The notes under the pieces are model-generated. The model saw only the letters and a list, made by a program, of their open reading frames with translations. It did not search any database and was not told the origin of the DNA. The position numbers and the translations under genes were made by a program. A DNA stretch of 40,173 nucleotides from assembly GCA_012031145.1 (NCBI GenBank), contig JAAUUH010000016.1, positions 1 through 40,173 on the forward strand, read 5' to 3'. Source of the DNA: Oscillatoriales cyanobacterium SM2_2_1 (GTDB lineage: Bacteria; Cyanobacteriota; Cyanobacteriia; Pseudanabaenales; Pseudanabaenaceae). Below, one piece after another: positions 1 to 40,173 of this stretch (its first letter is position 1; the number at the start of each line of letters is the position of its first letter).

Positions 1-994
1 TGTTTACCCACATAGCTGCGCCCCTCTTCCACCACTCCACCATCGTGCCATCCTCCAAATAACCAACACCCTGGGATGGCTCCTTGCCTTCCTTGAGAAC
101 CTTCAGGTTAAGGCGATCGCCGGGCAGATAGGCCGGCCGTAGCGCTTGGGCTAAGTCATTAACATTCAGCACTTCCACCTGTTGCAGGTGGGCTACCTTG
201 TTCAGGTTGTAATCATTGGTTACCAAGGCACAGTTGAGCTCCTGGGACAGGCGCACTAACTTGGCATCAACGGTCGGCAGGTCATCATAGTCTGCTGGAT
301 GGATGACAAGGCGATCGCCACAAAAATCCCGCATGTGATTCAGAATATCTAGCCCTCGGCGTCCCCGCATCCGTTTTTGATCGTTGGAACTGTCCGCAAT
401 CAGTTGCAATTCCTGCACCACAAAACAGGGCACCAGCAACCGCCCCTCCAAAAAGCCCGTTTCTACCAGCGTCTGAATTCGCCCGTCAATGACCGAACTG
501 GTGTCCAAAATTTTGCTCTTGGCTGGTTGCATCATCCCCTCTGCCACCAGCGCAGACTCCACCGTTCCTGGATTTACCAATCGCAATAACGCTCTTCCGT
601 GGGTGTCCGACAAACTCATTCCCGTGTAGGCAAACATAATGCTGACAAAGATGGCCATCAGCGGCTTAATAAACGAAAAATCCTCGGGAATAGGCAGTAA
701 AAATAACGGCGAGAGCATCAAGTTTGCCACCAACAACCCCAGCACCAAACCCACCGCCCGGCCCAGCAAAATCTCTAACGGCATTTCCCGTACCTGCCGT
801 TCCAACCGTCGGTAGCCTGTCTGAACCAATAATCCCAAAAGCAAACCGCTAAAGGAGCCAAGTCCTAGGGCTACCCAGCGCAATCCCTGCACATTATGGG
901 TTGCTAACCAAGGTTCCGGCAGCAAATCAACGCCATGGAACCCGGTACCTGCCCCGGCAAGAATGAACGTAATAATAATGACGGCATCAATCAT
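1..994 (-). CDS. Membrane-anchored PIN/TRAM domain protein (3' end outside window, frameshift near edge)
   Basis: Translation from the ATG at 994 gives an N-terminal membrane region (hydrophobic stretches near residues 4-16, 40-60, 78-100 and 111-125), then a PIN domain beginning at LDTSSVIDGRI (about residue 163, with the acidic residues expected of a PIN nuclease fold, and LVTNDYNLNKVA about residue 257), then the start of a TRAM domain (PGDRLNLKVLKEGKEPSQGVGYLEDGTM, about 291-318). This is the YacL-like PIN/TRAM architecture common in cyanobacteria and Firmicutes; the family is presumed to be RNA-binding or a nuclease, but its role is not settled. At about positions 29-40 the frame breaks: the conserved TRAM continuation EEGRSYVGK is read only after a one-base correction. 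The gene continues beyond the left edge. The identification is firm; the function is not. Confidence 0.85.
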   Translation of the reverse strand, partial: MIDAVIIITFILAGAGTGFHGVDLLPEPWLATHNVQGLRWVALGLGSFSGLLLGLLVQTGYRRLERQVREMPLEILLGRAVGLVLGLLVANLMLSPLFLLPIPEDFSFIKPLMAIFVSIMFAYTGMSLSDTHGRALLRLVNPGTVESALVAEGMMQPAKSKILDTSSVIDGRIQTLVETGFLEGRLLVPCFVVQELQLIADSSNDQKRMRGRRGLDILNHMRDFCGDRLVIHPADYDDLPTVDAKLVRLSQELNCALVTNDYNLNKVAHLQQVEVLNVNDLAQALRPAYLPGDRLNLKVLKEGKEPSQGVGYLEDGTMVEWWKRGAAMWVN

Positions 995-1174
995 GGGGAG
1001 CACCCTGCACAGTATGGCCTAACAATGGCTGAAATTTGAACGCAGGTAATTGCGCCAACAATCCCTGAATCTAGTGTACTTGCCACAAGCAAGCTCTCAT
1101 TAGTGGCATAAGAATAAGAGCTACGCAAGAATACATTCCATTCTACAGAGATCTAGGGGGGAACCCTCTTCCTG

Positions 1175-1642
1175 CTATGGAGCGATTTCCGGAGCTTCAC
1201 CCCCGCAAATAAACCGCAAATCCCGCTTCAAGAAGCTTTGTTCCCCATCATCGGTGCGAACGGTAGCGCGAATCAAGCTCACTTTAATGAGAGGAACCTG
1301 TGCTAAATAATGGGCACTGTCGCTGTCACGAATTTGCACGATATCACCAACGCGCAACTGACGAATTGTGGGCAGAACTCTATCTGGCTCTGGGGATTGA
1401 TCGTCTGCGGGGGCGGACGGTGCTGGCAACGGTGGGAATAATCGGTCTTCTAGGGCCTGTAAGCGCCGCTCCACCTGCTGCTGCCACTCCTTAGGGGAGG
1501 TGTTTGGAGAATCAGATTCAAGGTAGATGGCGATCGCCCGCTGAATCAATTCAGCCTCGGTGGTTCCCAACATTTGGGCCCGGGCTACAAGTCGATCCCC
1601 CAACTGGGGGGGAATCTTAACGGCAAAGCTTCGGCAGGTCAC
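1175..1642 (-). CDS. Hypothetical protein with ribbon-helix-helix-like N-terminus
   Basis: I place the start at the GTG at 1642 (VTCRSFAVKIPPQLGDRL...), giving 155 aa. A strong GGAGG motif lies about 9 bases upstream, partly inside the end of hemG, and this start leaves only a 2-base gap to the hemG stop. A longer reading would lie mostly inside hemG. Residues about 5-40 (KIPPQLGDRLVARAQMLG then TEAELIQRAIAIYLES) have the beta-helix-helix pattern of CopG/Arc-type ribbon-helix-helix DNA-binding or antitoxin proteins. A short coiled segment (QQQVERRLQALEDRL) and a Pro-rich linker follow. The C-terminal part (LRVGDIVQIRDSDSAHYLAQVPLIKVSLIRATVRTD) looks like a small beta domain I cannot name. Close coupling to hemG implies co-transcription. 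No toxin partner is adjacent, so an antitoxin role is not supported. Confidence 0.7.
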   Translation of the reverse strand: MTCRSFAVKIPPQLGDRLVARAQMLGTTEAELIQRAIAIYLESDSPNTSPKEWQQQVERRLQALEDRLFPPLPAPSAPADDQSPEPDRVLPTIRQLRVGDIVQIRDSDSAHYLAQVPLIKVSLIRATVRTDDGEQSFLKRDLRFICGGEAPEIAP

Positions 1643-1644
1643 GC

Positions 1645-3108
1645 CTAGGCACCTCCCTTGTGTTCTTGAAGTGCCGATGCTACCACTCTGGCTACTTGGC
1701 GGGCTTGGGTAACACAATCCCCAAGGGCCACCCCCTGCACATAATTACTACACAAAAAGACTCCCCCTTTCCGGGCGGCAGCCGCCTGAGCTGTGGCAAT
1801 CCGTTGCCGATGCCCGCGGGTATATTGGGGAATGGCCTGCTGCCACCGGCGCACAGCTAAAACTTTCGGAGTGCCGGCTTCCGGGGTCAGAATCATGCGT
1901 TGCAAATCCCGATTTACGATCGCTACGATTTCATCATCGGAACTTTGGGCGATCGCCGGATCGGTGGCCCCACCAATAAAATTCAGCAGCAGATGGCACC
2001 CTTGGGGGGCGCGCCCTGCAAACAAGCTCGATCCCCAGATTGTCCCTAAAGTGCGAACGCCCTGACCCCGTGGAATGAGATGCCCAAAGCCCTGCAACGG
2101 ACGGTATTCGGGACGCACCGCCGCAGCCGGGTACCCCAACGCCACACAGACCACCGACGGGTAGGGCACAGCCCTAAGGGCCTTCGCCCCATCGGGCAAA
2201 CCGTCCTGCCACAGACGAGCTACCCCATGGGCCGGAATCGCCAAAACCACAGTGCGGGTCACAACCGTGCGGCGACCTTCTGGGGTCTCAGCCGTTACCT
2301 GCCAGAGCTTAGAGGGCAATTGTTGCATCCCCACCACCTCATGGCGCTTGGCTAACTCAACTCCCCTGTTCAAGAGGGCCAGTCCAATTGCCCTAGGGAG
2401 AGCCATCAAACCGTCGCGAAAGGAACCCAGCTCTCCCCGCCGTGTCACTGGCAGGCTGACATCGATGGTTTGGGGAGGGGTTTGGTGGCGCGATCGCCAC
2501 GCGCCGGCCGCTAGGCCCCCACCCAGTTCCTCTAGGCGAGCCACCCGCCCAAAGGCGGCGATCGCACTTAACTCTTGGGGATCCCCCGCATAAACCCCCG
2601 ACACAAAGGGTGCCACTAGGCGCTCCAGCACTTCCGATCCCAAATGCCGTCCAAAAAATTCTGCCACCGTCTCCTCTGGGGAGGATGCCATCGCCGGCCG
2701 GACAAACCCACGCCCTCCCAGGGCTGCCCGCAGTTTCCCCCACGGACTTAGCAGCGCCGTGCCCAACGCTTGGGGGGGACTCATGGGCACCGCTTGCAAC
2801 TGCCCCCGCCAGAACACATAGCGCGGCAGTCGCCGATCCGCCAGCACCAGTTCTGCTTCTAGTCCGAGGTCCACCAAAAGGCGCATCAAGTCTGGGGTTG
2901 GTGAAAAGCTGTTGGGGCCTTCCTCCCAGAGATAGCCATCGGACTGCCGAGTCACAATATTGCCACCCCAATGATCCGTTGCTTCCCAGACTGCGATGTG
3001 TCGCTGGGGGCGATCACTAAGGGCATAGGCAGCCGTCAAACCGCTCAGCCCAGCACCAATCACCAAAACATCTAGGGCATCGTCTGGGGTATCACTTGGG
3101 GAATTCAT
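1645..3108 (-). CDS. hemG: Protoporphyrinogen oxidase (oxygen-dependent, HemY type)
   Basis: This is an FAD-dependent oxidase that converts protoporphyrinogen IX to protoporphyrin IX, the last step shared by haem and chlorophyll synthesis. The N-terminus carries the dinucleotide-binding motif VLVIGAGLSGLTAAYAL followed by an acidic residue in AVWEATDHWGGN, as in the amine oxidase/PPOX superfamily. Further family signatures are DGYLWEEGPNSF, a GVYAGDP loop in the substrate domain, and the C-terminal FAD-contacting segment GVFLCSNYVQGVALGDCV. Length (487 aa from the ATG at 3108) is normal for cyanobacterial HemY-type PPOX. A GTG at 3126 in the same frame would add six residues; neither start has a clear ribosome binding site, and I prefer the ATG. 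Gene naming varies (hemG or hemY). The downstream ribbon-helix-helix-like gene is probably in the same transcript. Confidence 0.92.
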   Translation of the reverse strand: MNSPSDTPDDALDVLVIGAGLSGLTAAYALSDRPQRHIAVWEATDHWGGNIVTRQSDGYLWEEGPNSFSPTPDLMRLLVDLGLEAELVLADRRLPRYVFWRGQLQAVPMSPPQALGTALLSPWGKLRAALGGRGFVRPAMASSPEETVAEFFGRHLGSEVLERLVAPFVSGVYAGDPQELSAIAAFGRVARLEELGGGLAAGAWRSRHQTPPQTIDVSLPVTRRGELGSFRDGLMALPRAIGLALLNRGVELAKRHEVVGMQQLPSKLWQVTAETPEGRRTVVTRTVVLAIPAHGVARLWQDGLPDGAKALRAVPYPSVVCVALGYPAAAVRPEYRPLQGFGHLIPRGQGVRTLGTIWGSSLFAGRAPQGCHLLLNFIGGATDPAIAQSSDDEIVAIVNRDLQRMILTPEAGTPKVLAVRRWQQAIPQYTRGHRQRIATAQAAAARKGGVFLCSNYVQGVALGDCVTQARQVARVVASALQEHKGGA

Positions 3109-3153
3109 TTTGGGAATGCCGATCACAATGGCTTTATTGGGAGCACAACTAGC

Positions 3154-3381
3154 TTAAAACGAATGCTGGAACAGCGCATTCAGATATACCCGGGCTGTGC
3201 TGCGGTAGCTGCGCGAAGCGCTCACGGTCTCACTGCTGCCGTTTTGCAATAAAAACAGCGATAGGGCCGCCGAAAAAACCCGGTCTTGATCCCAGTCCGG
3301 ATGGGCTTCGAGGTAGCTCTTCAGGGTTTCGTGCAATTCCTCAGGAATTTCCGCCAAAATGCTAACCGTTGTTGTATTCAT
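3154..3381 (-). CDS. DUF2811 family protein
   Basis: This is a 75-aa protein, MNTTTVSILAEIPEELHETL..., matching the cyanobacterial DUF2811 pattern: a short beta-strand, IPEELHxxLKxYLxxHPDWDQDRVFxAALSLFLLQN, and a C-terminal ARVYLNALF. The segment from residue 11 to 48 has the strand-helix-helix look of a small ribbon-helix-helix-like fold, but the family has no established function that I know of. The ATG at 3381 is preceded by AGGA a few bases upstream. The gene ends 45 bases before hemG begins in the same direction, so it could lead a hemG transcript. A promoter candidate and an inverted repeat lie upstream. Confidence 0.88.
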   Translation of the reverse strand: MNTTTVSILAEIPEELHETLKSYLEAHPDWDQDRVFSAALSLFLLQNGSSETVSASRSYRSTARVYLNALFQHSF

Positions 3382-3416
3382 TCCTAACCCCTACTCCTAG
3401 GCTCTTGTGGAACCTC

Positions 3417-3445
3417 ATTTTGGGGGCAATCTTTGTGCCTGTCAA
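3417..3445 (-). promoter_or_regulatory. Candidate sigma-70 promoter for the DUF2811 gene
   Basis: On the minus strand a perfect TTGACA (3445-3440) is followed after 17 bases by CAAAAT (3422-3417), a 4/6 match to TATAAT, placed 36 bases before the ATG at 3381. The -35 element and spacing are good and the -10 is weak. This is based on motif matching only. Confidence 0.4.
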
Positions 3446-3513
3446 CGGCAAAAAGTTTACAAAAGTTTATAAAATTGGGCTTTGCGGCGACGAATTCTCG
3501 GCATTACGCCCGT

Positions 3514-3532
3514 TTAACTTAACAAAAGTTAA
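3514..3532. promoter_or_regulatory. 7-bp inverted repeat upstream of the DUF2811 promoter
   Basis: TTAACTT (3514-3520) and AAGTTAA (3526-3532) form a perfect inverted repeat around a 5-base centre, about 70 bases upstream of the candidate -35 box. Nearby, AAGTTTA occurs twice close together (about 3453-3473). It could be a dimeric regulator site. No regulator is identified, and short AT-rich palindromes also occur by chance. Confidence 0.25.
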
Positions 3533-3713
3533 TAGTTTGCCACGGATCGTGTTTTCCCCAGATGGAAGCGTCGGCGATTGGCATGTTCCGACCCAGTAAC
3601 AGTTTGGCCGTTCGCGGGAGGTGAAAAGCTGTGGAAAACCCCTTGATTTCTGGGGAAAAGCCTGGGGAAAACGCTCAAGAAATTGCAATATAGTTCTCTG
3701 CGACACCCAGCCC

Positions 3714-4652
3714 CTAAAAAAAAGCCTTACTGCGTCGCCAGCAGACGGCCCCACGCTGGGCACGGTAAAGGAAGGTAGCAGCAACAGAGGTCACGTTTTG
3801 CCAGCGAATCTCCTGATCGAATAAAAGGGTGCTGACGGCTTGGAGGGCTTGTTCCCGCTCCTGACGCAAGCGGTAGAAGATCAGGGGGGGCTGGTGGACA
3901 AATATGGCCCGCCGGGCCTCTTGGATGGCTTCGCCCATGATCGCAGAGACTTCGGAGCCAATGGTCAGTTTGGCTTGGTGGCGCAAAAATTTGAGTCCTT
4001 CGGCGGTGGTGGCATAGAGGGGGGGCAGACGGTTGAGGGCGATCGCCACAATGTCTTCCAGCCGTAGGGCATAGAGTTCGTCGGGGGGAATACTGACGGC
4101 GCGCTTTTGTCCAATTCGAACCACGAGACGGTGCAGGGCATGGACGAGGGGCAACTGGGCATCAAGCCGATACAGTTCCCAGGTTTTGCGCTGCTCCGGT
4201 GGTGGGTTGCTACGGCGGGGGCGTTGCAGACGGGTCGTGTCCGAGGCAAAGCGGGCAAAGGTTTCTTCAAGGGCGGTTTCCAGGGCGATCGGCACATCTG
4301 CCCAGGTGAGGTTGTCCCATTCCAGCAGGGTTTGGAGTTTCAAAAGCGCCCGAGCGGGGGACTCCAGCTCAATTTCGGGGATGGGCTCCGTGGGGCGGTC
4401 TTGACGTTCGCTGACGGCGCGAATGCCCTGGCGAACGGTTGCGCGAATTTCTAATTCCATGGCTAAGCAATCTTGCTGCTGGCGGGTGAATGCCAGTTCG
4501 GTGGCAGCATACATCGCTGGCAGTCGGTTGAGGACGTAAGCAATAACTTCTTGAATGGGCAGTTCCTGCGGTTGGGATTTAGCGAGTTCCGCAAGCTGAC
4601 TTTTGGCTTCTACGTACGTAAAGCCCAGCAAAATATTTCGGCAGGACTCCAT
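3714..4652 (-). CDS. Tandem ComFB-domain protein (candidate cyclic-dinucleotide receptor)
   Basis: The protein is 312 aa with two copies of a ComFB-like unit. Copy 1 spans about residues 31-80 (LPIQEVIAYVLNRLPAMYAATELAF, then a helix that includes VRQGIRAV). Copy 2 spans about 193-247 (LYALRLEDIVAIALNRLPPLYATTAEGL, then GEAIQEARRAI). The shared V(I)A(Y/I)xLNRLPxxYA(A)T motif is the hallmark of the late-competence ComFB family. Members of that family have recently been described as c-di-GMP/c-di-AMP binding receptors in cyanobacteria; that role here is inferred from family membership. An acidic/aliphatic linker (about 95-140, LEWDNLTWADVPIALETALEETFARFA) separates the copies. The region after residue 260 is unassigned. 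No signal peptide or membrane segment is seen, so the protein is likely cytosolic. There are no pilus or competence genes nearby. Confidence 0.8.
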   Translation of the reverse strand: MESCRNILLGFTYVEAKSQLAELAKSQPQELPIQEVIAYVLNRLPAMYAATELAFTRQQQDCLAMELEIRATVRQGIRAVSERQDRPTEPIPEIELESPARALLKLQTLLEWDNLTWADVPIALETALEETFARFASDTTRLQRPRRSNPPPEQRKTWELYRLDAQLPLVHALHRLVVRIGQKRAVSIPPDELYALRLEDIVAIALNRLPPLYATTAEGLKFLRHQAKLTIGSEVSAIMGEAIQEARRAIFVHQPPLIFYRLRQEREQALQAVSTLLFDQEIRWQNVTSVAATFLYRAQRGAVCWRRSKAFF

Positions 4653-5032
4653 AGGGGTGAGATCAAGAAATTCTGCTTAACAATGTAACTTGATTTGAAA
4701 CCGCGAAACTGGAAAAACCGACGTTTAGGGCGAATCAGCGCTTTTCATCGGATTTTTGGGGATCGACTGCTTCTTGGGCGATCGGTAGGTTTATTCGTCG
4801 AGGATCACTTTGTACTCAACGGCGCATGATCCCCTCGGCTTACGCGTGAACTAAAAGCGATTTCCTTTGAGGAAAAGATCCCGGTGAGAGTGCCACCGTT
4901 TTGCGCCATGCTCGGGATTATGGGGCTGGGAATATAGTTAGTTGCCTAGGACTTTTCCAGCTTGCCGCTTCATCGCAAGTTCTTGCTCCGTCATTGCCGA
5001 GGTATCCTCCACTATCAAATTGCCTACATCAC

Positions 5033-5081
5033 CACATAGGCATCAGCACATAGGCGTCAATGCACAAATAATGCACAAATA
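5033..5081. repeat. Two adjacent short tandem repeats
   Basis: CACATAGGC(A/G)TCA occurs at 5033-5045 and 5047-5059. Immediately after it, ATGCACAAATA occurs twice back to back (5060-5070, 5071-5081). They are too few and too short to be a CRISPR array and are consistent with replication slippage in non-coding DNA. Confidence 0.6.
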
Positions 5082-5170
5082 ATACATAAGCTGACTAAGC
5101 TGTGCCAGTCAGTTCGAGCTTTGGGCTTAGGATGCGGCCCTAGCATTCCTGGCTCGATGAGTTCTCCAAT

Positions 5171-5326
5171 ATGGATGCGGCTACCGAAGAAGTCATTGAG
5201 CTGACCAAAGCAGGGAGAGATTTGGCAAAAGCCGGGAAACGGGAGGGGGCGATCGCCAAGTTTAAAGAGTCTCTTCGGTTGGACAACAACAACACAAGCA
5301 CTTTGAATACCTATGTAGTGCCCTAA
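5171..5326 (+). pseudogene. TPR-like gene remnant or very small ORF
   Basis: A plus-strand reading frame of 51 codons from the ATG at 5171 encodes ELTKAGRDLAKAGKREGAIA followed by KFKESLRLD, which matches a tetratricopeptide-type helix pair (G/A at the small positions, a LxLD ending). The frame is open only from 5144 and stops at 5324-5326 right after the single repeat, so the rest of a TPR protein is missing. This motif, close to a protein N-terminus, is often seen at the start of cyanobacterial TPR effector proteins, so a truncated gene is more likely than a functional peptide. No ribosome binding site is evident. Confidence 0.4.
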
Positions 5327-5530
5327 TGCAAAGGTGAGAAAGCGATCACCCACCCGTTTCCCCAGACCCAGCATCAACAACCTTGGCTGCACATAACTCT
5401 GGCGTTGGCAACATAACGGTTTAATTGAGCGGTCGGCTTAAATCTTTCACTAACACCGAAATACCACTTTTAAGTCCACTCCAATGACTTGTTATCTCTC
5501 TTTATATAGCTGTAAATAACTTGGTTAGGA

Positions 5531-5577
5531 CGGGGTGCAGGGGTGAAACCCCTGGCTGGGGCGCAGCCCCAAACCCC
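5531..5577. repeat. GC-rich double-hairpin repeat
   Basis: Two perfect 5-bp stem hairpins with 3-base loops lie side by side: GGGGT-GAA-ACCCC at 5540-5552 and GGGGC-GCA-GCCCC at 5558-5570, followed by AAACCCCC. GGGGTTT(C)ACCCCTGC-type elements of this kind are dispersed in many cyanobacterial intergenic regions; only this copy is seen here. There is no T-run, so it is not an obvious terminator. Confidence 0.5.
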
Positions 5578-6197
5578 CTTTTCTTTCGGTGTCCGAACCT
5601 ACCCGAATATAGCTATAGCTTTATAGGGCGATCGCAGCTTCGCCTGGGAGGCTTGTTTAATGATTGCTTGGGATGGTGAAGTTGAAGTAGCTGCGGCGCA
5701 TTTCCCAGCATTCTCTGGCGATCTCAAGTTAAATTGGCAGTTACAAGGTTGATTGGCAGCCACAACAAGCTCTCTGTTGGGACTAGCAGTCAACTTGTTT
5801 AGAATCCTGGTCTCTAGGAATCTATGTAAACTGATTTACTCATACTAAGCAAATCTCAGACGACCTAAGGCACCTCGAAGAATCAAGATCTTATTGAGAG
5901 AAACTACTGAAGGATTGGTCTTTTGATATCACCCTATTCGCAATAGGCAGTTAATCGAGATTTCCTGAACAATAAATCAACCATAAACATGCTGTCGCGG
6001 AGCAGAGTCTAGCATCTCTCAACTGTGCATTTACGGCCTACAGTTTCACGGCAATACATTCACGGCAACACAATCGTGCAAGGCACGGGATAACCGTGAA
6101 GCAAACACACATCCTGTACAGGCAAATTCAAGATGGTGACATGTAAAAAGCTACTTAGCTAGAGTATCGATGACGTAATAGACGTAATACTGAAATA

Positions 6198-6269
6198 CTG
6201 GGGTGCAAGGATTCGAACCTCGGAATGGCTGGACCAAAACCAGCTGCCTTACCACTTGGCGACACCCCA
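6198..6269 (-). tRNA. tRNA-Gln (anticodon UUG)
   Basis: Read on the minus strand from 6269, a complete cloverleaf is present: acceptor TGGGGTG paired with CACCCCA, D-arm GCC...GGC, anticodon stem GCTGG/CCAGC with loop TTTTGGT giving anticodon TTG, and T-arm CGAGG-TTCGAAT-CCTTG. The discriminator base is G (6198). CCA is not encoded, so it must be added after transcription. The gene stands alone, convergent with nothing, and has its own promoter candidate upstream. Confidence 0.93.
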
Positions 6270-6286
6270 ATTCGGACATAAAACAT

Positions 6287-6317
6287 AATATAGCAAATCT
6301 TTTTGGGGTTGCGTCAA
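6287..6317 (-). promoter_or_regulatory. Candidate promoter for tRNA-Gln
   Basis: On the minus strand, TTGACG (6317-6312) and TATATT (6292-6287) are separated by 19 bases, slightly long. The -10 lies about 17 bases before the mature tRNA 5' end. It sits between the tyrS stop and the tRNA, which would allow transcription independent of tyrS. Confidence 0.4.
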
Positions 6318-6338
6318 CTTTTTTACATCACCGATCCC

Positions 6339-7514
6339 CTAGGGTTTAAGGATCAGGCGCAGAAATTTCTTCTTACCCACTTGCAGCACCTTACCGGTCA
6401 GTTGCTGGGGTTCAGTGAAGGTCTGCTCAGTTATCTTTTGCCCGTCAAGGCGAACAGCTCCATTGCTGATTTGGCTCTGGGCCTCGCTGTTGCTCTTGCA
6501 GAGTCCACTGACTTTGAGGAGATAGAACAAGGGCAAGGGAAATGTGAGATCGTTAAGGGTGAACTCGGTAACCGTGTCAAGATGGCTGGTGTCGCCCGCA
6601 AGGACAATTTTTTCGGCATCATGCTGGGCTTGGAGGGCAATATCGGGGCTATAAAACTGGCTGACTAGGGTGCGGGCAAGAAGTTTTTGGCGATCGCGCG
6701 GGTTCGCAGGTAAGGAGCCCAGATCCAGTTCGGTGAGCAGCTCGCAGTATTGGGGGACAAGGTGGTCGGGGAGTTTTTCCAGTTTAGAGTACATCAGCAG
6801 GGGCTCATCGGTAATGCCCACATAATTGCCAAGGGATTTGGACATTTTCTGGCTACCATCGAGACCAATCAGCAGTGGCAAAAGCATCCCAAACTGCCCT
6901 GCTAGCCCTTGACGGATTTGCAGGTCACGGCCGACCAGAATATTGAACTTTTGGTCAGTGCCCCCCAGTTCCACATGGGCATCAACGGCTACGGAGTCAT
7001 AGCCTTGCATCAGGGGATAGAGGAATTCATGGAGATACACAGGCACACCTTGGGCGTAGCGTTCGGCAAATCCTTCCTTGGCAAGCATCTGCCCTAGGGT
7101 CATGGTGGCTAGCAAGCCGGTGGTGGCAGTGAGGTCAAGGGTGCCTAACCAAGCGCTGTTGTAGCGAATTTCTAGGCGATCGCGCTGGAGAATTTTTTCT
7201 GCTTGGGTCAAGTAGGTCTGAGCGTTGTGCAGCACCTCCTCCGGGGTGAGACGGGGACGGGCTTCCGAGCGTCCGGTGGGGTCGCCAATTTGGGCGGTAA
7301 AGTCGCCAATGATTAGCACCGCTTGATGCCCAGCGTCCTGAAAGTGGCGCAGCTTCCGCAGGGGCACCGTATGTCCCAAGTGCAGGTCGGGTCGGGTCGG
7401 GTCAATGCCCAGCTTGATCCGTAGGGGGCGATCGTCCGCTGAAATCCTGGCGGCAAGGGACTCCGATTCTGAGTTGGGGAACAACTCCACTACGCCCCGC
7501 TCCAACAGCATCAT
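6339..7514 (-). CDS. tyrS: Tyrosyl-tRNA synthetase
   Basis: This class I aminoacyl-tRNA synthetase charges tRNA-Tyr. The 391-aa protein has the HIGH-type motif HLGH at residues 45-48, GGTDQKFN of the tyrosine/tRNA site near 184-191, the KMSKS motif at 223-227, and a C-terminal S4 RNA-binding domain (about 325-391, [19 protein letters not shown]...[10 protein letters not shown]). Length and order match bacterial TyrRS. The start ATG (7514) overlaps the TGA of the preceding MBL-like gene by 4 bases (ATGA), indicating translational coupling in a trpG-MBL-tyrS transcript. Confidence 0.96.
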
Positions 7515-8305
7515 AAGCTAAGAACCCGCACATTCATTGGGGCAGGCAGCTTGTTGGCGGTCAAACTCAGCGTGTTGGTCTTCAGTCGCTGCACCTGCTC
7601 GGCGGGCATTAGGGAGAGGAATTCTTCTACCCCTGCCAGATCACAACTGGCGGCCGCCCGGGGCAACCGGAAGTGGACAGGGATAATTAAACGGGGGTTA
7701 AGCTGGGTAGCCACTTCCTTCGCTTCAGCGGCCGTGTAGGCTTTGGGTCCTCCCCCCACAGGAAGAATCAGCACATCGGGCTGTCCCATCAGTAACCGCT
7801 GCTCAGAGGTTAGGGGGGCCGCAGCTCCGCCCAAGTGCAGTAATCGGATTCCTGCCTGTTGCCACCGCCAAGCAATATTAGTGCCAAAACGCCGCCCATT
7901 AACGCGATCGTGACTCATGCGAATGCCCTGAAAGCTCAGTCCCGCCAAGGTGTAAGAGCCAGGGTCGGATAGTACTTGGGTGTCGGGGGGAAGGTCATTC
8001 AAAAAGCCTTCATCCAAAAGCCGCGAACTGATCAGCACCAAATCCTTGTCTTGACGAGGAATTGACAGCCCAGCAGTGCACCCCGCAGCACGAAAAGGAT
8101 GGGTCAAAATCCGTGCATTCCCTCCAGAGATGAGAAAAGAAAAATGGCCAAACCATCGCAGTTGCAAACTTTTGGGGTCGCTTTTGGGGTTGGTCGATGG
8201 GGGAGCTGGGGGACGATTTTGGGCTTGGGCTGTGGCGATCGCCGCAGCGGTAGATAACATTCCGAGGGGCAAAACTCGTTGAAGCAGGTGGCGGCGATGA
8301 ATCAT
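7511..8305 (-). CDS. Exported MBL-fold (UlaG-like) protein lacking obvious metal ligands
   Basis: The protein is 264 aa. The N-terminus [29 protein letters not shown] is a signal peptide with twin arginines, so Tat export is possible. The body follows the beta-lactamase-fold UlaG-like order: [11 protein letters not shown] near residue 48, ILTHPF in place of the usual [40 protein letters not shown], and [10 protein letters not shown] near the end. The typical HxHxDH zinc motif is not present (the equivalent stretch reads [13 protein letters not shown]), so hydrolase activity is doubtful. Its start overlaps trpG by 4 bases and its stop overlaps tyrS by 4 bases, so the three genes are likely one transcript. 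The substrate is unknown. Confidence 0.75.
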
Positions 8306-8898
8306 AGGGTAGGGATAGAGGTAAGGAAATTACGCAGCAAAGTTTTACCCATGTCGGTAAGAATGCTTTCGGGATGAAATTGTACCCCCTGAACATGGGG
8401 AAAGTGTCGATGACGCACCCCCATGATTAATTCATCCTCGGTCCATGCCGTAATTTCCAAAATATCTGGGCAGGTGTCCCGATCAATGATTAGGCTGTGG
8501 TAGCGTGTAGCCCGGAACGGATTGGGTAAATCGGCAAAAATCCCCTGTTGGTTGTGGTAAATGTCCGAAGTCTTGCCATGCATCTGCATTGGCGCTGGCA
8601 CAACCATGCCCCCGGTTACCAACCCCAACCCCTGGTGCCCCAGACAAACCCCAAGAGTTGGCACGTGGGGAGCTAGGTACCGCAGCACCGCCAAGGACAC
8701 CCCCGAACTTTCGGGATGTCCCGGGCCGGGAGAAATAACAATTCCCTTAGGTGCCTGGGACTGAATCTGCTCAAGGGAGATTTGGTCATTACGAGCCACG
8801 GCGATCGCCCCCAGATGGGGGAATTCTGGAAGTAACTCACCCAAATATTGCACCAGGTTGTAGGTGAAACTGTCGTAATTATCAATGACTAAAATCAT
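8302..8898 (-). CDS. trpG: Anthranilate / aminodeoxychorismate synthase glutamine amidotransferase subunit
   Basis: This class I glutamine amidotransferase (198 aa) supplies ammonia to the chorismate-using partner (TrpE or PabB) for tryptophan or folate synthesis. It has the N-terminal IDNYDSFTYNLVQYLGEL, the oxyanion region SPGPGHP (residues 56-62), the nucleophile Cys85 in GVCLGHQ, and His175/Glu177 in GVQFHPES. Cyanobacterial TrpG may serve both pathways, so trpG versus pabA cannot be decided here; no trpE or pabB is nearby. Its TGA overlaps the ATG of the MBL-like gene. Confidence 0.93.
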   Translation of the reverse strand: MILVIDNYDSFTYNLVQYLGELLPEFPHLGAIAVARNDQISLEQIQSQAPKGIVISPGPGHPESSGVSLAVLRYLAPHVPTLGVCLGHQGLGLVTGGMVVPAPMQMHGKTSDIYHNQQGIFADLPNPFRATRYHSLIIDRDTCPDILEITAWTEDELIMGVRHRHFPHVQGVQFHPESILTDMGKTLLRNFLTSIPTL

Positions 8899-8922
8899 GG
8901 GCTTAGGAGCTGAAGATTCAGG

Positions 8923-10014
8923 CTATTGGATACTGGTCTGCCATAGATTAAACGAATCACGAAAAATCAGCACCACCCCTAGGCCCAACAGCAGCACCAG
9001 CCCACCCTGCATTACGTTTTCCTGCCAGGCACTGGGCAGGGGCTTCCCCCCCCGCAGCGCCTCAATAAGCAGAAATAAAAGCTGCCCACCATCCAGGGCT
9101 GGCAATGGCAGAATATTCAAAATCGCTAAATTAATACTAATGACTGCCGTAAAGTCAAACAGACTGGCCGCATCAGAACGGGCCAACTCTGAACCCATGG
9201 CCACAATCGCCACTGGGCCGGCTATCTGTTGGGCTGTGGCAGCAAAATTTGTGGCCAATTGTCGGAAGCCATTTAGGGTGGCCATCAGTAAACGCCGAAA
9301 TTCATGGCTGGCTTGACCTAGGGCCGCAATGGGTTCGCGGATCGGCTGGCGATAGGGTCGTCCGTTGTAGTCGAGGCGCACCCCAATTTTGCCCTTCCCC
9401 AGTTCCCCTTGAGGGGTCACACTAATGGTTAAAGTCTGGGTATCAGTGGGAGTAGAGCGTTCCACTTCCAAAAGCAACAACTCGTTGGCATGGGAAGCCA
9501 CTAGACGCTGAAACCGATCCAGAACCTCCAAATCTTGGGGAAGCGCCTGCCCGTCGGCGGATCGCACCACATCTCCTGCCAGGAGCCCAGCGCGGGCAGC
9601 GGGCGCATCAGGCGTGATTAGGGATAATATTTTTACTCCCGGTTGATCAACGGTGCCAACCCCTACACTGACCACCATGACCAGTAGGGCCGCATAGGCT
9701 AAAAGCAAATTAGCGATTACCCCGGCACTAATCACGATCGCGCGATCGCGAATGGGGCGGTTGCCCATCAGGTTGGGATCATCGGCGGGAATAACACTAT
9801 GGGGATTTTCATCGGGAAACCCCACATAGCCACCAAGGGGAATTAGTCGCAGGGCATATTCAGTCTGGGAACCCTGATAGCGCCACAGCACCGGGCCAAA
9901 GCCAATGGAAAACCGATCCACGTGAATTCCCTGCCAGCGGGCTGCCGCGAAGTGACCCAGTTCATGAATAAAGACCAGAAGGGCCAAAATGGCAATGGAT
10001 GGCAGGAAAGACAT
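8923..10014 (-). CDS. rseP: RseP-like site-2 intramembrane metalloprotease (M50)
   Basis: This is an integral membrane zinc protease of 363 aa. HELGH at residues 17-21 in the first membrane helix supplies the zinc histidines and catalytic glutamate. The conserved GFGPVLW and LIPLGGYVGF follow. A PDZ domain spans about 125-215 (LITPDAPAARAGLLAGDVV). The C-terminal LPLPALDGGQLLF (near residue 315) carries the third zinc-ligand Asp. The family cleaves anti-sigma factors or other membrane substrates after a first cut. Cyanobacteria usually have several S2P paralogues, so the target is not predictable. It lies 24 bases upstream of trpG in the same direction and could lead that transcript. Confidence 0.93.
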   Translation of the reverse strand: MSFLPSIAILALLVFIHELGHFAAARWQGIHVDRFSIGFGPVLWRYQGSQTEYALRLIPLGGYVGFPDENPHSVIPADDPNLMGNRPIRDRAIVISAGVIANLLLAYAALLVMVVSVGVGTVDQPGVKILSLITPDAPAARAGLLAGDVVRSADGQALPQDLEVLDRFQRLVASHANELLLLEVERSTPTDTQTLTISVTPQGELGKGKIGVRLDYNGRPYRQPIREPIAALGQASHEFRRLLMATLNGFRQLATNFAATAQQIAGPVAIVAMGSELARSDAASLFDFTAVISINLAILNILPLPALDGGQLLFLLIEALRGGKPLPSAWQENVMQGGLVLLLGLGVVLIFRDSFNLWQTSIQ

Positions 10015-10092
10015 AGGCGTATCTTAATTAAATGGGCATTAAATGGGCGAATGAACAACAAATCAATGCAAGCTCATTCGGGATTTCCTATC

Positions 10093-12415
10093 TTACTCCA
10101 TGCCGTTAGCATAGAGGGGGAGCCCTTCTACCAAAATAGTGCCATCCAAGATTAAATAGGGTTGCCCACTAGGAGCCATGCCGCTACCGCAAATATAGGA
10201 TGGGGCCGTGATTTCGGTGCCGAGGGGGGAGATGACGGTTTCCTGCTCGCCGATCACTCGGTCTACCGCGATCGCCAGCCGTTGGGTATGGGCGGACAAC
10301 ACAATCAATAACTGGCGCTGCTCTAGGGCAGAGCTGGGGTCGGTCGCTGGGGAACCCTTCGCCAAAGGCGAATGGTAGACCAACAGTTCACTCAGGGCCC
10401 GGATAGGAATGGCTTCGTGATCCCAAAAACAGACCCGCTGGGTGAGGGGCGGTTGCAGCACTCGCTCCACGGTATCGGAAATTAGTCCGTAGGTGCGTCC
10501 CTGACATTCCACCAACAGAACGCGGGCAGTGCTAAGGGTGATGGGCAAAATCAGGGAAAAGGTGGTGCCTTGGCTGGGGGGTAGAAGCAACGGCTGTCTC
10601 GCCATTAATACTCTGCATCTGCGATCGCACCACATCTAGCCCGATGCCCCGCCCAGAGAGTTCACTGACTTGGGGGGCCGTAGAAAAGCCCGGCTCAAAC
10701 AACAACTCCAACAATTCGGCGGCGCTGAGGTTGTAGGCGGCGAGCGGTGCAAACAGGTTACGTTCAATCGCCCTTTGCCGAATTTTTTGGGGGTCAATGC
10801 CCGCCCCATCATCCCGGACTTCGATGACGGTGCGTCCACCATGGCGATAGGCATTCAACTCAATAGTGCCCGCAGGGGGCTTGCCTAGGGCCCGGCGCTG
10901 GGGCAAAGGTTCGATGCCATGGTCAAAGGCATTACGCACCAAGTGCAGCAGGGGGTCATAGAGTTTGGCGGCGATCGCCCGATCCACCAATAGGTCACCG
11001 CCGGTAATCTTGAGACCAACCTGCTTGTTGAACTTCACCGAAAGCTGCTCCACCGTAGTCCAAAAGCGATTAAAAATATCGTCTAGGGGCTGCATTCGTG
11101 CCGACATAAGGTTGTCGTGCATATGAATCAGCATCTGTTGCCGCTGCTCATGGAGATGTTGGGTGCGGTGGGCGGTGGTGGCCAGGGCATCAACACTGCG
11201 CTCAAGATCACCTAGGGCTGCCTGGGCCTTAGACAAGAGGGTAGTGAACGCCGGACGTTCTTGCCAGTCCTGAAGTTGCTGCACCACATGGCGTAATGAT
11301 TCCTGCTGGTCTTGCAGCGTGTGCAGTTGCCCCAAAAGTTGCTTGACTTCCCGGAGATCTTTTTGCTGCTGCACCAACACATCCCCCACGGTTTGATGCA
11401 AACGATCTAGAATTTCTACCTCGAGGCGCACCATGGGCGGTGCGCTGGGTTTCGGTGTGGCTGATGACAGCACAGCCAAGCTGACGGAAGGCTCAGGCTG
11501 CACGGGATCGGGAGACATAAACTCAGCCAAAGAAAGCGGCTCATCTTCCACTGGGGCAGGATTGACTAAGGACAACGCCCGATCAATGGCAGCTTCAAGG
11601 GTTTCGGTGCCCACGGACGGTAAAAAACTTTGCCATGCCACCGACAGTGTGCCACCCTGGGCACGATCGCCCCCTAGGATCTGCTGTTGTCCGGACTTGA
11701 GATCGCTCAGAGCTAGGGCCGCAATGTCACGAATACGCTGGGGGTTTTGCTCTAGGGCTTTGAGGGCGGTACCGGCGATCGCCGAGAATCCCAGCAAATT
11801 CAGGGAAATCCCTAGACCCTCAAACACCTCCAGGTGAGATTGCAGGGCAGCTAAAAACTCTGCCCCCAGAACCATCTGGGTATCGGCGCGGGTGATTAAG
11901 TCTGCCAACTCATCGAGCCGCAGGCGCACACTTTCAGCAAAGACAGAATGGACATAATCCAGCCCCAACTCCGTAGAAGTAGGTACTGAGGTGCTGTCAA
12001 GGTTGCTACCCAGCTTCACCTGCAATCGCCTTAGCAGTTCAGTTGCCCGGTTAAGCAGTTCGGGATCATCTCCCTGCCCCGGCTGATTAAACTCCTTATT
12101 TAGGGATTCCTGGAGATAGTCGTAGCCCATCAGCAGCAATTGCATGAGCTCAGCATCAAGGGGAATGGTGGGGTCATACAGATTTTTGAAAACATCCTCC
12201 AGCAAGTGGGCAATCTCTTGGATCGTGTCTAGACCAATGCTAGCCGCCGAGCCTTTGAGGGTATGGGTGGCGCGCATCAGCTCGTGAACCGTCACCCGCC
12301 GATCCCCCTCCTGGGACAGCCGCATCAAGTCCATCTCAATCTTGCTGAGCAACTCCCGGGCTTCCTCGCAAAAGTAGCCATAAATCTGGGCACGCAGTTC
12401 GGGATCAGTAATCAT
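10093..12415 (-). pseudogene. cheA: CheA-type chemotaxis histidine kinase, frameshifted
   Basis: Two overlapping frames make one CheA. The first (12415 to about 10580) has an Hpt domain with phospho-acceptor His in RATHTLKGSAAS (about residue 51), a dimerisation/coiled region (about 335-425), and the HATPase boxes HLVRNAFDHGIE, DDGAGID and GRGIGLDVV. The second frame (ending at 10093) continues with QGTTFSLILPITLSTARVLLVE and a CheW-like receptor-coupling domain ending LPLYANGME. They join perfectly if a C6 run (G6 at 10576-10581 on the plus strand) is read as C5: AVAS-TPSQGTTF. Without that, the kinase loses its last ATP-binding box and CheW domain. No C-terminal receiver domain is present, unlike many cyanobacterial hybrid CheAs. 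The start overlaps the MCP stop by 4 bases. The indel is probably a sequence error. Confidence 0.88.
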
Positions 12416-13971
12416 GGAGCCTTCCTTTCACGGTCGGGAGCTTGGAGAGCAGGGGGGGAGTCATCCCGAAGTTGGGCCACACTTTCCACGATCTGGGACA
12501 TGCCATGCTTGGCGATCGCCAGGGAGGCAGCAGCGGTCTGCAACAGTTCCGTCAGGTGCTGGTTTAGTTCCTCTAGGGCAGCCCCAGACTGCTTGGACAG
12601 TAACCGCACCTCATCGGTAACCACCGTAAAGCTACGCCCCAGCTCGCCGATCCGGGTCGATTCGAGGGCAGCATTGAGGGCCAATAGATTAGTTTGGGCT
12701 GCAAACCCATCCAGCAGTTGGGTCAGACGGGTCATTTTCTTGCTCAAACCATGGGCTTTTTGCAGGTGGAGGGAGACCTCACCAAAGTCCTGCCGAGCTT
12801 GGAGCAGTCGTCCTAGGGCTTGGGTGGTATGGGTGCGATCACTGCCTCTATGCATCCTAGGTCGCTGCTGCATTTGGGCCATGAGTCCACACTGGGCCGC
12901 CACCTGCTGCATCAGGCTCAGATCTAAAGGCTGCCACCGCCGCGGTAGGGAGTGAGCACTCCAGAGCACACCGCGCCCCCCGTCAAAGGTGAAGGGAAAG
13001 CTGGCGCTGGCAGTGATCTCGGCGGCCAGAAATAACTGGCGTTCTCGATCAGTCCAGCTGCAATCGGGCGATCGCAAATCCTCAAAAACCAGGGGTTGCT
13101 CCAGCATCCGAACCGAGGGAGGTGGCATCGGCACATCGGAACCATTTGGGGCGATCGCCTCATACCTTGGCTCCCCTGGGGGCCAGTCCAACCAAATCGC
13201 CACCCGCCCAAGACGTAAAAACTGCTGGATAGCGTGGGCCATGGATCCATAGGACACCGATTCCCCGGCACCCTGGGATAGGGACACGATCTGTTGGGTG
13301 AGGAGTTCCTCCTGCAGCCGCACCCGCTCTATCTGACGGCGCAATTCTAGGGGCAATAAAAACAAACTCACCTCCCGGGACAGGCGCTGCAAAAAGTCAA
13401 ATTCCGTCTCCCGCCATGCCCGCGCCCGATCGCCCTGCTGCACAATTAACAACCCCCAGGGTAGGGAGGGCTGGACAAAAATCGGTACCACCGCTTGGGA
13501 CAGCACCTGCAAATGATCCATCACCTGCTGCTGATAGTCTGTCAGCAACAGTTCCCGCCGATCATCCATGGCCATGACTGTCTCCACCTGCCAGCCCAAG
13601 GTGGAAGCCAAACCCCACGCCGCTAGGGGCATCATCATCCCTTGGGTGGGCGCAAAGCCAGGCTGCACTGACTCCATCTGCACGCGCCCCCGTCCGTCCC
13701 CCAGAAGTTGATAGACCACCACCCGACTGGCCCCCAGATGGGCTAGGACTCCCTCTGTCACCTGACGCAGGAGATGTTCTGGGCGCGTCGCTTGGGTCAA
13801 TTCGGACACTATCCGCCGCACCGCATCTTGGGAAGAACGCACTTCCTCCGTCCTCTGGGTAATGAAGTCCGTAATGGTTTGCATAGCCCCTGAAGGAATG
13901 CCCGCTGCCAGTTCCCTCAACTGGGCGATCGCTGCCAAAACCGTCGGCAAATCAGGCGTCGGTTGGGTCAT
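12412..13971 (-). CDS. Soluble GAF-domain methyl-accepting chemotaxis protein
   Basis: I use the ATG at 13971 (MTQPTPDLPTVLAAI), 4 bases after the cheW stop and preceded by GGAG; the longer reading lies inside cheW. The 519-aa product has GAF-like sensor regions at about 60-210 (PEHLLRQVTEGVLAHLGASR, then VVVYQ) and 235-385 (YGSMAHAIQQFLRLGRVAIW). It ends with a signalling region containing FAAQTNLLALNAALESTR and GRSFTVVTDEVRLLSKQS, the CheA/CheW-contacting hairpin tip of MCPs. No membrane segment or HAMP domain is seen, so this is a cytosolic receptor. No GAF cysteine of the phytochrome type is evident, so light sensing is not supported. It sits between cheW and cheA with overlapping ends, defining a minimal signalling operon, most likely controlling type IV pilus motility as in other cyanobacteria (inference). 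Confidence 0.88.
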   Translation of the reverse strand: MTQPTPDLPTVLAAIAQLRELAAGIPSGAMQTITDFITQRTEEVRSSQDAVRRIVSELTQATRPEHLLRQVTEGVLAHLGASRVVVYQLLGDGRGRVQMESVQPGFAPTQGMMMPLAAWGLASTLGWQVETVMAMDDRRELLLTDYQQQVMDHLQVLSQAVVPIFVQPSLPWGLLIVQQGDRARAWRETEFDFLQRLSREVSLFLLPLELRRQIERVRLQEELLTQQIVSLSQGAGESVSYGSMAHAIQQFLRLGRVAIWLDWPPGEPRYEAIAPNGSDVPMPPPSVRMLEQPLVFEDLRSPDCSWTDRERQLFLAAEITASASFPFTFDGGRGVLWSAHSLPRRWQPLDLSLMQQVAAQCGLMAQMQQRPRMHRGSDRTHTTQALGRLLQARQDFGEVSLHLQKAHGLSKKMTRLTQLLDGFAAQTNLLALNAALESTRIGELGRSFTVVTDEVRLLSKQSGAALEELNQHLTELLQTAAASLAIAKHGMSQIVESVAQLRDDSPPALQAPDRERKAP

Positions 13972-13975
13972 AGCC

Positions 13976-14467
13976 TTACTCCAGTACCACAGCAGTGGGG
14001 GTAAGAAACATTTCTGAGCGCACAATTGCTTCGGCATTAAGGAACAAATGCACCTCGTGGTGGGCTCCCAACCAAAAGCCATTGAGAAACGGACTCAGCC
14101 GCCCCGAAAAAAGCGTCGTTGGGCTCTTGAGGTTCTGATAATCCGCCGCCACCATATCCCCAACGGACTGAACCCCCAGGCCCAGCCGCTGCCCACTCAC
14201 TTGGAGCACCAAAAAGATCGCCTCCTCGCCCAATTCCAGGCACTCAAGCCCCAACATCGCGCCCAAATCCACCAACCACAGCGGTTCCCCCGACCACTGA
14301 TAGGTGCCCAGGACATAGGCTGGCACATGGGGGACGGGCAAGATTGAGGCTACGGGCACCGACAGAATTTCCATCACATATACCACGGGCAGCAACGCAT
14401 GTTGACCGCGCGCCACCTGAAACTGTAGTACCCCTTCGCTGTTTGCTGTACCCTGTGGAACTGCCAT
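13976..14467 (-). CDS. cheW: CheW-like coupling protein
   Basis: The product is 163 aa from the ATG at 14467 (MAVPQGTANSEG), which is preferred over an upstream TTG at 14521. It has the CheW/PilI pattern: VLQFQVARGQHALLPVVYVMEIL, then VPHVPAYVLGTYQWSGEPLWLVDLGAMLG, then IFLVLQVSGQRLGLGVQSVGDMV. Such proteins bridge MCP receptors to CheA. It is the first gene of a cheW-MCP-cheA operon, with only 4 bases to the MCP. No CheY/PatA-type response regulator is encoded next to the operon in this window. Confidence 0.85.
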   Translation of the reverse strand: MAVPQGTANSEGVLQFQVARGQHALLPVVYVMEILSVPVASILPVPHVPAYVLGTYQWSGEPLWLVDLGAMLGLECLELGEEAIFLVLQVSGQRLGLGVQSVGDMVAADYQNLKSPTTLFSGRLSPFLNGFWLGAHHEVHLFLNAEAIVRSEMFLTPTAVVLE

Positions 14468-14830
14468 TATTGCCCCATAGTGTGCATGGCTCCATCTTAC
14501 TAGGTTACGTTCCCCTACCAATCCGCCCTTTCACTGGACTGTTTGCCCTTCGTCAAAGGAATAACGGAAACCCCAGAATTTTTGCTGCGCGATGTCAGGA
14601 TTAACAGCAAACTATCCTTGAGCCCCAACGGGGTAGAAATAGGCTGCACCGATGCACCTAGGGCCCTCTGGGGTGGGGAAACTGCAAGTTGCACCGTGGT
14701 AAAGCCCGAATTGCGTGCTACTAGTTGTCACACTTACATCAGAATATGAATGCGATCAGAGTGCCCACTTGTCAACTAAAAACTCCAAGAAATTGTCCAC
14801 CAAGAATACAAGCGAAATTCACGGGTTTCG
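14468..14830. other. Intergenic stretch between the che operon and the attC array
   Basis: No supported gene is seen. It should hold the promoter of the cheW-MCP-cheA operon, but I found no convincing pair of boxes. A 68-codon plus-strand reading frame from 14543 has no recognisable features. The right end runs directly into the first attC-like site. Confidence 0.5.
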
Positions 14831-14916
14831 GCCTAACGGCTCGATTCAGCGGCGGCAGACTATATTTGAGCGAAGAGTGGAAACCTTGACCGTCCGCTGC
14901 GACTGAATTGTTAGAC
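14831..14916 (-). other. attC-like recombination site 1 (downstream of DUF4160/DUF2442 cassette)
   Basis: This is an 86-bp imperfect palindrome with the hallmarks of an integron attC site. On the minus strand it begins GTCTAAC (matching RYYYAAC) and ends GTTAGGC (matching GTTRRRY). The inner arms CAGCGG-A-CGG and CCG-CCGCTG pair with one unpaired A, as the extrahelical base does in attC hairpins. Outer arms ATTCAG/CTGAAT add a second possible pairing. The stop codon of the DUF2442 gene (14911-14913) lies inside the first core, the usual cassette arrangement. The arms and centre closely resemble site 2. Confidence 0.8.
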
Positions 14917-15207
14917 CACGGCTGCTCTTGCATTCAGCCATCGCTGAAGTGATTTTTGACTTTCTCCAGATGATTGCCCAAGAATCAAGTTTTTGATACT
15001 GATGTCTTCATCAAGTTGAGTCCAGTGGATGCCTTCGCCGCTAGCAATGAAACGCCAATCATTACGTTCTTCCAACGAAGCATTCATCAAACGGGGATAC
15101 CATGCGAGTGGACCAGATATAGTACGCCCATCAGACAGGTCAGCAGACAAAGTGTCATCCGTAACAGTTATTTCCTGAATCTTAGGTAACTCAAGTCGTT
15201 CAATCAT
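14911..15207 (-). CDS. DUF2442 family protein (putative antitoxin-like partner of DUF4160)
   Basis: The ATG at 15207 gives 98 aa, MIERLELPKIQEITVTDDTL. The family pattern is clear: a beta-hairpin with LSADLSDGRTISGPLAWYPRL, the helix ASLEERNDWRF, and IASGEGIHWTQLDEDISI(K)NLILG, then a basic/helical tail. DUF2442 proteins are usually encoded directly after a DUF4160 gene and the pair is often treated as a putative toxin-antitoxin-like module; this is not experimentally established as far as I know. The start overlaps the DUF4160 stop (ATGATTGA). The stop codon lies within attC-like site 1, so this is the 3' gene of a mobile cassette. Confidence 0.85.
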   Translation of the reverse strand: MIERLELPKIQEITVTDDTLSADLSDGRTISGPLAWYPRLMNASLEERNDWRFIASGEGIHWTQLDEDISIKNLILGQSSGESQKSLQRWLNARAAVV

Positions 15208-15424
15208 TAAAGAAGTCATGCCAACCTGCGAATAGTTGCTCTTGGTGTTCTTCAACAAGTTCCTGAGTACGATTAATTTCAGTGCGACTAAACCCCCTGT
15301 TGCTTTGGATACGGATTGGGGCAAGCCAAAACTTGGCTTCATCCTTGTCGCGTTCAACATGCACATGAGGTGACTCATCCCGATCGCCTGCGTAGCAGAA
15401 GAATCAATATGGGCTGATAGTCAA
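15200..15424 (-). pseudogene. DUF4160 family gene interrupted by an in-frame TGA
   Basis: The minus-strand frame ending at 15200 reads FFCYAGDRDESPHVHVERD, then KDEAKFWLAPIRIQSNRGFS, then RTEINRTQELVEEHQEQLF. This is a textbook DUF4160 sequence including the conserved PHxHVERxxxxAKFW core. Its normal N-terminus (TISPYRFFFYAGDRDE-like) is also present from about 15424 (TTG ACT ATC AGC CCA TAT), but the next codon is TGA (15406-15404) where the family usually has Arg. A single C-to-T change of CGA explains it. No ATG follows the stop, so only a GTG-initiated fragment could be made. The stop codon at the gene end overlaps the DUF2442 start. This could be decay of a cassette gene or a sequence error. 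Confidence 0.75.
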
Positions 15425-15664
15425 CAGAGTAGGCATTCAATAAACGTTATTTTGCGCTCCATTCAAATAGATCTAATCATATCGGAGATGAGGCAACCTG
15501 TCACTCAATATAAATTGACTGCTAGCAGTTTCTAATTTCATAGGCCTTGTTGTCAATAACATTAAGTTGACCTGCAGTTCTTTAGGAAAGCCGAAAACTT
15601 TTGATTGCTTGATTTTGCCACCTAAAGACAACTTCTTGGATGCCCCCCAACAGACAACCCAGAG

Positions 15665-15749
15665 ATCTAACGGTGAAGTTGTGCGGCGGCGAGTAAACTA
15701 GAACGAAGAGCAAAGACTCTCTACCGTCCGCTCCATTGTATTGTTGGGC
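15665..15749 (-). other. attC-like recombination site 2 (downstream of retropepsin cassette)
   Basis: This is an 85-bp imperfect palindrome. On the minus strand it begins GCCCAAC (RYYYAAC) and ends GTTAGAT (GTTRRRY). It contains AGCGGACGG and GCCGCCGC arms identical to those of site 1, again pairing with a single unpaired A, and a similar centre (CTCTTCG in both). It starts 22 bases after the retropepsin stop codon. Orientation is the same as site 1, so the two sites bound one cassette (about 14917-15749) and mark the end of the next. Confidence 0.78.
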
Positions 15750-15771
15750 GGCTGGCTGTACGCTACCAACT

Positions 15772-16191
15772 TCAACCGTTTTTCGGGCAAATCTCAAAAG
15801 CCAACTCGTGTCGATAGAACCACACGTTGAATTCTGCAAAAAAGTTCATGTGACCCAGAATGACAGGTGTATCTTTCATTTCAGTCCAAGCAAATCCAAG
15901 CAAGATCGGAGGGAACTGTGCGATCATCCCTGACACGACTAAACCGCGTGAATCGCTCTGAGCCAAATTTCCACTCAATGGAATGGATACCGTCTGATTT
16001 TCCCAGACTGCTCCCAACTGTAGACCAACTTCGTAGGGCAGAACGTTGACACTTGCACCTGTATCCAGCAACGCTGTCACTTCTAGAGAGCGATCGCCTA
16101 GTGTAAGGATTAAAGGGATGTACGGCATGATCACCGATCGCCCTAGATTGTCTCTTCGTTCAGTAAATGAATAGCGTTGTCCATCAAGCAT
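15772..16191 (-). CDS. Small retropepsin-like aspartic protease
   Basis: The start is the ATG at 16191 (MLDGQRYSFTERRDN), overlapping the end of the 86-aa gene by 8 bases; the product is 139 aa. Residues 40-52 read ALLDTGASVNVLP, the D-T-G-A active-site motif of clan AA aspartic proteases flanked by the hydrophobic strand expected (Asp43). A second hydrophobic block, FPPILLGFAWTEMKDTPVILG, then HMNFF, fits the C-terminal hydrophobic-hydrophobic-G segment. Such single-domain retropepsins act as dimers; targets in cyanobacteria are unknown. Pairing with the upstream small protein and the attC site downstream make this a two-gene mobile cassette. Confidence 0.75.
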   Translation of the reverse strand: MLDGQRYSFTERRDNLGRSVIMPYIPLILTLGDRSLEVTALLDTGASVNVLPYEVGLQLGAVWENQTVSIPLSGNLAQSDSRGLVVSGMIAQFPPILLGFAWTEMKDTPVILGHMNFFAEFNVWFYRHELAFEICPKNG

Positions 16192-16444
16192 TGGATGCTT
16201 CCTTTGCCGCAACCAAAAGATCTGATAATGCTTGGACGGCTGCACTATCGGCTTGAGGCGACCAGACCACGGCTCCAGTGGATGCAAGTTGCTGGAGCAG
16301 CGTATTCTCCGGATTAGAAACCTCCGTTAGTTCTAGATTGCAGCCTTCTTCTTTGGCAACTGCTAGAAGGAGAAAATGGATAAGCCGCAGCTTATCTTGA
16401 TGAGATAGCTGATCAACGGTAGGCAACAGTTCGCTGAGTGACAT
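16184..16444 (-). CDS. Small hypothetical protein paired with the retropepsin
   Basis: The protein is 86 aa, MSLSELLPTVDQLSHQDKLRLIHFLLLAVAKEEG. The N-terminal helix pattern (ELLPxVxQLxxxDKLRLIxFLL) is common in short cyanobacterial proteins encoded next to toxins or proteases and looks like an oligomerising or antitoxin-like segment. The remainder (NTLLQQLASTGAVVWSPQADSAAV) may contact the partner. Its stop overlaps the retropepsin start, so translation is coupled. An antitoxin or protease-regulator role is inferred only from size and pairing. Confidence 0.7.
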   Translation of the reverse strand: MSLSELLPTVDQLSHQDKLRLIHFLLLAVAKEEGCNLELTEVSNPENTLLQQLASTGAVVWSPQADSAAVQALSDLLVAAKEASNA

Positions 16445-16490
16445 ATTGCTTGCTCCAGAGAATACCTCTCCATTATATGGCTGGTCTGCT

Positions 16491-16497
16491 GTTAGGC
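16491..16497 (-). other. Possible attC core remnant after the Abi gene
   Basis: On the minus strand GCCTAAC, identical in form to the first core of the two attC-like sites, lies 17 bases after the Abi stop codon. No matching GTTRRRY or inner arms are found before the next gene. It could be a truncated attC or a chance 7-mer. Confidence 0.2.
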
Positions 16498-16514
16498 TCA
16501 GGGAACATATTAGG

Positions 16515-17351
16515 TTAGGGGATGCTATTTTTATTTTTCCTCACTTGATACTCCTTTGTTTCAAATAGAAAATCACAGAGAGTCTTGGCAGAATTTACGG
16601 CTAGTTTTGCATGATGTTCTAGTGGTTTATATGAAATAATATGAGAATCACTCATCGTATTACGTAAAGTAGCCAAGTCAGAAACTATACTTGTTAATCC
16701 AGATAGGATCTGCCTCAGACATTCTGCAAGGCTCTCTTGTTCTGGTGAGAGATTTAAGTGCTTTTGAACCCTCTTATACAGTTTCGGTAGGTTGCCATCA
16801 TATTCAGGTGGATTAGGATCGTATTCTTTCTCAATCGCTGACAAAACTGCATCGACAAGAGAGCGCGCATTGGTAATTGCACCATCAAAATTTCCTTCGC
16901 CAAGCTTCTTGTCGCACTTCTTTATTTGTTCGTCAATAAAGATATGTGTGAGTTCAACTGAATTTTTATAAGGATGCGATAACTCTATTGAAGATCTGCT
17001 TAATTTGTAAACATCCCACTTCTTTCCTGACGATCGCAGTTCGTAATTATCAAACTCAAGAAACTGATTTAAATGTTCAACGGCAATATTAATGTTGAGT
17101 TCTTTGGCAAGAAAGTGGCGAGGATCGAGAGCCGCAACCAGAATATCTTTCATGGTTGGTGTGTCATTAAATTCGCGCAATTTCTTTTCTGCATAATCCC
17201 AACGAGAAGGAAAACCGCTCCCATAAGTGTCCTATGAACCAAATTGGTTGAAGAACGAAACTAATTGCGGACCCGTTCGATATGGCGATCGCCCTCCATC
17301 ACCAGTGATAATCGAGCCAAGAGCCGATATTGTTTGTTCTGATAGTTTCAC
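16515..17351 (-). pseudogene. Abortive-infection (Abi_C) family gene with internal TAG
   Basis: The frame from GTG 17351 reads KLSEQTISALGSIITGDGGR, then SPYRTGPQLVSFFNQFGS, a TAG (17234-17232), then DTYGSGFPSRWDYAEKKL, then an ATG at 17153 and onward to 16515. Sequence quality on both sides of the TAG is the same protein. The C-terminal half (FDGAITNARSLVDAVLSAIE, LPKLYKRVQKHLNLSPEQES, LRQILSGLTSIVSDLATLRN, then HHAKLAVNSAKTL) matches the Abi_C domain of phage-exclusion proteins. The gene is visibly AT-richer than its neighbours, a sign of transfer. If only the downstream ATG is used, a 212-aa product lacking the N-terminal domain results. It lies 70 bases upstream of the 86-aa/retropepsin cassette on the same strand. 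Confidence 0.7.
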
Positions 17352-17712
17352 ACTCTAACCAAGCCTTGCTATCTCATCCAATTATTCTAAAGCATTGCCA
17401 CAACCAAAACTCAAGCCGCCCAACTATGCACTATGTGGAAATACTCCGCATATAAACCCCAATGGGGGTAGACATAACGAAACTTTCCGGATAATACAAC
17501 TACCATGGTGAAATATCCAAAAACTTTCCGGGCATCACCCTAGGGCAGAGTGAATATCCAGATCGATGCTGGGTAGAGACTCCAAGCCAATCCTAAGGAC
17601 GCTAGTGGTAACTTGATTTCGTTATGCACCAAGGTGGGTTATAAGTTTTTGCAATGACTTGGAGTGATCTAAAGGGATGGATTACATTTATCTAGTCTAT
17701 TGACCTGGTTCC
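17352..17712. other. Intergenic stretch between the Abi gene and sbcC-like gene
   Basis: No gene is seen. Divergent promoters for the Abi gene and sbcC are expected here, but none is clear. A direct repeat (A)AACTTTCCGG occurs twice (about 17480-17490 and 17529-17540). Confidence 0.45.
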
Positions 17713-20142
17713 ATGCGACTAATATCACTGCGCCTAGAAAATTTTCGTCAACACCGTGCCACTGAGATCGCCTTTCCCGCTGGACTGGTAGGTATTCTGG
17801 GGGAAAACGGTGCCGGAAAAACCACCATCCTGGAGGCGATCGCCTGGGCACTCTATGGCAATCAAGGGGGTGTCATTCGGGGAACAACGGAATCTCTAAT
17901 TTGGCGGCGGGCTCCGGGGCGATCAGCAGCAGTGGCAGAACTTACCTTTGCCTACGGTGGACAGACCTATCGCGTGCGGCGATCGCAGTCGGCCAGCAAG
18001 GGCAACGCCGAAGTCTTTCAAGAACAAAAGGTGATCGCCAATTCCACCAAAGCCACCAACGAATTTCTTACCCGATTATTGGGCATGACCCATCAGGAAT
18101 TTTTTAACAGCTACTTCACAGGGCAAAAGGAACTGCAATTTCTTGGCAACCTCGCGGGCAGCACTGATCGCGAACGCTTTATCGCCCGGATGCTGGGCTA
18201 TGACCGCTTGACCGAACAACAGGGGGAATCGGGTAAACCCCAGACCATTCGAGGCGATCGCCAAGCCCAAAAAATCCTGATCAGCCGCCTTCAGGGGGGA
18301 TTAGAAGAACTGAGCCAAGTCCATACCGAACTTGCGATTACCACCGAGCAGCTCACCACCCTCCAAACCCAAGTAACCGCCGCGATCACTGCCCTCCAAA
18401 CCCATCAGCAGGAACGCGATCGCCTCACTCCTACCCTCAACACCCTTGAGCAGACGCGCGATCGCCATCGGGAACTCGAGCAACAACTCCAACTGCTTGA
18501 CAATCAGATCCATAACCAACACCAACGGCTTAAGGAACTAACGTCGGAAACCCATAGTCTCAGTGCCGCTAACCAGCGCCTCCAATCGCTCCAAGCCCAA
18601 CTGCACCCCTATGCTGATCTGGTGGTCGAACAGCAGCACCTCACCCAACTCCAGCAGCAGGTGCAGCATCACCAATCCCTCCAGAAACAAATCGACCAAC
18701 TCAGCACCCAAATTACCGAACGCGATCGCCAACTCCAAGACCACGCCGATTTGCCCCAAAGCCAAGCTGCCCTCACTGCTGCAATCGCCCAACTAGAGCA
18801 GCAACTCCACGACACCAGCCAAACCCTCAAAACCCAAGAGCATCAGTGGCAGCAGGAGCGCACCCAACTGGCTACCCAAATCCAAAGTGCCCAGCAATAC
18901 CGGCAAAAACTCCACAGCCAACACCACACCATCCACAGTGCTGGTCAGGATGGCAACTGCCCCACCTGCGATCGCCCGTTACACCAGGAATTTCACACCG
19001 TCCTAGACCAGTTCCAGGAGCAGATCGATCAGCTTGACCAGCAAATTAGCTGCTGGCAGCAGCAATACTTAACGCTTGCTGCCCCCCCCACCCTCGTCAG
19101 CGCCCTCGAACGTCAGCTAGAAATCCTTCAGCAGCAACATAAGGAGCAATTTGGCCATCAGCGCACCCTCGATGTCACCGCCGCCCGCCTTCAGCAATGG
19201 CAACAGGATCGCGATCGCCTCAACCATCAGCGTGATCACCTTCAGCAGCAACAGCAGACCCTACCCAGCCATTACGACCATCAGCGCGCCCAAATTGTCG
19301 CCACCCAACTCCTTCAGCTTGCCCCCCTACACACCGAGGCCCTGCAACTGTCCCATGCCCCCCAGCGCCTGCTCCAACTTCAGCAGCAACAACACGCCCT
19401 CACCGCCGAACTGCAAACCCTAGGCGATCGCCACCACCAAAACCAGCAATCCCTCGACCATCTCGCCTTCGACCCCGCCACCTACCAGCACACCCGCGAT
19501 CGCCACTATCACCTCAGTCAAACCATCGAGCAAAGCCAACACCACCTCGCCCAACTCCAGCAGGAACACAGCCGCCTCCAGGAACGGCACCGCCAACTAG
19601 GCGATCGCCAGGTGCTCTACCAACAGCGCCAACAACAACTGCAAGCCGCCCAAAGTCAAGCCCTCCTCCTTGACGCCCTCGACCAATGCTACACCGATCT
19701 GCGTCAGCATTTGGTTAGCCAAATCCGCCCCCAACTCTCCGAAACCGCCAGCCACTACCTCAGTCAACTCACCACCGGTCGCTACAGCCATCTGGAGCTC
19801 AACGAAACCTACAAACTCACCCTTTATGACAGTGACACCCCAAAACCTATCCTTTCCGGGGGCGAAGAAGACATCGCAAACCTCAGCCTTCGCCTGGCCA
19901 TCTCCCACATGCTAACTGAGCGCACCACCCGCCCCTTCTCACTCCTAATTCTGGATGAAATCTTTGGCTCCCTGGACCAAAATCGCCAAGAAAACGTCAT
20001 CAACCTCCTCTATGCCCTCGAACAACAATTCGAGCAAGTCCTCCTGATCACCCACATTGAAACCATCAAAGAAAGCATTCCCCAAGTCATTCGCCTTGCC
20101 TACAATCCCATCAGTCAGTCCACCGAAGTCGTTGCGGAATAA
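17713..20142 (+). CDS. sbcC: SbcC/Rad50-like SMC-family ATPase
   Basis: The protein is 809 aa with the Rad50/SbcC layout. The N-terminal ATPase half has Walker A GENGAGKT at residues 30-37. Then comes a long, unusually Gln/His-rich coiled coil (about 190-680) interrupted by a zinc hook CPTCDRP (Cys416, Cys419). The C-terminal half has the ABC signature LSGGEE (about 713) and Walker B LLILDEIFGSLD (about 743). Such proteins tether and process DNA ends with an SbcD/Mre11 nuclease. No sbcD is adjacent. It is shorter than E. coli SbcC (about 1050 aa) but typical for cyanobacteria. It starts a plus-strand block; the next gene begins 78 bases downstream. It may be housekeeping repair or part of a defence module; the sequence does not decide. 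Confidence 0.85.
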   Translation: MRLISLRLENFRQHRATEIAFPAGLVGILGENGAGKTTILEAIAWALYGNQGGVIRGTTESLIWRRAPGRSAAVAELTFAYGGQTYRVRRSQSASKGNAEVFQEQKVIANSTKATNEFLTRLLGMTHQEFFNSYFTGQKELQFLGNLAGSTDRERFIARMLGYDRLTEQQGESGKPQTIRGDRQAQKILISRLQGGLEELSQVHTELAITTEQLTTLQTQVTAAITALQTHQQERDRLTPTLNTLEQTRDRHRELEQQLQLLDNQIHNQHQRLKELTSETHSLSAANQRLQSLQAQLHPYADLVVEQQHLTQLQQQVQHHQSLQKQIDQLSTQITERDRQLQDHADLPQSQAALTAAIAQLEQQLHDTSQTLKTQEHQWQQERTQLATQIQSAQQYRQKLHSQHHTIHSAGQDGNCPTCDRPLHQEFHTVLDQFQEQIDQLDQQISCWQQQYLTLAAPPTLVSALERQLEILQQQHKEQFGHQRTLDVTAARLQQWQQDRDRLNHQRDHLQQQQQTLPSHYDHQRAQIVATQLLQLAPLHTEALQLSHAPQRLLQLQQQQHALTAELQTLGDRHHQNQQSLDHLAFDPATYQHTRDRHYHLSQTIEQSQHHLAQLQQEHSRLQERHRQLGDRQVLYQQRQQQLQAAQSQALLLDALDQCYTDLRQHLVSQIRPQLSETASHYLSQLTTGRYSHLELNETYKLTLYDSDTPKPILSGGEEDIANLSLRLAISHMLTERTTRPFSLLILDEIFGSLDQNRQENVINLLYALEQQFEQVLLITHIETIKESIPQVIRLAYNPISQSTEVVAE

Positions 20143-20220
20143 AAACTCTACCCCCAGCCGCAATTCAGATGCTCGCAATTCTCATGATAAGATTCAAAGG
20201 TAGGTTACTCACGCTAAGTC

Positions 20221-22076
20221 ATGAAGGTCGTTGCTGGTTTCGTCAGGTCAGGACTCACGCTTGGCACTGGGTTAAGGTTCCTGATCGTCTCCCTCGCCTC
20301 CTCTGCCACAGCCCTTGGAATTCTATACGCCAACTACTACAACTATTGGGAAGTCACCATCCACCGCACCCAAACCATAGATTTCAATATTCTGGCAAAC
20401 CTTCTCCCTACCAAAATATCCCTACTACTTCCCCAAGCCTAAACCTCTAAAACCAGTGCCGCCCTACTCCAACAGTCCCTAGACAGCAACTATGGACTCT
20501 TCGGCATCATTGTCACCGATTGCAAAACCGCCGCGACTTCCTGCTCATCACAAAAAATCCTTTTTGCCTCCCAAGCGAAAATTAGCAACACGGGAGCTCT
20601 GATTCCTCAAAATGAATATGCCAAAAATTGGACCAAAAGAATAGATACCAAGGAGTCCCTCAACCGAGAATTGGCAGCTTCACCCCATGTTTTACTCTAC
20701 AACCCTCTCCCACTCCAACAGGAATGGAGCTTTCTCTCTCCCCGCAACGACACCCAAGTGCCCCAGCAAAAAAATCAGGGCACGATTATTGGCAGAATCT
20801 ACTTCCTCAGAGCAGAACCTCCTGCTTTCAAAGACGAATTGGAACGATGGTCAAGGGATATTCCCAATAGCCTCGCCAACTTAGGGGGCTCTAAATCCAC
20901 GATCAGCAGCAGAACACTGGTGTACAACTCCGTAGCGTTCTCTGCCCTTCTGACCGGCTTAATCACCTTTCTAATTCTAGAGTTCGCCTACTACCTAATG
21001 CGACATTCCCAGGAGAAGGAATCCAGAGCAGTCGCAGAAAAACAGATTGCCGAGCAAAAACTTCACGCTACCCAAAGCCGCCTCCGCCAAGCGCAAATAC
21101 AGGCCGAACATGCTGCTGAAAAAAGTGGGAATGCAATCCTTAAGCAACAGGAGTCGGAACAAAAAGCTCGTGAAGCCGCCATTCAGTATGAGCAGGCCCT
21201 GCGTGAAAAGGAGCAAGCTGAAGCCGCCGCGGAAGACATCAGTCAGCAATTACTCCAACAGAGAGAGTTCACTAACCAAGCACTTCGCCTCGCAATGGAA
21301 AAAAGTGAACAGGCTTGGTACGAAAAGCGGCATCTGAGGAGCTCGCCCAACTGGCAGCGATTGAAAGCGAGGAAGCCCAACGTCAAAAAGCCAAAGCTGA
21401 GGAACTCCTGAAAATCGCCCTCCACGAGAGTGAGCAAGCGCTGAGTGACAAGGCAAAAGCTGAGGAACAGGCTCGGTTGGCAACGGCAGAGCGCGAATAC
21501 ACCAGGCAGAAACAACAGGATTTATATGAAACCATTGAGGATGAGATTGAGAGAGAAACCAGAAAACTCAAGGAAGAAAATGAAACTCTGCAAGCCGAAA
21601 ATCAACGCCTCCAACAAGAACGCTATCGACTCTTCACCAAAGCAGAATCTATGATGCCCACAGAGGCACTGAAGCACGGACAAAATGCTATCTACTTTGA
21701 AATGACCGAAAATGATTTTTATCCCTCCGAAAGGAAGGATTTGATTCTTGAGATTATCAAAAGAAGCAGTGCTTCTGTCCATCCAGGCAGTCGTAGTGCT
21801 CACGTTCTTCAGGACTTGCTAAAGCGCAATCAATCTTCGGGACGCAGAGAATCCCTAAAGCGGGAAATTGACAATTTGTTCAAGGGATATAGGAAAGTGG
21901 AGAGTCCGCTGCGCAGCGAACTCCAACATCTAGGATTTGAGTTTATTTCCGACAACCATCACCACAAGATCCGCTTTTGCGATGACCCTCGATATACTGT
22001 TTCGTTTGCCAAAACTCCTAGTGACTGGCGCGCAGGCAAGAATATCGCCGATGATATTTGCCACAGAATACTATAG
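20221..22076 (+). pseudogene. Unrecognised two-TM, coiled-coil protein, broken by TAA and a frameshift
   Basis: A single gene of about 618 codons is spread over three open segments. From the ATG at 20221 it has a membrane helix (LRFLIVSLASSATALGILYA, about 18-37). An in-frame TAA (20440-20442, one change from CAA) interrupts an otherwise continuous extracytoplasmic region. A second membrane helix (SVAFSALLTGLITFLILEFA, about 237-256) follows, then a long charged coiled coil. At 21323-21326 one A is missing (GAAAAG for GAAAAAG), after which the coil continues (ASEELAQLAAIESEEAQRQK). The C-terminal domain of about 85 residues contains FEFISDNHHHKIRF and TVSFAKTPSDWRAGKN, reminiscent of small HicA/dsRBD-like folds. 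I do not recognise the family. It follows the sbcC-like gene by 78 bases. Confidence 0.6.
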
Positions 22077-22358
22077 GATTTGGGAGTGAAGCTAGCAATG
22101 CAAAATCCTGGGATCAATGTTTGAGATGTCAGTTCAATCGTCATACATCTATACAACTTGTTTAGCCATAGGATGATTTCCTTGCATACTCATCGTCAGT
22201 GGGTGAGTCATGCGATCTAGTCATTAGAATCCTTGCAAATCAGAGGTTAGTAAGGATTACTCCTGGCTATCGGAGCAATGTCTACCGAATCGTGTAAATT
22301 TGTATGAATTACATCAACTGCTTGTAACTATCCCTCTCCATCCTCTACCCAATTATCT

Positions 22359-23054
22359 ATGGCTACCCTTTCCAGCGAACTCGAGACATTTTTCTTTGAA
22401 AATGACCGTTGGCTGCCATCCGAGACTAGTGGGCTAACTCAGCCTTCCGAAAATCCCCTGCAAAACGAAGTTCCTAAAGATCAAATCAAAGTCACCCTTG
22501 GCGACCTCCTTGATCTTGCAGGAGAGCGAGCCTTCGGTTTTCTATTTGTGCTGCTGTCGTTTCCATCTGCCTTACCGATCCCGGCTCCTGGCTATTCGGT
22601 TCCCTTCGGATTTGCCATGTTGCTTTTAGCTGGGCAGTTGCTAGTTGGGAAAAGTGAACCCTGGTTTCCAAGGAGTTGGCGGAATCAGGGATTTGCAGTG
22701 AATAAGGTTCGCCAGGTTCTAAAAATGGGCTTACCTTGGCTGCGGCGTATTGAATCCATTTCGCGCCCACGTCTGACTCAGGTTTGTACTAGCCTTCCTG
22801 GACGTTCTGGCATTGGTCTGGCGATCGCCCTGATGTCCATTTCGATGATGATTCCGATCCCTGGCACAAATACCCTCCCAGCAATGGGAATCTTCGTCAC
22901 AGGTTTCGGCCTACTAGATGACGATGGGGTAATTAGCCTAGGTGGATTAGCTCTATGCGTCTGTGGCTTTATTCTGACATCCTCAATTTTGCTGGCGATC
23001 GCCTTTGGTAGCAGCAGCCTCCTTGACATAATTAAAGGCGCGCTGGGGCGTTAA
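22359..23054 (+). CDS. ExoD family membrane protein (exopolysaccharide synthesis-like)
   Basis: The protein is 231 aa. After a 45-residue polar leader comes the ExoD signature: VTLGDLLDLAGERAFGFLFV, then LSFPSALPIPAPGYSVPFG, with three to four C-terminal hydrophobic segments (GIGLAIALMSISMMIPIPGT, LPAMGIFVTGFGLLDDDGVI, LALCVCGFILTSSILLAIAF). ExoD was first linked to exopolysaccharide production in Rhizobium; its biochemical role is unclear. It stands alone with about 280 bases of unannotated DNA upstream in which I see nothing distinctive. Confidence 0.85.
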   Translation: MATLSSELETFFFENDRWLPSETSGLTQPSENPLQNEVPKDQIKVTLGDLLDLAGERAFGFLFVLLSFPSALPIPAPGYSVPFGFAMLLLAGQLLVGKSEPWFPRSWRNQGFAVNKVRQVLKMGLPWLRRIESISRPRLTQVCTSLPGRSGIGLAIALMSISMMIPIPGTNTLPAMGIFVTGFGLLDDDGVISLGGLALCVCGFILTSSILLAIAFGSSSLLDIIKGALGR

Positions 23055-23423
23055 ATCCAGGGGGATAATTCTGCCCAATTTCCCCGAAAAAAGCCGAGGA
23101 AACCTCTGACATTTCCTCTGACATTAGTTTGATAAATCCGTGCGAGCAAGTCCAAGGATAATAGATAAATCCTTTTTTTGTCTGCACCTAGCTTTCATAA
23201 ACTCCAGAACAGTTTCTATTAGTTCCAAGTCTAACTTCCTTTTGTGATGAATGGAACCTTCACTTAAGTTTTCAACCTGTCGTTAACTAGGGTCTATTAT
23301 TTAGACTTAGTCCTAATACCAGGATCCCATCCTGTCCTGTCAGGTTCCTGGGTGCGTCCGTGGTGGATTGTTCAGTGCCTCAGAGTAGAATGGGGTCAAA
23401 AGTTCGTGAGGAATGTCTGATCT
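23055..23423. other. Intergenic region upstream of grxC with an inverted repeat
   Basis: No gene is seen. CCTCTGACATT occurs twice in tandem near 23104-23127. A perfect inverted repeat GTCTA-TTATT-TAGAC lies at 23292-23306, flanked by ACTA and TAGT, giving a longer imperfect palindrome that could be an operator for the grxC-lptC unit. No regulator is assigned. Confidence 0.4.
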
Positions 23424-23687
23424 ATGCCCAAGGTTGAAATTTATACATGGCAAACCTGTCCCTTTTGCATTCGCGCCAAAGCTCTCCTTAACCAAAAAGG
23501 TGTTACGTATATTGAATACAAAATCGATGGTGATGAAGCAGCGCGAATGGCGATGGTCGCTCGGGGCAACGATGGTCGCCGCTCGGTTCCCCAAATTTTT
23601 ATCGATGATCAGCACATTGGTGGCTGCGATCGCCTCCATGAATTAGAGCGCCAAGGCCAGCTTGATAGGCTGTTGACCGGCGTATGA
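23424..23687 (+). CDS. grxC: Glutaredoxin 3
   Basis: This 87-aa dithiol glutaredoxin reduces disulfides using glutathione. It has the active site CPFC at residues 12-15, the glutathione-binding SVPQIF (cis-Pro), and GGCDRLHEL. Length is normal for class I glutaredoxins. Its stop overlaps the lptC start by 4 bases (ATGA), implying coupled translation. An AGGA lies about 15 bases upstream of the ATG. Confidence 0.95.
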   Translation: MPKVEIYTWQTCPFCIRAKALLNQKGVTYIEYKIDGDEAARMAMVARGNDGRRSVPQIFIDDQHIGGCDRLHELERQGQLDRLLTGV

Positions 23688-24799
23688 GCATCCAACGGCG
23701 TCTTCTGTTCGCTTTTCTTGGACTGCTTGTCCTTGCTTTCGTGCCATGGCTGATTGGTCAAAATACCTTGACACCGATCACTGTGCCATCGCCTACAGAG
23801 GCTACTTCTAGCCTCTTTGATATCCGGCTCACCGAGTTTGATCAGGCAGGTAAATTGCTGTGGGAGGTCAACGCAGAGCGGATTGATTATCGCCAGGATC
23901 GCCGCGTTGCTGACGTTCAAAAGGTGTCCGGAAGATTCTATCGGGATGGCGAACTGCTGATTACTGCAACTAGTGATACCGGCGTTCTCAATCAGGTGGA
24001 GCAACAGATCGCAATGAAAGGCAACGTGCGGGCGATCGCGGTTAAGGATAACCTCACCCTAACCGCTGCCGAAATTCTGTGGAACTCCAAAAAAGATCTC
24101 ATGACTGGTTCAGGCACGGTTACGATTCGGCAGCCCAAGGAAAAACTATCGCTTACAGGACAAAGATTGGAGGCTCGCCCCAGCCAGAATCGCTTTACTC
24201 TCAGTGACAATGTTCTTGGAACCGCCGCCAAGCCTCCCCTAGAGATTCGAGGCCGCCAAATCACCTGGGACGCTGATCGTCAGCGCGTCTTTACTGATCG
24301 TCCTCTTACGGTTTTGCAAGCTACGGATCGGCTCACCCTTAGCGCCGATCGAGGTCAGTGGGATATTGCTGCGCAAACCCTAGAAGTCAGTGGCAAAGTC
24401 ACGGCCAAAGATCCCAGCCTTGAGTTAGAAATTCTTACTACCAAAGCGGTTTGGAATCTCAAACGGCAGATTGTTACCCTTCCCCAAGCTTTTACAGCCG
24501 TTAGCGCTGCCCGGGGGATCACAGTCGCCGCCCAAACCGGATCCGCCCAGTTACAGCAGGAAAGCATATTTCTCCAAGGGCAAGTAAAGTCGAGCTTTCA
24601 ATCTACCCAAGGCACGGTCACTGCCGACGCCGTAGAATGGCTAATTCCCAGCCAAAGAATTATCGCCACTGGTAATATTTTTTATCAGCAGCCGGAGCGT
24701 AACCTAACGGTGCGGGGCGATCGGGCCGTTGCCCAACTCGACCAACAAAATATCGAGGTCTCTGGCGGCAGTACCGAAACTCAACTTAACGTTCCCTAA
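23684..24799 (+). CDS. lptC: LptC/LptA-like lipopolysaccharide export protein
   Basis: The protein is 371 aa with one N-terminal membrane helix (about residues 6-25, LLFAFLGLLVLAFVPWLIG) and a long beta-rich periplasmic region. The motif SLFDIRLTEFDQAGKLLWEV is typical of LptC, and the following repeats (SDTGVLNQVEQQIAMKGNVR, LTADRGQWDIAAQTLEVSGK-like units, TADAVEWLIPSQRIIATGNI) have the OstA/LptA beta-jellyroll pattern. Cyanobacterial LptC is longer than the E. coli protein and appears to combine LptC and LptA-like segments, forming part of the bridge that carries lipopolysaccharide to the outer membrane. Confidence 0.88.
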   Translation: MSIQRRLLFAFLGLLVLAFVPWLIGQNTLTPITVPSPTEATSSLFDIRLTEFDQAGKLLWEVNAERIDYRQDRRVADVQKVSGRFYRDGELLITATSDTGVLNQVEQQIAMKGNVRAIAVKDNLTLTAAEILWNSKKDLMTGSGTVTIRQPKEKLSLTGQRLEARPSQNRFTLSDNVLGTAAKPPLEIRGRQITWDADRQRVFTDRPLTVLQATDRLTLSADRGQWDIAAQTLEVSGKVTAKDPSLELEILTTKAVWNLKRQIVTLPQAFTAVSAARGITVAAQTGSAQLQQESIFLQGQVKSSFQSTQGTVTADAVEWLIPSQRIIATGNIFYQQPERNLTVRGDRAVAQLDQQNIEVSGGSTETQLNVP

Positions 24800-24808
24800 T
24801 CTACTGAC

Positions 24809-25216
24809 ATGACCGATACCCAAAAATCTCCCCATGAACCGTCCTACGAACCCCTCAAATATGGTGAGCGTGAAATTCAAGAAGGTACCTTCACCACCTT
24901 TCCTAACCCTCGCCCCGGGCGCGACTACAACATTACCATCACGTTGCCGGAATATACTTGCAAATGCCCGTTTTCCGGCTATCCCGACTTTGCCACGCTT
25001 ACGCTGACCTATACCCCTAGCCAAAAGATTGTGGAACTGAAGGCGATCAAGCTTTACATCAATGGCTATCGCGATCGCTACATCTCCCATGAAGAAGCCA
25101 TTAATCAAATCATGGATGACTTCGTAGGTGCCGTTGAGCCCGTCAAAGCCATCCTAGTTGGCAACTTCAACCCTCGCGGCAACGTGCACACGGTGGTTGA
25201 AGTTCACTACCCCTAG
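24809..25216 (+). CDS. queF: NADPH-dependent 7-cyano-7-deazaguanine reductase
   Basis: The protein is 135 aa. It reduces preQ0 to preQ1 in queuosine synthesis. The catalytic Cys is in CKCPFSGYPDFATL (about residue 52), and the QueF motif VELKAIKLYINGYRDRYISHEEA is complete. It ends with GNFNPRGNVHTVVEVHY. This is the short, single T-fold type found in Bacillus and cyanobacteria. It lies 9 bases after lptC, probably in the same transcript, and is convergent with the helicase gene. Confidence 0.95.
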   Translation: MTDTQKSPHEPSYEPLKYGEREIQEGTFTTFPNPRPGRDYNITITLPEYTCKCPFSGYPDFATLTLTYTPSQKIVELKAIKLYINGYRDRYISHEEAINQIMDDFVGAVEPVKAILVGNFNPRGNVHTVVEVHYP

Positions 25217-25243
25217 CCGAAGAACAGATGCCTGCCCTAGACT

Positions 25244-26670
25244 CTAACGATGTCTAGGCGTGGCTGGACGAGAGTCGCGGGTTTCATAGCGCTGGTTCGT
25301 TTTACTGGGCTTGACTGGTTTTGCCGGACGCTCAGGAGCCTTCTTGCTAAGCACCTGCAGGGTAGCCTGCTCAGACTTTTCCGATTGAATTGATGTATAG
25401 GCCAGTTGTAATGCGGCAGCTGCAATCGCCTGGGCATCGTAATCTTCAGACAACTGGGACACCAGCGGCAAAAATGAAGCCAACCGCTCCCCTGCGAGGG
25501 TCTGCTGAATTAATTGGGTAAATCGGGCAATTCGCTGCTCTTGGATTTGGGCCAAAGTTGGCAAAGGCATGAGGGGCAGGGGCTGGCCCATATGCTTTTC
25601 AAGGTCACGGAGCTTATAGCGTTCCCTAGCAGTCGCCAAAGTGATGGCAATTCCCGTTTTTCCAGCCCGCCCTGTGCGCCGATGCGATGCACGTAGCGCT
25701 CCGGATCGTCGGGTAAATCCAGATTGAATACATGGGTCAATCCGTCAATATCCAAACCGCGGGCAGCGATATCCGTTGCCACGACCCACTTCACCTGCTG
25801 TCCGCGAAACCGTCGAATTAGGGTTTCCCGCTGGGATTGAGACAGATTGCCATGGTATTCATCGACACTGTGCCCGGCGCTAACCAGCGTCTCCGTCAGC
25901 TTACTGGCTGTTTCTTTGGTGCGGACAAAGATAATTGCCGAAGTCGGGCTCTCCAACTCCAGGATCGGCAGCAGCGCTTCTTCTTTAGTCAAATGGGGTG
26001 GGACTTGGTATACTTGCTGGTCAATACGATTGGTGGTTCCCACCTCAGGCTCCACCTTTACCGTAATGGGCGATCGCAGGTAATTTTTTACCAGACGGCG
26101 CACCGCGGGGGGCATGGTCGCCGAGAAGAAGGCTGTTTGACGCTCCGCTGGCGTCGTTGCCAAAATCTTCTCCACGTCTTGAATAAACCCCATATTGAGC
26201 ATCTCATCGGCTTCGTCAAGCACAAAGAAGCGTAATGAAGCAAGGTTAAGAACACCTCGATCCATAAGATCAATCACCCGACCCGGGGTCCCGATCACCA
26301 CATGAACGCCCTTGTGAAGTTGTGCCATTTGGCGATCAATTGCTGCCCCACCGTATACGGGCAAAATTCGCGCTCCCGGCTTAAGGTTGAAGCTACGCAT
26401 GGCTTGGGTCACTTGGAGCGCCAGTTCACGAGTTGGCGTTAAAATTAGTCCTTGGAGAGTGTCAACCTCTAAATCGAGTTGCTCTAATAGGGGAATTGAG
26501 AAGGCTGCGGTCTTGCCAGTACCGGTCTGGGCTTGTCCCAAGACATCATGGCCCGCCATGAGATGGGGAATCGCTTGCACCTGGATTGCCGTTGGCTCCT
26601 GAAAACCAATAGACTCCAAACGGGCAACCCGTGCTTCCGACAGTCCAAGCTCTGAAAAATGAGAAGACAT
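25244..26670 (-). pseudogene. crhR: DEAD-box RNA helicase (CrhR type), frameshifted
   Basis: The start is the ATG at 26670 (MSSHFSELGLSEARVARLES), with AGGA upstream. Helicase motifs in order: Q motif FQEPTAIQ, motif I AQTGTGKT, Ia PTRELA, Ib TPGRVIDL, II DEAD, III SAT, IV SAIIFVRTK, V VATDIAARGLD, then VI, which breaks: the observed frame reads YVHRIGAQGGLEK, but with one extra G (the CC at 25679-25680 on the plus strand read as CCC) it reads YVHRIGRTGRAGKTGIAITL, followed by the C-terminal frame ATARERYKLRDLEKHMGQPL and a basic tail. The closest family I recognise is cyanobacterial CrhR (cold/redox-regulated). About 200 bases upstream are non-coding and may be a long 5' leader. The indel is probably a sequence error. 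Confidence 0.88.
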
Positions 26671-26871
26671 GAATGATCCTAGATAAATGTGCTGATTCAG
26701 GAAACGCTGTTCCTTTGAAATCTGAGTGCAACAGAAAAATGTTTCCGCACCACACCAACCAGCCGCACCGAAGCAAAATAAAGCACACTGCAACTGGGTA
26801 GCAGAACAACAGACGCAACCCAATATTAATGATTGTAAATCTTCTGCCTCAGAATGACAACGTTTACACGC

Positions 26872-27123
26872 TTACTCCGTGTTGATGAGGTTCTCGGCTG
26901 AAGCGGCAAACTGCTGCCACAGAGATTTGATTTGATTGTAGGCTTCAAGAGGTGGGATTTTACCGCTGGTCTCTAAGGCGCAGATGATCGCAACACGGCT
27001 AGCAAATTCCTGCAAATTTGCATCAAAGGCAAGATTCCCAAGCGTGATCTCGCCCTGATAACTATGGCGCGCATGGAGAAATCGGTCTTTAATTTGTTCG
27101 GCGCTGGGGTCAGGCTCATTCAT
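26872..27123 (-). CDS. Conserved cyanobacterial small protein (DUF7219-like)
   Basis: The ATG at 27123 (MNEPDPSAEQIKDRFLHARH) gives 83 aa. The core SYQGEITLGNLAFDANLQEF, then ASRVAIICALETSGKIPPLE, then AYNQIKSLWQQF is a conserved pattern I associate with a short cyanobacterial family (DUF7219, from memory). It appears all-helical and cytosolic. No function is known. A longer TTG start at 27180 is less likely. It lies between the helicase and rpsT on the same strand. Confidence 0.7.
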   Translation of the reverse strand: MNEPDPSAEQIKDRFLHARHSYQGEITLGNLAFDANLQEFASRVAIICALETSGKIPPLEAYNQIKSLWQQFAASAENLINTE

Positions 27124-27230
27124 GGCATCGGGAATATAGGGTGAGTTGCCTAGAACAAAGCCACAGCCTAACGGATGCAACTTTGAAGTACAGGTGCCAG
27201 ACCCTGAGCGCGGATTTGTCCAGAGTCGGG

Positions 27231-27575
<345 letters not shown>

Positions 27576-27603
27576 CTATTATCCTACCATTCCTAACCCA
27601 AAT

Positions 27604-28991
27604 ATGTCACCCCTATCTGCAAAGCGCCCTATGACCTACCTGAATGTGATTTCTCTGTTGGGAATATTTGGACTCTGTGTCATTGCTTGGCTATTCTCGG
27701 AGGATCGTCGGGTGATTGCTTGGCGAACAATTGGACTAGGAATTGGACTGCAATTGGTGCTGGGTTTTTTGGTGTTTCGCAATCCCCAGACCCGGGAGGC
27801 CCTCAATGAATTTAGTAAATTGCTGGATGGGTTATTTGCAGCTGCGGATGCTGGGGCAAGATTTGTTTTTGGACGAACGATTGTGCCGCTACCGGAGGTG
27901 AAGCCAGAGGTGAACGTGGGGTATATTTTTGCCTTCCGGGCTTTGCCGGCGGTGATTTTCTTTTCTGGCTTCATGGCACTACTGGAGAATTTGGGGATTA
28001 TTCAGGTGATCACCAATTTCTTTGCCAAGATCTTTTTCTGGACAATGCGGCTAAGTGGGGCGGAGGCTTTGAGTGGGGCGGCAAATATTTTTGTGGGGAT
28101 CGAGGCGGCGATCGTGGTTAAGCCCTATCTGGCTAAGATGACCCGCAGTGAGCTGTGTGCAATTTTGTCTTGCTGCTTTGGGACAGCTGCTTCTTCGACA
28201 CTAGCAATTTATGTGAGTTTTTTGCGCCCTGTTTTTCCTAATATTCTCGGACATTTGGTGTCGGCCTCGGTGATGGCGATCCCAGCTTGTTTTGTTTTAT
28301 CAAAAATTGTGGTGCCAGAGCGGGAGCGACCGCTGACGATGGGAGGGATTCCCAACGAGCCAATCGCGGACGGAGCGGAACCGGAAAAGGTGTCGCCAAT
28401 GGGTGCCTTGATTTTGGGTGCGTTAGACGGGCTCAAGATGGCGGTGTCGATCGCGGCGGTGCTGATTATGATTGTGGGCTTGGTTTATTTAATCAACCAG
28501 ATTTTTGGGTTTCTCGCGGGGCTGGCGAAGTTTCAAATGGACAATGGGGCATTCTGGGCGATGGCGATCCGGGGGGTAGGCGAGGTGTTTGAGGTGGTGA
28601 ATTTACCCAATTTGCAGGGGGCGCTGTTTTACCCGCTGACGTTGCTGACGGGGGTGGAGCCAAAGGATGCCTGGACGGCTTCGGTGATTATTGGCCGGCG
28701 GTTGCTGGAGACGGCAATTCCTCCCTATCAGGCGATCGCCCAAGCGGCAAGGATGGTTTGGTGAGTAGCCGCACGGTGCTGATTGTGTCCTATGCTTTGT
28801 CAGGGTTTGCCCATTTGGCCTCGGTGGGAATTTTCGTCGGAGGCACGACGGCACTGATTCCATCGCGGCGTAAGGATATTGCGACGCTAGGTTGGAAGGC
28901 TCTGTTTGTGGGAACGCTGGCCACAATGATGATTGCGGCGTTGGCCGGTCTTTATGATGACGGCAATCCCAGTATTATTGGCTCCCCCTAA
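27604..28991 (+). pseudogene. nupC: NupC-type (CNT) nucleoside transporter, frameshifted
   Basis: From the ATG at 27604 (MSPLSAKRPMTYLNVISLLG; an ATG at 27631 is also possible) the protein has multiple membrane helices and the CNT signatures GLGIGLQLVLGFLVFR, SGAEALSGAANIFVGIEAAI and ELCAILSCCFGTAASSTLAI. The frame stops at 28764 after AIAQAARMVW. The missing end, SSRTVLIVSYALSGFAHLAS, then VGIFVGGTTALIPSRRKDIA, lies in another frame running to 28991. One extra G at 28751-28752 (GG to GGG) joins them as QAARDGLVSSRTV, as expected for this family. CNT proteins import nucleosides with H+ or Na+. The indel is probably a sequence error. Confidence 0.85.
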
Positions 28992-29025
28992 ATTAATTGC
29001 ACGGTTGGGGGTGATCGCCAATGGT

Positions 29026-30983
29026 TTAATGGGCGGGTGGGAAGCATTGCGAGACTGGCTTGTCGCTCTCGCTAACTTCGGGGCTAAATCCTAGAACCCG
29101 GTAAACGGCGGTTTCCAGTTGTTTGCCCTTCAGGCGAATCTGATCAACAAATTCGATTTTGAAGTTGGCGGTGAGGTGTTGGTAGGTGGCGTCACTGATC
29201 AGAATATGGTACTCACCACCATCGATTTGTTTGTTGAGGCTTTCAAGGCGGGAAGCAATATTGACGGTGTCGCCAAGCACAGAGTATTCCAAGCGTTCAT
29301 CACTGCCCAAACTGCCGGCGATCGCCCAGCCTGAATTAATGCCAATTCCTGTGATCACGGGGGGGAGACCACGGGCAATGTAGGTTTCGTTGAGCTGTTG
29401 CAGTTTTTGGGCTATGGTCACAGCCGCGCGGACGGCATTACAGGCATCTCGCTGCTGCTCTGCGGGCGTGCTGTGGGGGATAGCACGCCAAAAACCGCCA
29501 TCACCGCATCACCAATATATTTGTCAACCATTCCCCCATGGCGCAGAATTTCATCGGCAATCAGACTGAGGTAGTGATTAAGCCAGTTCATTGTTTCATT
29601 GGGGGCTTGGGCTTCGGCGGCAGTGCTGAAGTTGCGCATATCCGTAAACAGCACCGTTACATAAACATCCTGTCCTTGAATCCGCCCATCTTCGAGGAAT
29701 TTCTGGCGACTACTCCAGATGATACTGACCAGTTCCTTGGACACATGGCGGGAAAATAAACCCATGAGAATTTTGCGCTCTGCCTGTTCTAAGGACAGCA
29801 GATAGGCCACAGTCATGACGTTGGCAACCACTAGACCCACAAGGGGGGAGATCAGGGGCAACCACAGTCCACTAAGGAACTGGTTATAGACAAAAAGACA
29901 CAGCACCGCCGCGAGGAGCAGAAGGGCAGCAAGATTCATGGCGGGTTGGCGCAAACGAAAGGCGGTCATGCCGCCCAAAGTACTCCAGCATAAAATCCAG
30001 AGCCATTCGGCCCAGTTGGCCACGACGGTGATGAAGGGTTGGTCTTCGAGAGCAGCATGGATCAGTTGGCTGGCTATGTGGCCGTGGATTTCTACTCCAT
30101 AGGTGACTTCAGCTCCCGTAGATAGGGGCGTAGGGTAGTTGTCTTTGACACTAACGGCAGTTGAGCCAATTAAAACGAGGCGATCGCGGAAGACCTGGGA
30201 ATCAACTTTTCCCTCCAATAGATCGGCGGCGGAAACAACGGGAAAAAAGCCGGCACGTCCCCGATAGTTGATCATGATCTGATAACCGCTGGCATCCTCA
30301 TCTTGGTAGCCACCGAAGGTGGGCGTTAACCGGGGAATTATCTGTCTGCCAGCCCGGAGGGTCACGGTTTCGGGATCAAAGACCAGTCCCTCTTGACCGC
30401 GCGATCGCAGGAACTGATCGGCGAGAGCATAGGCTAGGGAGGCCCCATCCCCAACTAGGTTGGCCCGCCGCACCACGCTGCCTTCATCGGTGACGATATT
30501 GGCAAAACCGAAGGCGCTAATTTGGCTGAGATCCGCAGGTGGGAGGACACTGCGCTCTCCAGGCTGAACTGCCACAAAGGAAACATTAACCACATTCTGG
30601 GCCTTGGCGATCGCCGACACTAGAATCTGCCGCCCTTTGGGATCTTCGGGGGGTTGGATCAAATCAAGGTATTTATCAATCCCAATGGCCGCTGGTTTAC
30701 CCTGAGAAATTTGAGTCACCATCTGCCCAAACATGCGATCGCTCCACGGCCACCGCTTCTGACGTTGGATGTCATCTTCACCGATGGCCACAATAACCAC
30801 GTAGGGATCGGGGCGAAGGTTGCCCCGTTGGCGCAGCATGGCATCATAGGTTCGCAGTTCAAATTGGACAAAGGCACGGGTGCTGCGTAACACGATTACA
30901 CCCCCGTAAACCAGACCAATAATACTGATCGCAATGAGGGGTTGGTGGTGCTGACGGATCAGCCTGATCAGGCGGTGAAGCAT
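29026..30983 (-). pseudogene. CHASE2-domain adenylate cyclase, frameshifted
   Basis: The first frame (from 30983) has an N-terminal membrane helix, an extracytoplasmic CHASE2 domain (about 35-320, with YDAMLRQRGNLRPDPYVVIV and RLVLIGSTAVSVKDNYPTP), three membrane segments (about 325-400) and a class III cyclase domain with VTVLFTDMRNFS and VDKYIGDAVMAVFG. The frame then breaks at a G5 run (29475-29479); read as G6 it continues PHSTPAEQQRDACNAVRAAV into the second frame, TIAQKLQQLN...GINSGWAIAGSLG, RLEYSVLGDTVNIASRLESL. Both metal aspartates, the adenine-selecting Lys (VDKYIGD) and Asp (LGDTVN), and the transition-state Asn/Arg are present, indicating adenylate cyclase. It is divergent from hisB. 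The indel is probably a sequence error. Confidence 0.88.
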
Positions 30984-31036
30984 ATCCCTATGGTGCTAAG
31001 GTGAACTGAGTACTACCCTGAGGTCAAGAATAAACC

Positions 31037-31633
31037 ATGTCCCTGCCCCGAATTGCCCATGTGGAGCGCCAAACTGGAGAAACCCAAGTGGCAGTTACCC
31101 TTAACCTCGACGGTACGGGTAAGGCAGAGGTGCATACGGGGATTCCGTTTCTTGATCATATGCTGCACCAATGGTGTGCCCATGGCTTAATTGACTTAGC
31201 CGTGACCGCCACCGGCGACCTCCACATTGATGACCACCACACTAATGAAGATGTGGGCATTACCCTGGGGCAGGCCGTGGCCCAGGCAGTGGGTGATCGC
31301 AAAGGTATTGTCCGGTTCGGGCATTTTTTAGCTCCCCTCGATGAGGCACTGGTGCAAGTAGCCCTCGATTTTTCTGGACGCCCCTATTTATCCTACGGAT
31401 TGGTGATCCCTACTGCCCGAGTTGGCACCTACGATACTCAACTGGTGCGGGAATTTTGGCAGGCAATAGTCAACCATGCCCAATTGACGCTGCACATCCA
31501 GCAATTATCCGGTCTCAACTCCCACCACATTATTGAGTCCAACTTCAAAGCCTTTGCCCGCGCCTTTCGGATGGCGATCGCCCTTGACCCCCGCCGCAGC
31601 CATGAGATTCCCAGTTCTAAGGGTGTCCTATGA
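31037..31633 (+). CDS. hisB: Imidazoleglycerol-phosphate dehydratase
   Basis: The protein is 198 aa and monofunctional, catalysing the sixth step of histidine synthesis (IGP to imidazole-acetol phosphate). The metal-binding His clusters are present: [25 protein letters not shown], and [20 protein letters not shown]. The N-terminus [20 protein letters not shown] and length match bacterial HisB. A GAGG motif precedes the ATG. It stands apart from other his genes, as usual in cyanobacteria. Its end overlaps the convergent phosphatase gene by 6 bases. Confidence 0.96.
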
Positions 31634-32428
31634 CCGCAGCTCTAGGCAAATTAAGGTCGTGTCGTCATTGGGTAACCGCTGGAGCGATCTCTCCCCATCT
31701 ACCCACTGGCAGAACTGTCGGCTGTTGCGAATCTGATTAAGTTGTTGCCATGGATTGTTCCCCAACTCCAACTGACTAAAAATCCAAGCGGCTAGGGCAT
31801 CGGTCACAAGGTAAAAGCGATCGCCCAAACGCCCCACGCCACAGAGTGAGCGAGCCGGCACGATCAGTGGGGGCTGTTGCCCTTGGGAGCTCAATAGGGG
31901 GGGACGAAACCCCAATAACTGACCATTGGTGATCGGAAAGCACGCCATTACCCGCTGTTGCCGCACAACAAATAGACAGGAATCCCCCACGGCGATCGCC
32001 CGCCACTGCCGATCCCGCAATAGTACTAGCCCCAACAATGTGGCAAAGGTTCCCTCCTGGGCTTTGCGGCGGGCATACCAGCGCAACTGCTGCGCATCTA
32101 GCCACTGCGCCCAGTGTTGCTGCAATGGGTACAGCCAGTCGGACGATAAATCCTGCGTTGGTCGGCGGACATAGGTCTCCACTAAAATTTGGGCCCACTG
32201 TCGGGCAAAGGAAGACTCTGTTGCCCCATCCGCGATCGCCACCACCCAGCCCCGCTCACCTGCCCACCAAGCATAGGCATCCTCACACTCATGAAGGGCA
32301 TTGCCCGCCTTATGCACCGAAAAACATTGTCGCAACCGAGGCATTCCCAACCGTGACCGCCCCCCCATGGTTTGATGGGGTTGCTTTGGCCGGTGAAGCC
32401 GGAGCGGAAAAGCAAGGGGAACCTTCAT
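31628..32428 (-). CDS. PP2C-like protein phosphatase
   Basis: The protein is up to 266 aa. It has [20 protein letters not shown] (first metal Asp region), [18 protein letters not shown] (DG metal-binding motif), [22 protein letters not shown] (GDS motif), and a C-terminal [13 protein letters not shown] with the DD metal residues. These are the motifs of bacterial PP2C/SpoIIE-related phosphatases, acting on Ser/Thr phosphate with Mn or Mg. The ATG at 32428 has AGGA at good spacing, but only 18 bases separate it from the divergent start at 32447. An internal start at 32344 ([10 protein letters not shown]) would leave more room for promoters. No kinase is adjacent. Confidence 0.85.
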
Positions 32429-32446
32429 CCGTAGTATCCTGTAGCC

Positions 32447-32875
32447 ATGAGTACCCCATTCGTCCTCAAGATCCCTAAATATCTCGTCGTGCCCACCTAT
32501 CTGATTGGCGGGCTAATGGGCGGGCTCAACACCATTGGCTTCGCCAGCGCCTATGCCGTGCCCCAAAAACCGACCCAGCCAAGTCTATGGTGGCGATCAC
32601 AACGGCTAGATGCCAACTGGGTAGAAACCATTACCACTAATGAGCGGGAAAAGTATGTTGACATTACAATTAACATTGCCCGTTGGTCAACCGCAGACCT
32701 CATGCGCCGCTACACGATCATTAACTTCCTAGCCCAAGATGCCATCCGTCAAGGCTACGGACTTCGCCTCCTAGACCGCCGAGGTCAAGAACTCGCCCAA
32801 GTCACCAAAAATGGCGATCGCTGGCAAATCATTCCCCCCGACCTCCGCGCCCGACCCTTTCGTCCCCAAAATTAA
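32447..32875 (+). CDS. Conserved hypothetical protein
   Basis: The protein is 142 aa. A moderately hydrophobic N-terminus (YLVVPTYLIGGLMGGLNTIG, about 12-31) may be a membrane anchor or signal. The rest is a compact mixed domain with WVETITTNEREKYVDITINI, DLMRRYTIINFLAQDAIRQG and GYGLRLLDRRGQELAQV. The style is of a cyanobacterium-specific protein. I do not recognise a function. It starts 18 bases from the annotated start of the divergent phosphatase. Confidence 0.65.
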   Translation: MSTPFVLKIPKYLVVPTYLIGGLMGGLNTIGFASAYAVPQKPTQPSLWWRSQRLDANWVETITTNEREKYVDITINIARWSTADLMRRYTIINFLAQDAIRQGYGLRLLDRRGQELAQVTKNGDRWQIIPPDLRARPFRPQN

Positions 32876-32968
32876 GCTCGGCAGACAGACGACCTCTCAC
32901 CCAAAGTGCAGGGAATCTGAAGCCGGGAGCATGACAATCAGCGGCTTAAATGATCTTATTCGACATCT

Positions 32969-32993
32969 GTCCGCACCCTAAATCAGGGCGGAC
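32969..32993. terminator. Hairpin between convergent genes
   Basis: GTCCGC (32969-32974) pairs with GCGGAC (32988-32993) with an inner CCT/AGG, in the 285-base convergent interval after the hypothetical gene (stop 32875) and before the gene ending at 33161. There is no T-run on either side, so termination is only a possibility. The rest of 32876-33160 holds a short direct repeat GCTGAAATA (about 33017-33037) and nothing else I can support. Confidence 0.3.
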
Positions 32994-33160
32994 TTACCTA
33001 TTCCGTTAAAATATTTTGCTGAAATATTTCGCTGAAATAGATGCACCAGCATCAGCTTTACCCAAAGACACCAAATTTCTAGTCCCAGTAAGGTACAGTC
33101 CGCCTTCGCGAGGCATTGAGAGGACTCCATTAACAACCCCCCGCGACCAGCAAACCCTAC

Positions 33161-33685
33161 CTAATTGCTGCTCGTCCGAGGGAAGGCTTCCTCGACAAAC
33201 CCCAACTCAAACAACTGCTGATAGGCCAGTTGTCCCAGTTCCCGCGTCGGTGCTTGACTGCGAATTAGCTGAACCAACAGGGGCACTGCCAATTCTGGAC
33301 GATTCTGTGCCCGGTATACAATCGCCAGCTCATAGGTCGCGCGATCGCGCAATTGAGCCGCCTGCAGCGCCCTCTGGCGATGCCCATCCGCTAAACGGTT
33401 ATCTACCCCCGAAAAACTCGTGAACAGTTCCTGATAAAAATTCGACAGATTGTTGAACACCTGCCGCGCATCCTGCAGTTTAGACACCGCCAGCTCATAA
33501 TTTTGCCGACTGGCTGCCGCCGTTGCCTCGCCCACCAGTCGCTCCCCACCAGAAATACTGAGCACTGTGCTTTCTAAAGAATTCGGGCGGGGTGTTGGAC
33601 GCGCTTGGGCCAAAACACCTTGGGAGCCAATCAAACCAGTGATCGCCCAGCCGAGCACAGCTAACTTACCAAAAGACATCACCAT
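33161..33685 (-). CDS. Exported helical-repeat (TPR-like) hypothetical protein
   Basis: I take the ATG at 33685 (MVMSFGKLAVLGWAITGLIG), giving 174 aa with a typical signal peptide cut after SQGVLAQA; an ATG at 33718 is an alternative start. The mature protein is helical with TPR-like spacing: GEATAAASRQNYELAVSKLQ, AAQLRDRATYELAIVYRAQN, RPELAVPLLVQLIRS. A periplasmic location is likely. No family name is certain. Confidence 0.7.
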   Translation of the reverse strand: MVMSFGKLAVLGWAITGLIGSQGVLAQARPTPRPNSLESTVLSISGGERLVGEATAAASRQNYELAVSKLQDARQVFNNLSNFYQELFTSFSGVDNRLADGHRQRALQAAQLRDRATYELAIVYRAQNRPELAVPLLVQLIRSQAPTRELGQLAYQQLFELGFVEEAFPRTSSN

Positions 33686-33749
33686 ATCCGAGTGCACCCC
33701 AAAACGAAGACCCTGCATATTATCACCCAACACCACATCTCTGAATTAT

Positions 33750-34076
33750 CTAAAACGTGCGCTGAAGTCGAACCACTAGATTTCGACTCGTAGCATTGTC
33801 TGGTCCAGCCACCGCAAAAAACACCACCCCACGACCCGCCTCACAACGAATCGATGCACTATAGCGCCCATTGACCCCAAATGCACCCCGGCCAATCGGC
33901 TCAAAATCCTCTGTAAACCCGGCCTGCCGCATTGCCACCTCTGCTCTCTGCTCACATTGTTCCTGACTCATTGTGATGAATTTGACGTTGTTAAAGATAA
34001 TCGGATACTGGGCCATTAGCGGCAACGGTGCCAACAACACTCCCACAATCCCCATACCCACTGGCTGAATTTTCAT
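33750..34076 (-). CDS. Small exported hypothetical protein
   Basis: The ATG at 34076 (MKIQPVGMGIVGVLLAPLPL) is chosen because a strong GGAGGGAG ribosome binding site lies just upstream; a start at 34106 would place that site inside the gene. The 108-aa product has a signal peptide (cut near PLMAQ), then QEQCEQRAEVAMRQAGFTED, IRCEAGRGVVFFAVAGPDN. Two cysteines (in QEQCEQ and IRCEAG) may form a disulfide. I do not recognise the family; this Cys/alpha-then-beta pattern recurs in short secreted cyanobacterial proteins. Confidence 0.7.
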   Translation of the reverse strand: MKIQPVGMGIVGVLLAPLPLMAQYPIIFNNVKFITMSQEQCEQRAEVAMRQAGFTEDFEPIGRGAFGVNGRYSASIRCEAGRGVVFFAVAGPDNATSRNLVVRLQRTF

Positions 34077-34259
34077 TAGTCTCCCTCCAATCACGTTTAT
34101 GTTCATATCAAACGAAATGATGCTCCAAAGTCATTAGCACCCCTACCCTTGACCGTGCCATCCCCCCAAAAGGTTCCCATGGGGACTCGCCGCAACGGTC
34201 AACTGAATTATCATTCCTCTCCCCGTTTCCCAAAAGACAAATAAATAAACTGTGACATT

Positions 34260-34284
34260 CACCGTGATATGCTTGACCACGGTG
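34260..34284. promoter_or_regulatory. Inverted repeat in the atp operon leader
   Basis: CACCGTG (34260-34266) and CACGGTG (34278-34284) form a perfect 7-bp inverted repeat with an 11-base spacer, ending 25 bases before the atp1 GTG start. It could be a regulator site overlapping the promoter (the spacer contains TATGCT) or an mRNA hairpin near the start. Confidence 0.35.
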
Positions 34285-34309
34285 TAAAGCGACCCATGGC
34301 CATTTATCT

Positions 34310-34771
34310 GTGAAAATTCTGCCCGCTAAAAGCCAAGAGCGTCTTCAGCAGCATTCAACTGAGACTCAAGGTCAATCCTTGGCGGAATACGCGCAGCTAA
34401 AACGTCAGTTACTATTTACAACCATTGTCCTGTCCCTCGGGATCGCTGCGGTTGTTTTGGTGACCTACGGAACGCAGATCACCTTAAGCTACTTTCTAGG
34501 GGCTTGGGTTGGTGTCTTCTACCTGCGAATGCTGGCCAAAGAAGTAGATCGGCTCAATGAGCAGGGAAGAACATCGGGATTCCGATTAGGCTTTCCTCGT
34601 CTCGCACTATTTGTGACCCTGATGCTCGTGGCCGCCCGATGGAACCAGTTACACATAGTACCCGTGTTCCTTGGCTTCCTCACCTACAAGCTCGCCATCC
34701 TTGTGGTAGGACTTCAGGATTGGGGCACCTCGACCTCTGTCCATCCTTCTTCCAACAACTCATTAACATGA
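34310..34771 (+). CDS. atp1: ATP synthase accessory subunit I (Atp1)
   Basis: The protein is 153 aa, starting at GTG 34310. Four hydrophobic segments are present (about 35-52, 55-75, 97-111, 117-133), with the conserved [20 protein letters not shown]. This small protein heads the ATP synthase operon in cyanobacteria and is thought to help c-ring assembly. Its TGA overlaps the atpB start codon (ATGATG), indicating coupling. The start lacks a strong ribosome binding site, which is common for this gene. Confidence 0.88.
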
Positions 34772-35517
34772 TGCTTGTCTCCTTCCCAATGCTCGCTGCC
34801 CTCGAAGTAGGGAAACACTTTTACTGGCAACTGGGCAATCTTGAAGTTCATGGTCAGGTTCTGATTGTGAGTTGGATTGTCATCGGAGTTCTGGTCATTT
34901 CCTCGGCACTCGCCTCCCGAAACCTCCAGACTGTCCCCAGCGGTCTTCAAAATTTTATGGAATATGCTTTGGAGTTCATTCAAGGCATCGCCAAAGACCA
35001 AATTGGTGTCAAACATTATCGGGAATGGGTACCGTTTGTTGGTAGTCTGTTCTTGTTTATCTTTGTCTCCAATTGGCTAGGGGCACTCGTGCCTTGGAAA
35101 TTGGTCAAGCTTCCCGAAGGTGAATTGGCAGCACCGACCTCGGATGTCAACACCACCATCGCCCTCGCCCTATTAGTATCCCTTGCTTACTTCTATGCAG
35201 GGTTCAAAGAGCGGGGACTGGGATACTTTTCCAAATATGTCCAAGGGTCGCCATTTCTACTCCCCCTTTGGGTGATCGAAGACTTCACCAAGCCTCTCTC
35301 CCTGAGTTTTCGTCTGTTCGGCAACATCTTGGCAGATGAGCTGGTTGTGGGGGTATTTGTTCTCTTAGTCCCTTTGGTTATACCCTTGCCGGTCATGATC
35401 CTAGGTCTATTCACAAGTGCCATCCAAGCTCTCATCTTTTCAACTCTTGCTGCTTCCTACATTGGCGAAGCAATGGAAGGGCATGGCGAAGAGGCACACG
35501 ACGATCACCACGCTTAG
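34768..35517 (+). CDS. atpB: ATP synthase subunit a
   Basis: The start is the ATG at 34768 or the adjacent one at 34771, overlapping the atp1 stop; 249 aa. This membrane subunit forms the proton half-channels. It has the essential Arg in [15 protein letters not shown] and five to six membrane helices, ending [20 protein letters not shown], then a His/Asp/Glu-rich tail. It sits in F0 of the thylakoid ATP synthase. The family is often named atpI in chloroplasts. Confidence 0.95.
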
Positions 35518-35622
35518 CCAGAATCAGCGACCTGCAGATCATTACCTACAGGCCATTGTGAACTGGCTGCCAACGCTCCCATTTTGTTGACTTTCTTTAG
35601 TCCACTCACGTTTATTCACTAA

Positions 35623-35889
<267 letters not shown>

Positions 35890-35986
35890 TCGCTGCCGAA
35901 ACACCAGCCCGAGCTAGGGGTATGTTCCCCTAGCTCTACACCCTCCTGTTATCTCGTCAGATCTTTCGTCAGAACCCTATATAACC

Positions 35987-36505
35987 ATGATGGATTTAAT
36001 CCCAAGACTGTCGGGCGGACTCAGTACCCACTGGGTTTTGCTGGCGGCGGAGGCAGAAGGCAAAGGTGGACTCTTTGACGTTGATGCCACCTTGCCAATT
36101 ATGGCAATTCAGTTTCTAATTTTGGTTGCCATTCTCAATGAGCTATTTTTTAAGCCCTTGATGAAGGTTATTGACGAGCGAGATCAGTCCGTTCGCTTTG
36201 GCATAGCCGAAGCCAAGGAGCGATTGTCAAAAGCCAAATCGATGGCCTCAGACTACGAAAAGCAGTTGGCCCAAACTCGCCGTGACATCCAGGAACTGAT
36301 TGCGGCTGCCCAAGCTGATGCCAATAAGATTAGGAATCAGCAGATTGCTGACGCCCTTACCGAAGCGCAATTGCACGTTCAGAATGCCAAAGCAGAGATT
36401 GAGCAGCAAAAGCAGGAAGTTAGCGCTGCCCTTGATCAGCAGGTGACCTCTTTAAGTCATCAGATTTTGACCAAGATTTTGGGGGATTTGGTACAAGTTT
36501 CCTAG
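35987..36505 (+). CDS. atpG: ATP synthase subunit b'
   Basis: The protein is 172 aa, starting MMDLIPRLSGG. One membrane helix (LPIMAIQFLILVAILNELFF, about 36-55) and a long amphipathic coiled-coil stalk with no other domain. It is the divergent second b subunit found in photosynthetic organisms and pairs with AtpF in the peripheral stalk. Position between atpE and atpF is the standard cyanobacterial order. Confidence 0.93.
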   Translation: MMDLIPRLSGGLSTHWVLLAAEAEGKGGLFDVDATLPIMAIQFLILVAILNELFFKPLMKVIDERDQSVRFGIAEAKERLSKAKSMASDYEKQLAQTRRDIQELIAAAQADANKIRNQQIADALTEAQLHVQNAKAEIEQQKQEVSAALDQQVTSLSHQILTKILGDLVQVS

Positions 36506-36543
36506 CTCCCTTATCGCACTCGTAAAGCAATCGCAAAACTGTT

Positions 36544-37065
36544 ATGAACTTTCTTTTATTGGCAACAGTTGAGGAATCAGGGGGCATTACCCTCAATTCC
36601 GATATTCTCGAAACCAATCTGATTAACCTCTTGATCGTATTGGCAATCCTGTTTTACGCAGGCAAAAAATTTCTCGGCAAGGTACTCACTCAGCGGCGTG
36701 CGGCTATTGAGTCAGCCATCCAAGAAGCAACCCAGCGTCAGCAACGGGCAGCAGAAACCCTAGCGGATGAACAGAAAAAATTAGCGGAAACGCAAAGGGA
36801 ATGTGAGCGTTTGAGGTCGCAGGCTGAGGCGGATGCTCAAAGAGCGCGAGAAGCAATTCTGGCGGGGGTATCTGCGGATATTGAAAAACTTCGGGCAGCA
36901 GCAAATTTAGAGATTTCGACCGAGCAGGAGCGGACTTTGGTGCTGCTACGACAGCAAGTTGCGGCGAAGGCCCTCGCTGAAGTGCGGGCTTATCTTGCCC
37001 AAGGGCTAAATGATCACCAAGCACGGGTGCTGATTGACCGCAGCATCGCGTTGCTGTCGCAATAA
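36544..37065 (+). CDS. atpF: ATP synthase subunit b
   Basis: The protein is 173 aa. A membrane helix (NLINLLIVLAILFYAGKKFL, about 26-45) is followed by the stalk coiled coil, starting with KVLTQRRAAIESAIQEATQR. It forms the peripheral stalk with b' and delta. It ends 25 bases before the atpH start. Confidence 0.95.
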   Translation: MNFLLLATVEESGGITLNSDILETNLINLLIVLAILFYAGKKFLGKVLTQRRAAIESAIQEATQRQQRAAETLADEQKKLAETQRECERLRSQAEADAQRAREAILAGVSADIEKLRAAANLEISTEQERTLVLLRQQVAAKALAEVRAYLAQGLNDHQARVLIDRSIALLSQ

Positions 37066-37090
37066 TTCAATAATTAAGGAGATTAGATCC

Positions 37091-37648
37091 ATGAAAGCAA
37101 CTTCGGCTCGGCAGGCGGTGACAGACCCCTACGCCGAGGCTTTATTGAATCTAGCCCAGCAGCAGCAATTGCTAGATCAGGTTGGCGAAGATGTGCAAGT
37201 AGTTTTGACGGCATTGGCAGACTCTGCTGAATTGCGCCAGCTACTGTCGGTTCCCCTTGTGCGATCGGCGGATAAGATTCAAATCATCCAATCGCTTTTT
37301 GGTAGCCGATTGCAACCCCTGACAGTGAACTTTCTGTGTCTGTTGGTAGACAAGGGTAGGATTATCTTTGCTGAGGCCATCTGTCGGCAGTTTCAGAATC
37401 TCTTGCGGAACCTAAGGCAGATTGCCTATGCGGAGGTATCCTCAGCCCATGCCCTGAGTGACCAGCAGCAGGAAACACTGCGGCAGCGTATCTTGACTTT
37501 GACAGGAGCACAACAGGTGGAGTTGGCGATTCGAGTTGACCCTGAGTTAATTGGGGGCGTTATTGTCAAGGTTGGGTCGCAGGTGGTCGACGCGAGCATT
37601 CGTGGTCAGTTGCGCCGCATTTCATCGCGTTTGATGGCAAATCTTTAA
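37091..37648 (+). CDS. atpH: ATP synthase subunit delta
   Basis: The start is the ATG at 37091 (MKATSARQAVTDPYAEALLN), with AAGGAG upstream; an earlier frame start lies inside atpF. The product is 185 aa. An N-terminal helical domain binds the alpha N-termini and a C-terminal domain ends RVDPELIGGVIVKVGSQVVD, ASIRGQLRRI, the OSCP/delta signature. It links the stalk to the F1 head. The name follows cyanobacterial atpBEGFHA usage. Confidence 0.95.
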   Translation: MKATSARQAVTDPYAEALLNLAQQQQLLDQVGEDVQVVLTALADSAELRQLLSVPLVRSADKIQIIQSLFGSRLQPLTVNFLCLLVDKGRIIFAEAICRQFQNLLRNLRQIAYAEVSSAHALSDQQQETLRQRILTLTGAQQVELAIRVDPELIGGVIVKVGSQVVDASIRGQLRRISSRLMANL

Positions 37649-37675
37649 ACTTACTCACTTAATTTGGGAGACACT

Positions 37676-39193
37676 ATGGTAAGCATTAGACCAGATGAAA
37701 TTAGCAGTATCATTCAGCAGCAGATTCAGCAGTATAACCAAGAGCTGCAAGTTTCCAATGTGGGAACAGTGCTCCAAGTGGGTGATGGCATCGCCCGAGT
37801 TTACGGTTTAGATCGCTGTATGGCGAGCGAGCTACTAGAGTTTGAGGATGGCACAGTTGGCATTGCCTTGAACTTGGAAGAAGACAATGTCGGTGTGGTG
37901 TTGATGGGTACAGGTCGAGGGATTGCTGAGGGCAGCTCGGTGCGCTCAACGGGTAAGATTGCCCAAATTCCCGTGGGTGATGCCTTTGTTGGCCGCGTAG
38001 TAGATGCTCTGGCTCGTCCGATTGATGGCAAGGGAGACATTCATGCGGATCAGTCCCGTTTGATTGAGTCCCCCGCCCCGGGAATTATTGCCCGCCGCTC
38101 CGTTTATGAGCCTCTGCAAACCGGAATCACAGCCATTGATGCCATGATTCCCATTGGTCGGGGGCAGCGGGAGCTGATCATTGGAGACCGCCAAACCGGA
38201 AAAACCTCAGTAGCGATTGATACTATTCTCAATCAAAAGGGCGAAGACTGTCTCTGTGTCTATGTGGCGATTGGGCAGAAGGCTTCGACGGTGGCGAATG
38301 TGGTGAATGCATTGCAGGAGCGCGGAGCTATGGAGTACACCATTGTGGTGGCGGCCAATGCTAGCGATCCAGCAACACTGCAATATCTAGCCCCCTATAC
38401 CGGTGCCGCCATGGCGGAGTATTTTATGTATAAGGGTAAGGCAACGTTGGTGGTCTACGACGATTTGTCGAAACAGGCCCAGGCCTATCGACAGATGTCC
38501 CTACTGCTGCGTCGTCCACCGGGTCGGGAAGCCTATCCGGGAGATGTGTTTTATTTGCACTCACGCCTGCTGGAGCGGGCAGCAAAGCTCAATGATGAGC
38601 TAGGTGGCGGCTCGATGACGGCATTGCCAATTATTGAAACCCAAGCAGGTGATGTTTCGGCATATATTCCGACTAATGTGATTTCGATTACGGATGGTCA
38701 AATCTTCCTGTCTTCGGACCTGTTCAATTCCGGGGTGCGCCCGGCGATCAATCCGGGGATTTCGGTGTCTCGGGTTGGCTCGGCAGCGCAGATTAAGGCC
38801 ATGAAGCAGGTGGCAGGTAAGATCAAATTGGAGTTAGCCCAGTATGATGACCTAGTGGCATTTGCCCAATTTGCTTCGGATTTGGATAAATCAACCCAAG
38901 CACAGTTGGCCCGAGGGCAGAGGCTGCGGGAAATTCTGAAGCAAGCACAGTATTCCCCTTTGCCGGTGGTCGAGCAAGTGGCGGTGATCTATACAGCGAT
39001 TAACGGCTATTTGGACGATATTCCAGTAAATCGGGTAGGTGAGTTTACCCTTGGACTGCGCAACTACCTTAATACCAGTAAGGCTAAGTTTGTAGAGCTA
39101 GTGAAGGCAGAGAGGAAGATTGGTGACGAGGCGGAACGTTTATTGAAAGAGGCGATCGCCGAGTTTAAGCAGTCCTTTACCACAGTTGCCTAG
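37676..39193 (+). CDS. atpA: ATP synthase subunit alpha
   Basis: The start is the ATG at 37676 ([20 protein letters not shown]), with GGGAG upstream; 505 aa. It is the non-catalytic nucleotide-binding subunit of F1. It has Walker A GDRQTGKT at residues 170-177, VYDDLSKQA, the family signature [17 protein letters not shown] with the arginine finger, and the complete C-terminal helical domain. It is the last gene of the operon: instead of the usual gamma-subunit gene, a terminator and sppA follow. Confidence 0.97.
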
Positions 39194-39239
39194 GAATCCC
39201 TGAAATCGTTAACTATTGGCGAATGATTTACGTTAAATT

Positions 39240-39266
39240 GGGGCGAGTGATTCTCGCTCCTTTTTT
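39240..39266 (+). terminator. Rho-independent terminator of the atp operon
   Basis: GGGGCGAG (39240-39247), loop TGATT, CTCGCTCC (39253-39260), an 8-bp stem with one G-U pair, followed by six T (39261-39266). It lies 46 bases after the atpA stop and abuts the sppA ATG. Confidence 0.88.
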
Positions 39267-40173
39267 ATGCAACAACGGCGTATTCTGGCTTTGATTTTGA
39301 TTGCCATTTGCTTTTTAGCATCGGTCTATGGCATTCAGCGTCGTCAAGCGGATGAAGGCTTGGTATTCCGTCCAACGCGCGATCGCCTTGAGCTTATTTC
39401 CCTAGAAGGAACCATTAATAGTTCGCGGAGCAACCCTAATGGAGCATTGGCTGTTCGCGATCACCTTTTCACTGCCGGGGAGGACGAATCGATCAAGGGG
39501 GTGCTGTTGGTCATCAATTCCCCAGGTGGCACCGTGGGCCCCTCGGAGGAGGTGTATCAGGCAGCGATGCAGTTGCGGGAGAAAAAGCCCCTTGTTGTCA
39601 GTATGTTGAATGTGGCGGCTAGCGGCGGATACTACGTTGCTAGTGCGGCGAACAAGATTTACAGCAATTCCGGAGCACTCACCGGCAGTATTGGGGTAAT
39701 TCTGAGTGACCTCAATGTGCGAACGCTATTGGATCGGGTGGGGGTAGAGCCGGTTACATTCAAAACTGGCACGTATAAGGATATTTTGTCGCCGTTCCGC
39801 CCAGTGACGGACGTAGAGAAAAAGCTGCTTCAGGAATTGCTGCAGAGTACCTATGAGCAGTTTGTTCAAGATGTATCCAAGGGGCGTACCGATCCCAGTA
39901 TGAATCGAACCATGACAGTGGCGGCGGTGCGAAAGGTAGCCGATGGGCGGATTTTTACTGGGGTGCAGGCTAAGGTTAATGGGCTGGTCGATGAACTGGG
40001 CACCCAAGAAGATGCGGAAAAGGAGCTACGAAACCTGGCACGACAACGCTTCGGGCTTGATGAGAGCATAGAGTTGCCTTTGGAGCGGGTTCGGCCGATG
40101 TTTTGGGGAACTTTTGGATGTGCTGATTGCGCCATCAGGACGGGGTTCCTTGTTCCCCAGTGTGCTGTGGGAG
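39267..40173 (+). CDS. sppA: Signal peptide peptidase SppA (S49), 3' end outside window, frameshift near end
   Basis: From the ATG at 39267 the protein has an N-terminal membrane helix (ILALILIAICFLASVYGI), then the S49 protease fold: LEGTINSS, VLLVINSPGGTVGPSEEVYQ, and the nucleophile Ser in NVAASGGYYVASAAN, then GSIGVI and VTFKTGTYKDILSP with the probable general-base Lys. This is the short, single-domain SppA that degrades leftover signal peptides in the membrane. Near 40101-40108 (TTTTGGGG) the frame breaks: dropping one base gives ELLDVLIAPSGRGSLFPSVL in place of an unrelated tail. No ribosome binding site precedes the ATG because the terminator T-run is directly upstream, so the true start or promoter is uncertain. 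Confidence 0.85.
   Translation, partial: MQQRRILALILIAICFLASVYGIQRRQADEGLVFRPTRDRLELISLEGTINSSRSNPNGALAVRDHLFTAGEDESIKGVLLVINSPGGTVGPSEEVYQAAMQLREKKPLVVSMLNVAASGGYYVASAANKIYSNSGALTGSIGVILSDLNVRTLLDRVGVEPVTFKTGTYKDILSPFRPVTDVEKKLLQELLQSTYEQFVQDVSKGRTDPSMNRTMTVAAVRKVADGRIFTGVQAKVNGLVDELGTQEDAEKELRNLARQRFGLDESIELPLERVRPMFWGTFGCADCAIRTGFLVPQCAVG

What the first reader, a model, noticed from the sequence alone, without database searches (positions are those of the whole stretch)
20221..22076. Unrecognised membrane-anchored coiled-coil protein with a small C-terminal domain, next to an SbcC-like ATPase
Joining three segments gives two membrane helices around an extracytoplasmic domain, a long coiled coil, and a C-terminal module with FISDNHHHKIRF and TPSDWRAGKN. 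This layout (membrane sensor, signalling coil, possible nucleic-acid or toxin-fold end) fits a stress or defence effector. The 78-base spacing from an SMC/Rad50-type ATPase could mean a two-gene system. Without joining, it would be reported as three unrelated fragments.
Basis: partly seen in the sequence, partly recalled or inferred. Interest (0 to 1): 0.6.

Follow-up and report, generated by a model that had tools for sequence, protein, structure and literature searches.

The report
Broken membrane-sensor gene with swappable effector
The three fragments are one decayed cyanobacterial gene for a membrane-anchored sensor joined by a long coil to a toxin-like RNA-binding end; intact relatives in other cyanobacteria carry the same sensor with different toxin or nuclease ends, which points to an undescribed family of one-gene stress or defence switches.

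Summary
20221-22076 is one gene broken by an in-frame TAA (20440) and one frameshift (about 21310-21330). An unbroken relative in another cyanobacterial family (cut by its contig end) aligns across both breaks. The gene encodes TM1, an extracytoplasmic domain, TM2, a 210-residue coil and a C-terminal domain.

The C-terminal domain is predicted as three helices plus an alpha-beta-beta-beta-alpha unit. Its three best PDB matches are HicA toxins, though none is significant by E-value. The link to sbcC is not recurrent.

The main result goes beyond the finding. The TM-ectodomain-TM module has no Pfam model and occurs in 31 of 390 cyanobacterial genomes. In relatives it carries other C-terminal domains: HicA toxin, NERD nuclease, Card1-like nuclease, Gp49/RelE-type toxin, DUF2325 or a histidine-kinase ATPase. 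A tree needs 11 domain changes for 7 types. The window's own C-terminal domain also rides on single-TM and on soluble HEC-07-like proteins.

Best reading: an envelope sensor that releases a toxin or nuclease activity through a coiled coil; the window copy is probably a recent pseudogene. Architecture is shown; function is inferred. I found no description in the literature I could search.

The parts
20221..22076 (+). whole gene, broken by one in-frame stop and one frameshift; joined product about 617 residues
   Evidence: aligned throughout with L054 (G250); no second copy in the genome
20269..20325 (+). first transmembrane helix (joined residues 17-35)
   Evidence: hydropathy 1.68; start of the long helix H19-76 in the model of the homologue L054
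20344..20931 (+). extracytoplasmic domain, PAS/Cache-like in topology; conserved QTxDFNxLxxxLPTKxS, LDSNYGLFGxxVTDC and GxIIGRxYxxR
   Evidence: alignment of 24 rows; model pLDDT 90; Foldseek matches to PAS/GAF folds weak
20440..20442 (+). in-frame TAA stop inside the ectodomain
   Evidence: homologues read through here
20932..20988 (+). second transmembrane helix (joined residues 238-256)
   Evidence: hydropathy 2.10
21016..21647 (+). coiled coil, about 210 residues, no proline
   Evidence: in the relative L054 the coil is built of near-identical repeats
21309..21331 (+). frameshift: reading passes from frame 1 to the frame of 22074
   Evidence: frame 3 closed at 21306, frame 1 loses homology before 21409
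21687..22073 (+). C-terminal domain: three helices plus alpha-beta-beta-beta-alpha (HicA-like) unit, the latter 21903-22073
   Evidence: PADLOC 'HicA-like' E 0.005 here, 3e-7 in P0002
17713..20142 (+). sbcC/rad50-type ATPase gene upstream; not judged to be part of the system

Best explanation
The gene is a recently inactivated member of a cyanobacterial family of one-piece membrane receptors. Two TM helices hold a small PAS/Cache-like extracytoplasmic domain; a long, probably dimeric coiled coil carries the signal inward to a C-terminal effector domain that has been exchanged many times. In the window the effector is a HicA-like dsRNA-binding fold, expected to bind or cut RNA (shutting down translation) when the sensor reports an envelope event such as phage attack, envelope damage or a ligand. 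Shown: architecture, domain swapping, patchy distribution, the two breaks, lack of sbcC linkage. Inferred: HicA-like biochemistry, coil-mediated activation, role in defence or stress arrest, present loss of function.
For: Relative with the same layout and 51% identity over the ectodomain to coil part, aligning across both breaks. Module in 31 of 390 cyanobacterial genomes, 23 of 160 genera. Pfam C-terminal domains HicA_toxin E 6e-14, 5e-15, 9e-13; NERD in seven scanned proteins, best 8e-14; Gp49 3e-10; HATPase_c 1e-12; DUF2325 6e-8; Card1_endonuc 9e-5 (weak, below Pfam's cut-off). Tree: 11 changes for 7 types, shuffled mean 18; the window/L054 pair is sister to a kinase-headed protein (100/99), and one DUF2325 protein lies inside the NERD group. 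The C-terminal domain is predicted as alpha-beta-beta-beta-alpha with HicA toxins as the three best PDB matches (5yrz TM 0.63 by target length, 4c26, 6g26) and 6hpb at rank 7. The module also sits on cyanobacterial plasmids; in Synechococcus elongatus it carries a RelE-like end (PDB match Rv2866, E 0.002) between N-6 methylase and HEPN genes and HEPN, GIY-YIG and DEAD genes. Broken copies also in G322 and G166.
Against: No function tested. Foldseek E-values for the C-terminal domain are not significant (0.23 at best) and Pfam HicA_toxin does not hit it; profile comparison with the HicA ends is weak (probability 9%). Histidine-kinase and DUF2325 ends show that the sensor is not tied to toxins. 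Neighbours of nine module genes are not consistently defence genes (12 PADLOC families, each in one of 45 neighbours). Module not found in phage or viral collections.
Confidence: 0.55

Rival explanations
1. Ordinary signalling family: the C-terminal domain is an RNA- or partner-binding output module of a stress-response receptor (as with the histidine-kinase members), not a toxin.
For: Six or more kinase-headed members, one with a response-regulator gene next door; the C-terminal domain lacks the HicA Pfam signature.
Against: Most other C-terminal domains are nuclease or toxin folds. In Proteobacteria, Klebsiella plasmids and Lachnospiraceae the same domain rides on HEC-07-like proteins, a candidate defence family.
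Confidence: 0.3
2. The gene is intact in the cell and the two breaks are assembly or sequencing errors.
For: Draft genome of 185 contigs; conserved C-terminal residues are still present; only two lesions.
Against: A substitution-type stop and a frameshift in one 1.9-kb gene, while sbcC, exoD and other genes nearby are open; related copies in G322 and G166 are broken or headless as well.
Confidence: 0.15
3. Two-gene system with the adjacent SbcC-like ATPase.
For: Same strand, 78-base gap.
Against: No sbcC in any fetched neighbourhood of the module or C-terminal domain; no module near 29 other sbcC/rad50-type loci. The sbcC gene is present in family genomes that lack the module.
Confidence: 0.03

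Closest known systems
HicA toxin (Pfam PF07927; PDB 5yrz, 4c26, 6g26, 6hpb)
   Same: [quoted passage not shown] nearly invariant His at the start of the second strand, where HicA has its Gly-Ser-His motif; three family relatives carry a true HicA domain at the same place.
   Different: No Pfam hit, different motif (xHxK...DxRYT...KTPSDxRAGxN), extra three-helix part in front, no HicB gene beside it, membrane-anchored.
Class 14 'SMC-HicA' fusions, some with NERD (Gerdes 2024, PMC10865869)
   Same: Coiled coil plus C-terminal HicA, NERD in the same set; the coil of our HicA-headed member scores as SMC_prok_B (E 8e-9).
   Different: No Walker A in any of the 29 proteins checked and two TM helices in most module members. 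The paper does not mention a membrane. Some Class 14 proteins may be this family, but the paper's table could not be read.
HEC-07 (PADLOC candidate defence protein)
   Same: Soluble relatives carry the same C-terminal domain behind an HEC-07-like N-terminal part (P0003, E 1e-8).
   Different: No membrane part, different N-terminal domain; not found in cyanobacteria here.
sCache/PAS sensors of two-component kinases (e.g. WalK)
   Same: TM-ectodomain-TM-coil layout, TDxxG-type turn in part of the members, kinase-headed relatives.
   Different: No Pfam match, weak fold match (E 0.9 for WalK); output is often a toxin or nuclease.

Membership tests
HicA toxin (PF07927) | Pfam/HMM score above cut-off | tested here: not met
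   no PF07927 hit; PADLOC HicA-like only at E 0.005
HicA toxin (PF07927) | alpha-beta-beta-beta-alpha dsRBD fold | tested here: met
   predicted model, pLDDT 84; nearest PDB entries are HicA
HicA toxin (PF07927) | catalytic His (Gly-Ser-His) | tested here: inconclusive
   nearly invariant His at the start of strand 2, but motif differs and hhalign is off by one residue
HicA toxin (PF07927) | adjacent HicB antitoxin | tested here: not met
   window neighbours are sbcC and exoD
HicA toxin (PF07927) | RNase activity | not testable with these tools
   -
SMC-HicA class 14 | SMC ATPase (Walker A) | tested here: not met
   no GxxxxGK[ST]
SMC-HicA class 14 | accessions listed by Gerdes | not testable with these tools
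   supplementary files not available
SbcC-linked two-gene system | recurrent adjacency | tested here: not met
Cache/PAS sensor | profile match | tested here: not met
   no Pfam hit over the N-terminal part
Cache/PAS sensor | fold | tested here: inconclusive
   helix plus mixed sheet between two TM helices; PAS/GAF/LOV/WalK among top Foldseek hits, none significant
Window-type sensor family (defined here) | TM-ectodomain-TM with QTxDFNxLxxxLPTKxS and GxIIGRxYxxR | tested here: met

The most novel reading that the evidence does not exclude
A cyanobacterial class of single-gene membrane immune receptors: one conserved extracytoplasmic sensor with interchangeable toxin and nuclease effectors (HicA, HicA-like, NERD, Card1-like, Gp49, RelE-like) that senses phage or mobile-element attack at the envelope and triggers cell arrest or degradation of nucleic acid, spread partly by plasmids.
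Probability: 0.35. Interest if true: 0.8.

Novelty: new variant of a known kind. Interest (0 to 1): 0.6.

Why it matters
Most known bacterial immune proteins sense invaders inside the cell. A conserved outside-facing sensor wired to at least five kinds of toxin or nuclease in one polypeptide would be a receptor-effector logic that is little described in bacteria. A plasmid-borne member in Synechococcus elongatus brings it near a laboratory species. It may also explain proteins filed as 'SMC-HicA fusions' or 'NERD domain-containing protein'.

Tried and rejected
sbcC partnership: rejected on neighbourhoods. Programmed recoding: not tested directly; set aside because homologues are uninterrupted at both places. 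A second copy in the genome: none. Phage or viral origin: no relatives in phage records or IMG/VR with the patterns used; a viral scan with the C-terminal alignment could not be run. PDB sequence search for both parts: only chance hits. Pfam DUF5694 hit on the C-terminal domain: below the curated cut-off, set aside. The genome-contig scan with the C-terminal domain used strict patterns and returned only 8 loci, so it is a lower bound. Consistent defence neighbourhood: not found. Searching a non-cyanobacterial phylum with the sensor profile was not possible, so 'cyanobacteria only' rests on plasmids, viruses and the Cyanobacteriota genomes searched.

Full report
Observation. The window is contig C32 of a 3.1-Mb draft genome (185 contigs, 90% complete); the relatives searched and its genes mark it as a cyanobacterium. 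In 20221-22076 frame 1 is open from 20221 except for a TAA at 20440, up to 21409; the frame that ends at 22074 is open from 21306. Tblastn with L054, a relative from another family (G250) without internal breaks but cut off by its contig end, covers residues 7-393 straight across the TAA (47% identity, E 2e-115) and residues 348-514 in the second frame (34%, E 5e-31). The three pieces are therefore one gene with two lesions. The genome has no second copy.

Anatomy. The joined product has TM helices at residues 17-35 and 238-256, a 210-residue coil with no proline and one glycine, and no Walker A. AlphaFold on 23 relatives gives the sensor at pLDDT 90: TM helix, long helix, mixed sheet, second TM helix. 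Foldseek gives only weak matches, among them GAF, LOV and WalK domains. This is consistent with a PAS/Cache-like sensor but does not establish it. The C-terminal domain (pLDDT 84) has three helices and then alpha-beta-beta-beta-alpha. The three nearest solved structures are HicA toxins (5yrz: probability 0.93, TM 0.63 by target length, rmsd 2.9 over 57 columns; 4c26; 6g26), with 6hpb at rank 7, but the best E-value is only 0.23. PADLOC's HicA-like profile hits at E 0.005 here and 3e-7 in the relative P0002. Pfam's HicA does not hit. I therefore call it HicA-like and do not file it as HicA.

Distribution of the C-terminal domain. It occurs in 17 of 390 cyanobacterial genomes, in Paraburkholderia, Massilia, Sphingomonas, another gammaproteobacterium and gut Clostridia, and on small mobilizable Klebsiella plasmids. 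In cyanobacteria it follows two TM helices (window, L054, L042) or a single N-terminal TM helix plus coil (L036-L048); in the other phyla read it follows a soluble HEC-07-like part.

Distribution of the sensor. The TM-ectodomain-TM part has no Pfam model and occurs in 31 of 390 cyanobacterial genomes, 23 of 160 genera, and on plasmids of Nostoc, Calothrix, Aulosira, Cylindrospermopsis and Synechococcus elongatus. The C-terminal domains differ: HicA_toxin (L068, L072, L077), NERD (L056, L057, L058, L061, L063, L065, L067; also the near-identical L066 by inspection), Gp49 (L074), Card1_endonuc (L070, L076; weak), DUF2325 (L059, L062, L064) and HATPase_c kinases (L055, L079; L078, L149, L151 and L152 by inspection of the sequence). 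The S. elongatus copy ends in a RelE-like domain (PDB match Rv2866, E 0.002) and lies among N-6 methylase, Swt1-type HEPN, HEPN, GIY-YIG and DEAD genes. On a tree of the sensor part, seven end types need 11 changes (minimum 6, shuffled mean 18). The window and L054 are sister to a kinase-headed protein (100/99), and a DUF2325-headed one lies among NERD-headed ones (93/94). Exchange of the C-terminal domain is therefore recurrent. Other copies are broken too (G322, G166). Patchy distribution, decay and plasmid carriage fit a defence or conflict gene but do not prove it. The PADLOC scan of 45 neighbours gave only single hits.

sbcC. The short Rad50-type gene has good homologues in the family (41-77% identity), yet neither module nor C-terminal domain lies within 1.5 kb of 29 such or related loci, and no fetched module neighbourhood has sbcC. 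The 78-base spacing is a local coincidence.

Mechanism. Sensor outside, coil through and below the membrane, effector inside: this orientation is inferred from the layout and from the kinase-headed relatives, whose ATPase must be cytoplasmic. A signal at the envelope would change the packing of the coil and free or dimerise the C-terminal domain. For the HicA-like domain I expect RNA binding or cleavage and arrest of translation, by analogy with HicA (established knowledge of that family). I rate the envelope-triggered toxin/nuclease reading at 0.55. The copy in the window is most likely a recent pseudogene.

Literature. The nearest published description is Gerdes 2024 (PMC10865869): 14 contexts of HicA, of which Class 14 is 'SMC' fused to HicA, sometimes with NERD. 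The coil of L068 scores as SMC_prok_B at E 8e-9 although the protein has two TM helices and no Walker A, so some Class 14 proteins may belong here; this is an inference. Searches for the sensor family gave nothing in the library available.

Noticed in passing
window 16515-17180 (-) and 14911-15378 (-): Abi_C (abortive infection C-terminus, E 6e-21) and DUF2442 genes upstream of sbcC; possible remains of a defence patch.
   Followed up: no
L006 6204-6623 and 11099-11947 (Citrobacter NZ_OQ821053): The HEC-07-like/coil/HicA-like gene of the small ColRNAI plasmid appears to be split by a Tn4401 element that carries KPC-3; intact copies exist on 5.9-kb Klebsiella plasmids.
   Followed up: partly
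L155 5914-7362: Synechococcus elongatus IITB3 plasmid gene with the same sensor and a RelE-like end, in a cluster of methylase, HEPN, GIY-YIG and helicase genes.
   Followed up: partly
L038 9144-9446 and 9943-10488: Two neighbouring genes with the C-terminal domain in G125, the first apparently truncated.
   Followed up: no
window 10532-14082 (-): Chemotaxis-type pair: a protein with Hpt and HATPase, and one with GAF and MCP signalling domains.
   Followed up: no
window 29418-30983 (-) and 31628-32428 (-): CHASE2-domain protein followed by a PP2C phosphatase, next to the ATP synthase operon.
   Followed up: no
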